Part shown: positions 1 through 64,000 of the stretch, in pieces
Layout: every line of letters begins with the position of its first letter
Position numbering within the stretch: the first letter of the stretch is position 1
NCBI RefSeq assembly: GCF_020176695.1
Contig: NZ_JAIWIA010000004.1
Span: 1-64,000 of the forward strand
Length of the DNA: 64,000 nt
Origin: Massilia sp. MS-15
GTDB lineage: Bacteria > Pseudomonadota > Gammaproteobacteria > Burkholderiales > Burkholderiaceae_D
Direction of reading: 5' to 3'
Position numbers and translations under genes: made by a program
The notes under the pieces: generated by a model
The model's database searches: none
Seen by the model: only the letters and a program-made list of their open reading frames with translations
Told to the model about the DNA's origin: nothing

Positions 1-1
1 T

Positions 2-82
2 CTACAAATCACTGGCTATTTGCCAAAGGGTGGGCTCGGCATCCAGCTGCTCGAACCCGAGGTGACCCTCGGGTTGAAGTGA
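2..82 (+). CDS. Possible C-terminal fragment of a gene entering from the left edge
   Basis: A plus-strand frame open from the first bases ends with a TGA at 80-82 and reads ITGYLPKGGLGIQLL then EPEVTLGLK. It looks more protein-like than the neighbouring frames, but only about 26 residues are present, so I cannot name a family. A perfect 9-bp inverted repeat (54-62 with 67-75, TGAC loop) covers its last codons. It may equally be non-coding. Confidence 0.25.
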   Translation, partial: LQITGYLPKGGLGIQLLEPEVTLGLK

Positions 83-113
83 GCGGTTGGCTCAGAAGGG
101 ATAATACAAGGGT

Positions 114-128
114 GGGCGTAGCACGCCC
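114..128. repeat. Degenerate REP-like palindrome
   Basis: GGGCGT (114-119), loop AGC, ACGCCC (123-128), preceded by GGGT. It resembles a shortened copy of the GTGGGCGG palindromes seen at 218, 22869, 22970 and 49473. The match is short, so membership in that family is tentative. Confidence 0.35.
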
Positions 129-217
129 GGGCGCAAGCTTTGATTGGTGCGGGCGGGTAGGGGCGGCGGAGCAAGGATGTGAGAGCCGCATGGGCAGCAT
201 CGCCCGGGTTTGGCCGC

Positions 218-238
218 GTGGGCGGGGGACCCGCCCAC
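218..238. repeat. REP-like palindrome, family GTGGGCGG
   Basis: GTGGGCGGG (218-226), loop GGA, CCCGCCCAC (230-238) is a perfect 9-bp inverted repeat. The flanks are CCGC on the left and CCTACG on the right, the same polarity and flanks as the copy at 22970-22990. It lies in the 3' intergenic space of the amidase gene. Confidence 0.7.
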
Positions 239-275
239 CCTACGATTGACCCGACAACGCTTGAATGAATGGGAT

Positions 276-929
276 TCAGCGCCGGGCGGCCTGTTCGCCC
301 GCCAGGCGCAGGGCCACCTTGTGGCGGAAATAATCGCCTGCGACGTAGCGGTACAGGTTCGCGCCTGGGCACACGGTCTTGTTGGAATAGTCCCGGTGGC
401 TGCGGATGGCGTCCAGCGGCACCTGGTGCTTCGCGGCCAGCAGCGCCATCAGGTCGACCACGGCGTCGAGCTGGCGCTGGTTCGGTTCCACTTCCTCGAA
501 ATTGCCCACCACCTCGATCAGGGCATGGCCGCCTGGGTCGTAGTCGGTGTTGGTGTCGCCGGCGAAGCCGATGTCGCGCGCCGCGTAGATGCGGCCGTCC
601 AGGTCGATCACGTAGTGGTAGGGGATGTCGAGCCAGCCCTTGGCGCTGCGCGACCAGTCCTGCAGGCGGCGCAGGTAGGCCTGCGGGTCGGTGCCGGGCT
701 TGAACGGCTCGCCCTGGTGGTGCAGGGTGATGTGGCGGATGGTGTGGCGGCGCGCCCGGGCCGGGTCGGCCGGGCTGCCGCCCCAGGCGGCGACTGGCAC
801 GATGGCGCGTTCGACCGCGGCGAGCGGCAGGTCCCGCGGGGTGGCGGCGCCGGCCGGCAGCGGCAGGGCCGGGATGGCGAGGAAGGCGGCAAGGAAGGCG
901 GCAGGAAAAGTCTGGCGCATTGGCGGCAT
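276..929 (-). CDS. Exported N-acetylmuramoyl-L-alanine amidase (PGRP/Amidase_2)
   Basis: The 217-residue product should cleave the bond between MurNAc and L-Ala in peptidoglycan, in the periplasm. An N-terminal signal peptide (about residues 4-28, ending PAGAA) precedes a single Amidase_2/PGRP domain. The zinc ligands are visible: H70 in ITLHH, H178 in SHRDYS and C187 in KTVCPG. There is no separate cell-wall-binding domain. An internal ATG three codons downstream (MRQTFPAAF) is an equally good start. The gene is monocistronic, divergent from the CoA-binding protein gene. The family call is firm; the physiological role (recycling, separation or lysis) cannot be told from sequence. Confidence 0.9.
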   Translation of the reverse strand: MPPMRQTFPAAFLAAFLAIPALPLPAGAATPRDLPLAAVERAIVPVAAWGGSPADPARARRHTIRHITLHHQGEPFKPGTDPQAYLRRLQDWSRSAKGWLDIPYHYVIDLDGRIYAARDIGFAGDTNTDYDPGGHALIEVVGNFEEVEPNQRQLDAVVDLMALLAAKHQVPLDAIRSHRDYSNKTVCPGANLYRYVAGDYFRHKVALRLAGEQAARR

Positions 930-1053
930 TGGTCGGGACCTGGGTTGGGAAGGTGAGCATCATTCCATGTTTATGCGCGCCGCGCCAGCGCATGCAAACC
1001 TGCTAAGCTGGCGTCCAGCGCCAGGCTCCCCCCATCCACCATCCATCGAGACC

Positions 1054-1476
1054 ATGAGAAGCATTGCCCAGATCCTCAGCGACAGCAAGACCATCGCCAT
1101 CGTCGGCCTGTCCGACAAGCCCGAGCGCGCCAGCCACGAAGTGGCGGCCTACCTCCAGCAGCATGGCTACCGCATCCTGCCGGTCAATCCAAACCATGCC
1201 GGCCAGGCCATCCTCGGGGAGCCGGTGTTCGCCACGCTGCGGGAAGCAGCCGATGCGCTGGCCGCGGACGGCCAGCGCATCGACATCGTCGACTGCTTCC
1301 GCAAGTCGGACGACATCCCGCCGGTCGCGCGCGACGCCATCGCCGTGCGTGCCGGCTGCCTGTGGATGCAGCTCGACATCGAGAACCAGGCCGCGGCCGA
1401 CCTCGCGCGCGCGGCCGGGCTCGACGTGGTGATGAACCACTGCATCAAGATCGAGCACCGCAGCCTGAACGGCTAA
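1054..1476 (+). CDS. CoA-binding protein, YccU type
   Basis: This 140-residue cytoplasmic protein is a single CoA_binding Rossmann domain. The glycine-rich first loop is visible as IAIVGLSDKPERASHEVA at about residues 13-30, and a conserved VMNHCIKIEH tail ends the protein. Homologues are near 135-145 residues and bind CoA or acyl-CoA; no reaction is established. I chose the ATG at 1054 because the family starts close to this point. An upstream in-frame extension is Arg/Gly-rich and overlaps the start region of the divergent amidase gene, so it is unlikely to be coding. Confidence 0.88.
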   Translation: MRSIAQILSDSKTIAIVGLSDKPERASHEVAAYLQQHGYRILPVNPNHAGQAILGEPVFATLREAADALAADGQRIDIVDCFRKSDDIPPVARDAIAVRAGCLWMQLDIENQAAADLARAAGLDVVMNHCIKIEHRSLNG

Positions 1477-1563
1477 GGACCCGCACCTGCACCCGCGGCG
1501 CCGGTCATGACAGCGCTTGCCTGCGTTACAATCGTGGCATCCCAACCAGCGCAAAGCCTCGCC

Positions 1564-2169
1564 ATGTCCAAGACCACCTTCCTGTCCGTCGCCGTGCTGG
1601 CGGCCCTGGCCGGCGCCGCCCTGTCGCAGCCGGCCGCCGCGCAGGCGACCAACGCGGCCAGCCCGGTGCCGGCCGCCGCGCGCATGCCGGCCGCCTGCCC
1701 GGCCATCCTCAAGCAGAACTTCAAGCGCCTGCAGGACGAGGCGCCGCAGGACTTGTGCCAGTACGCCGGCAAGGTGGTGCTGGTGGTGAACACGGCCAGC
1801 TATTGCGGCTTCACCAAGCAGTACGAGGGACTGGAGAAGCTGTACGCCAAGTATGGCGGGCGCGGCCTGGTGGTGCTGGGATTCCCCTCGAACGACTTCG
1901 GCAAGCAGGAGCCGGGCAGCGCCAAGGAGATCGCCGACTTCTGCTTCAACACCTATGGCGTCAAGTTCCCCATGTTCGCCAAGAGCTCGGTCACGGGGCC
2001 GGAAGCGAACCCGCTGCACGCCAGCCTGGCCCAGGCCACCGGCCAGGCGCCCAAGTGGAACTTCACCAAGTACCTGATCGGCCGCGACGGCAAGGTGCTC
2101 GCGCATTTCCCAAGCAAGGTCACGCCCGAGGACCCGGCACTGGTCGGCAGGATCGAACAGGCACTGTGA
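1564..2169 (+). CDS. Exported glutathione peroxidase-like thiol peroxidase
   Basis: The 201-residue product reduces peroxides and belongs to the thioredoxin-fold GPx family. A signal peptide occupies about residues 1-27 (SQPAAAQA), so it should act in the periplasm. The peroxidatic residue is Cys81 in NTASYCGFTKQYEGL, not selenocysteine. The other GPx landmarks are GFPSNDFGKQEPGS (catalytic Gln) and KWNFTKYLI (Trp/Asn). An upstream ATG at 1507 would add a poor leader before the signal peptide, so 1564 is preferred. The electron donor is probably thioredoxin-like, as for most Cys-GPx enzymes; this is family knowledge, not visible here. Confidence 0.92.
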   Translation: MSKTTFLSVAVLAALAGAALSQPAAAQATNAASPVPAAARMPAACPAILKQNFKRLQDEAPQDLCQYAGKVVLVVNTASYCGFTKQYEGLEKLYAKYGGRGLVVLGFPSNDFGKQEPGSAKEIADFCFNTYGVKFPMFAKSSVTGPEANPLHASLAQATGQAPKWNFTKYLIGRDGKVLAHFPSKVTPEDPALVGRIEQAL

Positions 2170-2208
2170 TCGAATCGAATTGAATAACCTTGCTGGTATT
2201 GTGGTTAT

Positions 2209-2222
2209 TTGATCCACATCAA
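2209..2222. promoter_or_regulatory. FNR/Anr-type operator upstream of ompW
   Basis: TTGAT-CCAC-ATCAA is a perfect match to the FNR/Anr consensus TTGAT-N4-ATCAA. Its centre (2215.5) lies 41.5 bp before about 2257, and a TATGCT hexamer (2245-2250) sits where the -10 element of that start would be. This is the geometry of a class II FNR-activated promoter. The start site is inferred. Confidence 0.75.
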
Positions 2223-2244
2223 CGATTTTTTTGCGCTGCATCAA

Positions 2245-2250
2245 TATGCT
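2245..2250 (+). promoter_or_regulatory. Predicted -10 element of ompW
   Basis: TATGCT lies 22 bases downstream of the FNR-type box. No good -35 hexamer is visible at the usual distance, as expected for a class II activator-dependent promoter where the regulator overlaps -35. Confidence 0.5.
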
Positions 2251-2287
2251 TACCTCGTCACTGATGACATGACGAAAGGTAAACAGC

Positions 2288-2911
2288 ATGAAAACGATGT
2301 TGCAGCATGGCCTGGTCCTGGTACTTTCCCTTGCCGGTAGCCAGGCCCTGGCCCAGGACCAGACCCAGGAAAGCGGCTGGATGGTGCGCGCGCGCGCCGT
2401 CCATATCGACCCGGCCGACCGTTCCACGCCGCTGGCCGGCACCGGCGGCAGCGACCGCATCCACGTGTCCAACAAGACCATTCCGGAAATCGACATCAGC
2501 TACTTCTTCACGCCCCAGCTGGCGGCCGAGCTGATCCTGACGTATCCCCAGAAGCACGACGTGATGCTCGATGGCGCCCGCATCGGCAGCCTGCGCCATC
2601 TGCCGCCGACCCTGAGCGCCCAGTACCACTTCGCGCCGCAGGCCGCGCTGAATCCCTACCTCGGCGTCGGCGTCAACTACACCCGCATCTCGCACGTCAA
2701 GCTGCTCAACGGCGCGGCCGACCTCGAAAAGAACAGCTGGGGTCTGGCGCTGCAGGCCGGCGTGGACATCCGTCTCGATGCGCGCTGGTCGCTGAACGTG
2801 GACGTGAAAAAGCTGAACCTGCGCAGCGACCTGCTGCTCGGCGGTGCACACGCCAGTACGGTGAAGGTCGACCCGGTGCTGTTCGGCGTCGGCGTCGGCT
2901 ACCGTTTCTGA
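2288..2911 (+). CDS. ompW: OmpW family outer membrane protein
   Basis: This is a 207-residue eight-stranded outer-membrane barrel with a signal peptide at residues 1-22 (GSQALAQ). The OmpW hallmarks are the early GWMVRARAVHIDP segment, YFFTPQLAAELI, PYLGVGVNYT and the terminal VLFGVGVGYRF ending in Phe. OmpW forms a narrow hydrophobic channel and is often oxygen-regulated; the FNR box upstream agrees with that. The RBS AAAGG (2274-2279) is well spaced from the ATG. The gene converges on the pabB-pabC fusion, with only 13 bp between stop codons and no clear terminator. Confidence 0.93.
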   Translation: MKTMLQHGLVLVLSLAGSQALAQDQTQESGWMVRARAVHIDPADRSTPLAGTGGSDRIHVSNKTIPEIDISYFFTPQLAAELILTYPQKHDVMLDGARIGSLRHLPPTLSAQYHFAPQAALNPYLGVGVNYTRISHVKLLNGAADLEKNSWGLALQAGVDIRLDARWSLNVDVKKLNLRSDLLLGGAHASTVKVDPVLFGVGVGYRF

Positions 2912-2924
2912 GCGCCGAAGCGTC

Positions 2925-4757
2925 TTAGTCGCGCCGCGGGTCGTCCAGCAGGACTGCCCGCAGCGGCCCGCGCAGCGCGTTGCAGACGACGATGTCGTCT
3001 GCCTGCGCCAGCATGGCGCGCGTGATCACGCGTTCGCTCGCGTTCCAGGCCGGCGCCGCCAGCAGCACGGCGCGCATCACGCCCGGCAGCACGCCGCTCG
3101 ACAGCGGCGGCGTGTACCACGCGGCGCCGAAGCGCACGAACACATTGCTGCGTCCCCCCTCGGTCAATTCCCCCCGCTCGTTGAAGAACAGGGCGTCGAA
3201 CGCGCCTTGCGCCTCCGCGGCGCGCCAGGCGGCGTCGTAGCCGGCCCGTAGCGCCGTCTTGTGGCGTAACAGGGCGTCGCCCGCATGCGTGCCTTCCCGC
3301 GCCAGCAGGAGCTGCACCGGTTCGGCCAGCGGCGCGAGCGGCGCCGCCTGCAGCTGCAGTTCTCCGTCCGGGGCGACGGCCAGGCGCAGCCGGTGCAGCT
3401 GGCCGGGCGGCAGCGCCGCGCAGGCGGCATCCAGGGCCGCGCGCGCGGCGGCCGGGTCGAAGGCATGGCCGGCATAGCGGCAGGAAGCGGCCAGGCGCGC
3501 CAGGTGCCGGTCCAGATGGCGGCAGCCTTCGTCGCGCGAGGCGCGCAGGGTCTCGAACAGGGTGAAGGCATTGGGCAGGCCGGTGAGGAAGCGCGCCTTG
3601 AGCTGGCATTCGGCGTATTCGGAAGCGGCGTCGCTGTCGTACACGATGCCGGCCCCGACCCCCAGTTCCCCCCTGCGGGTGCGTCCCTGCGGCGCCTCCA
3701 GCGCCAGGGTACGGATCGGCACCGACAGGCAGAAGTCGCCGATGGCCGCGCCGGACGCGGGCGGATCGAACCAGCCGATCGCGCCCGTGTAGATGCCGCG
3801 CGCGTCCGGCTCGAGTTCGTGGATGATCTCCATCGTGCGCCGCTTCGGTGCCCCGGTAATCGAGCCGCAAGGGTACAGGGCGGCAAACAGCTGCTCCAGG
3901 CTGGCGTCCGGCCGCAGGCGCGCCTGCACGGTCGAGGTCATCTGCAGGACGCTACCATAGCGTTTCACTTCGAACAGGGCGGGCACCGTGACGCTGCCGG
4001 TCTGTGCCACCCGTCCCAGGTCGTTGCGCAGCAGGTCGACGATCATCAGGTTCTCGGCGCGGTTCTTGGGGTCGCGCGCGAGGGCGCGCGCGCGTTCCTC
4101 GTCCACCGCGTCCGCGCCGCTGGCCGGCGCCGTGCCCTTCATCGGACGTGCCAGCAGGGTGCCGCCGTCCAGGCGCACGAACAGCTCGGGCGAGAAGGAC
4201 AGTACCGCGCCGCCGTCCGGCAGGGCCACCAGCGCCCCGTAGGGCACGCGCTGGCGCGCCCGCAGCCGCGCGTACAGGCCGACCAGCGGCCCGTAGGCAT
4301 CGAAGCGCAGGCGGTAGGTGTAGTTGACCTGGTAGGTGTCGCCGGCCGCGATGTAGTCGCGGATGCTGCCGATCGCGGCGCTGAACGCGGCTTCGTCCAC
4401 GTTGGCTTCGATGCCCGCCACGCCGGCCGGCTCGCCAGGAGCAGCGCGGGTGGCGATCCAGGCCTCGACCTGGGCCGCGTCGAGGTGTTCGCAGGTCTCG
4501 AACAGCAGTACCCGGGCCAGTGGCGCGGCGCTCGCATGGGCGGGCAGGCCCTGCAGCTGCGCGCCCAGTTCGTAGCTCAGCAGCGGCACCGCGTACAGGC
4601 CGCGCCCGAGCGCTTCCTGCATCTCGCGCAGCAGCTGCGGCCAGCCGGCCGCGTCAAGGCAAGCGAGCGTGCCGGCGTGGCGGCTGTACAGGCGCGAGCG
4701 GGCCTCATCGGCAGCGCCGGCGTCGTCCAGCAGGGCGAAGACTTCCTGGGTGTCCAT
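2925..4757 (-). CDS. pabB: Fused aminodeoxychorismate synthase component I / aminodeoxychorismate lyase
   Basis: The 610-residue protein combines two steps of p-aminobenzoate synthesis for folate. Residues 1 to about 340 are a PabB chorismate-binding domain, with AGDTYQVNYTYRLRF, a RPMKGTAP loop and PCGSITGAPKRRTMEI. Residues about 385-610 are a PabC class IV PLP lyase, with RHKTALRAGYD supplying the likely PLP lysine and FNERGELTEGGRSNVF. PabA, the glutamine amidotransferase, is not in the window. Such fusions are common in betaproteobacteria. The start at 4757 gives MDTQEVFALLDD, matching the family N-terminus. Confidence 0.93.
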   Translation of the reverse strand: MDTQEVFALLDDAGAADEARSRLYSRHAGTLACLDAAGWPQLLREMQEALGRGLYAVPLLSYELGAQLQGLPAHASAAPLARVLLFETCEHLDAAQVEAWIATRAAPGEPAGVAGIEANVDEAAFSAAIGSIRDYIAAGDTYQVNYTYRLRFDAYGPLVGLYARLRARQRVPYGALVALPDGGAVLSFSPELFVRLDGGTLLARPMKGTAPASGADAVDEERARALARDPKNRAENLMIVDLLRNDLGRVAQTGSVTVPALFEVKRYGSVLQMTSTVQARLRPDASLEQLFAALYPCGSITGAPKRRTMEIIHELEPDARGIYTGAIGWFDPPASGAAIGDFCLSVPIRTLALEAPQGRTRRGELGVGAGIVYDSDAASEYAECQLKARFLTGLPNAFTLFETLRASRDEGCRHLDRHLARLAASCRYAGHAFDPAAARAALDAACAALPPGQLHRLRLAVAPDGELQLQAAPLAPLAEPVQLLLAREGTHAGDALLRHKTALRAGYDAAWRAAEAQGAFDALFFNERGELTEGGRSNVFVRFGAAWYTPPLSSGVLPGVMRAVLLAAPAWNASERVITRAMLAQADDIVVCNALRGPLRAVLLDDPRRD

Positions 4758-4781
4758 GCGTGCGTGTGGCTGCGAGGGATC

Positions 4782-5360
4782 CTAGGCCGCCAGCAGCAGC
4801 GACAGCTGCAGCGCCGTGCCTTCGGCCGGGTTCTGGCGGAAACCGCTCTTGGCGTAGCGGTGCCAGCGGCCGGTCACGTAGCTCACCAGCATGCTGGCGC
4901 GCGCGCCGACGTCGGCCTCGTCGCCGTGGCCCTGGGTGACGGCGATCCGCAGCGCGCCCTTGAAGGCCAGCTCGATCCGGTCGTAGAAGCCGTTCATGCG
5001 CAGCTGCAGCCGCTCGTCCTCGCCCACCAGGGCGTCGCCGATCAGGACCCGGGTCATGCCGGGATTGTTGCTGGCGAAGGAGAGCAGCATCTGCAGGATG
5101 GCGTGCGCCTGGTGCACGCCGTTTTCCTCGCGCTCGGCGATCTGGTTGATCAGGCCGAACACGCTGGACTCGATGAAGTCGATCAGTCCCTCGTACATCT
5201 GGGCCTTGCTGGCGAAGTGGCGGTACAGCGCGGCCTCCGAGACCGACAGGCGCGCCGCCAGCGCCGCCGTGGTGATCTTCTCGCCTTTCGGCTGCTCGAG
5301 CATCGAGGCCAGCGCCTGGAGGATTTGCAGCTTGCGCTGGCCCGGCTTGGAACTTGCCAT
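4782..5360 (-). CDS. slmA: Nucleoid occlusion factor SlmA (TetR family)
   Basis: The 192-residue protein has an N-terminal TetR helix-turn-helix (about residues 28-60, TTAALAARLSVSEAALYRHF) followed by a helical dimerisation domain. SASEAALYRHF-type recognition helices and the KAQMYEGLIDFIESSVF segment match SlmA, which binds sites over the nucleoid and antagonises FtsZ there. I chose MASSKPGQRK (ATG at 5358-5360) rather than a longer frame whose 56-residue leader is Pro/Arg/Ala-rich. It lies 24 bp downstream of pabB-pabC's start region on the same strand. The minCDE genes at 40 kb are the complementary system. Confidence 0.9.
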   Translation of the reverse strand: MASSKPGQRKLQILQALASMLEQPKGEKITTAALAARLSVSEAALYRHFASKAQMYEGLIDFIESSVFGLINQIAEREENGVHQAHAILQMLLSFASNNPGMTRVLIGDALVGEDERLQLRMNGFYDRIELAFKGALRIAVTQGHGDEADVGARASMLVSYVTGRWHRYAKSGFRQNPAEGTALQLSLLLAA

Positions 5361-5389
5361 GTGATCCCTAGTCTGTGTCGTTGGTTTTG

Positions 5390-6118
5390 TTAGCGCAGCC
5401 GGTGCAGGCGTGCGGGCAACTGCCGGACGGATTTTACTTTGACATCGACGTAACCGGGGCGTTTCAGGGTCCTCGGCAAGGGGGCCTTGCCGATCGGATC
5501 GCTCATGCGCAGGTACTGGGTCACCCACACGGTGCGCAGGCCGAGCCGGCTGGCGCTTTTCAGGTTGGCCAGCGTGTCCTCGACCAGGATGCAGCGGCGC
5601 GCCGCCACGCCGTGCTTGCGCAGCAGGCGGCGCAGCATCAGGCCCGATGGTTTCGGACGCAGCTGGCGGTGCACGTGCATGTGCTCGATCGCGACATGGT
5701 GCGCGAAGTGGCGGCTCAGGCCGAGGTGGCGCATCACCTCGGTCGAATAGCGGGTCGGGGCATTGGTGAGCAGAATCTTGCGCCCCGGCAGGCGCCGTAG
5801 CAGGGTGCCCAGGCCTTTTTCCGCGCGCACCAGCTTGTCGAGGGCGCCGATGTCGTGGGTCACGTGCAGGAAGTCGGCGGCCGACACACTGTGGTGGCGG
5901 ATCATGCCGAGCAGGGTGGCGCCATAGCGCTTCCAGTAGCCGAGGCGGGCCGCATCCACATGCGCCTGGCTGGCGGGAGCGTCGCCGTCGCCCAGCACGC
6001 GCGCGATATACGTGTTCATGTTGGCGCTGATCGCAGGAAAAATCGCGTGCGACGCGTCATGCAACGTGTTGTCGAGGTCAAACAGCCAGACGGGTGAGGG
6101 CAGGGTATGATTTGGCAC
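5390..6118 (-). CDS. HAD-family pyrimidine 5'-nucleotidase
   Basis: The 242-residue cytoplasmic enzyme starts at a GTG (6116-6118). Motif I is VWLFDLDNTLHDA (nucleophile and acid/base Asp), motif II is KILLTNAPTRYS, and motif III/IV is KPSGLMLRRLL with CILVEDTLANL. This pattern is typical of the SDT1/YjjG-like pyrimidine nucleotidases, which dephosphorylate UMP and CMP. The gene precedes slmA on the minus strand with a 29-bp gap, a neighbourhood seen in related genomes, where argB is also close. Substrate specificity is inferred from family only. Confidence 0.88.
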   Translation of the reverse strand: MPNHTLPSPVWLFDLDNTLHDASHAIFPAISANMNTYIARVLGDGDAPASQAHVDAARLGYWKRYGATLLGMIRHHSVSAADFLHVTHDIGALDKLVRAEKGLGTLLRRLPGRKILLTNAPTRYSTEVMRHLGLSRHFAHHVAIEHMHVHRQLRPKPSGLMLRRLLRKHGVAARRCILVEDTLANLKSASRLGLRTVWVTQYLRMSDPIGKAPLPRTLKRPGYVDVKVKSVRQLPARLHRLR

Positions 6119-6156
6119 GGTTATTTGGTACGGATTCCAGACGAACGGAGTAAGGG

Positions 6157-7062
6157 ATGCGACATCCGATTATAGTGGTCTTCCTCGCCCTGTTCCTGAT
6201 GGCTTGCCAGGCCGTGGGCGCCGAGCGCGGCGCCCTGTTCCGGGTGACCGGGCATGGCCACACCCTGCACCTGTACGGCACCATCCACGCCGGCCGCGCC
6301 GGCTTCTATCCGCTCGAGTCGCGCATCGGCCAGGCCATGGCGGCCGCGCCCGCGCTGGCGCTGGAAATCGACCCGTCCGCGTATACGCCCGCGATGACGG
6401 CGACCCTGTCCCGCTACGCCGTGTTCGCACCCGGCAGCCCCGGGATCGCCGCCCTGGCCCCCGAGCGGCGCTCCCGCATCGAGGCCGCCTTGAGGCGGCA
6501 CGGGATCGCGCGCGAGGACATCGCCGGCCTGAAACCCTGGATGCTGGTGACGATGCTGGCGCAGCGTGAAGCGGCCGCGCTCGGCTATGTGGCCGAATAC
6601 GGCGTCGACGTCCACCTGGCACGGCTGGCGCATGAGGGCAGGGAACGCCGCGGGCGTCCGCTGCGCGTGGTCGAACTCGAGACCTGGGAATACCAGCTGG
6701 CGCTGTTCGACCGGCTCACCGACGAACAGCAGTGGCGCCTGCTGGAGGAAACGCTGGCCGAGATGGCCTCGGGCCGGCAGCGGCAGGACACCCGTGCACT
6801 GTTCGACGCCTACGAACGCGCCGACCAGGAGGGGCTGGAGGCGATCGCACGGCGCATCGACAGCGATGACAGCATCGGCGGCGCCTACCTGCGCCAGGTG
6901 GTGCTGCACGAGCGCAACGAACCGATGGCGGACAAGATCGCTTCGCTGCTGGCGCGCGAGGACAAGGCGGTGGTGGCGGTGGGCCTGCTGCACCTGATCG
7001 GCAAGCACAGCCTGCCCGAGCTGCTGCGCAAACGCGGCATCAAGGTGGAGCGGATCTACTAG
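6157..7062 (+). CDS. TraB/GumN family lipoprotein
   Basis: The 301-residue product has a short hydrophobic leader ending FLMACQA, which fits a lipobox with Cys17. The TraB/GumN fold follows, with HLYGTIHAGRAGFYPL (GTxH motif), LKPWMLVTMLA and the C-terminal VGLLHLIGKHSLPELL (GxxHL...G). The His and Glu residues of these motifs are proposed metal ligands in a Tiki-like protease fold; activity in bacteria is mostly untested. GGAG precedes the ATG. The gene is divergent from the HAD nucleotidase with a 38-bp shared promoter space. Confidence 0.85.
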   Translation: MRHPIIVVFLALFLMACQAVGAERGALFRVTGHGHTLHLYGTIHAGRAGFYPLESRIGQAMAAAPALALEIDPSAYTPAMTATLSRYAVFAPGSPGIAALAPERRSRIEAALRRHGIAREDIAGLKPWMLVTMLAQREAAALGYVAEYGVDVHLARLAHEGRERRGRPLRVVELETWEYQLALFDRLTDEQQWRLLEETLAEMASGRQRQDTRALFDAYERADQEGLEAIARRIDSDDSIGGAYLRQVVLHERNEPMADKIASLLAREDKAVVAVGLLHLIGKHSLPELLRKRGIKVERIY

Positions 7063-7098
7063 AGAGGGTAGTGCAGGAGGAGTACGGCAGGAGGAAAG

Positions 7099-7173
<75 letters not shown>

Positions 7174-7216
7174 ATTCAGGTCATTCTCCGTGGCGGATGT
7201 TTCCGCCACAAAAAAT

Positions 7217-8146
7217 TTAGTGAGACCGGATCATAGTGCCAAAAGCCTGTTCGGTCAAGACTTCCAGCAACAAACTGTGTTCGATACGTCCGTCGATGAT
7301 GTGGACCGTATTGACGCCCGACTTCGCCGCATCCAGCGCCGACGAGATTTTCGGCAGCATGCCACCCGAAATCGTGCCGTCTTCGAACATCTCGTCGATC
7401 TCGCGCGCCGACAGGTCGGTGACCAGGTTGCCGGCCTTGTCCTGCACGCCCGCGATGTTGGTCATCATGATCAGCTTCTCGGCTTTCAGGATCTCGGCGA
7501 TCTTGCCGGCGACGACGTCGGCATTGATGTTGTAGGCCTGGCCGTCCTGGCCGAAGCCGATCGGCGAGATGATCGGGATGAAGGCATCGTCCTGCAGCGC
7601 TTTCACGACCGCCGGGTTGATGGCCTCGATTTCGCCAACGAAGCCGATGTCGAGGAACTCGCCCGGTTTTTCCTTGTCAGGCATGCTCATCCGGCGTGCG
7701 CGGATCAGGCCGCCGTCCTTGCCGGTCAGGCCCACGGCCTGGCCGCCGTAGTGGTTGATCAGCATCACGATGTCCTGCTGGACTTCACCACCCAGCACCC
7801 ATTCGACCACTTCCATGGTCTCTTCGTCGGTGATGCGCATGCCCTGCACGAAGGTGCCCTGCTTGCCGATCTTGCGCAGCGCATTGTCGATCTGCGGACC
7901 GCCGCCATGTACCACGACCGGATTCATGCCCACCAGCTTGAGCAGAATCACGTCGCGCGCGAAGCCGTGCTTCAGGCGCTCATCGGTCATGGCGTTGCCG
8001 CCGTATTTGATGACGATGGTCTTGCCGTGGAAATTACGGATATACGGAAGCGCTTCGGCCAGGATCTGCGCCTTGATCTGCGGCGACACCTTGGTCAGAT
8101 CGCTGGGTTGGTCGTCGGTATTCAGGCTGCTCAGGCTTGGGTTCAT
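7217..8146 (-). CDS. argB: Acetylglutamate kinase
   Basis: ArgB phosphorylates N-acetylglutamate, the second step of arginine synthesis. The 309 residues show the amino-acid-kinase landmarks [15 protein letters not shown] (ATP-phosphate-binding Lys), [28 protein letters not shown] and [15 protein letters not shown]. The C-terminal [20 protein letters not shown] is typical. An N-terminal extension ([20 protein letters not shown]) before the fold is seen in the arginine-sensitive, hexameric form, so feedback inhibition is plausible. I chose the ATG at 8144-8146; longer frames read through non-conserved sequence. Confidence 0.96.
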
Positions 8147-8284
8147 GGGTAGTCCAAAATAAATGTCGCAAGATTTTAAGGCAACAGGGTAGTCCTTGTG
8201 CTGATTATATGGCGTCTTGTTGTATTTTATGGGCTGTTCCCCACTGTACCAAGCCATGCAAACCATTCCACACAGGAACACCTT

Positions 8285-8473
8285 ATGAGTACCTGCACCC
8301 GCTGCGGCGCGCAGTTCGGCTGTGCCATGGTGGACGGCAGCCCCGCGCCCTGCTGGTGCACGGCCTTGCCGCCGGCCGTGCCGGTGCCGCAGGAGGCGGC
8401 CGGCTGCTGGTGTCCGGCCTGCCTGCGCGCGCATATCGCGGCCGCGCTGGCGAACACCCAGCCTGGGTCCTAG
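8285..8473 (+). CDS. Cysteine-rich CWC family mini-protein
   Basis: This 62-residue protein contains eight cysteines, arranged [10 protein letters not shown] near the start, then CWCTALP and CWCPACL. The pattern matches the cysteine-rich CWC family and suggests a small zinc-binding or otherwise metal-bound fold. No enzyme function is known. The stop codon overlaps the 3' end of the convergent PHB depolymerase gene by four bases. It diverges from argB across 138 bp in which I see no clear element. Confidence 0.75.
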
Positions 8474-9603
8474 CGCCGGGTACGGAAGAAGCGCATCATT
8501 TCGCGGCTCGCGTCCGGCCCCCTGCCATCGGTATAACTGCCGCGCGCGTTGCCGCCCGACCAGGCGTGGCCCGCCCCATGGATCAGCCAGTGCTCGGCAT
8601 GCAATGTGCCGTCCGCGTGGTGGTGGGTGGTGCGGGTATACGCGTGGCCATCGGGCACCTGGCCCGGCTCCGCCGTCTTGCGTGCGGCGCGCGCATGCGC
8701 CACCAGCGCGTCGCCATTGGCCGGATGCACGGTGGTATCGCGGTCGCCATGGAACACGATGACCGGCAGTGGCCGTCCCGGCGCCTGGCTGCGCCGGAAC
8801 TCGCCCTTCATCGCCGCCAGCGCCGAAGGCAGGTCGTTCGCCGCCGCGAACGGCAGGCCCGAATGCACGCCGACCGCGGCGTACAGGTCCGGATACAGGG
8901 TGCCCATGATGGTGGCCATCGCGCCGCCCGCCGACAGCCCGGCCACGAAGACCTGGCGCGCATCGACCGGGTAGCGCGCCATCACGTCGCGCGTGATGCC
9001 GGCGATGATCGACGGTTCGCCACGCCCGTGCTGCTGGTCCGCCTCGTTGAACCAGTTCCAGCAGCGCGAAGGGTTGGCCGATTGCGACTGGGCCGGATAG
9101 ACCACCAGGCAGCGCAATTCCTCGGCCAGCGCGTTCATGCCGGTGCCGTGCGCGAAATCGTCGGGGTCCTGGGTGCAGCCGTGCAGCATGACCACCAGCG
9201 CGGCCGGCCCTTCTCCCAGCGTGCTCGGCACGTACAGCTTGTAGTCGCGCGCGCCGGCCGCGTTGGCATGGCTGCCGCTGATGAAGCTGCCCGGCCAGGA
9301 CGCCTGCGCTTCGGTGCCGCCCAGGCCGCCGAACTGCGCGCGCACCGCCTCCATGCTGCGCTGCAGGTTGGCGAGCATGTCCGGCATCGTGCCGGCGGAA
9401 GAGGCCTGCCTGGCCGTGCCGTTCGAGGGCGGTGGGTTGAGGTCGCGCAGCGGCGGGGCGCCGGGAGAGGCAGCGGGGCGCTGGAAGGCGTTGGCATGCT
9501 TCATCGCTTCCTGCACGATGGCTGCGGTATCGACCGGGCCCTTGTTCAGGAGTGTCCGGGTCGCCTTGCGCATGTGGGCGAGCAGCTGCTTGTTCAGTTT
9601 CAT
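8470..9603 (-). CDS. PHB depolymerase family esterase (intracellular)
   Basis: The 377-residue alpha/beta hydrolase resembles short-chain polyhydroxyalkanoate depolymerases with a type 1 catalytic domain. The oxyanion region is [11 protein letters not shown]; the lipase box is GLSAGGAM (Ser224); the acid is D289 in [11 protein letters not shown]; the base is His346 in GAGHAWSGG. There is no signal peptide; a basic amphipathic N-terminus ([18 protein letters not shown]) could bind the granule or membrane. It lies 21 bp downstream of a ribbon-helix-helix regulator gene. With phaA-phaB at 42 kb, a role in PHB or oligomer turnover is likely but not proven. Confidence 0.85.
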
Positions 9604-9624
9604 GGCTGTCCTTTGGCCGCGCGC

Positions 9625-10071
9625 TTACTGGATGCGCGCGGCGAGTGCCGTCTTGACCGCGCTGCTGGCATGCAGCGCGCCCAGGACGAGGATGGAATCG
9701 ATGGTGTCCAGCGCCAGCTCGGGCGTGACGTCGTGGGCAATGCTGGCCAGGCCCAGCACCTGGATCTGCAGGCGCTCGCCGGCGGCGCGCGCCCGTTCCA
9801 GGTCGGCGCGCGTGTAATGGTGCATGCCGAGCACCAGGCTGCGCCGCGCCACCGTCTGGCGCACCACATCGGCATGCGCCTGCAGCTGGTTGCGGATCGC
9901 CGTGCGGATCAGGTCGGAACGGTTGGCATAGAAGCCTTCGCTCACCAGGAGGTCGATCTGCCCGAGGTCGATCGGCCCCAGGTTGATCGTGATCTTCTCC
10001 GAATCCGCCGGCCGCGCCGTTTCCCTGGCCGCGACCGCTTTGACAAGGTCCTTGCTCATATTGCCTTTCAT
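9625..10071 (-). CDS. CopG/ribbon-helix-helix transcriptional regulator
   Basis: The 148-residue protein carries a ribbon-helix-helix DNA-binding segment at about residues 26-65: [20 protein letters not shown], then [18 protein letters not shown]. The C-terminal half is helical and probably mediates effector sensing or oligomerisation. It is the first gene of a two-gene transcript with the PHB depolymerase, so it probably controls that gene, and possibly itself. The conserved pairing is what suggests the function; no binding site can be fixed. A second ATG (MSKDL, 10059) is an alternative start. Confidence 0.75.
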
Positions 10072-10184
10072 GGCTTACAGCCAGCTTTCACCATCCACCT
10101 GGATGGTCTCTGGAGTGTACACCCCTGGCCAGCCGGGTCAAGCGCGATTTCACCAAATGCGCCAGGCTGAGTTAATCTGCGCAC

Positions 10185-10628
10185 ATGCGCGCAGAAATAC
10201 AACTCGGCCATTGCTTTGAATGGCGCTACACGGTCCCGCGGCGAGCCACGGTGCCCGAGCTCTACCACGACACGCCGTTCTGCCGAGACATGCCGGCGGT
10301 GCTGGCCACCGGCTACCTGGTCGGCATGATGGAACTGGCCTGCCTGCACGGGCTGATGCCCTTCATGGACTGGCCCGCCGAGCAGAGCCTGGGTACGATG
10401 GTGAGCTTTCGCCACCTGGCGCCAACCCCGCCCGGCATGACGCTCACGATCCGCGGCAGCGTGCTGGAAGTCGAGGGGCGCCGGGTGCGCTTCCAGGTCG
10501 AGGCCTGGGACGAGGTGGAGAAGGTATGCGAAGGCATCCACGAACGGCACCTGATCGATCCGGCGCGCTTCGCGGACAAGCTGGCGCGCAAGCAGGCGCA
10601 GTGGCGCGCGGCCGCTCCGCCGGCCTGA
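10185..10628 (+). CDS. Thioesterase family protein (hot-dog fold)
   Basis: This 147-residue protein fits the single-domain hot-dog thioesterases related to FlK. Visible parts are VLATGYLVGMMELACLHGL, the hot-dog helix with the catalytic Glu, and LGTMVSFRHLAPTPPGMTLT, with the substrate-facing Thr/His region. The family hydrolyses acyl-CoA thioesters; the natural substrate is not predictable. The gene diverges from the CopG/PHB depolymerase pair across 113 bp and stands alone. Confidence 0.8.
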   Translation: MRAEIQLGHCFEWRYTVPRRATVPELYHDTPFCRDMPAVLATGYLVGMMELACLHGLMPFMDWPAEQSLGTMVSFRHLAPTPPGMTLTIRGSVLEVEGRRVRFQVEAWDEVEKVCEGIHERHLIDPARFADKLARKQAQWRAAAPPA

Positions 10629-10694
10629 GCATGCCCCCCCTGCGCGATGAGCGATAATGCGCGATGGCCTTGCCCTTACCGAATGTGAAACCTG

Positions 10695-12182
10695 ATGACC
10701 TCGGCTGATACTTCCATGCTGGATTCCATACCGCCGCCGCGCGCCGCCGCCGTCCCCCTCGTGGTGGACCTCGACGGCACCCTGACCCCGACCGATACCC
10801 TGGTCGAATCCGTGCTGCTCCTGGCCAAGGCCGCGCCGCTGGCCCTGTTCAAGCTGCCCCTGTGGCTGGCGCGCGGGCGCGAAGTCATGAAATCCGAGAT
10901 CGCCAGCCGGGTCAGCCTGGCGCCGGACCAGCTGCCCTACCGCCAGGACCTGCTCGACTACCTGGCAGCCGAGAAGGCGGCCGGGCGCACGCTGGTGCTG
11001 GCCACCGCCGCCCACCGTTCGATCGCCGAAGGCGTGGCCGGCCACCTGGGCCTGTTCGACCGGGTGCTGGCCACCGACGGCGCGACCAACCTGAAGGGAG
11101 TCAACAAGCTGGCCGCGATCCGCGCCGAAGTCGGGCCGGCCTTCGCCTATGCGGGCGACAGCGCGGCCGACCTGCCGGTGTGGGAGGGCGCCCGGGCCGC
11201 GGTGCTGGTGGGCGCCTCGACGGCGGTGGCGCGCACGGTGCGCGCGCAGCACCCGGTGGAAAAGGAATTCGCCCGCCCCGCCGCCGGCCTGGGCACCTGG
11301 CGCAAGGCGCTGCGCATGCACCAGTGGGCCAAGAACGTGCTGCTGTTCGTGCCCCTCTTGACCGCGTTCTCCTTCCTGCCCGAAGACCTGGCCACCATGC
11401 TGCTGGCCTTCTTCTGCTTTTCGCTGGCGGCATCGGGCACCTATATCGCCAACGACCTGTGGGACCTCGGCAACGACCGCCGCCACCCGCGCAAGCGCCT
11501 GCGGCCCTTCGCCAGCGGGGCGCTGCCGATCAGCAGCGGGGTGGGCGCGGCGCTGCTCCTGATGCTGGCCGCCTTTGCGCTGGCCTTCACCATCAACACC
11601 GGATTCGTCGCGATGCTGGCGTCCTACGTGGTGCTGACCACGGCCTACAGCTGGTGGCTCAAGGAGCGCGTCCTGCTCGACGTGCTGATGCTGTCGGTGC
11701 TGTACACCCTGCGCATCGTGACCGGTTCGGTGGCGGTGGGCATCCATACCACGTCCTGGCTGCTGGCCTTCTCGCTGTTCGTGTTCCTCAGCCTGGCGCT
11801 GGTGAAGCGCTGTTCCGAACTGCAGCTGATGCAGCAGCGCGGCCAGGCCAATGCGCACGGGCGCGACTACCGCGTGGTCGACCTGGCCGTGCTGTGGCCG
11901 ATGGGCCTGGCCTCGGCGCTGGCCGCGGTGGTGGTGCTGGGCCTGTTCATCAACGCGTCCGAGACCGCTGCGCGCTATGCCAGCCCGGTGCTGCTGTGGG
12001 GCCTGGCGGCCCTGATGATCTACTGGCTGGGCCGCCTGTGGATCAAGACCGCGCGCGGCGAGATGGACGACGACCCGGTGCTGTACGCGCTGAAGGACCG
12101 CGGCAGCCGGCTGGCGCTCGGCCTGATGGTCGTGGTGGCCATTTGCGCCCACTACATCGACGTGAAGGCGCTGATCGGATGA
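10695..12182 (+). CDS. UbiA-family prenyltransferase with N-terminal HAD phosphatase domain
   Basis: The 495-residue membrane protein has two parts. Residues about 16-200 form a HAD domain (VVDLDGTLTPTDTLVES; AYAGDSAADLPVW), and residues about 205-495 form a UbiA transferase with some eight to nine transmembrane helices. The Mg-pyrophosphate motif is NDLWDLGNDRRHPRKRLRPF. This architecture resembles decaprenyl-phosphate phosphoribosyltransferase-like proteins coupled to a phosphatase, suggesting sugar transfer to a polyprenyl carrier rather than quinone synthesis. Its stop overlaps the ATG of the DUF1289 gene (ATGA). Confidence 0.85.
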   Translation: MTSADTSMLDSIPPPRAAAVPLVVDLDGTLTPTDTLVESVLLLAKAAPLALFKLPLWLARGREVMKSEIASRVSLAPDQLPYRQDLLDYLAAEKAAGRTLVLATAAHRSIAEGVAGHLGLFDRVLATDGATNLKGVNKLAAIRAEVGPAFAYAGDSAADLPVWEGARAAVLVGASTAVARTVRAQHPVEKEFARPAAGLGTWRKALRMHQWAKNVLLFVPLLTAFSFLPEDLATMLLAFFCFSLAASGTYIANDLWDLGNDRRHPRKRLRPFASGALPISSGVGAALLLMLAAFALAFTINTGFVAMLASYVVLTTAYSWWLKERVLLDVLMLSVLYTLRIVTGSVAVGIHTTSWLLAFSLFVFLSLALVKRCSELQLMQQRGQANAHGRDYRVVDLAVLWPMGLASALAAVVVLGLFINASETAARYASPVLLWGLAALMIYWLGRLWIKTARGEMDDDPVLYALKDRGSRLALGLMVVVAICAHYIDVKALIG

Positions 12183-12385
12183 ACCCCGGCATGACCCCCG
12201 AACTGCCACACCCTGTTCCTTCGCCCTGCATCAACGTGTGCGAGATGGATGCCGCCACCGGCCTGTGCCGCGGCTGCCTGCGCACGATCGACGAGATCGT
12301 CGCCTGGGGCGCTGCGGGAGACGACTACAAGCGCGCCGTCTGGAACGAGATCCGGCGCCGCGAGGCCGCGATCGACTGGGGCTGA
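12179..12385 (+). CDS. DUF1289 domain protein
   Basis: The 68-residue protein carries the DUF1289 cysteine pattern SPCINVCEMDAATGLCRGC, followed by the LRTIDEIVAWG helix. The four cysteines probably bind a metal or Fe-S group; function is unknown. Its start overlaps the stop of the UbiA fusion gene (ATGA), and the next gene begins with a GTG two bases after its stop, so all three are likely translationally coupled. Confidence 0.88.
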   Translation: MNPGMTPELPHPVPSPCINVCEMDAATGLCRGCLRTIDEIVAWGAAGDDYKRAVWNEIRRREAAIDWG

Positions 12386-12386
12386 G

Positions 12387-13298
12387 GTGGACCTGGGCCT
12401 GCCGCCGTCGGTCCACGTGTTCGAGCGCGGCTGGCTTTCGTCCAACAATATCCTGTTCAGCGGGGAGGGCGGCACGGCGCTGGTCGACAGCGGTTATGTG
12501 ACCCATGCGGCGCAGACCCTGGCCCTGGTGCGCCGCCGGCTCGGCGAGCGTCCGCTCGAACGCCTGCTCAACACCCACCTGCATTCCGACCATTGCGGCG
12601 GCAACGCGCTGCTGCAGCAGGCCTATGCCTGCCATACCGCGATTCCCGCGCAGGAGGCGGCCAGGGTGGCGGCCTGGGACGAGGAGGCGCTGAGCTACCG
12701 CGCCACGGGCCAGCAGTGCGCGCGTTTCAGCTTCGATGCGACCCTGGCCCCGGGCGACACCCTGCAGCTGGGCGACCTGCCCTGGCAGGTGCTGGCCGCG
12801 CCCGGCCACGATCCGCATGCGCTGCTGTTCTACTGCGCCCTGGAGGGCATCCTGATCTCCGGCGACGCGCTGTGGGAGAACGGCTTCGGGGTGGTGTTTC
12901 CGGAACTGGCGGGCGAACCCGGCTTCACGGAAGTCGGCGCCACGCTGGACCTGGTCGCCAGCCTCGACGTCCGCCTCGTCATTCCCGGCCACGGCCCCGT
13001 GTTCGGCGAGGTCGGCGCCGCGCTGGCGCGCGCCCGGGCGCGGCTGGACTACCTGGCGGCCGACCCGGTGCGCAATGCGCAGAACGCGGTCAAGGTGCTG
13101 CTCAAGTTCCTGCTGCTGGAGCGGCGCGCGCTGGCGCTGGAGGCGCTGCCCGGCCTGCTGGTGTCGATCCCGCTGGTGGAACGGGTGCGCCGCACGCTGC
13201 TGCCGATGACACCACACGCGCTGGCCCAATGGGCCACGGCCGCGCTGCTGCGGGCCGGCGCCGCGCGCATCGAGGAGGCGCGCCTGGTCGATGTTTAG
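12387..13298 (+). CDS. Metallo-beta-lactamase fold hydrolase
   Basis: The 303-residue protein has the motif NTHLHSDHCGGN (His64, His66, Asp68, His69), then APGHDPHALL, SGDALWENGFG and VIPGHGPVFGE, a full set of binuclear metal ligands. A helical C-terminal extension follows residue 220, as in RNase Z- or lactonase-like hydrolases. The predicted start is a GTG (12387) immediately after the DUF1289 stop. Substrate is unknown; thiolesters and lactones are typical for the fold. Confidence 0.85.
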   Translation: MDLGLPPSVHVFERGWLSSNNILFSGEGGTALVDSGYVTHAAQTLALVRRRLGERPLERLLNTHLHSDHCGGNALLQQAYACHTAIPAQEAARVAAWDEEALSYRATGQQCARFSFDATLAPGDTLQLGDLPWQVLAAPGHDPHALLFYCALEGILISGDALWENGFGVVFPELAGEPGFTEVGATLDLVASLDVRLVIPGHGPVFGEVGAALARARARLDYLAADPVRNAQNAVKVLLKFLLLERRALALEALPGLLVSIPLVERVRRTLLPMTPHALAQWATAALLRAGAARIEEARLVDV

Positions 13299-13373
13299 AG
13301 TCCGGAATCTAGCACGATCGTTCTTTTTTCGCGGCATAATGCCCTTTCATCCACCGACCACCGAGAGCCTTCC

Positions 13374-14330
13374 ATGACGCTGCCCACCGTGCTGCAAGAC
13401 CTGACCCTTCCCGTCATCGCCTCGCCGATGTTCATCGCCAGCGGCCCCGCGCTGGTGGCGGCCCAGTGCAAGGCCGGCATCGTCGGCTCCTTTCCGGCCC
13501 TGAACGCGCGTCCGGCCGAGCTGCTCGACACCTGGCTGACCGACCTGCAGCGCGAGCTGGCCGACTACGCAGCCGCCAATCCGGGCGCGAAGGTCGGCCC
13601 GATCGCGGTAAACCAGATCGTGCACGCTTCCAACGACCGCCTGGCGCACGACGTCGAGGTGTGCGTGAAGCACCAGGTGCCGATCATCATTTCGTCGCTG
13701 CGCGCGCCGCCGCAGGAGATGCTCGACGCGGTGCACGCCTATGGCGGCATCGTGCTGCACGACGTGGTGTCGATCCGCCATGCGCAGAAGGCGCTGGAGG
13801 CGGGCGTGGATGGCCTGATCCTGGTGGCGGCCGGCGCCGGCGGCCATGCGGGCGCGCTGTCGCCGTTCGCGCTGGTGGGCGAGGTGCGCAAGTTCTTCCA
13901 GGGTCCGCTGGCGCTGTCCGGCTCGATCGCCACCGGCGACGCCATCCTCGCGGCCCAGGCCATGGGCGCCGATTTCGCCTACATCGGCTCGCGCTGGCTG
14001 GCGACCCGGGAATCGAACGTGTCCGATGCCTACCGCGAAGCGATCGTGGAATCGACGGCGGCCGACGTGGTGTACACCAACCTGTTTACGGGGGTGCACG
14101 GCAACTACCTGAAGAAATCGATCGTCGCGGCCGGGCTGGATCCGGACAATCTGCCGGAATCGGACAAGAGCAAGATGAGCTTCGGTTCGGGCAGCGCCAA
14201 GGCCTGGCGCGACATCTGGGGCGCGGGGCAGGGCGTGGGCCTGATGGACGACGTGCCGAGCGTGGCGGACATGGTGGAACGCTTGAAGCGCGAATACGCG
14301 GCGGCGCGCGCGCGCCTGGCGCTGCGCTGA
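13374..14330 (+). CDS. Nitronate monooxygenase (NPD family)
   Basis: This 318-residue flavoprotein adopts a TIM barrel. Residues start LPVIASPMFIASGPALVAAQ and include VHDVVSIRHAQKALEAGVDG, the glycine-rich LVAAGAGGHAGALSPFALV (FMN phosphate contact and the likely catalytic His) and ALSGSIATGDAILAAQAMGA. The enzyme oxidises nitronates with O2 using FMN. Part of this family may also act as enoyl reductases, so the substrate is not certain. It is separated from the upstream hydrolase gene by 75 bp and ends 40 bp before the convergent phosphoribosyltransferase gene. Confidence 0.88.
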   Translation: MTLPTVLQDLTLPVIASPMFIASGPALVAAQCKAGIVGSFPALNARPAELLDTWLTDLQRELADYAAANPGAKVGPIAVNQIVHASNDRLAHDVEVCVKHQVPIIISSLRAPPQEMLDAVHAYGGIVLHDVVSIRHAQKALEAGVDGLILVAAGAGGHAGALSPFALVGEVRKFFQGPLALSGSIATGDAILAAQAMGADFAYIGSRWLATRESNVSDAYREAIVESTAADVVYTNLFTGVHGNYLKKSIVAAGLDPDNLPESDKSKMSFGSGSAKAWRDIWGAGQGVGLMDDVPSVADMVERLKREYAAARARLALR

Positions 14331-14340
14331 AGTCGGGCGC

Positions 14341-14361
14341 GTGGGCAGGAAACCCGCCCAC
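14341..14361. repeat. REP-like palindrome between convergent genes
   Basis: GTGGGCAGG (14341-14349), loop AAA, CCCGCCCAC (14353-14361): a 9-bp inverted repeat with one mismatch. It belongs to the GTGGGCGG family by sequence, although its flanks differ from those of the other copies. It lies in the 40-bp gap between two convergent genes and may fold at both 3' ends. Confidence 0.6.
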
Positions 14362-14370
14362 GCTGGAATG

Positions 14371-14997
14371 TCAGTCGAGGCGCTTCGCGTCCGGCACCGG
14401 GAATGCCGGTGCCGGCTCGGCCGCGCTGAGGTCTTTCTGGTTGATCGACCACAGTCCCGGCAGATTGCGCCAGTAGTTGTACACGTCCATCCCGAAGCCG
14501 ACCACGAACTCGTTCGGCAGGGTCAAGCCCACCAGGTCGGCCTGGATCGGCTTGGCGCGCTTGAGGTCCTTGTCGGCGAACACCGCGACGATCACCTCGG
14601 CCGCGCCCATGTCGAGCAGGCGCTGCTTCACATGGGCCAGGGTTTCTCCTTCGTCCAGGATGTCGTCCACCACCACGATGGTGCGTCCGGCCACGTCCTG
14701 GCGCGGGATCACCTTCCAGACGATCTCTCCGCCGCGGTCGGCGTCGCCGTAGCGGCTGACGTGGATGTAGTCGAATTCGAGCGGGAAGTCGAGCTGCGGC
14801 AGCAGGTGGCCGGTGAACACCACGGCGCCGCCCATCACCCCCAGCACCAGCGGGAAGGACTTCTGTTCGGGATGGCCGAAGCGCTCATTGAGCGCGCTGG
14901 CGACGCGCGCTACCGCGGCCTGCACTTCCTCGGGCGTGACGATCTGGGTGGCGTTGGCCAGCAGCGCGCGGGCGCGGTCATAGTGGTAGTCTTGCAT
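14371..14997 (-). CDS. hpt: Hypoxanthine-guanine phosphoribosyltransferase
   Basis: The 208-residue protein salvages hypoxanthine or guanine to IMP or GMP with PRPP. The PRPP loop TIVVVDDILDEGETLAHV contains the two catalytic acidic residues, and LPNEFVVGFGMDVYNYWRNL is the C-terminal base-binding region. The flexible loop is HVSRYGDADRGGE. A Pro/Ala-rich tail after residue 190 is extra. I chose the ATG at 14995-14997 (MQDYHYDRAR) because the family begins shortly after this point. The gene symbol is the family name and could also be written hpt-like. Confidence 0.88.
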   Translation of the reverse strand: MQDYHYDRARALLANATQIVTPEEVQAAVARVASALNERFGHPEQKSFPLVLGVMGGAVVFTGHLLPQLDFPLEFDYIHVSRYGDADRGGEIVWKVIPRQDVAGRTIVVVDDILDEGETLAHVKQRLLDMGAAEVIVAVFADKDLKRAKPIQADLVGLTLPNEFVVGFGMDVYNYWRNLPGLWSINQKDLSAAEPAPAFPVPDAKRLD

Positions 14998-15076
14998 GTT
15001 CACTCTGGTCGAAAAAGTATCGGGTCGATTATGCGCCATTCGTCCGGGCCGCTGCGTTCCTGTTGGAAGCGCGGCT

Positions 15077-15457
15077 TCAGGCGCCGGCGGTGGGGCTGCC
15101 TGCCGCGTGGCGGTCCAGGATCTCACGCTGCAGCTTGCGCGTGAGTTTGGCGAACACCAGCTCGTAGGAACGGCGCAGCAGGGCGGCGAATTCGGCGTCT
15201 TCCAGCTGCGCCTCGGGAGTGACGAACACCCATTTGGCGCGCGCCAGGTAGGGCGCCGGCACGATGCCGGGACGGTCGCTGAGCTCGAGGAAACGCGCGT
15301 CGTCCGCCTTCAGGCTGAATCCCGTCGAGGGACCGTCGCGGTTGGTCACGGCAAACATCTTCGCGCCCACCGAGAACACGGTGTCGTGGTCCCATTTGCA
15401 GTCTTCGGTGCAGCCGGGGAAGCTGCGGCAGAGCGTCTTGGCCGCGTCGAAATCCAT
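15077..15457 (-). CDS. MmcQ/YjbR family DNA-binding-like protein
   Basis: The 126-residue protein matches the YjbR/MmcQ fold (cyaY-like double-wing). Typical segments are LCRSFPGCTEDCKWDHDTVF, KMFAVTNRDG and KWVFVTPEAQLEDAEFAALL. The family is widespread and its molecular role is not established. The ATG at 15455-15457 gives MDFDAAKTLCRSF, the usual N-terminus; longer frames add unlike sequence. It lies 79 bp upstream of the phosphoribosyltransferase gene on the same strand. Confidence 0.85.
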   Translation of the reverse strand: MDFDAAKTLCRSFPGCTEDCKWDHDTVFSVGAKMFAVTNRDGPSTGFSLKADDARFLELSDRPGIVPAPYLARAKWVFVTPEAQLEDAEFAALLRRSYELVFAKLTRKLQREILDRHAAGSPTAGA

Positions 15458-15600
15458 GCCTGTTTCCTGTGCCGGCCGGGCCGGTCGTGCTGTCGATGGC
15501 GCATTGTAGCGGATGATGTCGTAGCGCAATACGTCGACGCGCCACGCCGGGGCTTTGCGGCGTATCATACGTCGCTTGGAGAACAACTGAACCACAAGCC

Positions 15601-17445
15601 ATGTCCACCCCCGAATTCGAACAAGCCCGCGCCCAGAAACTCGCCCGCCTGCGCAGCGCGATGGCGCGCGCCGGGATCGACGCCTGCGTCGTGCCCTCGA
15701 GCGACCCGCATCTCTCGGAATACCTGCCCGGCCACTGGAAGGGCAGGGAATGGCTGTCCGGCTTCACCGGCTCGGTAGGCACCTTCATCGCCACCGCCGA
15801 TTTCGCCGGCGTCTGGACCGATGGCCGCTACTGGACCCAGGCCGAGACCGAACTGGCCGGCGGCGAAGGAGCGGACCGGATCGCCCTGATGAAGATCCCG
15901 GGCGCGGCCAGCCAGCTGCACGTGGACTGGCTGGCGGCCAATGTGCGGCCTGGCCAGACGGTGGCGGTGGATGCGCGCGTGCTCGGCCTGGCCGGCGCGC
16001 GCCTGCTGGCCGATGCGCTGTCGGCCAAGGGTATCGCGCTGCGCACCGACCTCGACCTGCTGGACGAGGTGTGGGACGACCGCCCGGCGCTGCCGGCCGA
16101 CCCGGTGTTCGAGCACCTGCCGCCCTTCGCCACCACCAGCCGCGCGGATAAACTGGCCGCGACCCGCGCCGCGATGGAACAGCATGGCGCCGGCTACCAC
16201 GTCATTTCAACGCTGGACGACATCGCCTACCTGTTCAACCTGCGCGGCGCCGACGTCAGCTACAACCCGGTGTTCCTGGCGCATGCGCTGCTCGGACGCG
16301 CCGACGCCACCCTGTTCGTCGGCGAAGGCAAGGTACCGCCCGAGCTGCGCGCGCGCCTGGAAGCGGACGGCGTGCACCTGGCGCCCTACGCCAACGCCGC
16401 CACCGCCCTGGGCGCGCTGCCGGACGGCGCCACCCTGCTGCTCGACCCGCGCCGCGTCACCGCCGGCATGCGCGCCGCCGTCGCCGAGGGCGTGCACGTG
16501 GTGGAGGCGATCAATCCGACCACCTTCGCCAAGTCGCGCAAGAGCGAGAGCGAAGCGGCCAACGTGCGCGCCGCCATGGAGCAGGACGGCGCGGCCCTGT
16601 GCGAATTCTTCGCCTGGCTGGAAGCGGAACTGGCCGACGGCGGCCGCGCTCTTGGTGCCCGTACTTCGCTGGACGAAGTGGCGATCGATACCCATATCAC
16701 GGCCGCCCGCGCGCGCCGTCCGCACTTCGTGAGCCCGAGCTTTTCCACCATTGCCGGCTTCAACAGCAATGGCGCGATCATGCACTACCGCGCCACGCAG
16801 GAGACTTGCGCGACCATCGCTGGCGACGGCCTGCTGCTGATCGACTCGGGCGGCCAGTACCTGGGCGGCACCACCGACATCACGCGCGTGATCCCGGTCG
16901 GCACCCCATCGGATGCGCAAAAGCGCGACTACACGCTGGTGCTGAAGGGCCTGATCAACCTGTCCTCGACGCGCTTCCCGCGCGGCACCCGCGCGCCGCT
17001 GCTGGACGCCATCGCGCGCGCGCCGATCTGGGCCGCCGGCATCGACTACGGCCACGGCACCGGCCACGGCGTCGGCTACTTCCTGAACGTGCACGAAGGC
17101 CCGCAGACGATTTCGCCAAGCGTGCCGCCCGACCCGCACACGGCGATGGAGCCGGGCATGATCACCTCGATCGAGCCGGGCATCTACCGCCCCGGGCGCT
17201 GGGGCATCCGGATCGAGAACCTGGTGCTGAACCAGCTGGTGGACACGACCGAGTTCGGCGACTACCTGGGCTTCGAGACCCTGACCCTGTGCCCGATCGA
17301 CACCCGCCCGCTCGACCGCGCCCTGCTGCGCGAGGACGAGGCGGCATGGCTCAACGCCTACCACGCGATGGTGCGTACGCGCCTGGCGCCGCTGGTCGAG
17401 GGCGCGGCGCGCGACTGGCTGATGCTGCGCACGGAGGCGATCTGA
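15601..17445 (+). CDS. Aminopeptidase P family protein (Xaa-Pro aminopeptidase, M24B)
   Basis: The 614-residue enzyme removes N-terminal residues before proline. It has two creatinase-like N-terminal domains (about 1-155 and 160-320) and a pita-bread M24 catalytic domain. Metal ligands are visible as LLLIDSGGQYLGGTTDITRV (two Asp), GHGTGHGVGYFLNVHEG (His), ITSIEPGIYRPG (Glu) and IRIENLVL (Glu). The 600-residue form with an extra domain is the cytosolic APP1 type. The downstream 88-residue gene starts inside its stop codon (TGATG). Confidence 0.95.
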   Translation: MSTPEFEQARAQKLARLRSAMARAGIDACVVPSSDPHLSEYLPGHWKGREWLSGFTGSVGTFIATADFAGVWTDGRYWTQAETELAGGEGADRIALMKIPGAASQLHVDWLAANVRPGQTVAVDARVLGLAGARLLADALSAKGIALRTDLDLLDEVWDDRPALPADPVFEHLPPFATTSRADKLAATRAAMEQHGAGYHVISTLDDIAYLFNLRGADVSYNPVFLAHALLGRADATLFVGEGKVPPELRARLEADGVHLAPYANAATALGALPDGATLLLDPRRVTAGMRAAVAEGVHVVEAINPTTFAKSRKSESEAANVRAAMEQDGAALCEFFAWLEAELADGGRALGARTSLDEVAIDTHITAARARRPHFVSPSFSTIAGFNSNGAIMHYRATQETCATIAGDGLLLIDSGGQYLGGTTDITRVIPVGTPSDAQKRDYTLVLKGLINLSSTRFPRGTRAPLLDAIARAPIWAAGIDYGHGTGHGVGYFLNVHEGPQTISPSVPPDPHTAMEPGMITSIEPGIYRPGRWGIRIENLVLNQLVDTTEFGDYLGFETLTLCPIDTRPLDRALLREDEAAWLNAYHAMVRTRLAPLVEGAARDWLMLRTEAI

Positions 17446-17711
17446 TGGCCGGCGCCCGTTCCACCCGCGCCAGCGCGGCCGTCGAGCGCCTCAAGAAGCG
17501 TACCGGGAACAGCACGTATTCGATGGCGCGTACCGGCGATGGCCTGTTCTACCTGTCGGAGGCGCCCGGCGCGCCGGCGCTGAACGCGCCGCTCGAGCTA
17601 AACGACTTCGTCGCCTTCGTCAACGGCCTCGGTCCGCAGGAGGTCAAGCGCATCAGCAAGCACGACGAGGCTTTCGAGAAGCAGCTGGTGCGCAAGAAGC
17701 CGGGAGCGTGA
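17445..17711 (+). CDS. Uncharacterised 88-residue protein coupled to aminopeptidase P
   Basis: I do not recognise a family. The product is basic at both ends (ERLKKRTGNST; EKQLVRKKPGA) with a mixed middle (SMARTGDGLFYLSEAPGAPA). It has no signal peptide or membrane segment. Its ATG overlaps the upstream TGA, which strongly supports translation and co-expression with the aminopeptidase. Codon use matches its neighbours. Confidence 0.75.
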   Translation: MAGARSTRASAAVERLKKRTGNSTYSMARTGDGLFYLSEAPGAPALNAPLELNDFVAFVNGLGPQEVKRISKHDEAFEKQLVRKKPGA

Positions 17712-17721
17712 CGCCAGGCCT

Positions 17722-18465
17722 ATGCCCTCCAATCCCCTGCTTGCCACTTACTGGTCCGAATCCAGCGTTTACATCAATGCGCTGATCCTGCTGCACCTGG
17801 CGGGCGCGCTGGCGCTCGGCCTGCTGGTCGGCTACGAGCGCGCCTACCACGGCCGCGCGGCCGGCATGCGCACCTATGGCCTGGTGTGCATGGCATCGGC
17901 CGCGCTGACCATCCTGGCCGGCTATCCGGACGTATGGTATGGCGGCCATGCCGGCGTGCTGGCGCCGGTCGATCCGACCCGCATCATCCAGGGCGTGGTG
18001 ACCGGCATCGGCTTCCTCGGCGCCGGCGTCATCATGCGCGAAGGTTTCAATATCAGCGGCCTCACCACCGCGGCCTCGATCTGGGCCTCGTCCGCGATCG
18101 GGATCCTGGTCGGCGTGGGGTTTTACCTGGCGGCGATGGGCCTGGCCTTCTTTTCGGGGATGATCATGATCTACCTGAACCGGCTGGAAACCATCCTGCC
18201 TTCGCGCCACGCGGTGGCGGTACGCATGCGCTTCAAGCCGGAAGTGATGCCGCGCGAGGATGTGCTGCGCCAGGCCGCGCTCGAGCGCGGCTACGAGATC
18301 GCCGGCAGCTCGCTCACGATCAGCAGCGATGCCGGACGCCAGGAATGGCGCTTCGTGGCGCTGGCGCTGTCGCGCAAGAGCGGCGCCTCGCTGGCCGAGC
18401 TGGCCGAGGAGCTGGCCGCGTTCGAGGGACTGGAAGCCTTCCAGCTGTCCCACGCCCGCAATTAA
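17722..18465 (+). CDS. MgtC/SapB family membrane protein
   Basis: The 247-residue protein has four to five transmembrane helices in its first 150 residues, then a cytoplasmic ACT-like domain of about 90 residues. The family signature is GLLVGYERAYHGRAAGMRTYGLV, followed by GIGFLGAGVIMREGFNISGL and TAASIWASSAIGILVGVGFY. MgtC proteins affect Mg homeostasis and the F1Fo ATPase in pathogens; their role in free-living species is less clear. The gene starts 11 bp after the 88-residue gene and is probably in the same transcript. Confidence 0.9.
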   Translation: MPSNPLLATYWSESSVYINALILLHLAGALALGLLVGYERAYHGRAAGMRTYGLVCMASAALTILAGYPDVWYGGHAGVLAPVDPTRIIQGVVTGIGFLGAGVIMREGFNISGLTTAASIWASSAIGILVGVGFYLAAMGLAFFSGMIMIYLNRLETILPSRHAVAVRMRFKPEVMPREDVLRQAALERGYEIAGSSLTISSDAGRQEWRFVALALSRKSGASLAELAEELAAFEGLEAFQLSHARN

Positions 18466-18517
18466 GCATAACAATCACAACGATAGCTTCGGCTAATCCA
18501 TAATTGGGGTGACTCCA

Positions 18518-19096
18518 ATGCAAGCACAAGACGTTCTCGATTTCTGGTTCCTGCCCGAGGGCAGCGAGGGCCATGGCAAACAGCGCATCGAATGGTTCCG
18601 CAAGGACGCCGCCTTCGATGCCGCGCTGCGCGAGCGCTTCGACGGCCTGATCAAGCAGGCGGTGGCTGGCGGACTGCGCGAATGGGATGAGCAGGGCCCG
18701 CGCGGCATCCTGGCGCGCATCCTGGTGCTCGACCAGTTCACCCGCAACGCCTACCGCGGCCAGCCGGAGTCCTTCGGCGGCGACACGCTGGCGCTGGCGG
18801 CGGCGCACCAGCTGGTGGAGTCCGGCACGCACCTGGCCCTGCCGCCGGTCGAGCGCCAGTTCGCCTACATGCCCTTCGAGCACGCGGAAGACGCGCGCAT
18901 GCAGGAACAGGCGGTGACCCTGTTTACCGAACTGGCCGCCGCCCACGAGGGTTTCGGCGAAGCGCTCGACTATGCGCACCGCCACCGCGGCGTGATCGCG
19001 CGCTTCGGCCGCTTCCCGCACCGTAACCCGATCCTCGGCCGCGCATCCACGCCGGAAGAACTGGCCTACCTGGCCCTGCCCGGCGCCGGCTTCTGA
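18518..19096 (+). CDS. DUF924 family protein
   Basis: The 192-residue all-alpha protein begins QDVLDFWFLPEGSEGHGKQR, and has LVLDQFTRNAYRGQPESF and FAYMPFEHAEDARMQEQ, all DUF924 hallmarks. The fold is TPR-like; the function is unknown. I chose the ATG at 18518, which lies six bases after a GGGGTG Shine-Dalgarno-like stretch, rather than the GTG at 18509. The next gene, DUF2520, begins one base after its stop codon (GTG at 19098), so the two are likely coupled. Confidence 0.88.
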   Translation: MQAQDVLDFWFLPEGSEGHGKQRIEWFRKDAAFDAALRERFDGLIKQAVAGGLREWDEQGPRGILARILVLDQFTRNAYRGQPESFGGDTLALAAAHQLVESGTHLALPPVERQFAYMPFEHAEDARMQEQAVTLFTELAAAHEGFGEALDYAHRHRGVIARFGRFPHRNPILGRASTPEELAYLALPGAGF

Positions 19097-19097
19097 G

Positions 19098-19928
19098 GTG
19101 GCGCCGACGCTGAACCTGGTCGGCGCCGGCCATGTGGGCCGGGTGCTGGGGCGCCTGTTCGCGTCCAGCGGCGCCTTTACGGTGCAGGACGTGCTGACCC
19201 GCGGCGCGGACAGCGCGCGCGCGGCGGTCGCCTTCATCGGCGCCGGCCGCGTATGTGCATCGGTGGAGGCGATGCGCCCGGCCAGTGTGTGGATGCTGGC
19301 GGTGGGCGACGACGCGATCGTCCCGGCCTGCGAACGCCTGGCCGCCGCCGCCCAGCTGGACGGCGCCATCGTGTTCCACTGCAGCGGCGCCAAGGCTTCC
19401 AGCGAACTGGCGGCGGCGCGTGCGGCCGGTGCCCTGGTGGCCAGCGTGCACCCGGTGCGCAGCTTCGCCGACCCGCAAGCGGTGGCTGCCGATTTTGCCG
19501 GCACCTACTGCGGCGTGGAAGGCGATGCCGCCGCACTGGCCGTGCTGGAACCAGGCTTCGGCACGATCGGGGCGCGCACCGTGCGCATTGATCCTGCCCA
19601 AAAGACGGTGTATCACGCGGCCGCCGTGTTCGCATCGAACTACCTGGTAACGGTGCTCGACGCGGCCCTGCGCGCCTACGTCGCGGCCGGGGTCCCGGAA
19701 CAGGTGGCGCGCGAACTGGCGCGCCCGCTGGCAAGCGAGGCGCTGGCCAATGTGTTCCGCCTCGGACCGGAAGCCGCGCTCAGCGGCCCGGTGGCGCGCG
19801 GGGACCATGCCACGGTGGCGCGCCAGCAGGAGGCCGTCAGCCGCTGGCACCCGGCCACCGGGCAGCTGTACGAGGCGCTGGTGGCCCCGACCGCCGACCT
19901 GGCCCGCCGCAAGCGCGGCGTTTCCTGA
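19098..19928 (+). CDS. DUF2520 domain Rossmann-fold protein
   Basis: The 276-residue protein starts with an NAD(P)-type Rossmann loop (LNLVGAGHVGRVLGRLFASS). It then contains IVFHCSGAKASSEL and SVHPVRSFADPQAVAADFAG, and a helical C-terminal DUF2520 domain with YHAAAVFASNYLVTVLDAAL. The family looks like a ketopantoate or imine reductase relative with unknown substrate. The start is a GTG (19098) placed immediately after the DUF924 stop. No metabolic pathway is indicated by the neighbours. Confidence 0.85.
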   Translation: MAPTLNLVGAGHVGRVLGRLFASSGAFTVQDVLTRGADSARAAVAFIGAGRVCASVEAMRPASVWMLAVGDDAIVPACERLAAAAQLDGAIVFHCSGAKASSELAAARAAGALVASVHPVRSFADPQAVAADFAGTYCGVEGDAAALAVLEPGFGTIGARTVRIDPAQKTVYHAAAVFASNYLVTVLDAALRAYVAAGVPEQVARELARPLASEALANVFRLGPEAALSGPVARGDHATVARQQEAVSRWHPATGQLYEALVAPTADLARRKRGVS

Positions 19929-19953
19929 ACTTTCCTCACTGACTGGAGTTGCG

Positions 19954-20331
19954 ATGTACCTGACTGCCTGGGCCACCCTGGCCGCCCTCGGCGTGTATTT
20001 CTGGACTGGCGTGAACGCCGGCCGCGCGCGTATCCGCCACGGCATCCCCGCGCCTTCGATGGAAGGCCCGGAAGCCTTCCAGCGTTGCCAGCGGGTGCAG
20101 GCCAACACGCTGGAACAGCTGCCGCTGGTGCTGGTGCCGCTGTGGCTGTGCGCCTTCTTCCTGGGCGATGCCTGGGCCGCCGCCGGCGGGCTACTGTGGG
20201 GCCTGGGCCGGGTGGCCTACGCGCTCGGCTACTACCGCGATCCGGCACGCCGGGAGATCGGCTTCGTGACCGGCATGCTGGCCAGTGCGTTGTTAATTGG
20301 CGGCACTGTATGGGGCCTGGTGCTGCGCTAA
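19954..20331 (+). CDS. MAPEG family membrane protein
   Basis: The 125-residue protein has four predicted transmembrane helices and the MAPEG cytosolic motif RCQRVQANTLEQLPLVLV (the family's ERxxxxxExE region). It also has GRVAYALGYYRDPARREIGF. MAPEG proteins include glutathione transferases and peroxidases with lipid substrates. Which activity applies cannot be told. A GGAG-type RBS (GACTGGAGTTGCG) precedes the ATG, and the gene follows DUF2520 by 25 bp in the same direction. Confidence 0.88.
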   Translation: MYLTAWATLAALGVYFWTGVNAGRARIRHGIPAPSMEGPEAFQRCQRVQANTLEQLPLVLVPLWLCAFFLGDAWAAAGGLLWGLGRVAYALGYYRDPARREIGFVTGMLASALLIGGTVWGLVLR

Positions 20332-20448
20332 AGCGAAAAAAGACCACATGGAGATCGACAAAGTTCCTAGAGAGCAATAAGCTAGGACGTTGATAACCCA
20401 TGCGGTGCCGCCAGCCAGGCGTCGCGGATACCAGGAGAAGGAGAGAAC

Positions 20449-20811
20449 ATGCTGTTCCTGAAGAGCACCAGTGTCACCAGGTCCCCCGGCATCTACGAAG
20501 TCGACGTCGCTGCCAAGCCGCCGGGCAAGACCTTTGGTGTGTTCCTGGCGACCGATCCGGACCATCCGCCGCAAGCCGTCCTGGCCGGCCTGGCGCAGCT
20601 TGGCTTCAAGAATACTCACCAGCAGAGCTATGTCCACAAGGACAAGGGCAAGGTGCTGGACCTGCATTTCCAGAAGGATGGCAGCGACCTGTTCAACGGC
20701 TGGAAGGCCGAGGAGTGCAGCGCCAACCTGGCCGCGATCGAGGCCCTGTTCACCGGGGTCGGCATCGCTGTCACCCCGCGCGTAATGAGCCTGGCCGAAG
20801 CCTACGCCTGA
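20449..20811 (+). CDS. Uncharacterised 120-residue protein
   Basis: I cannot assign a family. The product lacks a signal peptide. It has an alternating pattern of short beta strands (IYEVDVAAKPPGKTFGVFLA; VLDLHFQKDGSDLFNGW), suggesting a small alpha/beta domain. An AAGGAGAGAAC RBS precedes the ATG. It ends eight bases before the convergent molybdopterin-fold gene. Upstream, 20332-20448 holds an imperfect CCTAG/CTAGG inverted repeat (20375-20395) and no clear promoter. Confidence 0.7.
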   Translation: MLFLKSTSVTRSPGIYEVDVAAKPPGKTFGVFLATDPDHPPQAVLAGLAQLGFKNTHQQSYVHKDKGKVLDLHFQKDGSDLFNGWKAEECSANLAAIEALFTGVGIAVTPRVMSLAEAYA

Positions 20812-20818
20812 GCGCAGC

Positions 20819-21397
20819 TCACGCCTGTACCTCGATGTGGTACAGCGCCCATGGGCAGTTCCCGAACCGTTCCTGCACCGGCCGCGCCGCCATGTCCGGC
20901 ACGCGGTCGGCGTCGTAGACGGCCCACAGGGGACCGAGGCCGCCGAGCGCCATCGGCTGGCCGTCGAGTTCGGTGGCCACCAGGTAGTTCCAGGCCCGCA
21001 GCCGGGCCATCGGGACCGCGGCGGCATAGCCATCCACTGCCCGCAGCACTACCTGCGCGGCGCCATCGGTCCGGACGCCGGCCAGGGCCAGCACGTCCAC
21101 CAGCAGCGGGCCGCGCAGCGCATGGGGCTTGCCATCGTACTCCAGGGTCGGCCGGATGGTCCTGGCCGGCAAGGCCGCGACGGTGTCGAAATCCAGCGCG
21201 AACGCGCGGGTAAAATCCAGCTTCTGCTTGAACATCATCTGGTCGCGCACCGGGTCGCGCGGGCCGCGATTGCTGCGTCCGATGGCGCCGGTGATGGTCA
21301 GCAGGGCCGGCCCCCGGGGCGGGCGCGGACTGGCGGCCGAGGCCAGGGGCAGGGTGCCGGAAGCCAGCGCCGCGCCCAGGAAATGACGTTTATCCAT
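20819..21397 (-). CDS. Molybdopterin-dependent oxidoreductase-like protein (SUOX fold)
   Basis: The 192-residue product has a Tat- or Sec-like leader (MDKRHFLGAALASGTLPLAS) and one SUOX-like fold domain, with RTIRPTLEYDGKPHALRGPLLVDVLALAG and YAAAVPMARLRAWNYLVATEL. The typical molybdenum-ligating Cys segment seems absent: the only Cys is in GNCPW near the end. It may therefore be a reduced family member that has lost the cofactor site, or a small ligand-binding protein of that fold. It is single, and convergent with the 120-residue gene. Confidence 0.7.
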   Translation of the reverse strand: MDKRHFLGAALASGTLPLASAASPRPPRGPALLTITGAIGRSNRGPRDPVRDQMMFKQKLDFTRAFALDFDTVAALPARTIRPTLEYDGKPHALRGPLLVDVLALAGVRTDGAAQVVLRAVDGYAAAVPMARLRAWNYLVATELDGQPMALGGLGPLWAVYDADRVPDMAARPVQERFGNCPWALYHIEVQA

Positions 21398-21448
21398 GCG
21401 AAAATGCGTTCATGTGGAAAATCGACATCATAGGCGTGAAACCGCAGC

Positions 21449-22045
21449 ATGGATCTGTTTTCTGAAGCCGCGGCGCTCACGCCCATCCCCATCCGCGACG
21501 GCGAGCTGGCGTTCCTGGCACAGCTGGCGCTGCCCTGGCCGAACGAGACCGTGCTGGCGCGCCTGGTCGAGGAGACCGCGTGGCGCGCGGAAACCGTGGT
21601 CGTTTACGGCAAGCGCCACCTGCAGCCGCGCCTGAGCGCCTGGCATGGCGACAAGGGCTACCGCTATGCGGGGCTGGCGCTGGCGCCCTTGCCCTTCACT
21701 CCCTTGCTCGACACGCTGCGCCGCGCCGCGCAGGCCGCAACCGGCCACGTCTACAACAGCGTGCTGCTGAACTATTACCGCGATGGCCGGGACAGCATGG
21801 GCATGCATAGCGATGACGAACCGGAACTGGGCCCGGAGCCGGCCATCGCTTCGCTCAGTTTCGGCGCTACGCGTACCTTCATCCTGCGGCACAGGCGCAG
21901 TGGAGAAACGCTGAAACTGGCGCTGACCGATGGCAGCCTGCTGTTCATGGGAGGAGCCTTGCAAGCCAACTGGTTGCATGGGATCAACAAAACAAGCAAG
22001 CCACTGGGCGCGCGTATCAACCTAACTTTCCGTAACATCATCTAA
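21449..22045 (+). CDS. alkB: AlkB-type Fe(II)/2-oxoglutarate-dependent dioxygenase
   Basis: The 198-residue enzyme repairs N-alkylated bases by oxidative demethylation. The double-stranded beta helix begins with NSVLLNYYRDGRDSMGMHSD (Fe ligands His and Asp), followed by SFGATRTFILRHR. The second iron His is in NWLHGINKTSKP, and the 2-oxoglutarate arginine is in RINLTFR. The length fits the AlkB/ALKBH2-like group. It lies 51 bp from the start of the divergent SUOX-like gene, so the two may share a promoter region. Confidence 0.9.
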   Translation: MDLFSEAAALTPIPIRDGELAFLAQLALPWPNETVLARLVEETAWRAETVVVYGKRHLQPRLSAWHGDKGYRYAGLALAPLPFTPLLDTLRRAAQAATGHVYNSVLLNYYRDGRDSMGMHSDDEPELGPEPAIASLSFGATRTFILRHRRSGETLKLALTDGSLLFMGGALQANWLHGINKTSKPLGARINLTFRNII

Positions 22046-22081
22046 CACTGTGCCTTTGTTCGGCATTTTCTGTTGTGTATA

Positions 22082-22105
22082 TTTGACTAATCGGTCAGTA
22101 ATTTA
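22082..22105 (+). promoter_or_regulatory. Candidate promoter region for the outer-membrane barrel gene
   Basis: TTGACT (22082-22087) is a good -35 hexamer, with TACATT about 15 bp downstream as a weak -10. The spacing is short, so this is only a candidate. The segment is distinctly AT-rich compared with its surroundings. Confidence 0.3.
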
Positions 22106-22222
22106 CATTTTCTTACAGTTCTTACGGGATTGGGACGGTTTCGATCTTGCGTGGATGCTATCTTGGGATATCGCGATTCATACGGAATCGTGAACCAGCC
22201 AAGACAAGTAAAGGATTCACGC

Positions 22223-22795
22223 ATGAAAAAGCTTATCGTTGCATTGATCGCTTCCGCCGCTGCCATGTCAGCGGCCCAGGCCCAGACGACTGCGCCGCGC
22301 GCCTATGTCGGTGCCGGCGTTGCCAGCGCCGATCATGCGTTCAAGCGCTCTGGCGCCACCAATGTCGATACCGAAGGCTACAAGGCTTCGGGCAAGCTCT
22401 TCGGTGGCTATGATTTCAACCAGAACTGGGGCGTGGAAGCGGGCTACACCGATTTCCGCAAGTCGGACGTGAATTACTCGATCGGCGGCGTCAATACCCG
22501 CGGCGAGACCAGCGGCCACGCCGTCTACCTGGCGGCCAAGGCCAGTGTGCCGGTCAACGAGCAGTTCTCGGTGTATGGCAAGCTGGGCGCGGCGCGCACC
22601 AAGAGTGAACTGGAAACGGTCAATGCGCTGCAAAACATGAGCCGCAGCAAGACCGAAGCCTACGGCGCGCTGGGCGCGGAGTACCGCCTGAACCAGAACG
22701 TGTCGCTGATCGGCGAATACGAGCGCTACGGCAAGAGCAAGGATGTCGGCGCCAAGGCCGACGTCTGGACCATCGGCGCGAAATACGCCTTCTGA
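22223..22795 (+). CDS. Outer membrane beta-barrel protein (OmpA-like transmembrane domain)
   Basis: The 190-residue protein has a signal peptide (MKKLIVALIASAAAMSAAQAQ) and eight predicted amphipathic strands. It ends VWTIGAKYAF with the C-terminal Phe typical of outer-membrane barrels. GGYDFNQNWGVEAGYTDFRK and GALGAEYRLNQNVSLIGEYE are typical of OmpA-like small porins without the periplasmic domain. A purine-rich RBS lies in GTAAAGGATTCACGC. Its intrinsic terminator is interrupted by the 190-bp MITE. Confidence 0.88.
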   Translation: MKKLIVALIASAAAMSAAQAQTTAPRAYVGAGVASADHAFKRSGATNVDTEGYKASGKLFGGYDFNQNWGVEAGYTDFRKSDVNYSIGGVNTRGETSGHAVYLAAKASVPVNEQFSVYGKLGAARTKSELETVNALQNMSRSKTEAYGALGAEYRLNQNVSLIGEYERYGKSKDVGAKADVWTIGAKYAF

Positions 22796-22816
22796 GCCTG
22801 ACGGCAACCAAGGAAA

Positions 22817-22828
22817 AGGCCCTGCGGG
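22817..22828. repeat. Left target-site duplication of the MITE
   Basis: AGGCCCTGCGGG is repeated exactly at 23019-23030. Twelve bases is within the 11-13 bp duplicated by IS4. Joining the two sites without the element rebuilds a terminator with AAAAGGCCC and GGGCCTTTT arms. Confidence 0.8.
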
Positions 22829-22868
22829 TAATACCGTTCAGTTAAGCAGTGCTGGGAGTATTTGTACG

Positions 22869-22911
22869 GTGGGCGGGGGAATCTAGTCCAGTGGACTAGA
22901 TTCCCGCCCAC
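22869..22911. repeat. Long REP-like hairpin inside the MITE
   Basis: GTGGGCGGG (22869-22877), two-base bulge, AATCTAGTCC (22880-22889), loop AGT, GGACTAGATT (22893-22902), CCCGCCCAC (22903-22911): a 19-bp stem. The flanks GTACG and GCGGT show it is in the opposite orientation to the copy at 22970, so the two form a BIME-like pair. Confidence 0.85.
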
Positions 22912-22969
22912 GCGGTCAACCAGCTGCGAAATCATCACGTACGGCTATCCATCGGCTAACTATCACCGC

Positions 22970-22990
22970 GTGGGCGGCGTAGCCGCCCAC
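22970..22990. repeat. REP-like palindrome inside the MITE
   Basis: GTGGGCGGC (22970-22978), loop GTA, GCCGCCCAC (22982-22990): perfect 9-bp arms, flanked by CACCGC and CCTACG. The 14 bases upstream, GCTAACTATCACCG, recur in inverted form beside the copy at 49473, so the repeat extends beyond the palindrome. Confidence 0.85.
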
Positions 22991-23018
22991 CCTACGCCCC
23001 CTTAACTGAACGGCATTC

Positions 23019-23039
23019 AGGCCCTGCGGGGCCTTTTTT
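23019..23039 (+). terminator. Intrinsic terminator rebuilt after MITE insertion
   Basis: AGGCCC (23019-23024), loop TGCG, GGGCCT (23029-23034), then a T run through 23039. It serves the outer-membrane barrel gene, with the MITE now transcribed before it. The stem is three pairs shorter than in the inferred ancestral sequence. Confidence 0.85.
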
Positions 23040-23051
23040 CTTGTCCGTGTA

Positions 23052-23585
23052 CTAGAGCCGGGCAAAGCCCTGCGATTGTGGCCGCAGTACCCAGGGCGGC
23101 ACGATCAGCTCCGGCGCCGGTGCCGCATGGCCGGCGTTGACGAAGCGGTGCAGCGAAGACCAGGGCCAGTCGCGCGGGTGGCTGCAATGGCCGTGGCGCA
23201 CGGCGTCCAGGTGGGTGTAGTCGACCAGTGCCGCGTACTCCTCGTCGTCGCCGACGCGGTAGTGCTGGTAATGCCGCTCCCAGATGCTGCCATCGCTGGC
23301 ATGCGGCACCGCGGCCTTGCGCAGCGCTTTCGAGAACGCGATCTTGACCGCGCGCCAGCGGCTGGAACAGTCATGGTCGCCCGGCGGCAGGGTCCACATG
23401 GCATGTGCATGGTCCGGCAGCACGACCCAGGCATCGACATGGAAAGGCTTGCGGGTGCGCGCCAGCCGCATGGCTTCACCAAAGGCGGAGATATGGTCTG
23501 TGAGCAAGGTGCTGCCACGTTCGAGCAGGCGCACCGTAAAAAAGAATGTCCCACCCGGGACGCGGTTGTGGCGGTAATCAGTCAT
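23052..23585 (-). CDS. REP-associated tyrosine transposase (RAYT, Y1/HUH)
   Basis: The 177-residue product has the Y1_Tnp fold. YRHNRVPGGTFFFTVRLLER opens the domain, the HUH metal motif is VLPDHAHAMWTLP (His59-Ala-His61), and the likely nucleophile is Tyr123 in ALVDYTHLDAVRHG, followed by DWPWSSLHRF. RAYTs act on REP hairpins as single strands. GTGGGCGG palindromes sit about 60 bp from its 3' end, and more lie in the window. The ATG at 23583-23585 gives the usual N-terminus. No transposon ends are seen around it, as expected for domesticated single-copy RAYTs. Confidence 0.88.
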   Translation of the reverse strand: MTDYRHNRVPGGTFFFTVRLLERGSTLLTDHISAFGEAMRLARTRKPFHVDAWVVLPDHAHAMWTLPPGDHDCSSRWRAVKIAFSKALRKAAVPHASDGSIWERHYQHYRVGDDEEYAALVDYTHLDAVRHGHCSHPRDWPWSSLHRFVNAGHAAPAPELIVPPWVLRPQSQGFARL

Positions 23586-23694
23586 GGGTTCCGTCAGTCC
23601 GCGCCTTGCAAAGGCAACGGACATCCAGGCCAACCGGCCCTCATCGCAAGGATTCTACACACCGCCTCGGGCTTGCCGCGTTCGTTTCCGCGCG

Positions 23695-23721
23695 AAAAAA
23701 AATCCCCGCGATGCGGGGATT
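23695..23721 (-). terminator. Intrinsic terminator of ettA
   Basis: Read on the minus strand, AATCCCCGC, loop ATC, GCGGGGATT is followed by a run of eight T (complement of 23695-23702). The hairpin occupies 23701-23721. It ends the ettA transcript before the RAYT gene. Confidence 0.85.
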
Positions 23722-23751
23722 TCCTTTACGAAACAAACGCTTGGGTGATGC

Positions 23752-25419
23752 TCAGGTGGTCAGCGGCTTGTAGCGGATACGCTTCGGCTTGGCGCCTTCC
23801 TCACCCAGGCGCTTCCTCTTGTCGGCTTCGTATTCCTGATAGTTACCGTCGAAGAAGGTGACTTGCGAATTGCCTTCGAAGGCCAGGATGTGGGTCGCGA
23901 TGCGGTCCAGGAACCAGCGGTCGTGCGAGATCACCATCACGCTGCCGGCGAACTCGAGCAGGGCGTCTTCCAGCGCGCGCAGGGTTTCCACGTCGAGGTC
24001 GTTCGACGGTTCGTCCAGCAGCAGCACGTTGCCGCCCTGCAGCAGGGTCTTGGCCAGGTGCAGGCGCCCGCGTTCGCCGCCCGACAGGTTACCGACGATC
24101 TTCTGCTGGTCCGAGCCCTTGAAGTTGAAGCGGCCGAGATAGGCGCGCGACGGCATCTCGAAGCGGCCCACGCTGAGCAGGTCGGCGCCGCCGGTGACGT
24201 CCTCGAACACGGTCTTGTTGTTGGCCAGTTCGTCGCGGCTCTGGTCCACCAGCGAGACCTTGGCGGTCTTGCCGATCACGACTTCGCCGCTGTCCGGCTG
24301 CTCTTTACCCGCGATCATCTTGAACAGGGTCGACTTGCCGGCGCCGTTCGGGCCGATGATGCCGACGATCGCGCCCGGCGGCACGGTGAAGGACAGGTTG
24401 TCGATCAAGAGGCGGTCACCAAAAGCCTTCGAGACGTTCTTGAACTCGATGACTTCATTGCCCAGGCGCTCGGCCACGGGAATGAAGATCTCCTGCGTCT
24501 CGTTGCGCTTCTGGTATTCGAATTCGCTCAGCTCGTTGAAGCGGGCTAACCTAGCCTTGGACTTGGCCTGGCGTGCCTTCGGGTTCTGGCGCGCCCATTC
24601 GAGTTCCTTGGCCAGCGCCTTCTGGCGCGCCGATTCGGTCGCTTCTTCCTGCTTCAGGCGCGCCTGCTTCTGGTCCAGCCACGAGGAATAATTGCCCTTC
24701 CATGGGATGCCCGAACCGCGGTCCAGTTCCAGGATCCATTCGGCGGCGTTGTCCAGGAAGTAGCGGTCGTGGGTGATGCCCACCACGGTGCCCGGGAAGC
24801 GCAGCAGGAACTGCTCCAGCCACTCGACCGATTCGGCGTCCAGGTGGTTGGTCGGCTCGTCCAGCAGCAGCATGTCGGGCTTGGAGAGCAGCAGCTTGCA
24901 CAGCGCCACGCGGCGCTTCTCGCCGCCCGACAGCACGCCGATCTTCTGGTCCCAGGGCGGCAGGCGCAGCGCGTCGGCGGCCATTTCCATCTGCAGGTTC
25001 AGGTTGCCACCGTCGGCCGCGGCGATGATCGACTCCAGGCGCTCCTGTTCCTTGGCGAGGGCGTCGAAGTCCGCGTCTTCTTCCGCATAGGCGGCATACA
25101 CGGCTTCCAGCTTGGCCTGCGCTTCAAACGCTTCGCCCAGGCCGGATTCCACTTCCTGGCGCACGGTCTTGTCCGGGTCGAGCTGCGGTTCCTGCGGCAG
25201 GTAGCCGATGTTCAGGCCCGGCATCGGGCGCGCTTCGCCCTGGATGTCGGTGTCGATGCCGGCCATGATCTTGAGCAGGGTCGACTTGCCCGAGCCGTTC
25301 AGGCCCAGCACGCCGATCTTGGCGCCCGGGAAGAAGGACAGCGAGATATCTTTCAGGATTTGACGCTTTGGCGGGACGATTTTGCCCACGCGGTTCATGG
25401 TATAGACGTAGTTGGCCAT
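23752..25419 (-). CDS. ettA: Energy-dependent translational throttle protein EttA (ABC-F)
   Basis: The 555-residue protein has two ABC domains joined by the interdomain linker that reaches the ribosomal E site. Walker A motifs are GLNGSGKSTLLK and GPNGAGKSTLFK; signature motifs are LSGGEKRRVALCK and LSGGERGRLHLAK. The Arm insertion lies between about residues 90 and 140. EttA gates entry of 70S initiation complexes into elongation depending on the ADP/ATP ratio. Length and N-terminus (MANYVYTMNRVGKIVPPKRQ) match E. coli EttA closely. Confidence 0.96.
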   Translation of the reverse strand: MANYVYTMNRVGKIVPPKRQILKDISLSFFPGAKIGVLGLNGSGKSTLLKIMAGIDTDIQGEARPMPGLNIGYLPQEPQLDPDKTVRQEVESGLGEAFEAQAKLEAVYAAYAEEDADFDALAKEQERLESIIAAADGGNLNLQMEMAADALRLPPWDQKIGVLSGGEKRRVALCKLLLSKPDMLLLDEPTNHLDAESVEWLEQFLLRFPGTVVGITHDRYFLDNAAEWILELDRGSGIPWKGNYSSWLDQKQARLKQEEATESARQKALAKELEWARQNPKARQAKSKARLARFNELSEFEYQKRNETQEIFIPVAERLGNEVIEFKNVSKAFGDRLLIDNLSFTVPPGAIVGIIGPNGAGKSTLFKMIAGKEQPDSGEVVIGKTAKVSLVDQSRDELANNKTVFEDVTGGADLLSVGRFEMPSRAYLGRFNFKGSDQQKIVGNLSGGERGRLHLAKTLLQGGNVLLLDEPSNDLDVETLRALEDALLEFAGSVMVISHDRWFLDRIATHILAFEGNSQVTFFDGNYQEYEADKRKRLGEEGAKPKRIRYKPLTT

Positions 25420-25503
25420 GTTTTAACTCTGGTGTTGAATCAAGGTGCAGAGGATACGACAGAACCCGCGCGGGACACAGGTTTTTGTGTCCCGCAGGGT
25501 GCG

Positions 25504-26388
25504 TCATGCTTTCCTGTCAGGCAGCTTGCGGCTGCGCCACAGGCCTTCGCCCGCGAACAGGGCCAGCGCGGCCCAGATCATCAGGAAGCCGACCAGGCGG
25601 TCATTGTCGAAGTGCTCGTGGAACAGCCACACGCCCAGCAGGAACTGGAGGGTCGGCGACAGGTATTGCAGCAGGCCGAGGATCGACAGCGGGATCCTGC
25701 GGGCGCCGCTGGCGAACAGCAGCAGCGGAATCGCCGTGATCGGCCCGGCCGCGGCCAGCAGCAGGCGGGTGCCGTCCGAGGCCGTATTCAGGAAAGCATT
25801 CTCGCCGCTCATGCTCAGCCAGGCCACATAGGCGGCTGCGAACGGGAACAGCACCATGGTCTCGAAGGACAGTCCCTCGAGCGCGCCCAGGGCCGCGGTC
25901 TTGCGTAGCAGGCCATAGCCGCCGAACGAAGCGGCCAGGAACAGCGCGATCCAGGGAACCGAACCGGACTGCCAGGTCAGCCAGCCCACGCCCAGCGCGG
26001 CGATCGCGATCGCACCCCACTGCACCTGGCGCAGGCGCTCCTTCAGGATGAGGTAGCCGAACATGATGTTGACCAGCGGGTTGATGAAGTAGCCGAGGCT
26101 GGCCTCGATGACATGGCCATTGTTCACTGCCCAGATATACGCCAGCCAATTGGTCGAAAGCAGCAAGGCGGAGGCGACGAAACTCCAGAACACGCGCGGC
26201 TGGCGTACCTGCGCCAGCCAGCCCCACTGGCGCCGGAACGCCAGTACGACCAGGAGAAAGGCCAGCGACCACAGCACCCGGTGCGCCAGGATCTGCACCG
26301 GCGGCACTTCGCCGATCGCATGGAAGTAAATAGGGAACAGGCCCCAGCACAGGAAGGCCAGGGCGGCGGACAGGATACCGGAACGCAT
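25504..26388 (-). CDS. rarD: EamA family transporter RarD
   Basis: The 294-residue protein has ten predicted transmembrane helices in two EamA halves. The RarD signature appears early (GILSAALAFLCWGLFPIYFH and VPPVQILAHRVLWSL), followed by NWLAYIWAVNNGHVIEASLGYFINPLVNI. RarD proteins are drug/metabolite-superfamily exporters of unclear substrate, sometimes linked to chloramphenicol tolerance. It lies 85 bp upstream of ettA on the same strand and diverges from kup. Confidence 0.92.
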   Translation of the reverse strand: MRSGILSAALAFLCWGLFPIYFHAIGEVPPVQILAHRVLWSLAFLLVVLAFRRQWGWLAQVRQPRVFWSFVASALLLSTNWLAYIWAVNNGHVIEASLGYFINPLVNIMFGYLILKERLRQVQWGAIAIAALGVGWLTWQSGSVPWIALFLAASFGGYGLLRKTAALGALEGLSFETMVLFPFAAAYVAWLSMSGENAFLNTASDGTRLLLAAAGPITAIPLLLFASGARRIPLSILGLLQYLSPTLQFLLGVWLFHEHFDNDRLVGFLMIWAALALFAGEGLWRSRKLPDRKA

Positions 26389-26555
26389 GGAGAGGGAAGG
26401 GGGGCGATTGCTAGGTCGCCATTATCCCCGATGCGCACAATCTCTGCAGACACGGTCGGCGTTTCCCGCCGCGCGCACCTTAGTGCAGAATGTACTTGCA
26501 ATTTCCTTTCCTCTAATTTATGGTGCGCTGCACCAAATCCTCGTACGGGGCAAAA

Positions 26556-28433
26556 TTGAGTACCCAAAATAAAAAAAGCAGTGTTGCAGCGCTCACGCTG
26601 GCAGCCGTCGGCATCGTCTACGGCGACATCGGCACCAGCCCGCTCTATACCCTGCGCGCGATCTTTGACCCGGAACACGGCCTGCCCCTCACCACGCCGA
26701 ACATCCTCGGCATCGTGTCCCTGATCTTCTGGAGCCTGACGATCATCGTTTCGCTCAAGTACGTGACCCTGGTACTGCGTGCCGACAACCGCGGCGAAGG
26801 CGGCATCATGGCGCTGATGGCGCTGGCCACCACGTCGGTCAGCAGGTCCTCGCGCTGGCATTTCCCGCTACTGGTCATCGGTGTGCTGGGGGCTACCATG
26901 TTCTACGGCGACAGCGTGATCACGCCAGCCATTTCGGTGCTGGGCGCGATCGAGGGCCTGGAAGTCGCGGCGCCCGGCATGTCGCACTATGTGGTGCCGC
27001 TGGCAGTGGTGGTGCTGGTGCTTCTCTACAGCGTGCAGCGTCATGGCACCGCCGGCATCGGGCGTTTCTTCGGGCCGGTCATGCTGGTCTGGTTCATCGC
27101 GCTGGCCGTGATGGGCGTCATCAACATCGCCGAAGCGCCGGTGGTCCTGAACGCGCTCAATCCCTGGCACGCGCTGCGCTTCATGCTGGATAACAAGCTG
27201 CTCGCCTTTGTCGCGCTGGGCGCGGTGGTGCTGGCGATTACCGGGGCCGAAGCGCTGTACGCGGACATGGGCCATTTCGGTCGCAAGCCGATCCGCCTGG
27301 CCTGGTTCGCGATCTGCTTCCCGGCGCTGGCGCTGAACTACCTTGGCCAGGGTGGCCTCCTGATCAATGACCCTGGCGCGGTCGAGAATCCTTTCTTCCA
27401 CCAGCTCGGCACCTGGAGCGTGATCCCGCTGGTGCTGCTGTCGACCATGGCGGCCGTGATCGCCTCGCAGGCGACCATTTCCGGCACCTATTCGATGACG
27501 AAGCAGGCGATCGCGCTGGGCCTGCTGCCGCGCATGCGGATCCTGCACACGTCGGAAAGCGAGATCGGCCAGATCTACATCCCGGCGGTGAACTGGGCGC
27601 AGCTCGCCATCGTGCTGATCGCCGTGATCGGCTTCGGTTCCTCGGACGAGCTGGCCGGCGCCTACGGCATCGCGGTCACCGCCACCATGATGGCGACCAC
27701 CATCCTGACTTTCTTCGTCACCCGCTACCGCTGGCACCTTCCGCTGGCGCTGTGCCTGGGCGCGACCGGCTTCTTCCTGGTGATCGACATCTTGCTGTTC
27801 TCTTCGACCACGCTCAAGCTGTTCCATGGCGGCTGGTTCCCGCTGCTGCTCGGCAGCGTGCTGCTGACCTTGATGCTGACCTGGAAGCGGGGGCGTGAGC
27901 TGGTGTTCGAGAACCTGGAAAAGCACGCGATCCCGCTGGACGCCTTCATGGATTCGCTGTTCGTGGCGCCGCCGGCGCGCGTGCCAGGTACCGCACTGTT
28001 CCTGCGCGGCGAAAGCGATGGCGTTCCGCATGCGCTGCTGCACAATCTCTCACACAATAAGGTGTTGCACGAGCGTGTGGTCTTCCTCACGGTGCACATG
28101 CGCGAAGAGCCCTGGGTGCCGGCAGAGGAACAGGTGGACATCGTGGAACTGGGCCACAACTGCTTCCAGCTCAACGTCGAGTACGGCTTCAAGGACGAAC
28201 CGGACATTCCGGGCATCCTGCGCCAGTGCGGCGGCCTCGGTTTGCGCTTCGAGATGATGGAGACGTCCTTCTTCATCGCGCGCCAGACCGTGATCTCGAC
28301 CCCGGGACGCGGCATGGCGCCGTGGCGCGAGCACCTGTTCGCGATGTTGTCGCGCAATGCGCGCGCCGCCGCCGACTACTACCAGATTCCACCGAACCGG
28401 GTGATCGAACTGGGCACCCAGGTCGAGATCTGA
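26556..28433 (+). CDS. kup: Low-affinity potassium transporter Kup
   Basis: The 625-residue protein imports K+ with H+ across the inner membrane. Twelve transmembrane helices occupy the first 450 residues and a cytoplasmic tail follows. The signature ALTLAAVGIVYGDIGTSPLY is at the N-terminus, and ITGAEALYADMGHFGRKPIR is conserved. I prefer the TTG at 26556 (LSTQNKKSS), preceded by CGGGGC as a Shine-Dalgarno-like site, over an ATG at 26520 that adds 12 residues and has no RBS. Kup proteins usually start at this point. Confidence 0.94.
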   Translation: MSTQNKKSSVAALTLAAVGIVYGDIGTSPLYTLRAIFDPEHGLPLTTPNILGIVSLIFWSLTIIVSLKYVTLVLRADNRGEGGIMALMALATTSVSRSSRWHFPLLVIGVLGATMFYGDSVITPAISVLGAIEGLEVAAPGMSHYVVPLAVVVLVLLYSVQRHGTAGIGRFFGPVMLVWFIALAVMGVINIAEAPVVLNALNPWHALRFMLDNKLLAFVALGAVVLAITGAEALYADMGHFGRKPIRLAWFAICFPALALNYLGQGGLLINDPGAVENPFFHQLGTWSVIPLVLLSTMAAVIASQATISGTYSMTKQAIALGLLPRMRILHTSESEIGQIYIPAVNWAQLAIVLIAVIGFGSSDELAGAYGIAVTATMMATTILTFFVTRYRWHLPLALCLGATGFFLVIDILLFSSTTLKLFHGGWFPLLLGSVLLTLMLTWKRGRELVFENLEKHAIPLDAFMDSLFVAPPARVPGTALFLRGESDGVPHALLHNLSHNKVLHERVVFLTVHMREEPWVPAEEQVDIVELGHNCFQLNVEYGFKDEPDIPGILRQCGGLGLRFEMMETSFFIARQTVISTPGRGMAPWREHLFAMLSRNARAAADYYQIPPNRVIELGTQVEI

Positions 28434-28546
28434 ACCTGGCCCGACTTACAAAAAAATACAAAGGCTGGACACACAGTGATACTGCCGTAGGGTAAGGTGC
28501 GTGGTTTCAAGGTTTACATTTTCCCGCATCTACCCGAAGGATTAAC

Positions 28547-29008
28547 ATGAAGCTGAAGTTCCCCCTGATCGCCGCCTTTGTCGCCATCCTGAGCCTGACC
28601 GCCTGCGGCGGTGGCGGCGGTGATTCCGGCGCCGAGGTCGTCAACCCGAACAACCCGACCACCCTGGTCAAGACCGACAACGCGCTCGGCACCGGCGCCG
28701 AAGCGACCGCCGGCAAGCACGTCGCCGTCAGCTACATCCTGTGGCTGTACAGCGCCTCGGCCGCCGACCACAAGGGCACGCGCCTGGAAAACGGCAGCTT
28801 CTCCTTCGACCTGGGCGCGCCAGGCATCATCGACGGCTTCCAGCAGGGCGTGACCGGCATGAAAGTGGGCGGCAAGCGCACCGTCGAAGTCCCGGCCAGC
28901 CTGGCCTACGGCGCGCGCGGCGGCAACGGCATCCCGCCCAACAACGGCCTGGTGTTCGAAATCACCCTGACCTGCGCCGGCACCTCGGCCCAGTGCAAAC
29001 TGCCTTGA
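28547..29008 (+). CDS. FKBP-type peptidyl-prolyl cis-trans isomerase, lipoprotein
   Basis: The 153-residue protein has a lipoprotein signal with lipobox LTAC (Cys20), a poly-Gly linker, and one FKBP domain. Typical segments are GKHVAVSYILWLY, SFDLGAPGIIDGFQQGVTGM, KVGGKRTVEVPASLAYGARG and IPPNNGLVFEITL. It should catalyse proline isomerisation in the periplasm, anchored to a membrane. It follows kup by 113 bp, has an AAGGATTAAC RBS, and probably has its own promoter, so its own regulation. A strong 9-bp hairpin follows the stop. Confidence 0.9.
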   Translation: MKLKFPLIAAFVAILSLTACGGGGGDSGAEVVNPNNPTTLVKTDNALGTGAEATAGKHVAVSYILWLYSASAADHKGTRLENGSFSFDLGAPGIIDGFQQGVTGMKVGGKRTVEVPASLAYGARGGNGIPPNNGLVFEITLTCAGTSAQCKLP

Positions 29009-29016
29009 TGTAAGGC

Positions 29017-29040
29017 GCGCCGGGACACGCGTCCCGGCGC
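29017..29040 (+). terminator. Hairpin after the FKBP gene
   Basis: GCGCCGGGA (29017-29025), loop CACGCG, TCCCGGCGC (29032-29040) pairs perfectly. There is no T tract, so it may stabilise the 3' end rather than terminate on its own. Confidence 0.45.
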
Positions 29041-29124
29041 AGCGCGCACTCCTGCGCTGGCGCACACGCCGGCCTCGCCGCATGGCCGATGCTGCAGGTT
29101 CCAACGACCTGCACATCCGCCGCC

Positions 29125-29289
29125 ATGCCCCGCCTTTCTTTCCGCCTTTCCTTCCTGTCCCAGCTGGCCACGCCGGTCCTGGCTTGCCCGCGCCCGACGA
29201 CCCTCCAGGAAGAGCCCGATTATTGGCTGCTGCTGGCCGCCCTCGTGCTCTATGCCGCGGGAAAATTCGCCATGCACCGGCCACATTGA
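29125..29289 (+). CDS. Possible small membrane protein
   Basis: A 54-residue frame (or 66 residues from ATG 29089) ends with one predicted membrane segment, DYWLLLAALVLYAAGKFAMH. No RBS is convincing and no family is recognised. It lies between the FKBP gene and the convergent GNAT gene in a 288-bp space that otherwise holds only the FKBP hairpin. Treat as tentative. Confidence 0.3.
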   Translation: MPRLSFRLSFLSQLATPVLACPRPTTLQEEPDYWLLLAALVLYAAGKFAMHRPH

Positions 29290-29296
29290 TTCCGCA

Positions 29297-29749
29297 TCAG
29301 CGCAGCATGTCGATGTGCAGGATGCCGTCCTCATCGTAGGGCGCCGACACGGTCCGGAAACCGAAGCCCTGGTAGAAACGCTCCAGGTACTGCTGGGCGC
29401 CGATGCGGATGCGGTGGCCCGGATACAGGGCTTCGGCCCGCGCAATTCCTTCCTGTAGCAGCGCGCGCCCGGCGCCCAGGCCGCGCGCGGACCTGGCCGT
29501 GATCACGCGGCCGAGCGACATTTCCTCGTACTTCACGCCCGGGCCGAGCACGCGCAGGTAGGCGGCCAGGCGCCGCACGCCGTCCACGCTGTGCCAGCCG
29601 AGCAGGTGGTGGGCGCGCGGGTCGAGGCCGTCGATGTCGGGGTAGAGGCAGGTCTGTTCGAGGATGAAGACATCCTGGCGCTGGGCCAGCACTTCGTACA
29701 GGTCGGCGGTGCTGAGGTCGTTGAAATGGGAAAACTGCCAGTCGATCAT
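29297..29749 (-). CDS. GNAT family N-acetyltransferase, ElaA type
   Basis: The 150-residue protein has the GNAT acetyl-CoA loop in SLGRVITARSARGLGAGRAL (R/Q-x-x-G-x-G/A). It is preceded by RQDVFILEQTCLYPDIDGLD, a segment typical of the ElaA subfamily. The acceptor substrate is unknown. I chose the ATG at 29747-29749 over a TTG three codons upstream. It is 34 bp downstream of the deacetylase-like gene on the same strand and may share a transcript with it. Confidence 0.85.
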   Translation of the reverse strand: MIDWQFSHFNDLSTADLYEVLAQRQDVFILEQTCLYPDIDGLDPRAHHLLGWHSVDGVRRLAAYLRVLGPGVKYEEMSLGRVITARSARGLGAGRALLQEGIARAEALYPGHRIRIGAQQYLERFYQGFGFRTVSAPYDEDGILHIDMLR

Positions 29750-29782
29750 GGTAAGCAAGGGTAAGGCCGCGTGGCGCGAGGC

Positions 29783-30790
29783 TCAGGCGGCGGTTTCGAA
29801 ACCTTCGAGGATGTGCACGGCGCCGCTCCCGTTCCCGCCTTCGAACACGAAGGCGGCCGGCAGGCCCAGGTGCGCGAGCCGTTCGCCGATGCGCAGGCAG
29901 TCGCCGCCCTGCAGGCCGAAGGCTGGTCCCAGGCCGCCGCCGAGCGAGACCACCAGCGCCTCGGGGCGGAACATGGCGAGCTTGAGGCAGGCGCTTTCCA
30001 GCGCCGCGTGCCAGGCCGCGGCGCCGCAGCCGCGCGCCAGCGGCAGGTTCATGGTGGTGCCCAGGCCCGCGCCGGCCCCCTGTTCGCCGGCATGGCCGGC
30101 ATAGTAGGGGTAGTCCCGGCGCGGGTCGAGGTGCAGCGACACGAACAGCAGATCGGCACGTTCATGGAAAATGTCCTGGGTGCCGTGGCCGTGATGGGAT
30201 GCGAGGTCGAGGATCGCCACCCGTCCCAGGCCGTCGTCCAGCAGGTGCTGGGCCGCCAGCGCCGCATTGTTCAGGAAGCAGCCGCCGCCGAAACCGGCGG
30301 CGCGCGCATGCTGGCCGGCCGGGCGGGTCAGCGCGAAGCTGGCGCGCTCGCCCACGCGCAGCGCATGGGCGGCATTGATGGCGCAGTCGGCGCCCTGCCT
30401 GGCCGCGCGCCAGGTGCCGGCGCCCAGCGGCGTGCAGCTGTCGGCGGCGAACAGCCCGAGGCGCGCGATGAAGTCCTCCGGCTCCGCCGCGCCGGGCGCG
30501 CCGCATGGCGGCCAAATCCGGGCCAGCAGCGGGGCCGGCAGTGCCTCGCCGTGGTCCGGCCCATATGCGCTCCAGTCGCTCCAGGCGCTGCGCAGGAAGT
30601 GCAGGTAGCGCGGCGCATGCACGCGCTCGAGCGAGGCCAGCGACACGGCGTGCGGGGTGACGATGCGCCCCAGTCCGCGGCGCTCGAGTTCGGCCAGCGT
30701 CAGGCCGACCGCAGCGGCTTGCCCGTCCCATGGCGCGGCGCCGGCGCAGGCCGGCTGCAGGCCGTGGTGTTCGTTGTAGAACGTGAGCAT
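29783..30790 (-). CDS. Histone deacetylase family protein (acetylpolyamine amidohydrolase-like)
   Basis: The 335-residue enzyme has the class II HDAC/AphA fold. Zinc and catalytic sites are visible: GGCFLNNAALAAQHLL (tandem base near residues 170-185), AILDLASHHGHGTQDIFHER (Asp-His ligands and His-His), and SLHLDPRRDYPYYAG. The terminal region is SLGGGLGPAFGLQGGDCLRI. Bacterial members remove acetyl groups from polyamines or protein lysines. The GNAT gene downstream offers an acetylation partner, by context only. Confidence 0.87.
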   Translation of the reverse strand: MLTFYNEHHGLQPACAGAAPWDGQAAAVGLTLAELERRGLGRIVTPHAVSLASLERVHAPRYLHFLRSAWSDWSAYGPDHGEALPAPLLARIWPPCGAPGAAEPEDFIARLGLFAADSCTPLGAGTWRAARQGADCAINAAHALRVGERASFALTRPAGQHARAAGFGGGCFLNNAALAAQHLLDDGLGRVAILDLASHHGHGTQDIFHERADLLFVSLHLDPRRDYPYYAGHAGEQGAGAGLGTTMNLPLARGCGAAAWHAALESACLKLAMFRPEALVVSLGGGLGPAFGLQGGDCLRIGERLAHLGLPAAFVFEGGNGSGAVHILEGFETAA

Positions 30791-30827
30791 GCGGCGCGGG
30801 TGGCGGTAGCAGCGGTGGCGGGCACGC

Positions 30828-32441
30828 TCAGTGGTGGTTGCCGCACAAGGTGCTGCTGTTGTAGGCCGCGACGAAGTCGTCGAAGCTGCCGCTGTCGCTG
30901 CGCTCGATCTGCGCCTGTTCCTCCAGCGACTTGCGCGCCATCTCGTCGAACAGCGCTTCCTCGGCCGGCATCAGGGGGCTGTCACGGAAGCTGGCCGCAT
31001 GCAGCTGGCTCTGGCGCAGCCCGAACGCTGCCGCCGAGCCCAGGCTGCGGATCTCTTCCAGCACCCGCGCCGACGGGGTCAGTGCCGGATTGGTGATCTT
31101 GGCCTGCTGCAGGTCGAGCGAGGAAGTGTGCACATCGCCGTCGTTGTGTTCCTGGTCCAGCAGCCGGGCCAGCGGGCGGATGCGCTCGACCAGCTCCAGC
31201 GCCCAGTCCCTGAGCGGCAGCTCGGCGCCATCGCGGGTAAGGGTCAGGCCTGGATCGCGTCCCTGCTTCACGGTGCGCGCGAAGTTGCGCGCATGGACCT
31301 GGCCTTCCTCGGGGCTGATCGGGGGGCTTTCCTCGAGCGCGCAGAACAGCAGGAAGGCATCCAGGAAGCGGCCCGTCTCGAGGCTGATGCCGACCGGTTC
31401 GAACGGATCGACATCCAGGCAGCGCACCTCGATGTACTGCACCCCGCGGTTGCACAGCGCCTGCACCGGACGCTCGCCGGTGCGGATCACGCGCTTCGGC
31501 CGGATCGTCGAGTAGTACTCGTTCTCGATCTGCAGCACGTTGGTGGACAGCTGGATCCATTCGCCGTCCTTCCGGGTGCCGACCGCCGCATACGGTTCGT
31601 AGGGCGTGTTCACGGCCGACATCAGGCTGGTGACATAGCTTTCCAGGCTGTTCTCGTGCGGACGCAGGCCGGACTGGGCATCGTTCTGGTAGCCCAGGTC
31701 GCTCATGCGCAGGCTGGTCGCGTAGGGCAGGTAGAGGGTGTCATCGGACAGCGTCTCGAGCTGGTGCGGACGGCCGCGCAGGAAGCTGGTGGTCAGGGCC
31801 GGCGTGGCGCCGAACAGGTACATCAGCAGCCAGCTGTAGCGGCGGAAATTGCGGATCATCGCAATGTAGCTCTCGGACTGGAAGTCGCGCAGCGCATGGC
31901 GGCGCTCTTCCACGATGCCTTCGCTGGCAGCCACCAGCTGCCACAGCTTTTCCGGCAGCGAGTAGTTGTAGTGGATGCCGGCGATGCACTGCATCGCCTT
32001 CCCGTAGCGCAGCGCCAGGCCGCGCCGGTAGACGTGCTTGAGCATGCCCAGGTTGGACTTGCCGTACCAGGCGATCTCGATTGCTTCTTCCGGCGGCAGC
32101 TCGCCCGGCATCGACACGCTCCACAGTATTTCGTCGCCGAGGCGCGCGTGCGCATAGCGGTGGATCGCGTCCAGGTGGTTCAGCACGGTCGAGATGTCGT
32201 GTTCGGCCGGGGTGATGAACTCCAGCAGGGCCTCGGCGTAGTCGGTGGTGATCTGGGCATGCGTCAGTGCCGAACCGAGCGCGCGCGGATGCGGGGTGCG
32301 CGCCAGGTGGCCGTGCCGGTCCACGCGCAGGGTTTCGCGTTCGATGCCGCGCAGGCCCTGGCCAAGCAGGGCGCGGTGGTCCTCGTCGTCGAGCAGGGCG
32401 AGGCGGCGCTGCAGTTGGTTCGACACTGGTTGATTCGACAC
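30828..32441 (-). CDS. gshA: Glutamate-cysteine ligase
   Basis: The 537-residue enzyme makes gamma-glutamylcysteine, the first step of glutathione synthesis. It matches the proteobacterial class 1 type: [54 protein letters not shown] and [20 protein letters not shown]. The predicted start is a GTG (32439-32441), with AAGGAAAC upstream. The first five codons are repeated almost exactly ([10 protein letters not shown]), giving a second GTG 15 bases later. The open frame continues upstream in Arg/Cys-rich sequence that is not family-like. Confidence 0.94.
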
Positions 32442-32520
32442 GGGTGTTTCCTTTCTTATACTGCCAATCCGGATTGGAGCAGAGAGTAACCGAAAAACGC
32501 GCGGCGCGCCGGGCAGCCCC

Positions 32521-34281
32521 TCATTCCCGCCTGGCGGCCTGTCGTTCGCTCTGCACCCAGCGCTCGATCTCGCGCTGTAGCAGGTCGAGCGGCAGCGCGC
32601 CGTTGCGCAACACCGCATCGTGGAAGCGGCGCTGGTCGAAGCGTGGACCGAGGGCCGCGCGCGCCGCGTTGCGCAGCGCGGCGATGCGCAGCTGGCCGAT
32701 CTTGTAGGCGAGCGCCTGGGCCGGCTGCGCGATGTAGCGCTCGACTTCGGCGGCGTTTTCCTGCGGCGGATTGGCGGTATGCGTGTTCAGGTAGTCGAGC
32801 GCCTGCTGGCGCGACCAGCCCAGCGCATGGATGCCGGTATCGACCACCAGGCGCGCGGCGCGCAGCATCTCTTCGTTGAGCTGGCCGAAGCGCGTGAACG
32901 GGTCGCCGAAGAAGCCCAGTTCCTGGCCCAGGCCCTCGGCATAGGTGGCCCAGCCCTCGCCGTAGGCCTGGTACCAGCCATGGCGGCGGAAGGCCGGCAG
33001 CGCCAGCTCCTGGGCGCGCGCCACCTGCAGGTGGTGGCCCGGCACGCCTTCATGCAGGGCCACGGCGTCCACCTGCCATACCGGACGCGTGGCCAGTTGC
33101 GAGAGGTTGACCACCAGCGCCGCGGCGCGGGTCTCGCTGCCGGCTTCGTAATAGGCCACCGGCTGGCCTTGCAGCCCGGGCAGTTCCTGCATCGGCTTGA
33201 CCGCGAGCGGCGCCTCCGGCACCGTCGCCACCACTTTCGGCAGCCTGGCCTGGGCCCGTGCCAGCGCCTTGCGGTAGCGCGCCAGCAGGGCCTCGGGCTG
33301 GCTGAAGAACAGGCGGCGGTCGCTGCGCGCGAACACCAGGAAGCGTTCCAGTTCGCCGCGAAAGCCGGTGCGCGGCACCAGGGCGGCCATCGCGGCGCGG
33401 ATGCGCGCCACTTCCTTCAGGCCGATCGCATGCACCTCGGCCGGACTGAGCGGGGTCGTGGTGACCTTGCGCACCTGGAAGGCATACCATGCCGCGCCGC
33501 CCGGCAGGCTGGCGGCACCAATGCTCTCGCGCGCGGCCGGCAGGTATTCATTGCGCAGGAAGTCTTCCAGGCGCTGCAGGGCCAGCGCCGCCGTCGCCAG
33601 CGCCTCGATGCCCTCGTCCAGCAGGTCTTCGCGCACGTCCGCGTCGATCGTGGCCGGGATGCGCTGCAGGGGCGCATGCAGCGGGCCGCCGGCGATCCCT
33701 TCGTGCAGGCGGCGCAGCGCGTCCGGCACCGGCGCCAGCGCCAGCTTCGGCACCGTCCAGCCGGCGCGCAGCCCGGCGCGCATCTGTTCGACCAGCCCGT
33801 CGACGTGGGCCGGCAGCGCCGCCAGGCGCGCCAGGTAGTTGCGGTAATCCCCTTCGGTGGAGAAGGGCATCTGGGCGGCCAGGCGCGGCAGGCGCAGGTG
33901 CAGGCCGTCCCAGCTGCTGATCGGCTGCGGGTCGAAGGGGGTCAGGGCCAGCGCTTCCAGCTGGCGTTCGCGGGCGGCCACGAACAGGTCGTAGGACAGC
34001 AGGTCCTGGCCGGCAAGCTGGCCGCGGTCGATCTGGCGCGCTTCCTCCAGCACCTCGCGCGCGTGCCCGGCGCTGGCGGCGCGCGCGGCGAGCGACGTGT
34101 CGGCGAGCAGCGCGTCGTGGCGGTGCTCGCCGATGGCGGTGGAGTATTCCGGCTGCTGGCGCAGCTGCCATTCCCACTCGCGTTCGAACAGGCGGCGCGC
34201 CGTGTCGGCCGGGGTGTCGGCCGCACCGCAAACGATGGGCGCGAACAGGATGAGCGAGGCAAGCAGTGTGCGCATGCGCAT
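32521..34281 (-). CDS. DUF885 family exported metallopeptidase-like protein
   Basis: The 586-residue protein has a signal peptide ([21 protein letters not shown]). It has a long helical DUF885 domain whose zinc site is [19 protein letters not shown] (HEGxPGHH), followed by [16 protein letters not shown], the usual second Glu motif. The family is gluzincin-like (M32-related). The substrate is unknown, probably periplasmic peptides. A second start four residues in (MRTLLAS) is possible. It lies 56 bp downstream of prmC on the same strand and 79 bp before gshA. Confidence 0.9.
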
Positions 34282-34337
34282 GGATGACGGGTCAGGGACT
34301 GGCCATTGTAGCAATGGCGCCCCGGGGACCGCGCAGG

Positions 34338-35165
34338 CTAGGGCAGGCGCGCGCCGCTGACCCGTTCGATGCCGGCCAGGTCGCGCCAGCTCTGCACCTC
34401 CTGCAGGCCGCGCGCCGCCAGCAGGTCGCGCACCGCCGCGGCCTGGTCGTAGCCATGCTCGAGCAGCAGCCAGCCGCCGCTTTCCAGGTGGTCCGGCGCA
34501 TCGGCGACGATGCGGCGCAGGGCCGACAGGCCGTCGGCGCCGTCCGTGAGCGCCCCGACCGGCTCGAAGCGCAGGTCGCCCTCGGCCAGGTGCGGGTCGC
34601 CGGCGGCGATGTAGGGCGGGTTCGAGGCGACCAGCGCGAAGCGCTCGCCGGCCACGGCCGCATACCAGTCGCTGCGCAGGAAGCGCACGGCGGCGCCGTT
34701 CGCGGCGGCGTTCGCGCGCGCGATCGCGAGCGCATCCTCGCTCAGGTCGAGCGCGGTGACCCGCGCATCCTTGCGGCTGTGGGCGCAGGCGACCGCGATG
34801 GCGCCGCTGCCGGTGCCCATGTCGAGCATGTGCCCACCTGGCGGCAGGCGCGCCAATGCCAGTTCCACCAGCAGTTCGGTGTCCGGGCGCGGGATCAGCA
34901 CGCCCGGCCCGACCTGGAACGGCAGCCCGAAGAATTCGCGCCGGCCCACGATGTAGGCGATCGGCTCGCCCGCCAGGCGCCGCCGCAGGAGCGCCTCCAG
35001 GCGCGCCGCTTCGTCGCCGGTGAGCGCGCGTTCGGACTGGGTGATCAGGGCCACGCGCGCCAGGCCAAGGGCATGGCACAGCAGGATGCGGTTCTCGAGC
35101 GGATCGAGCGGCAGCGCGGCCTGCAGCTGGCCCAGGGTGGCGCCGGCCTCGACGAGGTGCTTCAT
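34338..35165 (-). CDS. prmC: Release factor glutamine methyltransferase
   Basis: PrmC methylates the Gln of the GGQ motif in release factors RF1 and RF2. The 275-residue protein has a helical N-terminal domain and a SAM domain with VLIPRPDTELLVE, MLDMGTGSGAIAVACA, VTALDLSEDALAIARANA and the catalytic ALVASNPPYIA (NPPY). Its substrate prfA is two genes upstream. The ATG overlaps the stop of dsbB (ATGA), so translation is coupled. Confidence 0.95.
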   Translation of the reverse strand: MKHLVEAGATLGQLQAALPLDPLENRILLCHALGLARVALITQSERALTGDEAARLEALLRRRLAGEPIAYIVGRREFFGLPFQVGPGVLIPRPDTELLVELALARLPPGGHMLDMGTGSGAIAVACAHSRKDARVTALDLSEDALAIARANAAANGAAVRFLRSDWYAAVAGERFALVASNPPYIAAGDPHLAEGDLRFEPVGALTDGADGLSALRRIVADAPDHLESGGWLLLEHGYDQAAAVRDLLAARGLQEVQSWRDLAGIERVSGARLP

Positions 35166-35638
35166 GCGCGCTGCTTGCGTACCAGGACGAAGGCCAGCAA
35201 CACGGTCAGCACCCCGAACCAGAGCGCCGACCATTGCGGGATCGCGAGGCCCATCAGCGAGTCGGTGGCGCCTTCGCACAGGCCGTCGGCGCGGAACACC
35301 CAGGGCAGGTACTCGGCGGTCGGGATCTTGTTGAGGAAAGTCTCCATCGGATCGATGCCGCAGCTGAAACCCGGGTGGGCGATCACGTACAGGTGCTTGC
35401 CGACCGCGTACAGGCCGCCCAGCGCCGCCAGCAGGGCCAGGATCGTTCCCTGGCGCAGCCTGCCGCTGATCGCCGCCACCAGGCTGGCCACGCCGATGGC
35501 CAGGAACAGGTAGCGCTGGATCACGCACAGCGGGCAGGGCAGCATATGCTGGATGTGCTGCAGGTAGAGGGCGACGGCGATCAGTGCGAAGCAGATCGAC
35601 GAGATGGCGAACAGGATCTGGCGGTTGGAGGGCAGCAT
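35162..35638 (-). CDS. dsbB: Disulfide bond formation protein B
   Basis: DsbB reoxidises DsbA in the periplasm and passes electrons to quinone. The 158-residue membrane protein has four helices. The first redox pair is in MLPCPLCVIQRYLFLAI (CxxC), and the second is formed by Cys in GFSCGIDP and GLCEGATD, as in the family. The ATG at 35636-35638 fits the usual N-terminus. It lies between prfA and prmC, overlapping the latter. Confidence 0.93.
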   Translation of the reverse strand: MLPSNRQILFAISSICFALIAVALYLQHIQHMLPCPLCVIQRYLFLAIGVASLVAAISGRLRQGTILALLAALGGLYAVGKHLYVIAHPGFSCGIDPMETFLNKIPTAEYLPWVFRADGLCEGATDSLMGLAIPQWSALWFGVLTVLLAFVLVRKQRA

Positions 35639-35728
35639 CGGTGGATTTTTATCTGGTGTGGTTCGGACCGGGCATTCTCGCACGAAGCCGCCGCCGCCAC
35701 TACCCATGCCGTCTCGCGCATCGGGACA

Positions 35729-36805
35729 TCAGTCCCCGAGCGCCGCCAGCAGCTCGGCCTGGTGCTCGGCCGCCAGCGCATTGACCAGCTCCTGCAGGTC
35801 GCCATCCATGATGAAGTCCAGCTTGTACAGGGTCAGGTTGATGCGGTGGTCGGTCAGGCGGCCCTGCGGGAAGTTGTAGGTGCGGATCCGCTCGCTGCGG
35901 TCGCCCGAGCCGATCAGGCTCTTGCGGGTGGCCGCCTCTTTCGATTGCTGCTCGCGCAGCTGCACGTCCTTGATGCGCGCCGCCAGCACCTTCAGGGCCT
36001 GCGCCTTGTTCTTGTGCTGGCTGCGGTCGTCCTGGCACTCGACCACGATGCCGGTCGGCAGGTGGGTGATGCGCACCGCCGAATCGGTCTTGTTGATGTG
36101 CTGCCCGCCCGCTCCGGACGCGCGGTAGGTGTCGATGCGCAGGTCGGCCGGGTTGATGTTCACGTCCTCCACTTCGTCCGCTTCCGGCATCACGGCCACG
36201 GTGCAGGCCGAGGTGTGGATCCGGCCCTGGGTCTCGGTGGCGGGAACGCGCTGCACGCGGTGGCCGCCCGACTCGAACTTGAGCTTCGAATACACGCCGT
36301 TGCCGATGATGCGCACGATGACTTCGCGGTAGCCGCCCAGGTCCGAGGCCGATTCCGACACCACCTCGACCTGCCAGCGGTTGCGCTCGGCGAAGCGGGT
36401 GTACATGCGCAGCAGGTCGCCCGCGAACAGGGCCGATTCGTCGCCGCCGGTACCGGCGCGGATCTCGAGGAAGATGTTGCGCTCGTCGTTCTCGTCCTTC
36501 GGCAGCAGCATTTTTTGCAGATCGAGTTCCAGCGCGGCCAGGCGCGCGCGGGCGGCCTCGATCTCTTCCTGCGCGAAGTCCTTCATGTCCGGGTCCTGCG
36601 CCATCTCCTGGGCGGCATGGAGGTCTTCCTGGGCCGCGCCATACTGGCGGTAGAGGGCGACCAGCGGCGACAGCTCGGCGTGTTCGCGGGTCATCTTGCG
36701 ATAGCTGTCCATGTTGGCGGTGGCGCCTTCGGACATCAGGAGTTCGTCCAGTTCGACGAGTCGGTTGGCCAGTTGGTCCAGCTTGGCCAGCATGGATGGT
36801 TTCAT
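35729..36805 (-). CDS. prfA: Peptide chain release factor 1
   Basis: RF1 terminates translation at UAA and UAG. The 358-residue protein has the codon-reading PAT tripeptide in [20 protein letters not shown] and the catalytic GGQ in [19 protein letters not shown]. Length and N-terminus ([16 protein letters not shown]) match the family. It lies 79 bp downstream of hemA and upstream of dsbB and prmC, the classic hemA-prfA-prmC arrangement with dsbB inserted. Confidence 0.96.
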
Positions 36806-36884
36806 GGGTGTGAAAGAGTCTGGGTGGCCGCTGCGGGCCGGGACGCGCCCCGGGAAGGAGCGCACGACAAAACGAAGAGGACCG

Positions 36885-38174
36885 CTAACGGCGGCCGCGG
36901 AACAGCTGGGGCAGCAGGGCGGCGAGGCGGGCGCGCTCGTCGCCCTGGGCCTGGTGCAGCGCCTGCTGCGGACCATGCAGGAACTTGGCGGCGAGGCCCC
37001 GGGACAGCGCTTCCAGCACCGCTTCCGGGTCGTCGCCGCGCGCCAGCAGCCTGCGCGCGCGTTCGAGTTCGGCCAGGCGCAGCGCCTCGCTGGCGTCCTG
37101 CAGGTCGCGGATCACCGGTACCATGGCGCGGTCGCCAACCCAGTGCATGAAGGATTGCACGCGGTTCTCGATGATGGCTTCGGCCTGGGCCACCGCGGCC
37201 TGGCGGCTTTCCAGGCCGGTCTGCACCACCTGGGCCAGGTCGTCCACGGTGTACAGGAACACGTCGTCCAGGCGCGCGACTTCCGGCTCGATATCGCGCG
37301 GCACGGCCAGGTCGACCATGAACACCGGACGGTGGCGGCGCGCCTTGACGGCGCGCTCGACCATGCCGAGGCCGATCAGGGGCAGGGTCGAGGCGGTGCA
37401 GGAGATCACGATGTCGAAGCCGTGCAGGCGCTCGGGCAAGTCGGCCAGGCGCATGGCCTGGCCCTCGTAGCGGGTGGCAAGCGCCGCGCCGCGCTCCATC
37501 GTGCGGTTGGCGATGGTGACCGATTTCGGCTTGTGCGCCGCGAAGTGGGCGGCGCACAGCTCGATCATCTCGCCGGCACCGATGAACAGCACATGCTGGT
37601 CGGCGATGCGATCAAAGATGCGCTGCGACAGACGCACCGCGGCCGCGGCCATCGACACGCTGTGGGCACCGATTTCCGTGGTCGTACGTACTTCCTTCGC
37701 CACCGCGAAGCTGCGCTGGAACAGCTGGTGCAGGTAGGTGCCCAGGCCGCCGGCTTCCTCGGCGGTGCGCACCGCATCCTTCATCTGGCCCAGGATCTGC
37801 GGCTCGCCCAGCACCATCGAATCGAGCCCCGACGCGACACGGAAGGCATGGCGCACCGCGCTGTCGTGCGGCAGCATGTACAGGTGCGGGCGCAGTTCGG
37901 CGAAATTCAGCGCGTGATAATGGGCCAGGAACTGAGCCGAGGCGTCGAGCGGGTGGGCGATGTCGCTGGCCGCGTACATCTCGGTGCGGTTGCAGGTGGA
38001 CAGGATGGCCGCTTCGTTGCCGCCGTGCGCACCGGCGCTGCCGGCCCCATGGCGCGCGAACCAGCCGCGCGCCGCCTGCACCGCCTTGCCGAGCTGGTCA
38101 GGCGCGAGCGCCAGCTGCTCGCGCAGCGAGACCGGTGCGGTGGTATGGTTCAGGCCAACGGCAAGCAGTTGCAT
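36885..38174 (-). CDS. hemA: Glutamyl-tRNA reductase
   Basis: HemA reduces Glu-tRNA to glutamate-1-semialdehyde for tetrapyrrole synthesis by the C5 route. The 429-residue protein has [17 protein letters not shown], the catalytic Cys in [11 protein letters not shown] (Cys61), the NADPH loop [18 protein letters not shown] and the helical dimer domain. A Gly/Ala/His-rich insertion ([13 protein letters not shown], about 41-53) precedes the Cys and is longer than in E. coli. It heads the hemA-prfA-dsbB-prmC run. Confidence 0.95.
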
Positions 38175-38278
38175 TGTGGGAGGCGGGTCGACGGGTATGC
38201 GGCATTATACCCTGATGGGAGCAGGGTTTCAGGGGCGCCGGCAGGGCTTGCCGGCCCCGTTGGCGCCCTGGCAAGGAC

Positions 38279-38968
38279 TCAGGCGCCCAGTTTTTCCAGG
38301 CGGTAGCCGTAGCTGTAGACCGGTACCAGGCGAAAACCGTTTTCCGGACGCAGGCTGAGCTTGTTGCGTACACGGGAAACGTGGGTGTCCATCGTGCGCG
38401 AAGGCACGTCGGTATCGCGCACCCAAACCGATTCGTGGATGTAGGCGCGCGACAGCGGGCGGCCGATGTTACGGAAGAACAGCAGCGCCAGCGAGAATTC
38501 CTTCTGGGTGACGTCGATGATCGAGCCATCCTTGAGCAGGCGGCCCGGACGGGTCTCGAAGGTAAACGGGCCGAACTGCAGCTGCTCGGCGCTGTTCTGC
38601 GACGGGTAGGCGCGGCGCAGCAGGGCCGAAACGCGCGCCACCAGTTCGCCACGGCGCAGCGGCTTGACCAGGTAGTCGTCGGCGCCGGCAGTGACGCCGG
38701 CGATGATGTCGTCCTCGGCATTGTTGCCGACCAAAAAGATCACGGGTGCGTTCGCGGCCAGCTTTTCCTTGGCGCGGCGCAGCACTTCGGCCCCATCCAT
38801 GTCGGGCACGTTCCAGTCCAGCACCAGCATGTCCGCGTTCTCTTTGCGCAACTGCGCCAGGCACTCCCTGGCGCTGTCGAAAGGCTGGCAATGATGACCG
38901 GCGGAGGTCAGCACCTGGCAAATCAGTTCGGCCTGGCTACGGTCTTGTTCGAGAACGGCGATCTTCAT
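38279..38968 (-). CDS. OmpR-family response regulator with atypical receiver
   Basis: The 229-residue protein has a receiver domain (1-115) and a winged-helix OmpR/PhoB DNA-binding domain (130-225, with VTQKEFSLALLFFRNIG and RTMDTHVSRVRNKL). The phosphoacceptor Asp51 is present (LVLDWNVPDMDG) and so is Lys102 (YLVKPLRRGEL). However, the acidic pair reads LEQD (Gln8 in place of the usual Asp) and the switch Thr/Ser is Val80 (IFLVGNN). Phosphorylation may therefore be altered or absent. No histidine kinase gene is near. A perfect 8-bp inverted repeat lies upstream. Confidence 0.88.
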   Translation of the reverse strand: MKIAVLEQDRSQAELICQVLTSAGHHCQPFDSARECLAQLRKENADMLVLDWNVPDMDGAEVLRRAKEKLAANAPVIFLVGNNAEDDIIAGVTAGADDYLVKPLRRGELVARVSALLRRAYPSQNSAEQLQFGPFTFETRPGRLLKDGSIIDVTQKEFSLALLFFRNIGRPLSRAYIHESVWVRDTDVPSRTMDTHVSRVRNKLSLRPENGFRLVPVYSYGYRLEKLGA

Positions 38969-38993
38969 AGGACATCTACAGGTAAGGTTGCCT

Positions 38994-39013
38994 TTGTAGG
39001 AACGCTCCTACAA
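38994..39013. promoter_or_regulatory. Palindromic candidate operator upstream of the response regulator
   Basis: TTGTAGGA (38994-39001), spacer ACGC, TCCTACAA (39006-39013): perfect arms. It lies 26 bp upstream of the response-regulator start, where a transcription-factor site or a 5' leader hairpin would act. Confidence 0.4.
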
Positions 39014-39156
39014 GAGTTAAACCGAATATAGCAGACATTCACAAAATAGCGCTACAGCAAAATAATGAATTTGCGTTTTAGAAATTACATCTGTTGTGTT
39101 AAGGAGAAATGACCCTGGGCGTTACACTTGTCTTTATCAGCTGACCCGGAGGGAAT

Positions 39157-39705
39157 ATGTTGTTTAGACGCAAAAAAAAGGAAGCAGCCGCGGCCGAACC
39201 GCCGGTGCAGCCGGTGCGCGGCGCCGAGATCGAGATCGTGCGTGCGCGCTGCCGCGAGATGGTGCGCAAGCGCGCACTGGTATCGGCCGGGGTGGCGGCG
39301 GTGCCGCTGCCCGGTGTGGACATCCTGTCCGACCTGACCACGTTTACCGTGCTGGTGGAAGAGGTGAACCGCGAATTCGGCCTGAGCCAGCAGCAGATCG
39401 AACGCCTCCATCCGCGCATGCGGATACTGGCTTACCAGGCGGCGGCCTCGGTTGGCGGCATGTTGGTCGGCAAGCTGGTGACGAAGACGCTGGTGCTGCA
39501 GCTGTTCAAGCGGGCCGGCATCCGGATCGCGGCCAAGACCGTCACCAAGGTGGTGCCGATCGCGGGCCAGGTGGCTTCGGCGGCGATCGGTTTCGCGCTG
39601 TTTCGCAAGATGGGCAACCAGCACGTGGAGGCCTGCGCGGAGGTGGCGCGCGAACTGCAGAAGATCCAGGTGACCGATGCCGGGACCGCCCAGGTACCGG
39701 TCTGA
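39157..39705 (+). CDS. Uncharacterised membrane-associated protein (DUF697/EcsC-like)
   Basis: The 182-residue protein has a charged N-terminus (MLFRRKKKEAAAAE), an amphipathic stretch and hydrophobic helices (QAAASVGGMLVGKLVTKTLV; KVVPIAGQVASAAIGFALF). The pattern VAAVPLPGVDILSDLTTF, then EEVNREFGLS, resembles the C-terminal domain of DUF697 and EcsC proteins. Function is unknown. A strong RBS (CCCGGAGGGAATATG) supports the start. It is convergent with minE, and both probably end at the shared hairpin at 39725. Confidence 0.75.
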   Translation: MLFRRKKKEAAAAEPPVQPVRGAEIEIVRARCREMVRKRALVSAGVAAVPLPGVDILSDLTTFTVLVEEVNREFGLSQQQIERLHPRMRILAYQAAASVGGMLVGKLVTKTLVLQLFKRAGIRIAAKTVTKVVPIAGQVASAAIGFALFRKMGNQHVEACAEVARELQKIQVTDAGTAQVPV

Positions 39706-39724
39706 GGCTACATCGCTGCTGGAT

Positions 39725-39756
39725 AAACAAATGCCCGCTGACGCGGGCATTTGTTT
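39725..39756. terminator. Bidirectional terminator between minE and the DUF697-like gene
   Basis: AAACAAATGCCCGC pairs with GCGGGCATTTGTTT around loop TGAC, a 14-bp perfect stem from 39725 to 39756. A-rich and T-rich ends allow termination from both sides. Confidence 0.8.
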
Positions 39757-39776
39757 AAATAGCGAACATCCGGGGC

Positions 39777-40028
39777 TCAGGCATCCGGCAGCACGACGTT
39801 CACGTCGAGCACTTCCAGGTTGCCCTGGCGGTCGAGCGAAATCTTGATGTCGTCCGCATTCACCTTGGTGTACTTCGAGATCACTTCGATCAGCTCGCGG
39901 TGCAGGGCGGGCAGGAAGTCCGGACCGGCGCGGTTGGTGCGCTCGCGCGCAATGATGATTTGCAAGCGTTCCTTGGCGGCTGTCGCGCTCTTCTCTTTTT
40001 TCGGAAAAAGGAAATTGAGCAGTGGCAT
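39777..40028 (-). CDS. minE: Cell division topological specificity factor MinE
   Basis: MinE stimulates the MinD ATPase and drives the pole-to-pole Min oscillation. The 83-residue protein has the membrane-targeting N-terminus (MPLLNFLFPKK), the MinD-binding segment (AKERLQIIIARERT) and the C-terminal dimer domain. The ATG at 40026-40028 is one base before the minD stop region, so translation is likely coupled. Confidence 0.95.
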   Translation of the reverse strand: MPLLNFLFPKKEKSATAAKERLQIIIARERTNRAGPDFLPALHRELIEVISKYTKVNADDIKISLDRQGNLEVLDVNVVLPDA

Positions 40029-40029
40029 A

Positions 40030-40845
40030 TCACTTGGCTCCAAAGATGCGCTGGAACAAACCCGGCTTTTCGTAGGTCGTGAAACGTAGCGGACGGTCTT
40101 CGCCCAGGAAGCGGGCGATCACGTCCTCGTAGGCTTCGGCCACGTCGGTGCCCTTGAAGTGGATCGCCGGGTTGCCCTGGTTCGAGGCGTGCAGCACCGA
40201 TTCCGATTCCGGGATGATGCCGATCAGCGGGATGCGCAGGATTTCCTGCACGTCCTGGTAGGACAGCATTTCGTCGGCGTCGACGCGCTTCGGCGAGTAG
40301 CGGGTGATCAGGAGGTGCTCCTTGACCGGCTCCGAACCGCTCTGGGCACGGCGCGACTTGGCCTGGATGATGCCGAGGATGCGGTCCGAATCGCGCACCG
40401 AGGACACTTCCGGGTTGGTGACGATGATGGCCTCGTCGGCGAAGGTCAGCGCCATCAGCGCGCCGTGTTCGATGCCGGCCGGCGAATCGCAAATGATGAA
40501 CTCGAAGCCCATCTGCACCAGGTCGTTCAGGACGCGCTCGACGCCTTCTTCGCTCAGCGCATCCTTGTCGCGCGTCTGCGAGGCCGGCAGGATGAACAGG
40601 TTGTCGGTGTGCTTGTCCTTGATCAGCGCCTGGTTCAGGGTCGCTTCGCCGTTGACCACATTGATGAGGTCATAGACCACGCGGCGTTCGCAACCCATGA
40701 TCAGGTCGAGGTTGCGCAGGCCGACGTCGAAGTCGATCACTGCGGTCTTGTGGCCGCGCAGGGCCAGGCCGCTGGAAAAGCTCGCGCTCGAAGTGGTTTT
40801 GCCCACACCGCCCTTGCCGGACGTCACAACAATAATTCTTGCCAC
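40030..40845 (-). CDS. minD: Septum site-determining protein MinD
   Basis: MinD is the membrane-bound ATPase that recruits MinC and responds to MinE. The 271 residues show the deviant Walker A VTSGKGGVGKTTSSASF, DFDVGLRNLDLIMGCERR, FIICDSPAGIEHGALMAL and the C-terminal amphipathic membrane helix GLFQRIFGAK. It is the middle gene of minC-minD-minE, with a 45-bp gap after minC. Confidence 0.97.
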   Translation of the reverse strand: MARIIVVTSGKGGVGKTTSSASFSSGLALRGHKTAVIDFDVGLRNLDLIMGCERRVVYDLINVVNGEATLNQALIKDKHTDNLFILPASQTRDKDALSEEGVERVLNDLVQMGFEFIICDSPAGIEHGALMALTFADEAIIVTNPEVSSVRDSDRILGIIQAKSRRAQSGSEPVKEHLLITRYSPKRVDADEMLSYQDVQEILRIPLIGIIPESESVLHASNQGNPAIHFKGTDVAEAYEDVIARFLGEDRPLRFTTYEKPGLFQRIFGAK

Positions 40846-40890
40846 AAAAAGGTCCTTTACGTTTCTAGCAGTATCTGCGGGTCAAATGGT

Positions 40891-41685
40891 TTAAGCGCGC
40901 GAAGGCGGCGCCAGCGATGATATATCGAGCCGGTCGCCGACCAGCCGGATCTGTGCGGGCTGGCGCGCCAGGTCGTTCGGGAAGCCGTCGTCGAAAGTGC
41001 GGTACACCCCGGCGATCGACACCAGTTCCGGCTGCATCGACAGGGCGAAGATGCGCGCATCGGGATTGCCGGAAGCGCCCGCCAGCGCCCGGCCGTTCAG
41101 CGGCGCATACACGTGGATGCTGCCGTCGGCAATGATTTCCGCGCCATTGTTGACAACGGCAGTAATGATCAGGTCGCCGCCACGCGCATAGATGCGCTGG
41201 CCCGCGCGCACCGGGGTATCGATGATCATGGTCGAGACCGCAGCCGGGGCAGGCGCAGGGGCCGCCGCCGGGGCAGCCGCCGGCGGGGCGGGCACGGCTT
41301 CCTGTTGCGCTGGCGGTTCCTGTAGCGCCGGCGCCGCGTGGGTTTCCGGCGCGCGCACGCCGCTGGCGCCGTCGTCCAGCGACAGGCCGTGCGCGCGGAT
41401 CGCGTCGGCCATGTCGGGGCCGGCGCCACGCACGGCGACCGCGTTCAGGCGGTATTTCTTCAGCAGCGCCACCAGGGCCGGCCAGTCGATCGCGGGCTGC
41501 TCGTGCGCGATGGCGGCGATGTCGATCACCGCGAACTCGTCCTCGAAAAAGTCGGAGACGCCGCCAGTCATCTGGTGCAGCGCGGCGTCGATCGCGGCCG
41601 GGTCGGCCGAATGCAGGATCGTCGAAATGGCGACGACCGTGGAGATCTTGATTTCGATGGGCAGCGAGGTCGGGGTTTTCGGCAT
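40891..41685 (-). CDS. minC: Septum site-determining protein MinC
   Basis: MinC blocks FtsZ assembly away from midcell. The 264-residue protein has the N-terminal FtsZ-binding domain (1-105), a Pro/Ala-rich linker (115-150) and a C-terminal beta-helix that binds MinD (RAGQRIYARGGDLIITAVVN, NGAEIIADGSIHVYAPLNGR). The linker is longer and more Ala/Pro-rich than in E. coli. The gene is first in the min operon. Confidence 0.94.
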   Translation of the reverse strand: MPKTPTSLPIEIKISTVVAISTILHSADPAAIDAALHQMTGGVSDFFEDEFAVIDIAAIAHEQPAIDWPALVALLKKYRLNAVAVRGAGPDMADAIRAHGLSLDDGASGVRAPETHAAPALQEPPAQQEAVPAPPAAAPAAAPAPAPAAVSTMIIDTPVRAGQRIYARGGDLIITAVVNNGAEIIADGSIHVYAPLNGRALAGASGNPDARIFALSMQPELVSIAGVYRTFDDGFPNDLARQPAQIRLVGDRLDISSLAPPSRA

Positions 41686-41972
41686 AAAACGGTCTGGTTG
41701 GCGTTGCGCTCGTGCATTCTACTGTGAAAATTGACCGAAAGGACAGTTGGACGAGCATCATTCCTAGTAGAAAGAAATGTTCCTGCGTTGTTCGAAAAAG
41801 CGGGCGGCGCGGGCCCACCAAAAGCATGGGCGATCGCACGGTTGTATTCGGTGAATAAGCTGATAAGATTGATTTTGCTTAAACATCAGCACCATACCAA
41901 CCGTAAGATGCATGGCTTTGCAAGCCTGGCATCTCAACATCCCCGGCCGAGGCCGGAACTAGGGAGATCAAC
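41686..41972. other. Intergenic region between minC and phaA
   Basis: This 287-bp divergent region is more AT-rich than its surroundings near 41850-41890 (AAGCTGATAAGATTGATTTT). No exact consensus promoter or terminator stands out. A GGGAG RBS lies just before the phaA ATG. Confidence 0.5.
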
Positions 41973-43151
41973 ATGGAAGACGTCGTCATCGTGGCCGCTG
42001 GCCGCACGCCGGTCGGCAAGTTCGGCGGCACACTGGCCAAGATTCCTGCCGCCGAGCTCGGCGCGCACGTGATCCGCCAGCTGCTGGCGCAAACCGGCAT
42101 CGATCCCGCCGCGGTCAGCGAGGTCATCATGGGACAAGTCCTGACCGCCGGCGCCGGCCAGAACCCGGCGCGCCAGGCCGTGATCAAGGCCGGGTTGCCC
42201 GACATGGTGCCGGCCCAGACCATCAATATGGTGTGCGGCAGCGGCCTGAAGGCCACTCACCTGGCAGCCCAGGCCATCAAGTGCGGCGACGCGCAGATCG
42301 TCATCGCCGGCGGCCAGGAAAACATGAGCGCCTCGCCGCACGTGCTGAACGGCTCGCGCGACGGCTTCCGGATGGGCGACGCCAAGCTGGTCGACACCAT
42401 GATCGTCGACGGCCTGTGGGATGTATATAACCAGTACCACATGGGCGTCACCGCCGAGAACGTCGCGCGCAAGTACGACGTGTCGCGCGCCGAGCAGGAC
42501 GAGTTCGCGCTGCAGTCCCAGCTCAAGGCCGAGGCCGCCCAGAAGGCGGGCAAGTTCAAGGACGAGATCATCCCGGTCGAGATCCCCTCGAAAAAAGGCC
42601 CGACCATCTTCGACACCGACGAATATCCGAAGCATGGCTCGACCCTGGAAGCGCTGAGCAGCCTGCGCCCGGCCTTCAACAAGGAAGGCACCGTCACCGC
42701 CGGCAACGCTTCCGGCATCAACGACGGCGCCGCCGCCGTGGTCATGATGAGCGCCTCGAAAGCGCGCGAGCTGGGCCTGACCCCGCTGGCACGCATCAAG
42801 GCCTATGCCTCGGCCGGCCTGGACCCGTCGATCATGGGCATGGGGCCGGTCTCGGCCACCCGCCTGTGCTTGCAGAAGGCCGGCTGGACCCACGAAGACA
42901 TCGACTTGATGGAAATCAACGAGGCCTTCGCGGCCCAGGCCATCGCGGTCAACAAGGAAATGGGCTGGGATACATCGAAGATCAACGTAAACGGCGGCGC
43001 GATCGCCCTGGGCCACCCGATCGGCGCGTCCGGCTGCCGCGTGCTGGTCTCGCTGCTGCACGAAATGGTGCGGCGCGACGCCAAGCGCGGCCTGGCCAGC
43101 CTGTGCATCGGCGGCGGCATGGGCGTGGCGCTGGCGGTCGAGCGCGACTGA
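41973..43151 (+). CDS. phaA: Acetyl-CoA acetyltransferase (thiolase)
   Basis: The enzyme condenses two acetyl-CoA to acetoacetyl-CoA. The 392-residue protein has the nucleophile Cys in [40 protein letters not shown] with the catalytic His, and a second Cys in [12 protein letters not shown]. With phaB 45 bp downstream, it provides the first step of PHB precursor synthesis. A catabolic role in fatty-acid or ketone metabolism is also possible. Confidence 0.94.
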
Positions 43152-43196
43152 AGATTTTTGTAGGGAAACAGTGACTGACAATAACTGGAGAAGACA

Positions 43197-43937
43197 ATGG
43201 CACGAGTAGCATTGGTGACGGGCGGCATGGGCGGCCTGGGCGAAGCGGTGTGTATCAAGCTGGCCGCCCTGGGGTACAAGGTTGTCACGACGTATTCGCC
43301 GGGGAACACGAAGGTGGACAACTGGCTCGGCCAGATGAAGGAACAGGGCTATGACTTCAAGGCCTATCCCTGCGACGTCTCCGACTATGACTCGGCCCAG
43401 GCCTGCGTGCGCCAGGTCGAGCAGGACGTCGGCCCGGTCGACGTGCTGGTCAACAACGCCGGCATCACGCGCGACATGACCTTCAAGAAAATGGACAAGC
43501 CGAACTGGGACGCGGTCATGAAGACCAACCTGGATTCCGTGTTCAACATGACCAAGCCGGTCTGCGATGGCATGGTCGAGCGCGGCTGGGGGCGGATCAT
43601 CAACATTTCTTCGGTGAACGGCCAGAAGGGCGCCTTTGGCCAGACCAATTATTCGGCGGCCAAGGCCGGCATGCACGGCTTCACCAAGGCCCTGGCCTAC
43701 GAGGTGGCGCGCAAGGGCGTGACCGTCAACACCATCTCGCCCGGCTATATCGGCACCAAGATGGTGATGGACATCCCGAGCGAAGTGCTGGAAACCAAGA
43801 TCATCCCGCAGATCCCGATGGGCCGCCTCGGCAAGCCGGAAGAAGTGGCCGGCCTGGTGGCTTATCTGTCCTCGGAAGAGGCGGCGTTCGTGACCGGCGC
43901 CAACATCGCGATCAACGGCGGCCAGCACATGCAGTAA
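43197..43937 (+). CDS. phaB: Acetoacetyl-CoA reductase (PhaB)
   Basis: This NADPH-dependent short-chain dehydrogenase makes (R)-3-hydroxybutyryl-CoA, the PHB monomer. The 246 residues include the coenzyme loop VTGGMGGLGEAVCIKL, VLVNNAGITRDMTF, the catalytic Tyr-Lys pair in NYSAAKAGMHGFTKAL and the typical INGGQHMQ end. It follows phaA by 45 bp and ends at a strong terminator. PHA synthase (phaC) is not in this window. Confidence 0.95.
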   Translation: MARVALVTGGMGGLGEAVCIKLAALGYKVVTTYSPGNTKVDNWLGQMKEQGYDFKAYPCDVSDYDSAQACVRQVEQDVGPVDVLVNNAGITRDMTFKKMDKPNWDAVMKTNLDSVFNMTKPVCDGMVERGWGRIINISSVNGQKGAFGQTNYSAAKAGMHGFTKALAYEVARKGVTVNTISPGYIGTKMVMDIPSEVLETKIIPQIPMGRLGKPEEVAGLVAYLSSEEAAFVTGANIAINGGQHMQ

Positions 43938-43961
43938 TGGCCGTGGCGTGAAGCCGGCCGG

Positions 43962-43989
43962 AGCACCGCTGGGGCGGTGCTTTTTTTTT
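43962..43989 (+). terminator. Intrinsic terminator of phaA-phaB
   Basis: AGCACCGC (43962-43969), loop TGGG, GCGGTGCT (43974-43981) is followed by a run of T to 43989. It closes the two-gene transcript. Confidence 0.92.
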
Positions 43990-44039
43990 GGATACCAGGC
44001 CCGCTAGAATAGCCCTATCGCCACCCATCACGAAGCGCC

Positions 44040-45359
44040 ATGCACACCTTGCCCCGCGACGGCCTCGCCCTGTCCAGCCTCGACGAACAACTCTTGCTGC
44101 CCGGTACCAAGGGCCTGCCGATCACCGAACCCCTGCGCCAGGGCGCGGTCGGGGTGCAGGGCTGGAACGTGCTGCGCGGCGATACCTCCTTCCCGGTGGC
44201 CGTGCTGAAGACATCGGCGCTCCAGCACAACCTGGCCTGGATGCAGGCTTTTTGCGCGCGCCACGGCGTCACGCTCGCCCCGCACGGCAAGACCACCATG
44301 AGCCCGCAGCTGTTCGCGGCCCAGCTGGCCAATGGCGCCTGGGGCATCACGCTGGCCAGCGCCACCCAGGTGCAGGTGGCGCACCGTTTCAACGTGCGCC
44401 GCGTGCTGCTGGCCAACCAGCTGGTGGCGCGCGCCGACATCGCGGCCGTGCTGGCGCTGTTGCATGCGGATCCGGATTTCGAATGCTTCGTGCTGGCCGA
44501 TTCGCTCGAGGGCGTGGCGCTGCTGGCGGCGGCAAGGGCCTCGCACGCGCTGGCACGCCCGCTGCCGGTGCTGGTCGAACTCGGCCTGGACGGCAAGCGC
44601 GCCGGCTGCCGCACCCCGGAACAGGCGCTGGCGGTGGCGCGCGCGGTCGCCGCGGCCGAAGGATTGGCGCTGGCCGGCTTCGAAGGCTACGAAGGCCTGC
44701 TCGTCAGCCAGGACCGCGATGCCGACCTGCGCGCCGTGCGCGCCTTCCTGGCCGAGCTGGTGGACCTGGTCGAAACCGCCGATGGAGAGGGCCTGTTCGG
44801 CGCCGCCGAGATCCTGCTGTCGGCCGGCGGCTCGTCCTACTTCGACCTGGTTGCGCGCGGCTTCGCCGGCATCGACGGCCTGTCGCGCCCGGTGCGCGCG
44901 GTGCTGCGCAGCGGCTGCTACCTCACCAGCGACCACGGCTCCTACCAGCGCCTGCTGGCCCAGCTGGATGCGCGCGAGGCCCACGCCGACGGATTGCGTC
45001 CGGCGCTGGAAGTCTGGAGCAGCGTGCAGTCGCGTCCCGAGCCCGGCCTGGCCATCCTCACGATGGGCAAGCGCGACGCCTCCTACGACGAAACGCTGCC
45101 GGCGCCGCTGTTCATGCACCGACCCGGCAGCGCGGCCAGTGCGCCGTCCGTGCTGCCGCCCGGCTGCGAGATCGTCAAGATGAACGACCAGCACGCCTAC
45201 CTGCGCCTGCCCGAGGGCGCGATCCGCGCGGCACTGCAGGTGGGCGACCTGGTCGGCTGCGGCATTTCCCACCCCTGCACCACCTTCGACAAGTGGCCCG
45301 TGCTGCTGGCGGTGGACGACGCCTACCACGTGACCCAGGCACTCAACACCTTCTTCTGA
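44040..45359 (+). CDS. PLP-dependent D-serine deaminase-like amino acid deaminase (DSD1 family)
   Basis: The 439-residue protein belongs to the alanine-racemase-fold type III PLP enzymes. The PLP lysine is in TLAPHGKTTMSPQLF; conserved parts are VAVLKTSALQHNLAWM, LVELGLDGKRAGCRTPE, GLEGYEGL-type FEGYEGLLVSQ and the C-terminal metal-binding segment GISHPCTTFDKW. Relatives deaminate D-serine or D-threonine, so a D-amino-acid role is likely but not fixed. The ATG at 44040 follows phaB's terminator, so the gene has its own promoter. Confidence 0.83.
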   Translation: MHTLPRDGLALSSLDEQLLLPGTKGLPITEPLRQGAVGVQGWNVLRGDTSFPVAVLKTSALQHNLAWMQAFCARHGVTLAPHGKTTMSPQLFAAQLANGAWGITLASATQVQVAHRFNVRRVLLANQLVARADIAAVLALLHADPDFECFVLADSLEGVALLAAARASHALARPLPVLVELGLDGKRAGCRTPEQALAVARAVAAAEGLALAGFEGYEGLLVSQDRDADLRAVRAFLAELVDLVETADGEGLFGAAEILLSAGGSSYFDLVARGFAGIDGLSRPVRAVLRSGCYLTSDHGSYQRLLAQLDAREAHADGLRPALEVWSSVQSRPEPGLAILTMGKRDASYDETLPAPLFMHRPGSAASAPSVLPPGCEIVKMNDQHAYLRLPEGAIRAALQVGDLVGCGISHPCTTFDKWPVLLAVDDAYHVTQALNTFF

Positions 45360-45414
45360 AACGGCGGGCGGGTAGGCTACAATCGGCTGTCACCCGCAGA
45401 GAGAGTCACGCCAC

Positions 45415-46371
45415 ATGCCCGCCACGCCGCCGTCGCTGTTCCCGCCGATCCAGCCCCTCCGCCACGGCATGCTTGCCGTCGACGAGCTGCACACGATCTA
45501 CTGGGAAGAAGTCGGCAACCCCGACGGCATTCCGGTGCTATTCCTGCACGGCGGCCCGGGCGCCGGCCTGTCGCCCCAGCACCGCCGTTTCTTCGACCCC
45601 AGCGCCTATCGCGTGATCCTGTTCGACCAGCGCGGCGCCGGCAAGTCCACGCCGCTGGGCGAGTGGCGCAACAACACCACCCAGCTCCTGATCGACGACA
45701 TCGAGCGCCTGCGCCAGATGTTCGGCATCCAGCAGTGGCTGGTGTTCGGCGGCTCCTGGGGCTCGACGCTGGCGCTGGCCTATGGCCAGGCCCACCCCGA
45801 ACGCTGCCTCGGCTTCGTGCTGCGCGGGATCTTCCTGTGCACGAAAGCCGAAGTCGACTGGTTCATCAACGGCGTCAAGTGGTTCTATCCCGAGCTGTAC
45901 GAGGAATTCGTGGCGCCGATTCCGGGCGCCGAGCGCGGCGACCTGCTCAAGGCCTACTGCGAGCGCCTGCTGTGCGAGGACCCGGCCGTCTACTGGCCGG
46001 CGGCGCGTGCCTGGAGCCGCTTCGAAGGGCGCCGCGTGTTCCTGCTGCCGCAGCCCGAGGAAGCCACGTCCGACGCGCTCGACCTGGGCGTGGGCCGGCT
46101 CGAATCGCACTACATGCTGCATGGCGCCTTCCTCGAAGAAGACCAGCTGGTGCGCGATATCGGGCGCATCGCCCACCTGCCGGCCACCATCGTGCAGGGC
46201 CGCTACGACGTGATCTGCCCGCCGCTGTCTGCCTGGCGCCTGCACCAGGCCTGGCCCGGCGCGAAGCTGCACATGGTGCCCGACGGCGGCCACGGCGCGC
46301 TGGAGACCGGCATCGCGCGTGCGCTGGTGAACGCGACCGAACAGTTCAAGCGTCACCGCCGCTTCGACTGA
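45415..46371 (+). CDS. pip: Prolyl aminopeptidase
   Basis: The enzyme releases N-terminal proline from peptides. The 318-residue alpha/beta hydrolase has the oxyanion loop VLFLHGGPGAGLSPQHRRFF, nucleophile elbow FGGSWGSTLALAYGQAHPER, the acid in GRYDVICPP and His in DGGHGALETG. The S33 family signature and length match typical Pip. It follows the deaminase gene by 55 bp and probably shares its transcript. Confidence 0.94.
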   Translation: MPATPPSLFPPIQPLRHGMLAVDELHTIYWEEVGNPDGIPVLFLHGGPGAGLSPQHRRFFDPSAYRVILFDQRGAGKSTPLGEWRNNTTQLLIDDIERLRQMFGIQQWLVFGGSWGSTLALAYGQAHPERCLGFVLRGIFLCTKAEVDWFINGVKWFYPELYEEFVAPIPGAERGDLLKAYCERLLCEDPAVYWPAARAWSRFEGRRVFLLPQPEEATSDALDLGVGRLESHYMLHGAFLEEDQLVRDIGRIAHLPATIVQGRYDVICPPLSAWRLHQAWPGAKLHMVPDGGHGALETGIARALVNATEQFKRHRRFD

Positions 46372-46425
46372 GCCCGGCTGTTACACTACGGACCAACGAC
46401 GACAACCCGCAACGCAGCGCAACCC

Positions 46426-46893
46426 ATGAATATCCAGATCAGCGACATCGGCCACGTCATCCAGCTGGCGATCGCGCCGGTCTTCCTGCTGACCGGCGTG
46501 GCCACCAAGCTCACGGTGCTGACCAACCGCCTGGCGCGCATCATCGACCGCACCCGCGTGCTCGAAGACCGCCTCAGGCTGCGCAGCAGCGCCGAGGATA
46601 CGTCCGAGCTCGAAACGCTGTACGTGCGCGCGCACCTGATCAACACCGCGATCACCTCCAGCACCGCCTGCGGCCTCATGGTCTGCCTGGTAATCGCGCT
46701 GCTGTTCCTGGGCGACACCACCAACATCCCGCTGGACCAGTACATCGCCGGACTGTTCGTGTGCGCGATGATCGGCCTGATCAGCAGCTTCGTCTACTTC
46801 CTGCGCGAGATCTTCATCGCCTCGCGCTTCATGCGCATGCAGCACATGCTGTCGCTGCAGCAGCAGCCACGCCAGCCCGCGCCCACCGAATGA
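46426..46893 (+). CDS. DUF2721 membrane protein
   Basis: The 155-residue protein has three predicted transmembrane helices: LAIAPVFLLTGVATKLTVLT, then SSTACGLMVCLVIALLFLG and GLFVCAMIGLISSFVYFLRE. A basic TNRLARIIDRTRVLEDRLR segment lies between the first two. This is DUF2721; no function is known. Its stop overlaps the ATG of the next gene. Confidence 0.88.
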   Translation: MNIQISDIGHVIQLAIAPVFLLTGVATKLTVLTNRLARIIDRTRVLEDRLRLRSSAEDTSELETLYVRAHLINTAITSSTACGLMVCLVIALLFLGDTTNIPLDQYIAGLFVCAMIGLISSFVYFLREIFIASRFMRMQHMLSLQQQPRQPAPTE

Positions 46894-47357
46894 CCGAGTC
46901 AACCATGCACGATTACCAACGCCCCCCGACCCTTTACCGCTATGCCCCGCAGGACGAGCTCGAAGCCGCGCTGCGCGGCCAGTTCCGCCTGCTGCCCGAC
47001 GGCGGCTTCCTGGCGCTATCGTTCTCGACCGCCTGGGACAAGGCGCTGTTCGATGTGTTCAGCCCCGCCGACCGCTGCCTGGTGATCCACAACACCGAGG
47101 AATTCGGCGAGCGCCTGCACCGCGCGGTCCAGCGCACCCTGCCCAACTGGGCCGGCATCGACGGCAAGGTCGAATACGGAAGCCGGTCGCCGCTGGGCGC
47201 CGCGTTCTCGAAGAGCCTGGGCCTGTCGCGCGAAAAGGAATGGCAGTTCGCCTGGCGCTCGATGTCGCCGAACGCGAGCCTGAACCCGGTCGTCGTCAAC
47301 ATCGGCAGCATCGAAGCCTTCGCGGAGCTGCGCGCGCGCGATTTTCAGCTTTCCTGA
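46890..47357 (+). CDS. Uncharacterised 155-residue protein
   Basis: I do not recognise a family. The sequence is mostly soluble alpha/beta (RFRLLPDGGFLALSFSTAWD; REKEWQFAWRSMSPNASLNP) with no signal peptide. The ATG at 46890 overlaps the upstream DUF2721 stop, so translation is coupled. A second in-frame ATG (46905, MHDYQRPP) is the alternative start. Codon use is like its neighbours. The context gives no function. Confidence 0.75.
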   Translation: MTESTMHDYQRPPTLYRYAPQDELEAALRGQFRLLPDGGFLALSFSTAWDKALFDVFSPADRCLVIHNTEEFGERLHRAVQRTLPNWAGIDGKVEYGSRSPLGAAFSKSLGLSREKEWQFAWRSMSPNASLNPVVVNIGSIEAFAELRARDFQLS

Positions 47358-47419
47358 GACAGCAGTCCTGAGCCGGTGGCAGCGGTTTAGTAACATCCTT
47401 CCACGAAATCACGGTGTAA

Positions 47420-49471
<2,052 letters not shown>

Positions 49472-49472
49472 G

Positions 49473-49493
49473 GTGGGCGGGTCTCCCGCCCAC
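49473..49493. repeat. REP-like palindrome abutting the fadH stop
   Basis: GTGGGCGGG (49473-49481), loop TCT, CCCGCCCAC (49485-49493): perfect arms. Flanks are TAG and GCGGTGATAGTTAGC. The latter matches in inverted form the flank of the copy at 22970, so it is in the opposite orientation and the repeat extends at least 15 bp further to about 49508. Confidence 0.85.
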
Positions 49494-49559
49494 GCGGTGA
49501 TAGTTAGCGGATGATATACCGCACGGGCTGTCTTGCCGTGGTTTGAACCCGTGGGGTGA

Positions 49560-50681
49560 TTACTTTTTACGCACCACCACGGCGCCGATGGAATAGCCGG
49601 CGCCGAACGAGCAGATCACGCCGTTCGCACCGCTCGGCAGGTCGTCCTGGTACTTGTGGAAGGCGATGATCGAGCCGGCCGACGAGGTGTTGGCATAGGA
49701 ATCGAGGATCACCGGCGCTTCGCCCGGCTCGGCGTCGCGGCCCAGCAGGGTGCGCATGATCAGGAGGTTCATGTTCAGGTTGGCCTGGTGCAGCCAGTAG
49801 CGCGCCACGTCCTTGATCTCCAGGCCGGCGTTCCTGACGCTCTCGGCGATCATCTCGGCCGCCATCGGGCACACTTCCTTGAACACCTTGCGGCCCTGCT
49901 GGCGGAACAGCTTGTCCGGCGCGCCGATGCCCGCTTCGTCGAAGCGGTTCATGAAGCCGAAGTTGTTGCGGATGTTGTTCGAGAATTTCGTCTTGAGCTT
50001 GCTGTCCAGGATTTCCCACTGGTGCGCGCTGGTGGCCGTCTCGGCCGCTTCCACGATCACCGCGGTGCAGGCGTCGCCGAAGATGAAATGGCTGTCGCGG
50101 TCGCGGAAGTTCAGGTGGCCGCTGGTGATTTCCGGGTTCAGCATCAGGACGGCGCGCGCGCGGCCGCTCTGCACCGCGTCCATCGCGGTCTGGATGCCGA
50201 AGGTGGCCGAGGAGCAGGCCACGTTCATGTCGAAGCCGAAGCCCTCGATGCCCAGCGCTTCCTGCACCTCGACCGCCATGGCCGGGTAGGGGCGCTGCAT
50301 GTTGGAACAGGCCACCAGCACCATGTCGATATCGGAGGCCTGCTTGTTGGCACGCGCCAGCGCTTCGCGCGCGGCGGCCACGCACATCTCGGCCTGCAGC
50401 GAGACCTGGTCGTCGCCGCGCTCGGGAATGCGGGCCGTCATGCGGGTCGGGTCGAGGATGCCTTCCTTCTCCATCACGTAGCGCGACTTGATGCCGGAGG
50501 CTTTTTCGATGAAGGCACTGCTGGAATGCTCCAGCGCGGTGGTTTCGCCGGCGGCGATCGCGGCCGCGTGTTCCTGGTTATGCAGGTCGACGTAGGCATT
50601 GTAGGCCGTCACCAGCTCATCGTTGGAGATGGAGTGGGTCGGCGTAAACAGGCCGGTGCCGCTGATCACGACAGGTTTCAT
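49560..50681 (-). CDS. Beta-ketoacyl-ACP synthase III family protein (FabH-like)
   Basis: The 373-residue thiolase-fold enzyme has Cys in MNVACSSATFGIQTAMDAV, His in VARYWLHQANLNMNLLIM and Asn in ILDSYANTSSAGSI, a complete KAS III triad. It is longer than housekeeping FabH (about 320), with an insertion near residues 35-60 (NAYVDLHNQEHAAAIAAGET). Such long forms are common in betaproteobacteria and may prime other acyl chains. It converges on fadH, with the REP palindrome between. Confidence 0.88.
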   Translation of the reverse strand: MKPVVISGTGLFTPTHSISNDELVTAYNAYVDLHNQEHAAAIAAGETTALEHSSSAFIEKASGIKSRYVMEKEGILDPTRMTARIPERGDDQVSLQAEMCVAAAREALARANKQASDIDMVLVACSNMQRPYPAMAVEVQEALGIEGFGFDMNVACSSATFGIQTAMDAVQSGRARAVLMLNPEITSGHLNFRDRDSHFIFGDACTAVIVEAAETATSAHQWEILDSKLKTKFSNNIRNNFGFMNRFDEAGIGAPDKLFRQQGRKVFKEVCPMAAEMIAESVRNAGLEIKDVARYWLHQANLNMNLLIMRTLLGRDAEPGEAPVILDSYANTSSAGSIIAFHKYQDDLPSGANGVICSFGAGYSIGAVVVRKK

Positions 50682-50795
50682 GTTGGGACTTTCAATGGAA
50701 ATGAGGGGCGTTTCCCCGGAGATACGGCGATTCTACACGCTCCCGCCGGAGCTGGGAATTGTCGGAATCGGCACTGCCGCTTCATCCAGGCGGCA

Positions 50796-52229
50796 TCAGC
50801 GCGCGTGCTGCGCCAGGGTCGCTTCCGCCACGCCCTTGCCGGAGCGGCGCGACAGCTGCACCGGCTGACCCTTGAGGTGGCGCAGCGCCTGGGCCAGCTG
50901 GAAGTCGTCGGCGCTGCCGTAGTCGACCGGCTTGCCCGCGCGCGCTTCGGCCCACAGGCGCATCTGTTCCTCGATGTCTTCCTGGCGCGTGGCCGCTTCC
51001 TTGTCGCGGTCGTTCGACAGGTGGCGTTCGAGGTCGGCCTCGCGCATGCGCAGCGCATTCAGGCCGTCGCCATGCGCCGTCTCGTCGACCGGGAAGTCGG
51101 GCACGATGCCGCGCGCCTGGATCGAACGGCCGGCCGGGGTGTAGTAGCGCGCCGTGGTCAGCTTGACGGCGGCGTCGCGGCCGATCGGGCGGATGGTCTG
51201 CACCGAGCCCTTGCCGAAGGTCTGGCTGCCGAGGATGGTGGCGCGCTTGTAGTCCTGCAGCGCGCCGGCCACGATTTCCGAAGCCGAGGCCGAGCCGGTG
51301 TTCACCAGCACCACCATCGGCATGTGCTTGAAAGCCGCCGGCAGCGTGGCCAGCGGATCGGCACCGCTGCGCAGCATGTAGAACTCGGGACGGCCGTAGA
51401 AACGCTGGCGTGAATCGGGCAGCTGGCCGTTGGTCGAGACGATCTCGGCGTCCTTCGGCAGGAAGGCGGCGGCGACGCCGATCGCGCCCGGCAGCAGGCC
51501 GCCCGGATCGTTGCGCAGGTCGAGGACCAGGCCCTTCATGTCCGGATTGTCGCGGTACAGGGCGCGCAGCCTGGCCACCATGTCGTCCACGGTCGGTTCC
51601 TGGAACTGGGCGATGCGCAGCCAGGCGTAGCCCGGCTCCACCATCTTCGCCTTGACGCTTTTCTGGACGATCTCGCCGCGTGCGATGGTAAAGCGCAGGG
51701 GCATCGGGCTGCCCTTGCGCGCGATGGTAAGGGTGACCTTGCTGCCCGGTTCGCCGCGCATGCGCTTGATCGCCTCGTCGATCGGCAGGCCCTGCACCGG
51801 CTGGCCATCGATTTGCGTGATCAGGTCGCCTTCCTTGATGCCGGCTTCCCAGGCAGGCGAATCCTCGATCGGGGCGACGATTTCCACGTAGCCGTCCTCG
51901 CTCTCGGAAATCTCGATGCCCAGGCCGACGAAGCGGCCTTCGGTGCCCTCGCGCAGCTCACGGTAGGCGCGCGGGTCGAGGTAGGCCGAGTGCGGGTCGA
52001 GCGAGGCGACCATGCCGGAAATCGCTTCCGACAGCAGCGCCCTGTCTTCGACCGGCTCGACATAGGTGGACTTGATGACACCGTACACATCGGCCAGCTG
52101 GCGCAGTTCCGCCAGCGGCATGCCGGCGTCGACCGGCTTGTGGGCCAGTGCGGAGAACTGCATGGTGAGCGCTACCCCGGCGATGGCGCCGAGGCCGACG
52201 AGACAGGAATTCTTGAAAGTGGAGCCCAT
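50796..52229 (-). CDS. S41 family carboxy-terminal processing peptidase
   Basis: The 477-residue protease has an N-terminal membrane or signal segment (CLVGLGAIAGVALTMQF), a PDZ domain (about 85-170; GLGIEISESEDGYVEIVAPI) and the S41 core. The nucleophile Ser is in NTGSASASEIVAGALQ and the Lys in SQTFGKGSVQTIRP. It should cleave C-terminal tails in the periplasm. The ATG at 52227-52229 fits the leader; a longer frame adds 11 residues. It lies 114 bp upstream of the FabH-like gene on the same strand. Confidence 0.92.
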   Translation of the reverse strand: MGSTFKNSCLVGLGAIAGVALTMQFSALAHKPVDAGMPLAELRQLADVYGVIKSTYVEPVEDRALLSEAISGMVASLDPHSAYLDPRAYRELREGTEGRFVGLGIEISESEDGYVEIVAPIEDSPAWEAGIKEGDLITQIDGQPVQGLPIDEAIKRMRGEPGSKVTLTIARKGSPMPLRFTIARGEIVQKSVKAKMVEPGYAWLRIAQFQEPTVDDMVARLRALYRDNPDMKGLVLDLRNDPGGLLPGAIGVAAAFLPKDAEIVSTNGQLPDSRQRFYGRPEFYMLRSGADPLATLPAAFKHMPMVVLVNTGSASASEIVAGALQDYKRATILGSQTFGKGSVQTIRPIGRDAAVKLTTARYYTPAGRSIQARGIVPDFPVDETAHGDGLNALRMREADLERHLSNDRDKEAATRQEDIEEQMRLWAEARAGKPVDYGSADDFQLAQALRHLKGQPVQLSRRSGKGVAEATLAQHAR

Positions 52230-52761
52230 TGGGTGACCAGAGGTAAACACTGCAGATGTCAACGCTGCCGATGTAAGCGCTTGCTATCAGCTGCTGCCCA
52301 TGAGATAGCGCAAGTCCAGTATAAACCTGAATGCGGGGCGCTGCTCCGCAGCGGAACAAAGGCGGCGGCAAAAACGCGCGATCCAGATTGCGCAGTCTGG
52401 CCTGGTAAGCAATTGTAAGAGTCCAAGCGGACGCAAAGGGGCAGTTTTATAGTCGTTTCCAGTTTTTCTCTCTCCACTCTTGAAGTGGTCTTTGCCCGCG
52501 GCCCCCTCCGCGGGCTTTTTTATGGTCCGGCCCCGGACCGGCGCTGTGTGGTGGCGTACCAACACATGCATATGCGATACGGCCCCTTTGCATGTATCGA
52601 AAAGTAAAAAAGCTTCCGGCGAGGTTGCCGCCTCGGGCGCAGCCGCTAGAATGCCCTGAGCCTTTGCCGTCGGGGACGGCTGGCGGATGCCTATTCGAGA
52701 CCGGTCATGAGCCGGCCGCTTTTTCCCAACTCAGCAATCCAAGTAGACGAGGACCATTTCC
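52230..52761. other. 532-bp intergenic region upstream of the M13 genes
   Basis: This divergent space holds a TATAAA box at 52320-52325, a CCACT/AGTGG mini-hairpin (52474-52488) and a strong plus-strand terminator (52494-52522). No coding gene is supported upstream of the terminator on that strand, so a small RNA or attenuated leader is possible. The start of the M13 gene has a GAGGACCATTTCC leader. Confidence 0.55.
52494..52522 (+). terminator. Orphan intrinsic terminator
   Basis: GCCCGCGG (52494-52501), loop CCCCCT, CCGCGGGC (52508-52515), then TTTTTTA. It points toward the M13 genes but no plus-strand coding gene ends here. Confidence 0.88.
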
Positions 52762-54810
52762 GTGAAGCGTATCCTTTTGAGCACCCTGACGCTGTCCCTG
52801 GCAGCAGCCTTTGCCAATGCGGCGGACAAGGCGCCGGCCAAGCCGGGCACCCCGATCTCGGGCGTCGACACGCAGTACATCGATACCAGCGTGCGTCCAC
52901 AGGACGACTTCTTCACTTACCTGAACGGCAAGTGGCTGAAAGAGACCGAGATCCCGGGCGACAAGGCCAGCTGGGGTACCTTCATGAAGCTGCGCGACGA
53001 CGTCACGCCGCAGATCAAGGCCATCATCGAGGCGGCCCAGGCCGACAAGTCGGCGAAAGCCGGCAGCGAGACCCGGAAGATCGGCGATCTGTACGCCAGC
53101 TACATGGATGAAGCGCGCCGCGAAGCGCTGGGCACCAAGCCGCTGAACGGCGAGCTGCAGAAGATCCGCACCCTGAAGGACAAGAAGGGCCTGCCGGCGC
53201 TGGTGGGCCACCTGTCGAAGATCGGCGTGTCGACCCCGTACGGCATCTATGTCAGCCAGGACATGCGCAAGTCGAGCGAGCACGTCGTGTACATCTCGCA
53301 AAGCGGCCTCGGTATGCCGGACCGCGACTACTACCTGAAGCAGGACGACGCCAAGCTGGCCGAAGTGCGCGCCAAGTACCTGACCCACGTCGAGAAGACG
53401 CTGGCGCTGGCCGGCGAGAAGAATGCCGCGGCCCAGGCCAAGGCCATCGTCGATTTCGAAACCGAGCTGGCCAAGGTGCAGTGGACCCGCGTCGAGAACC
53501 GCGACCCGGTCAAGCGCTACAACAAGATGAGCGTGGCCGAGCTGGGCAAGCTGGCGCCTGGCTATGACTGGCAGGCTGCGCTGGGCGCGGCCGGCATCGG
53601 CAACAAGGTCGATACCATCATCGTCAACCAGCCGAGCTACTTCCAGGGCCTGAACGAGGTGCTGGCCAAGACCGAGCTGTCGACCCTGAAGTCCTACTTC
53701 GAATGGCAGCTGCTGCGCGAATACTCGCCGCTGCTCTCCAAGGCCTTCGTGGACCAGAGCTTCTCGTTCTACGGCACCGCGCTTTCCGGCGTGTCGGAAC
53801 AGGCCCCGCTGTGGAAGCGCGGCGTGGGCGCGGTCGAAAGCGCGATGGGTGAAGCGGTCGGCAAGCTGTACGTGAAGGATCACTTCCCGGCCGAGCGCAA
53901 GGCGCGCATGGAAGAGCTGGTAAAGAACCTGATCGTTGCTTACGGCCAGTCGATCGACAAGCTGGAATGGATGAGCCCGGATACCAAGAAGGAAGCCCGC
54001 GCCAAGCTGGCCAAGTTCACCCCGAAGATTGGCTATCCGGACAAGTGGCGCGATTACTCGAAGCTCTCCATCAAGCGTGACGACCTGGTCGGCAACGCGA
54101 TGCGCACCGCGACCTTCCGCTACAACTACCAGCTGAACAAGCTGGGCAAGCCGGTCGACCGCACCGAATGGGGCATGACGCCGCAGACCGTGAACGCCTA
54201 CTACCGCAGCACGACCAACGAGATCGTGTTCCCGGCCGCGATCCTGCAGCCGCCGTTCTTCGACATGCGCGCCGACGACGCCGTGAACTACGGCGCGATT
54301 GGCGCCGTGATCGGCCACGAGATCGGCCACGGCTTCGACGACAAGGGCAGCCAGTCGGACGGCGACGGCAACCTGCGCGACTGGTGGACCGACGCCGACC
54401 GCGCCGCGTTCAAGAGCCGTACCGACAAGCTGGTCAAGCAGTTCAACGGCTTCTCGCCGCTGCCCGGCTATAACGTCAACGGCGAACTGACCCTGGGCGA
54501 GAACATCGGCGACAACGCCGGCCTGTCGATCGCGTACAAGGCCTATAAACTGTCGCTGCACGGCCAGCCGGCCCCGGTGATCGACGGCCTGACCGGCGAC
54601 CAGCGCTTCTTCATGGGCTTCGGCCAGGTGTGGCGTTCGAAGATGCGCGAAGCGCAGCAGATCAACCAGGTCAAGACCGACCCGCACTCGCCGGGCCAGT
54701 TCCGCGCCAACGGCACCGTGATGAACATGCCGGAATTCTACGAAGCCTTCGGCGTGAAACCGGGCGACAAGATGTACCTGGCACCGCAGGACCGCGTCCT
54801 GATCTGGTAA
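52762..54810 (+). CDS. M13 family metallopeptidase (first of a tandem pair)
   Basis: The 682-residue neprilysin-like enzyme has a signal peptide (MKRILLSTLTLSLAAAFANA) and the M13 N- and C-terminal domains. The zinc site is VIGHEIGHGFDDKG (H519, E520, H523) with ligand E580 in ENIGDNAGLSIA; INQVKTDPHSPGQFRANG is the S1' region. It acts on periplasmic or extracellular peptides. HEIGH differs from the more usual HEISH or HEITH. A tandem paralogue follows 87 bp downstream. Confidence 0.95.
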   Translation: MKRILLSTLTLSLAAAFANAADKAPAKPGTPISGVDTQYIDTSVRPQDDFFTYLNGKWLKETEIPGDKASWGTFMKLRDDVTPQIKAIIEAAQADKSAKAGSETRKIGDLYASYMDEARREALGTKPLNGELQKIRTLKDKKGLPALVGHLSKIGVSTPYGIYVSQDMRKSSEHVVYISQSGLGMPDRDYYLKQDDAKLAEVRAKYLTHVEKTLALAGEKNAAAQAKAIVDFETELAKVQWTRVENRDPVKRYNKMSVAELGKLAPGYDWQAALGAAGIGNKVDTIIVNQPSYFQGLNEVLAKTELSTLKSYFEWQLLREYSPLLSKAFVDQSFSFYGTALSGVSEQAPLWKRGVGAVESAMGEAVGKLYVKDHFPAERKARMEELVKNLIVAYGQSIDKLEWMSPDTKKEARAKLAKFTPKIGYPDKWRDYSKLSIKRDDLVGNAMRTATFRYNYQLNKLGKPVDRTEWGMTPQTVNAYYRSTTNEIVFPAAILQPPFFDMRADDAVNYGAIGAVIGHEIGHGFDDKGSQSDGDGNLRDWWTDADRAAFKSRTDKLVKQFNGFSPLPGYNVNGELTLGENIGDNAGLSIAYKAYKLSLHGQPAPVIDGLTGDQRFFMGFGQVWRSKMREAQQINQVKTDPHSPGQFRANGTVMNMPEFYEAFGVKPGDKMYLAPQDRVLIW

Positions 54811-54824
54811 TCGGGCCTTGACGG

Positions 54825-54854
54825 ACGGGCCGGCGGCGCAAGCTTCCGGCCCGT
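54825..54854 (+). terminator. Hairpin between the two M13 genes
   Basis: ACGGGCCGG (54825-54833) pairs with CCGGCCCGT (54846-54854). There is no T run, so partial termination or RNA stabilisation is more likely than full termination. Confidence 0.4.
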
Positions 54855-54897
54855 TGTCCATTACGACAGGCACAAGACAATAACAAGGAGAGACAGA

Positions 54898-56958
54898 ATG
54901 AAACGACATCTGCTGAGCGCCGCTGCGCTGGTGCTGGTGGCTTCGATGGCCCAGGCCGAATCGGCGAAGAGCACCGCCAAGGGCGCGGCCAGGGCGCCGC
55001 TGGCGACCGGCATCGCCCTCGAATACGTCGAGCCGGGCGTACGCCCGCAGGACGACTTCTTCCAACACCTGAATGGCAAGTGGCTCAAGAGCGTCGAGAT
55101 CCCGGCCGACAAGTCGAGCTGGGGCGCCTTCCACAAGCTGCACGACGACACCCAGCCGCAGCTGCGCGCCATCATCGAGAAATCCGCCGCCACCAAGGGC
55201 GCGCGCGCCGGCTCGGAAGAGCAGCTGATCGGTGACTTCTTCGCCAGCTACATGGACGAGGCGCGCCTGGAAAAGCTGGGCATCGCTCCGCTCAAGGGTG
55301 AGCTGGCGCGCATCGCCGCCATCCAGGACAAGGCCGAACTGCCGGCCACCTTCGCGCGCCTGAACCGCCTGGGCGTGACCACGCCCTTCGGCTTCTACAT
55401 CCACCAGGACGCCAAGGATTCGACCCGGTACGTGGCCGACCTGTACCAGGGCGGCCTGGGCATGCCGGACCGCGACTACTACCTGAAACTGGACGACGCC
55501 AAGATGGCCGATGTCCGCGCCAAGTACCAGCAGCATGTCGAGAAGATGCTGGCCCTGTCGGGCGACGCCAACGCGGCGGCCAGCGCGAAGGCGGTGGTCG
55601 ACCTGGAGACCGAACTGGCCAAGGTGCAGTGGACCAAGGTCGAGAACCGCGACCCGGTCAAGACCTACAACAAGGTCGAGCTCAGCAAGCTGGCCGAGCT
55701 GGCGCCGGGCTATGCCTGGGACGCCTGGCTGAAGGAAGCGGGCATCGCCGGCAAGACCGGCTATGTCATCGTCAGCCAGCCGAGCTACCTGAAGGGCATG
55801 GCCGAGATCGTGAACCGCGTGCCGCTCGCGACCTGGAAGGTCTACCTGCAGCTGCATGCCGTGAACGGCTACGCCAACTACCTGTCGAAGCCCTTCGTCG
55901 ACCAGCGCTTCGCCTTCCACGGCACCACGCTGTCGGGCGCGCCGAAGCTGGAACCGCGCTGGAAGCGCGGCGTGTCGACCGTCGAGGGTTCGCTGGGCGA
56001 CGCGGTGGGCAAGCTGTACGTGAAGGAACACTTCCCGGCCGAGCGCAAGGCGCGCATGGAAGTGCTGGTGAAGAACCTGCTCGAAGCGTATCGCTCGTCC
56101 ATCGACACCCTGGACTGGATGAGTCCGGCCACCAAGACGGAAGCCAAGGCCAAGCTGGCCAAGTTCACCCCGAAGATCGGCTACCCGAACAAGTGGAAGG
56201 ATTATTCCAGCCTCGTCGTCAAGCGCGACGACCTGCTCGGCAACGTGATGCGTTCGCGTGAAGTGGAGTACAACCGCGAGCTGAACAAGCTGGGCAAGCC
56301 GATCGACCGCGACGAATGGGGCATGACGCCGCAGACCGTCAACGCCTACTACAACCCGGAACTGAACGAGATCGTGTTCCCGGCCGCGATCCTGCAGCCG
56401 CCGTTCTTCGATGCGAAGGCCGACGATGCGGTGAACTACGGCGGCATCGGCGCCGTGATCGGCCACGAGATCAGCCACGGCTTCGACGACCAGGGTTCGC
56501 AGTATGACGGTGACGGCAATATGCGCAACTGGTGGACCGAGGAAGACGGCAAGAAGTTTGCCGAGAAAACCAAGGTCCTGGTCAAGCAGTACGCCAGCTA
56601 CAGCCCACTGCCTGGCTACAACGTGAACGGCGAGCTGACCCTGGGCGAGAACATCGGCGACAACTCGGGCCTGGCGATCGCCTACAAGGCCTATAAGCTG
56701 TCGCTGAACGGTAAGCCGGCGCCGGTCATCAAGGGCCTCACCGGCGACCAGCGTTTCTACATGGGCTGGGGCCAGGTGTGGCGCGCGAAGATGCGCGAAC
56801 CGGCGCAGATCAACCAGGTCAAGACCGACCCGCACTCGCCGGCCCAGTTCCGCGCCAACGGCACCCTGAAGAACCAGCCGGGCTTCTATGAAGCCTTCGG
56901 CGTGAAGGAAGGCGACAAGATGTACCTGGCGCCGCAGGACCGCGTGATCATCTGGTAA
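54898..56958 (+). CDS. M13 family metallopeptidase (second of a tandem pair)
   Basis: The 686-residue paralogue of the preceding gene has its own signal peptide (MKRHLLSAAALVLVASMAQA). The zinc site is VIGHEISHGFDDQG (H523, E524, H527) with E584 in ENIGDNSGLAIA. Long blocks are nearly identical to the first copy (VGKLYVKEHFPAERKARME), while the substrate-facing regions differ. An AAGGAGAGACAG RBS precedes the ATG. Divergent specificity after duplication is the simplest reading. Confidence 0.95.
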   Translation: MKRHLLSAAALVLVASMAQAESAKSTAKGAARAPLATGIALEYVEPGVRPQDDFFQHLNGKWLKSVEIPADKSSWGAFHKLHDDTQPQLRAIIEKSAATKGARAGSEEQLIGDFFASYMDEARLEKLGIAPLKGELARIAAIQDKAELPATFARLNRLGVTTPFGFYIHQDAKDSTRYVADLYQGGLGMPDRDYYLKLDDAKMADVRAKYQQHVEKMLALSGDANAAASAKAVVDLETELAKVQWTKVENRDPVKTYNKVELSKLAELAPGYAWDAWLKEAGIAGKTGYVIVSQPSYLKGMAEIVNRVPLATWKVYLQLHAVNGYANYLSKPFVDQRFAFHGTTLSGAPKLEPRWKRGVSTVEGSLGDAVGKLYVKEHFPAERKARMEVLVKNLLEAYRSSIDTLDWMSPATKTEAKAKLAKFTPKIGYPNKWKDYSSLVVKRDDLLGNVMRSREVEYNRELNKLGKPIDRDEWGMTPQTVNAYYNPELNEIVFPAAILQPPFFDAKADDAVNYGGIGAVIGHEISHGFDDQGSQYDGDGNMRNWWTEEDGKKFAEKTKVLVKQYASYSPLPGYNVNGELTLGENIGDNSGLAIAYKAYKLSLNGKPAPVIKGLTGDQRFYMGWGQVWRAKMREPAQINQVKTDPHSPAQFRANGTLKNQPGFYEAFGVKEGDKMYLAPQDRVIIW

Positions 56959-56979
56959 GCGCGTCGCGCCGGATGTGAA

Positions 56980-57009
56980 AAAAGGGCCACCCGCATGGGT
57001 GGCCCTTTT
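56980..57009. terminator. Bidirectional terminator after the M13 pair
   Basis: AAAAGGGCCACCC (56980-56992), loop GCAT, GGGTGGCCCTTTT (56997-57009): a 13-bp perfect stem with A- and T-rich ends. It separates the M13 genes from the convergent beta-helix gene. Confidence 0.9.
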
Positions 57010-57040
57010 GCTTCCAGGCGCCGGGTGAGGGCGCCGCAGC

Positions 57041-58213
57041 TTACAGTGCCGATTCGTAGGCGCCGATATCCAGCGCACCGACCACCGGACGCACGGCGCT
57101 CGACGCGCTGTGCTTGTACACGGCGGTCGGCTTGAGCGACACGCCCGTAGCCGATATGCCCGGCGTCGAGCCGGCGTTGATCACGAGCGGGTTCGCGGTC
57201 GGGCGCAGGTCGAACGCGGCGCGGTTCACGAAGCCCGGCGCCAGGGCGCGGTAGTTGGTCTTCTGGATCGCGCCGCTCTGGTTGGTCAGGGTGCCGGTGC
57301 CCGCGAACAGGTTGTTTTGCAGGAAGATTTTCTTGGTCACGCCGGAACCGACCAGTACGCCATTGCCGCGCGTGCTGTCGTCGTTCAGGAAGGTATTGTT
57401 GACCAGGTACAGCTCGTGTCCTGGATTGCTCGCACCTTCTTCACCATAGGCCACCATGTTCGGATTGCTGTGGGCGGACGGCTGGTGGATGACGTTGCCG
57501 ATGATGTAGGACGTGCCGGCATTCGGCAGGTCGATCTCGTAGCTCGGCTTGCCCGTCCTGGTGGTGCCGGTCTGGCCGGCCGGCGTGCTCGAGAAGCGGT
57601 TGTACGCGATCATGTTGATGCGGGCGCGCGACTTCAGGTTGTGGCCGACGTTGGCATCGTGCGAGAAGTTGTAGCGGAAAGTCAGGCGGCCCACATTGCC
57701 GATGTACACGTTGTGGGTCTGACCGGTGCCGCCGCCGTTGTAGCCGAATTCGCTCTTCTCGATCAGGATATTGCTGGCGGTCTTTACGCCACTCAGGATG
57801 CCGTTCTGGTTGTCGTGGATGAAGGCCGAGCGCAGGGTGAAATTGGTACCTTCCAGGCGCAGGGCGGCGCCGTTCGCGTCCGGTACTTTCGCTCCCAGCA
57901 TTTCGACATTCTCGATGACGATGTCGTTGCCAACCACAACCCAGGTACCTTTACCTTGGGCATTCTTGCCTGCGGCATCGATGCGGGGACGGCCGTTGAC
58001 GCCGCGGATGGTCAGGTTGCTTGGGTAGATGGCGCAGACATCGCCGCTATAGGTGGTATTGCCTGTGATTTCAATCACGTCGCCCGTCTTGGCGGCGGCA
58101 AAGGCACGGCAGGGCGTCGTATAGGTCTTGCCCGGGCCAACGCTGAGGGTAGCGGCCGAAGCGGCGCCGGAGGCGAGCAGCAGGGCCAGGAGGCTGGAAT
58201 AACGCAGGTACAT
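57041..58213 (-). CDS. Exported right-handed parallel beta-helix protein
   Basis: The 390-residue protein has a signal peptide (MYLRYSSLLALLLASGAASA) followed by repeated beta-helix rungs: SNLTIRGVNGRPRIDAAGKN, NDIVIENVEMLGAKV, NFTLRSAFIHDNQNGILSG, SNILIEKSEFGYNGGG. The fold is shared by polysaccharide lyases, pectinases and alginate epimerases. I see no diagnostic catalytic set, so the substrate is unknown; a secreted carbohydrate-active or cell-surface role is inferred from the fold and from the polysaccharide-type neighbours. Confidence 0.85.
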   Translation of the reverse strand: MYLRYSSLLALLLASGAASAATLSVGPGKTYTTPCRAFAAAKTGDVIEITGNTTYSGDVCAIYPSNLTIRGVNGRPRIDAAGKNAQGKGTWVVVGNDIVIENVEMLGAKVPDANGAALRLEGTNFTLRSAFIHDNQNGILSGVKTASNILIEKSEFGYNGGGTGQTHNVYIGNVGRLTFRYNFSHDANVGHNLKSRARINMIAYNRFSSTPAGQTGTTRTGKPSYEIDLPNAGTSYIIGNVIHQPSAHSNPNMVAYGEEGASNPGHELYLVNNTFLNDDSTRGNGVLVGSGVTKKIFLQNNLFAGTGTLTNQSGAIQKTNYRALAPGFVNRAAFDLRPTANPLVINAGSTPGISATGVSLKPTAVYKHSASSAVRPVVGALDIGAYESAL

Positions 58214-58466
58214 GAACTTGTCTCTCTATAAATGTGTCGCGAAATTTTTGCGGCGAAACATTTATCAGCATAAAGACTGCCGCCAGGAAAAGAAGTAAGC
58301 GTTTGTAACAGACTGTCTTTCTCCTATGAAGCATCAGAAAGCGAAGAGTTGTCGAGGCACGACACGATTGAGAAACGACACGAATCGTAATTTTTCTATG
58401 CGATAATAAAAATGTAACAATTGCCAAATCTGCTAGTCGAGAACAGCAGACCAATGTGGGGAATCC
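58214..58466. other. AT-rich divergent promoter region
   Basis: This 253-bp space lies between the beta-helix gene and the glycosyltransferase gene. It contains GATAAT (58402-58407), a good -10 for the plus strand without a matching -35, and direct repeats CGACACGA at 58360 and 58376, 16 bp apart, that could bind a regulator. Confidence 0.4.
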
Positions 58467-59480
58467 ATGAATACACATCGTCCAAGGCTTGATGTCACTG
58501 TTGTCATGCCATCGTTCAACCGGTCCGCGCTGATCACGCGCGCGCTGGAGAGCGTGCGCAAGCAAACCGCCATGCCACATGAAATCCTGGTCGTGGACGA
58601 TGCGTCCACCGACGACACGGTGGCGCAGGTGGAGGCATGGCGCGAGCGCACCGGTTTTCCGGTCCGGATCGAGAAGCTGGCGAAGAACGGCGGTGTGGCA
58701 GCAGCGCGCAACCGTGCGATGGAACTGGCCACGACGCGCTACATCTCCTTCCTCGACTCGGACGATGAGCACTTGCCCGATACCCTGGCCCTGCTGGTCG
58801 GTGCGCTTGAAGCCACGCCCGGGGCGGTGGTCGCGTTCGGCGACGCGACCAAGGTGACGCCTGAAAAGACGATTCCTAACGCCATGTTCGGTGCGAAGAT
58901 CGATATCCTGACGATCGCCGACCCGGTGCCGGGCGGGGACAGCGGCCGCTTCCGCCTGCGCAATCCCAAGGAAACCTTCCTGAAAGCGAGCCTGATCGCT
59001 ACCTGCTCCGCATGCTTCGTTCGCGCCGAGGCACTCGCGGTTGGTGGCATGCCGGTCGGCTACCGGATGGGATCCGATTGGCTGTTCTGGCTGCGACTGG
59101 CGCAGCGTGGCGATTTCATCTTCGTGCAGGAAGACGTGTCGGTGGTGCACCGGCATCCGGAGAACCTGACCAAGCCGGGGTCCGCCGCCGATACCTCGAT
59201 GGCCAAGCTGGCCGGCTACCACGCGATCCTGGACGGCAGGCTGGGAATTACCGTCGATCCGCCGCAAAAAAGGAAAGTCGAACAATTCATCGAGAAGCGC
59301 ATCGCCCTGTTGCGTTACCAGTCTTCGGTACTCGGTTTGACGTCCTACCTGGATTACATGGGGAGGATTCCGGGACAGGCGAAGCAGAACGTCGTCAGGC
59401 GCATCCTTGCCGATCCAAAAAGCACCCTACGTTCGATTGTCTCGGTGTTCAGGGGCAGGCAGGGGCCTGTTGCCGACTAA
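58467..59480 (+). CDS. Glycosyltransferase family 2
   Basis: The 337-residue GT-A fold enzyme transfers a sugar from a nucleotide donor. The nucleotide site is VTVVMPSFNRSALITRALES with ILVVDDASTDDTVAQVE; the donor-phosphate DxD-type motif is YISFLDSDDEHLP. GSDWLFWLRLAQRGDFIFVQ is the acceptor-side acidic segment. A C-terminal helical tail follows residue 270. Donor and acceptor are unknown. It starts a two-gene unit with the acyltransferase, 26 bp downstream. Confidence 0.9.
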   Translation: MNTHRPRLDVTVVMPSFNRSALITRALESVRKQTAMPHEILVVDDASTDDTVAQVEAWRERTGFPVRIEKLAKNGGVAAARNRAMELATTRYISFLDSDDEHLPDTLALLVGALEATPGAVVAFGDATKVTPEKTIPNAMFGAKIDILTIADPVPGGDSGRFRLRNPKETFLKASLIATCSACFVRAEALAVGGMPVGYRMGSDWLFWLRLAQRGDFIFVQEDVSVVHRHPENLTKPGSAADTSMAKLAGYHAILDGRLGITVDPPQKRKVEQFIEKRIALLRYQSSVLGLTSYLDYMGRIPGQAKQNVVRRILADPKSTLRSIVSVFRGRQGPVAD

Positions 59481-59506
59481 TCCAGCATTTATTCAGGAAA
59501 TTTCGC

Positions 59507-61558
59507 ATGGCGCCCGTACCACCTGTACAGCGGAAAACAGCATTGCGTGACGATATCCAGGGCGTGCGCGCGCTTGGCGCGCTGCTGGTGTTTGTCTTCC
59601 ACGTCTACCTGAATGGTGTGTCGGGCGGCGTTGACGTCTTCTTCGTCGTCTCCGCATATTTCATGGCGCGCAACGCCCTGAAGAGCAAGAGTGTCGGCGG
59701 CCAGGTCGATATCCTTGCGTTCTACAAGGGCTTCCTGTTGCGGGTGGCGCCGCAGGCGGCGATTGCGCTCATCGGCATTGCCGCCCTGGTCTACTGGTTC
59801 AGCTCCCCCATGAGCTGGGCGATGAATTTCCGCAGCATTGGCGTGAGTGCCCTGTATCTGGAAAACTGGTGGCTGATCTCGCGCGGCCAGGACTACCTGG
59901 CGCGCAGCGAATCGCTCAGCCTGACGCAGCATTTCTGGGCAATGTCGCTGATTGGACAGTCTTACCTGGTTTGGCCGCTGCTCGTGTCCGCAACCAATGC
60001 GGTATCGCGCAGGCTGGCGGCGAACCCGCTGACGATGCTGACCCGGCTGCTGGTTGCCTTGTCCGTGTTGTCATTCTGCTGGTCGGTCTATGCGACCAGC
60101 GCGACGCCGGCCCGGGCCTACTTCGACTTCTTCACCCGCTTCTGGGAATTCGGTGCCGGCGCCTTGCTTGGCTTGCTTGGCGCCCAGGACAGGAAGGCCG
60201 GCACGAGAAGCGCGGCCCTGTTTTCCTGGATCGGTGCCGGGCTGCTGCTCAGTTGTGGCTTCCTGATCGGATCGCGCCTGAACTTCCCCGGTTTCGCCGC
60301 GCTGTGGCCGGTCAGCGCAGCCATGCTGATCATTCAATACGGTCAGCCATCCGGACGCTTCAATGCCGGACGGGTCTTGTCCCACCCCCTGCTTGTCAGG
60401 CTGGGAGGGTATTCGTATGGCATCTATCTGTGGCATTGGCCCTTGTATGCCCTGTATGAAGATACCGCCTACCGTTCGCAGGGAAACCATCTGGTGGCGG
60501 GACTCATCATTCTCCTTGCCTCGATCGGCCTTGCGGTCATGAGCAAGAAACTGGCCGATGCCTTGCTGCGCCTACTCCACTTCCCGGAACGGAAGAATAT
60601 GCCGGCTTTAGGCGTGCTCGGATTATTGATGCTGGTTGGGGTATCGACCGACATGGCGCGCAGGAATATTTCTGAAAATGGCGTGATGTGGGACCAACAT
60701 CGGCTCGGGGAGGCAGGATTCGTCGCGCCTGGCCCGTTCAGGATCCGGAGCGACAATGCGGTGGTTTACAAATCCAAATGCCACCAGGACATCGTGTCTC
60801 CCAAGGTCAACAAGTGCGAATTCGGCGAGCGCGATGGCAGGACGATTGTGCTGATCGGTGGCTCGCATTCCGCGCAATGGCTGCCCGCCCTGACTCAGCA
60901 TGCGGGTGCCGAAAACTGGAAGATCATCTCGATCACGAAATCCGGCTGCCTGTTCGCCGATCCTGCCGACCAGGCGCTATTTGGCGACTTGGACCGATCC
61001 TGCGCCCAGTGGAATGCCGATGCGATGCGACAGGTCATCGAACTCAAACCAGACCTGGTGCTGTCGATCGCCACGCGCTGGCGCGATGAAGGCGGCCGCC
61101 GGATCGAATACATTCCTGCTGGATACCAAGGCAGGTTCCGCCAGTTGAGCGCGGCGGGAATTCCCGTCGTAGCCATCAGGGACAATCCCTGGATGCAGAA
61201 GGATCCGCCCCGCTGCGTGTACTCGCCGATCGTGTTCGACAAGACACGTTGCGGTGACGAACGGGACAGGGTGCTGGACGATGCCGGCTTCCAGCGCGCG
61301 CTGCTCGGCATCCCACCGAAGGTCAGGATCGTCGACATGACCGACTATTTTTGTGACAGTAAATACTGCTGGGCCGTCAAGGACGGCATCGCGGTGTACC
61401 GTGATCCTCACCACATCACGGCGACGTATGCGCAAAAAATTTCGCCGGTACTGCGCGACCACATCAATGCCGCCTGGCCGGAAAGGCAGGCTGGTAACCC
61501 CACCCGAGGCAGCCTGGGGCTGCGCCATGCCACTGCTTCCGCGGGACAAGCCAGGTAA
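59507..61558 (+). CDS. Acyltransferase-3 (OafA/YrhL) with C-terminal SGNH domain
   Basis: The 683-residue membrane protein should O-acylate a surface polysaccharide. The acyltransferase-3 part (1-385, about ten to eleven transmembrane helices) has DIQGVRALGALLVFVFHVYL and GGVDVFFVVSAYFMARNAL. The periplasmic SGNH domain has the nucleophile Ser453 in LIGGSHSAQWLPAL and the Asp633/His636 pair in YRDPHHITATYA. I chose the ATG at 59507; longer in-frame sequence overlaps the glycosyltransferase gene. Its GGSH has Gly where GDSH is more usual. Confidence 0.92.
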   Translation: MAPVPPVQRKTALRDDIQGVRALGALLVFVFHVYLNGVSGGVDVFFVVSAYFMARNALKSKSVGGQVDILAFYKGFLLRVAPQAAIALIGIAALVYWFSSPMSWAMNFRSIGVSALYLENWWLISRGQDYLARSESLSLTQHFWAMSLIGQSYLVWPLLVSATNAVSRRLAANPLTMLTRLLVALSVLSFCWSVYATSATPARAYFDFFTRFWEFGAGALLGLLGAQDRKAGTRSAALFSWIGAGLLLSCGFLIGSRLNFPGFAALWPVSAAMLIIQYGQPSGRFNAGRVLSHPLLVRLGGYSYGIYLWHWPLYALYEDTAYRSQGNHLVAGLIILLASIGLAVMSKKLADALLRLLHFPERKNMPALGVLGLLMLVGVSTDMARRNISENGVMWDQHRLGEAGFVAPGPFRIRSDNAVVYKSKCHQDIVSPKVNKCEFGERDGRTIVLIGGSHSAQWLPALTQHAGAENWKIISITKSGCLFADPADQALFGDLDRSCAQWNADAMRQVIELKPDLVLSIATRWRDEGGRRIEYIPAGYQGRFRQLSAAGIPVVAIRDNPWMQKDPPRCVYSPIVFDKTRCGDERDRVLDDAGFQRALLGIPPKVRIVDMTDYFCDSKYCWAVKDGIAVYRDPHHITATYAQKISPVLRDHINAAWPERQAGNPTRGSLGLRHATASAGQAR

Positions 61559-61580
61559 GCCGGGCGCGCATTTGCACTAT

Positions 61581-61617
61581 AAAAAAAAGAAACGCCCGAT
61601 GGATTGCATCGGGCGTT
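61581..61617 (-). terminator. Intrinsic terminator of the RIFT-barrel lipoprotein gene
   Basis: On the minus strand AACGCCCGATG, loop CAATC, CATCGGGCGTT is followed by TTCTTTTTTTT (complement of 61581-61590). The stem covers 61591-61617. It terminates the leftward transcript; the acyltransferase gene may use the same hairpin weakly. Confidence 0.85.
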
Positions 61618-61692
61618 GGTGAGGCCGGGCCGGCCTGCAGCTGCTTACGGAAACTCAGCCAGGTCCGGCTGCGCCGGCCTGGAGGCGCTGGC

Positions 61693-63981
61693 TCAGCGCG
61701 GAATGATCGCGAATTGCGGCGCCTTGCTGTAATCCGGCTTCACCGACCGTGCCGCGAAGATTTCCCACGCCTTCTGGCCGATAGCACCGCCACTGCGGGC
61801 GCCATATGCCAGGGCAGGCTGCATGTTGGACGGATAGCCGGTCGCATTGCTGGCATAGCCAAGCATCTCACCAGGCTTCAGGCCAAGCGCAGTCAGCATC
61901 CCGGCACTGCCACACGCCATCGAGCCATACACTGGATCGCTTTCGCGATAGGCTTCGGCGATCGTCGAGTAGATCGGGCTGCTGGTACTTGCACGAACCT
62001 TGAACGAGTACATCGTTGCGCCAATCCAGCACGCGCCTTCACCTGCCATGCGTTCCACCACGAACTTCGTCTTCCACTTCAGCAGGGCATCCGCTTTGGT
62101 GAAGCCGAGATCCAGGGTATAGCCGAGGGCTGCGGTAAAGAAGTCATCCTGCCACGGGCTGGTGGCGAGTTTGCTGCTGTACACGAGCGCCGAACCACTG
62201 GTGAGCACGCCCAGTGGGTTGCTCGTCGCCGGGTTCAGGAAGGTATTCGAATACCAGTCCAGGTTGTTCGACATGATCTGGTTGTAGTGTCCCTTCAACC
62301 TGTCATTGTCTGGTGTGATATACGCGGCTTGCGCCAGGGTGCGCAGGTTCCAGGCTTGCGCACGCACCTGGTCGCGGTAGACCAGGCCTTTCGCATAACC
62401 CCGGTAACCCGGATTGGGAGACAGCAGGTTGAACGAGGTCCAGAACTGCAGTTCTTCCAGATAATAATAGTCACCGGTTACCAGGTAGGGCACGTAGGCA
62501 AGCGAAGGCTGGTGTGCGGCATCGTGCTTGTTGGGATTCGTGCACAGGGTCGAGGCCGCGCAGGCAGGGAAGGCTTCACGCTGGCCGGTCGCCGGGTTGC
62601 GGGTGTCGGTGGCATTGCCCAGCAGCGTCATGTACGGGTAATCGATGATGCTGATCGGGCGGTCCGTTTTCTTGTCGCGGTAGTGCGAAGACCAACTGCC
62701 AGCCAGGGTGCCGGTACCCAGCGTTACTTCCTTGGCGCGCTTGTCCATGCTGAGCAGATAGCGCGTCGCCCAGCCCGGAAGAAGCCCGATATCGTCGCGT
62801 CCGCCGGTCTGCGGCATGTAGCTTGCGGCTTCACCAATGCCCATCGGTTCGGTTTTCGCACCCACCCAGCCGGTTTTCGCTTTCGCGAGGCTGGTTTCGG
62901 CAACGGCGATGGTCTGGTCGTAATTCGGAACCGCTTTGGTCTGGATCAGGTAAGCCGTATTGTGCTTGACGTTGACTTCTGGTTCCACGCCGCCCCACCA
63001 GAACAGCTTGCGCCACCGTGCATGGTGATAATGGGTCATGCCCGGTTTCGTATAGACCGGCACGCCGCCGACAGTCACCTTGGCATCGTAGGTCAGGTTT
63101 TGCGGCGCCGCTTCATAGGCCCAGTTGTTCTCGACGGTCACGTCGACACGGGCTTTCTTGATGCTGTCGTACCAGCGGATCGCGAAGCGCGCCGTCAGGT
63201 GCGGGTGGGCCACACCGCTGGAGGTGACCAGCGGAGCGCTCACATGCCATTCATTGGCCACGGCGCCGGACAGCCAGGTCATGCGCGCGCCCTGGCGCAG
63301 CAGGCTGTCCGCCGACGCCGTGTACTGGACGCCGTTGATGCTTGCCTGGACCGAGGTGGTGAAACCATTGTTCAGGGCATTGGCCGGGGTGACGGCCGAA
63401 CCGGCTGCTGCGGCGTTCGACTTGATCAGCGACATGGTGCGCACATAGGCATTGCCCAGGCTCGGTACCACGGCCGAGATGACGGCATGGCGCACGGAAC
63501 CATCAGGGTGGGTCGCCTTGACGTCGACCTGCAGCGGCACTTGGGTGCCGTCGTCCAGGCGGCCCGTCAGGCCATTGCTCGGCAGCAAGGCACCGACGGC
63601 GAACACCTGACCGAAAGTCACCGGGACATTGGTTTGCGATGTCAGGCTATTGGTGCTTTCCAGGCGGATGTCGGTAATCGCATCGGAGGCAATGACATTG
63701 GTCGTCTCACGGCTGATCAGGCCGCGGCTGACGAGGGAGGACGAGGAGCCCATGGCGCCCTGCTGGGTCATCACGGTGGGGGCTGGCTCGGTCTGTACCG
63801 GAGCAGCCAGCTCCGAGCTCGACACCGGCGGCGGCGGCAGGACAGGCGGAACCGGCGCTACCGCGCTGCTCGACGCCAGGTTCATATCGGATTCATTCCC
63901 GCCGCCACATGCAGCCAAGCTTGCGCAAACGAGGGTAGACAGCACGCGAAGTGCGAAAGTAGTGCGAGTAAGGGAAGTCAT
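61693..63981 (-). CDS. RIFT-barrel lipoprotein, possible polysaccharide lyase
   Basis: The 762-residue protein starts with a lipoprotein signal (lipobox LAAC, Cys25) and a Ser/Pro/Val-rich linker. A domain near residues 115-220 (PVTFGQVFAVGALLPSNGL, VDVKATHPDGSVRHAVISAV) resembles the N-terminal RIFT barrel of PcRGLX/YetA-like lyases. Later parts are helical, with NLRTLAQAAYITPDNDRLKG, an alpha/alpha-barrel-like region. Exact activity is unknown; binding or cleaving an acidic polysaccharide fits the neighbourhood. Translation starts 20 bp from the right edge, so upstream genes are unseen. Confidence 0.72.
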   Translation of the reverse strand: MTSLTRTTFALRVLSTLVCASLAACGGGNESDMNLASSSAVAPVPPVLPPPPVSSSELAAPVQTEPAPTVMTQQGAMGSSSSLVSRGLISRETTNVIASDAITDIRLESTNSLTSQTNVPVTFGQVFAVGALLPSNGLTGRLDDGTQVPLQVDVKATHPDGSVRHAVISAVVPSLGNAYVRTMSLIKSNAAAAGSAVTPANALNNGFTTSVQASINGVQYTASADSLLRQGARMTWLSGAVANEWHVSAPLVTSSGVAHPHLTARFAIRWYDSIKKARVDVTVENNWAYEAAPQNLTYDAKVTVGGVPVYTKPGMTHYHHARWRKLFWWGGVEPEVNVKHNTAYLIQTKAVPNYDQTIAVAETSLAKAKTGWVGAKTEPMGIGEAASYMPQTGGRDDIGLLPGWATRYLLSMDKRAKEVTLGTGTLAGSWSSHYRDKKTDRPISIIDYPYMTLLGNATDTRNPATGQREAFPACAASTLCTNPNKHDAAHQPSLAYVPYLVTGDYYYLEELQFWTSFNLLSPNPGYRGYAKGLVYRDQVRAQAWNLRTLAQAAYITPDNDRLKGHYNQIMSNNLDWYSNTFLNPATSNPLGVLTSGSALVYSSKLATSPWQDDFFTAALGYTLDLGFTKADALLKWKTKFVVERMAGEGACWIGATMYSFKVRASTSSPIYSTIAEAYRESDPVYGSMACGSAGMLTALGLKPGEMLGYASNATGYPSNMQPALAYGARSGGAIGQKAWEIFAARSVKPDYSKAPQFAIIPR

Positions 63982-64000
63982 GAGGAATCTCTTTGGAGTT

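Follow-up and report, generated by a model that had tools for sequence, protein, structure and literature searches.

The window, i.e. the whole 64-kb stretch of Massilia DNA analysed here, carries an outer-membrane beta-barrel gene on the plus strand (22130–22795; PF13505, E 2.3e-26), whose true start is probably an internal ATG, and, convergent with it on the minus strand, a gene for a REP-associated tyrosine transposase (RAYT; 23052–23633; NF047646, E 6.4e-42, with a PF01797 score just below the cut-off). Between the two lies a 190-bp element, an IS4-type MITE without assigned strand (22829–23018), which interrupts the terminator belonging to the barrel gene. It begins with the terminal inverted repeat (TIR) TAATACCGTTCAGTTAAG on the plus strand (22829–22846) and ends with GAATGCCGTTCAGTTAAG, read on the minus strand (23001–23018); these outer 18 bases pair at 16 of 18 positions. 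The direct repeat AGGCCCTGCGGG, 12 bp with 100% identity, stands on either side as a target-site duplication (22817–22828 and 23019–23030), its left copy being the 5′ half of the split terminator. If the element and one of the repeats are removed, what remains is an A-tract, the 16-nt hairpin AGGCCCTGCGGGGCCT and a T-tract. An earlier reading made from the sequence alone had claimed the upstream barrel gene, the 190-bp element with its 18-bp ends (16 of 18 pairing) and the perfect 12-bp repeat, and all of these are confirmed here.

Within the 64-kb window the 13-base TIR core has exactly two perfect matches, and three when up to two mismatches are allowed; at that tolerance shuffled windows average 0.56 matches, and none of 100 shuffles reaches three. 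No ORF of at least 90 aa overlaps the element. As a single strand it folds at −94.3 kcal/mol (z −7.9); a structured RNA family was rejected as its identity, the sole Rfam match over the window being a tRNA far from the element. A chance arrangement is ruled out by the duplication, the count of the TIR core compared with the shuffles, the further copies and the empty site in relatives.

Nine copies are found in this genome, i.e. eight besides the one described. Eight of the nine have both ends and the 12-bp duplication (perfect in five, with one mismatch in three); the ninth is truncated at the left and has a terminator-like right flank. Short, TIR-bounded, without coding capacity and present in several copies, the element has the make-up of a MITE. 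In the available parts of De Palmenaer 2008 (PMC2266710) the IS4 subgroup has ends of the form -AATR--------WTW---- and duplications of 10–13 bp; the ends described above fit this consensus (Table 1 of that paper) and the 12-bp duplication falls in the range. The element further resembles the subgroup, which includes E. coli IS4, in having a same-ended relative with Nterm_IS4 and DDE domains, and is unlike its members in having no transposase.

Full elements elsewhere in the genus, about 1.42 kb long, have the same 18-bp ends, those of genomes G060 and G003 measuring 1419–1420 bp with ends TAATGCCGTTCAGTTAAG. The transposase of locus L078, the one tested among the full elements, matches PF13006 (Nterm_IS4) and PF01609 (DDE), and a Y(2)R(3)E(6)K motif was read in it by eye. 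Ends are common to MITEs and autonomous elements in relatives, e.g. G060 with two full IS4 and 10 MITEs of other interior. At up to two mismatches, 32 of 62 genus genomes, our own included, contain the ends, whereas the reversed pattern gives two matches in all; PF13006 occurs in 9 of the 62. With the MITE itself as query (E 1e-8), 31 of the 62 match, again with our own included, and no complete copy with its interior was found in the genus outside this genome, the best match being 80% over bases 35–167. A profile search that was positive in an E. coli control genome found no PF13006 gene here, and a search run without a positive control found no relative of the L078 transposase. An identity as a non-autonomous IS4-subgroup transposon (MITE) is thus supported by these comparisons; IS4-derived MITEs as a kind are already known. 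The IS4-like ends suggested earlier hold up, given the subgroup consensus, the 12-bp duplication and the same-ended autonomous elements in the genus. The TIR search suggested with them returned the copies just described, and a full IS4 transposase with the same ends exists in relatives, with none found in the element's own genome, so mobilization cannot be demonstrated there.

A barrel-gene match is present in 62 of 62 genus genomes, our own included, and 19 loci were retrieved out of the 61 matching relatives. In 12 of these 19 the identical hairpin AGGCCCTGCGGGGCCT follows the matching gene without interruption, which makes the empty site real and agrees with the earlier claim that removing the element and one repeat restores the terminator. 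By eye, five loci (L336, L337, L342–L344) have other intact terminators after the barrel gene and L338 has no clear one; at L345 the search pattern missed the end of the barrel gene, so that 18 loci were read in all, and the element is absent from all 18. Neither a lack of other copies nor sister strains with the repeats and no element was encountered. The empty site and the copies bear out transposition of a non-autonomous element as the sequence-only reading had proposed; its "recent" holds only in a relative sense, since no IS4 transposase was found and three of the eight duplications carry a mismatch.

Of the 19 barrel-gene loci, 17 also contain the RAYT gene (L334 only part of it, at the locus edge); L342 has no match and L339 ends at a contig end. 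From this distribution the RAYT gene would predate the insertion. That it stays beside the barrel gene across the genus suggests vertical inheritance and not mobility. In L332, L336 and L339 a GTAG-type REP lies no more than about 50 bases past the intact terminator of the outer-membrane protein gene, so REPs and IS4 ends appear to share this niche.

Bases 36–168 of the element consist of two inverted GTAG-type REPs and a spacer. The left REP (22864–22916, plus strand; GTACGGTGGGCGG...CCCGCCCACGCGGT, with GTAGGG in other copies) has an extra loop palindrome, and the right REP (22965–22996) reads CGTAGGGTGGGCGGCTACGCCGCCCACGCGGT on the minus strand. REPINs are normally tied to RAYT transposases. 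The interior combines two inverted, tagged REPs, multiple copies outside the MITE (assessed in this genome, G060 and Pseudomonas paralactis) and a RAYT in the genome; REP-only matches do occur elsewhere in this genome. On sequence evidence the interior is a REPIN (inverted REP pair), a nature that had been missed when the non-autonomous element was first, and rightly, described as a MITE with IS4 ends. REP loops differ between copies: the extra palindrome AATCTAGTCCAGTGGACTAGATT is present in the left REP of five of nine copies, mismatched in one of these five, L006–L008 have a short loop, and L009 is without the left REP. REPs alone were rejected as the identity of the element, the ends, the duplication and the eight further copies marking a transposon. 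Neither IS4 ends nor a 12-bp duplication is known as a RAYT trait, and with both present a RAYT is an unlikely mover of the window copy.

IS4-type ends enclose REPINs elsewhere too. G060 has a 146-bp IS4-ended MITE in 10 copies, and its REPIN-only relatives mostly match around bases 27–128 (40 of 226 candidates scored); P. paralactis has a 156-bp MITE, eight copies of which are almost complete, and numerous REPIN copies centred on bases 33–132 (40 of 384 candidates scored). GTGG is a REP tag. When 48 short elements were grouped into 18 interior clusters, our own reading found inverted pairs with GTAG, GTGG or CGTC tags in 12; L121, L165, L221 and L294 are ambiguous, and L182 and L295 are not REPINs. 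GTAG and CGTC are both among the REP tags in the available part of PMC3733652. As far as these sequences can be read, unrelated REPIN families are repeatedly found between IS4 ends, both in Massilia and in Pseudomonas. The REPIN might instead have entered a pre-existing short IS4 remnant by an independent RAYT insertion, the product being amplified later, and would then not be cargo. We regard this as possible, if somewhat doubtful: a RAYT gene is present in the genome and REPIN-only copies end near fixed points of the MITE, clearly in G060 and less so in P. paralactis, where the borders are not uniform and several matches extend into the MITE flanks, but the events would have to be repeated, as unrelated REPIN families lie between IS4 ends in different genomes. 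None of the nine copies here has the same flanking bases without the REPIN.

The site in the window belongs to a larger set. When named genomes were scanned with TAATGCCGWTCAGTTAAG, at least 119 stretches were obtained, the matches listed coming from Massilia, Duganella, Herbaspirillum, Pseudomonas, Vibrio, Shewanella, Psychromonas, Alteromonas, relatives of Burkholderia and others. Empty sites were reconstructed where both ends and a duplication were present, first 43 and then, with more genus and E. coli loci, 74, of which 71 were distinct after near-identical targets had been removed; single-ended and contig-edge copies were used only among a separate set of 122 flanks from named genomes. 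Duplications, sought from 9 to 14 bp, measure 12 bp at 41 sites, 11 bp at 16, 10 bp at eight, 13 bp at five and 14 bp at one. Among the matches listed, these 71 sites in beta- and gammaproteobacteria, E. coli IS4 included, comprise 50 that score as terminators (29 with a hairpin and both tracts, 21 with a hairpin and one tract), seven with a hairpin only and 14 with neither, the last having no hairpin by the final rule and including the IS4 resident in E. coli K-12 and a copy inside bcsG. At terminator sites the duplication lies over the hairpin apex. Control positions in the 120 nt that follow the stop codon of an ORF of at least 200 codons give 1.9% terminators and 0.14% with both tracts (p 5e-69). 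By class, terminators make up 34/50 sites of elements shorter than 600 bp, 11/13 of longer ones and 5/8 of E. coli IS4. In our own genome five of the eight two-ended copies sit at terminators, L005 and L009 at a hairpin only and L008 at none.

The fraction depends on the scoring rule. Requiring the centre within one base gave 23/43 for the first 43 sites; RNA folding gave hairpins in 37/43 and hairpins with tracts in 21/43, against 37% and 5.2% outside ORFs; under this rule the A- and T-tracts are absorbed into the stem. The third rule, written after the sites had been seen and used from there on, gave 31/43 among the matches listed against 1.8% outside ORFs. The register over these 43 sites is sharp, with 29 at the duplication centre and none at −4 and +8 bases. 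The 122 distinct 30-base flanks, again among the matches listed, are one-sided and not filtered by duplication: AAAA lies 11–25 bases out in 81, an apex hairpin of at least 3 bp at the junction in 96 and both in 67, compared with 5.3%, 22.3% and 1.1% of random flanks from the same loci.

The E. coli loci comprised K-12 and 14 chosen by hand (H2, H6, H7, H9–H11, H16–H18, H20–H22, H24 and H25) among 40 listed matches (2739 records), and yielded eight distinct two-ended IS4 sites. Four are terminators with both tracts (nupC/pdeA, fieF/ogrK, zapB/rraA and yihL/typA) and one has a single tract (adhE/tdk); the site beside glcA has a hairpin only, and the K-12 resident IS4 and the bcsG copy give no terminator score. 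Judged from these sites, the type element has the same terminator habit.

These counts bear on a simpler account, in which an IS4-type MITE has no terminator preference and its sites survive because convergent 3′ intergenic regions are safe. An insertion between convergent genes would be about neutral, and zapB/rraA, adhE/tdk, nupC/pdeA and the window's own site all lie between such genes; we nevertheless hold this account to be very improbable, given the 1.9% of terminator apices behind long-ORF stops against 50/71 insertion sites, the sharp register and the under-use of tract-bearing non-ORF sites that lack a hairpin. Survivorship, i.e. the loss of insertions in genes, does contribute, though the register is left unexplained by the controls taken downstream of genes and outside ORFs. 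The terminator therefore looks like a target and not an accident, and terminators (A-tract, GC-rich inverted repeat, T-tract) appear to be what transposons with these ends usually target. The hairpin had originally been read as the site of one insertion, which is correct for the window and overlooks terminators as a regular target.

The 41 sites whose duplication measures 12 bp favour A at −8 to −4 ahead of the duplication and T at bases 4 to 8 beyond it, so that the consensus has an A- and a T-tract flanking a GC-rich dyad at a spacing of about 18 bases. Dyad pairing at offsets 5, 6 and 7 exceeds that in all 1000 column permutations; at offsets 3, 4, 8 and 9 it is raised but stays within the permutation maximum, and at 1–2 and 10–16 it is near expectation. 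Where both tracts are in register, a stem of at least 5 bp is present in 30/34 insertion sites against 30/118 non-ORF controls (p 4e-11), or 100/432 controls when ORFs are included. Seven sites have neither tract, and two of them, the palindromes L009 and L310, have stems of at least 6, compared with 4.8% of random tractless positions. A transposase reading double-stranded sequence or shape only, i.e. a symmetrical A-tract, GC-rich middle and T-tract with the hairpin incidental, would explain the strong columns (A at −8 to −4, T at +15 to +19 from the duplication start) and the sites L239 and L275, which have tracts but poor pairing. We think it unlikely, as pairing at offsets 5–7 surpasses the permutations, hairpins are enriched among tract-bearing sites and two of the seven tractless sites are palindromes; the stems in both kinds of site likewise disfavour targeting by tract sequence alone. 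Because of the excess of stems and the pairing above permutations, symmetry or the hairpin itself matters beyond the tracts, as far as aligned sites can tell.

In the window, the right duplication copy rebuilds a terminator on the plus strand (23019–23039): a 6-bp stem at −12.7 kcal/mol (hairpin 23019–23034) followed by a T-tract. The left copy, folded on the same strand, forms only a 3-bp stem. A scan of both strands found the plus-strand terminator at 23019–23034 and no other, hence none on the strand facing the RAYT gene. Of the bidirectional terminator, only the barrel-gene direction was regenerated, not the direction facing the convergent RAYT gene, so that the regenerated hairpin, from which the earlier reading took the insertion to appear neutral, serves one direction only. 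When the terminator directions of all sites are counted, 58 of 79 retain a 4-bp stem and a T-tract at the far junction, and 21 lose their terminator by our own scoring rule.

Full-length elements have terminators of their own. In 20/20 copies the terminal 130 nt at one end or both contain an inward terminator, and in 16/20 this is so at both ends (by our count about 11 distinct elements, eight of the copies being from E. coli), compared with 9/560 internal windows. Usually one is built from the terminal repeat, a nearby complement and a T-tract; in L078 (1362–1400) and L246 (4091–4125), a subterminal inverted TIR copy followed by a T-tract forms it. Some IS4-type elements have an inward terminator at the 5′ end of the transposase gene and others at the 3′ end. 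Such terminators would shield the transposase gene and replace a broken host terminator.

Taken together, we consider it highly probable that the element is an IS4 MITE with a REPIN interior that was pasted in trans at a terminator dyad, that such terminators are the usual target and that the insertion is nearly harmless. An IS4-subgroup DDE transposase acting in trans, none being found in the genome today, would have excised the element, which would then have been pasted with a 12-bp stagger at the dyad of the intrinsic terminator, the transposase possibly recognizing the dyad or hairpin directly. With the duplication spanning the apex, the far junction would often retain a hairpin and then a T-tract, and full-length elements would add their own inward terminators, for which reasons insertion would be near-neutral. 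A bolder version, for which we see about as much reason to believe as to doubt, has the terminator hairpin recognized as such by IS4-subgroup transposases whatever its sequence, with insertion at the apex in many proteobacteria, the inward terminators of full elements replacing the host's, and the ends repeatedly capturing REPINs to form double-parasite MITEs that act as portable gene 3′ ends. Target choice by DDE transposases is mostly a weak sequence or bending preference. If the proposed targeting is true, a widespread IS group hits a functional structure largely independent of sequence, which would offer a clean system for how a transpososome reads structure or symmetry, explain the tolerance of these elements, predict landing sites and mark functional terminators in genomes.

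In the literature searched, most subscription papers lying outside it, we found no statement that IS4 elements target terminators, no description of IS4-ended REPINs and no paper with an AAAN20TTT-like consensus string. A 1984 report is said to have described IS4 in the pheST attenuator with such a consensus, which would fit terminator targeting. Tn7 at attTn7 likewise inserts safely at a gene's terminator; unlike the elements here, it reads the glmS coding sequence via TnsD and uses one site. The available text of PMC2266710 comments on the target arms of IS4-subgroup insertions, and its main text, Figure 3 on target sites apart, does not use the word "terminator". ISRm22 (IS4 family), IS621 and IS1397 target REP palindromes according to the accessible part of PMC1525189 and resemble the present elements in inserting into hairpin-forming palindromes; they target one repeat sequence, whereas here unrelated terminators have structure and not sequence in common. 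In P. fluorescens, hairpin repeats are placed tail-to-tail (PMC2718517, as partly available).

From what is available of PMC3116915 and PMC3733652, REPINs and RAYT-associated REPs share with our interior the inverted GTAG-type palindromes and a RAYT in the genome, and differ in that the interior here lies between IS4 ends flanked by a 12-bp IS4-type duplication; "IS4" has no occurrence in the main texts of either as available. IS4–REPIN chimeras would therefore join two mobile systems hitherto described apart in the literature examined, and would give REPINs a second route to move. A 421-bp IS4-ended element in genome G040 (L311, 1036–1457) apparently contains a REPIN with a second inserted piece. 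Some IS4-type elements lie in a dispersed GGGTCAGA-type sequence (L082, L090 and L095 in G017, and flanks in L079, L085, L092 and L097), which resembles GGGGWSAS, given in the available part of PMC3733652 as the motif of the terminal repeats of RAYT-like genes.
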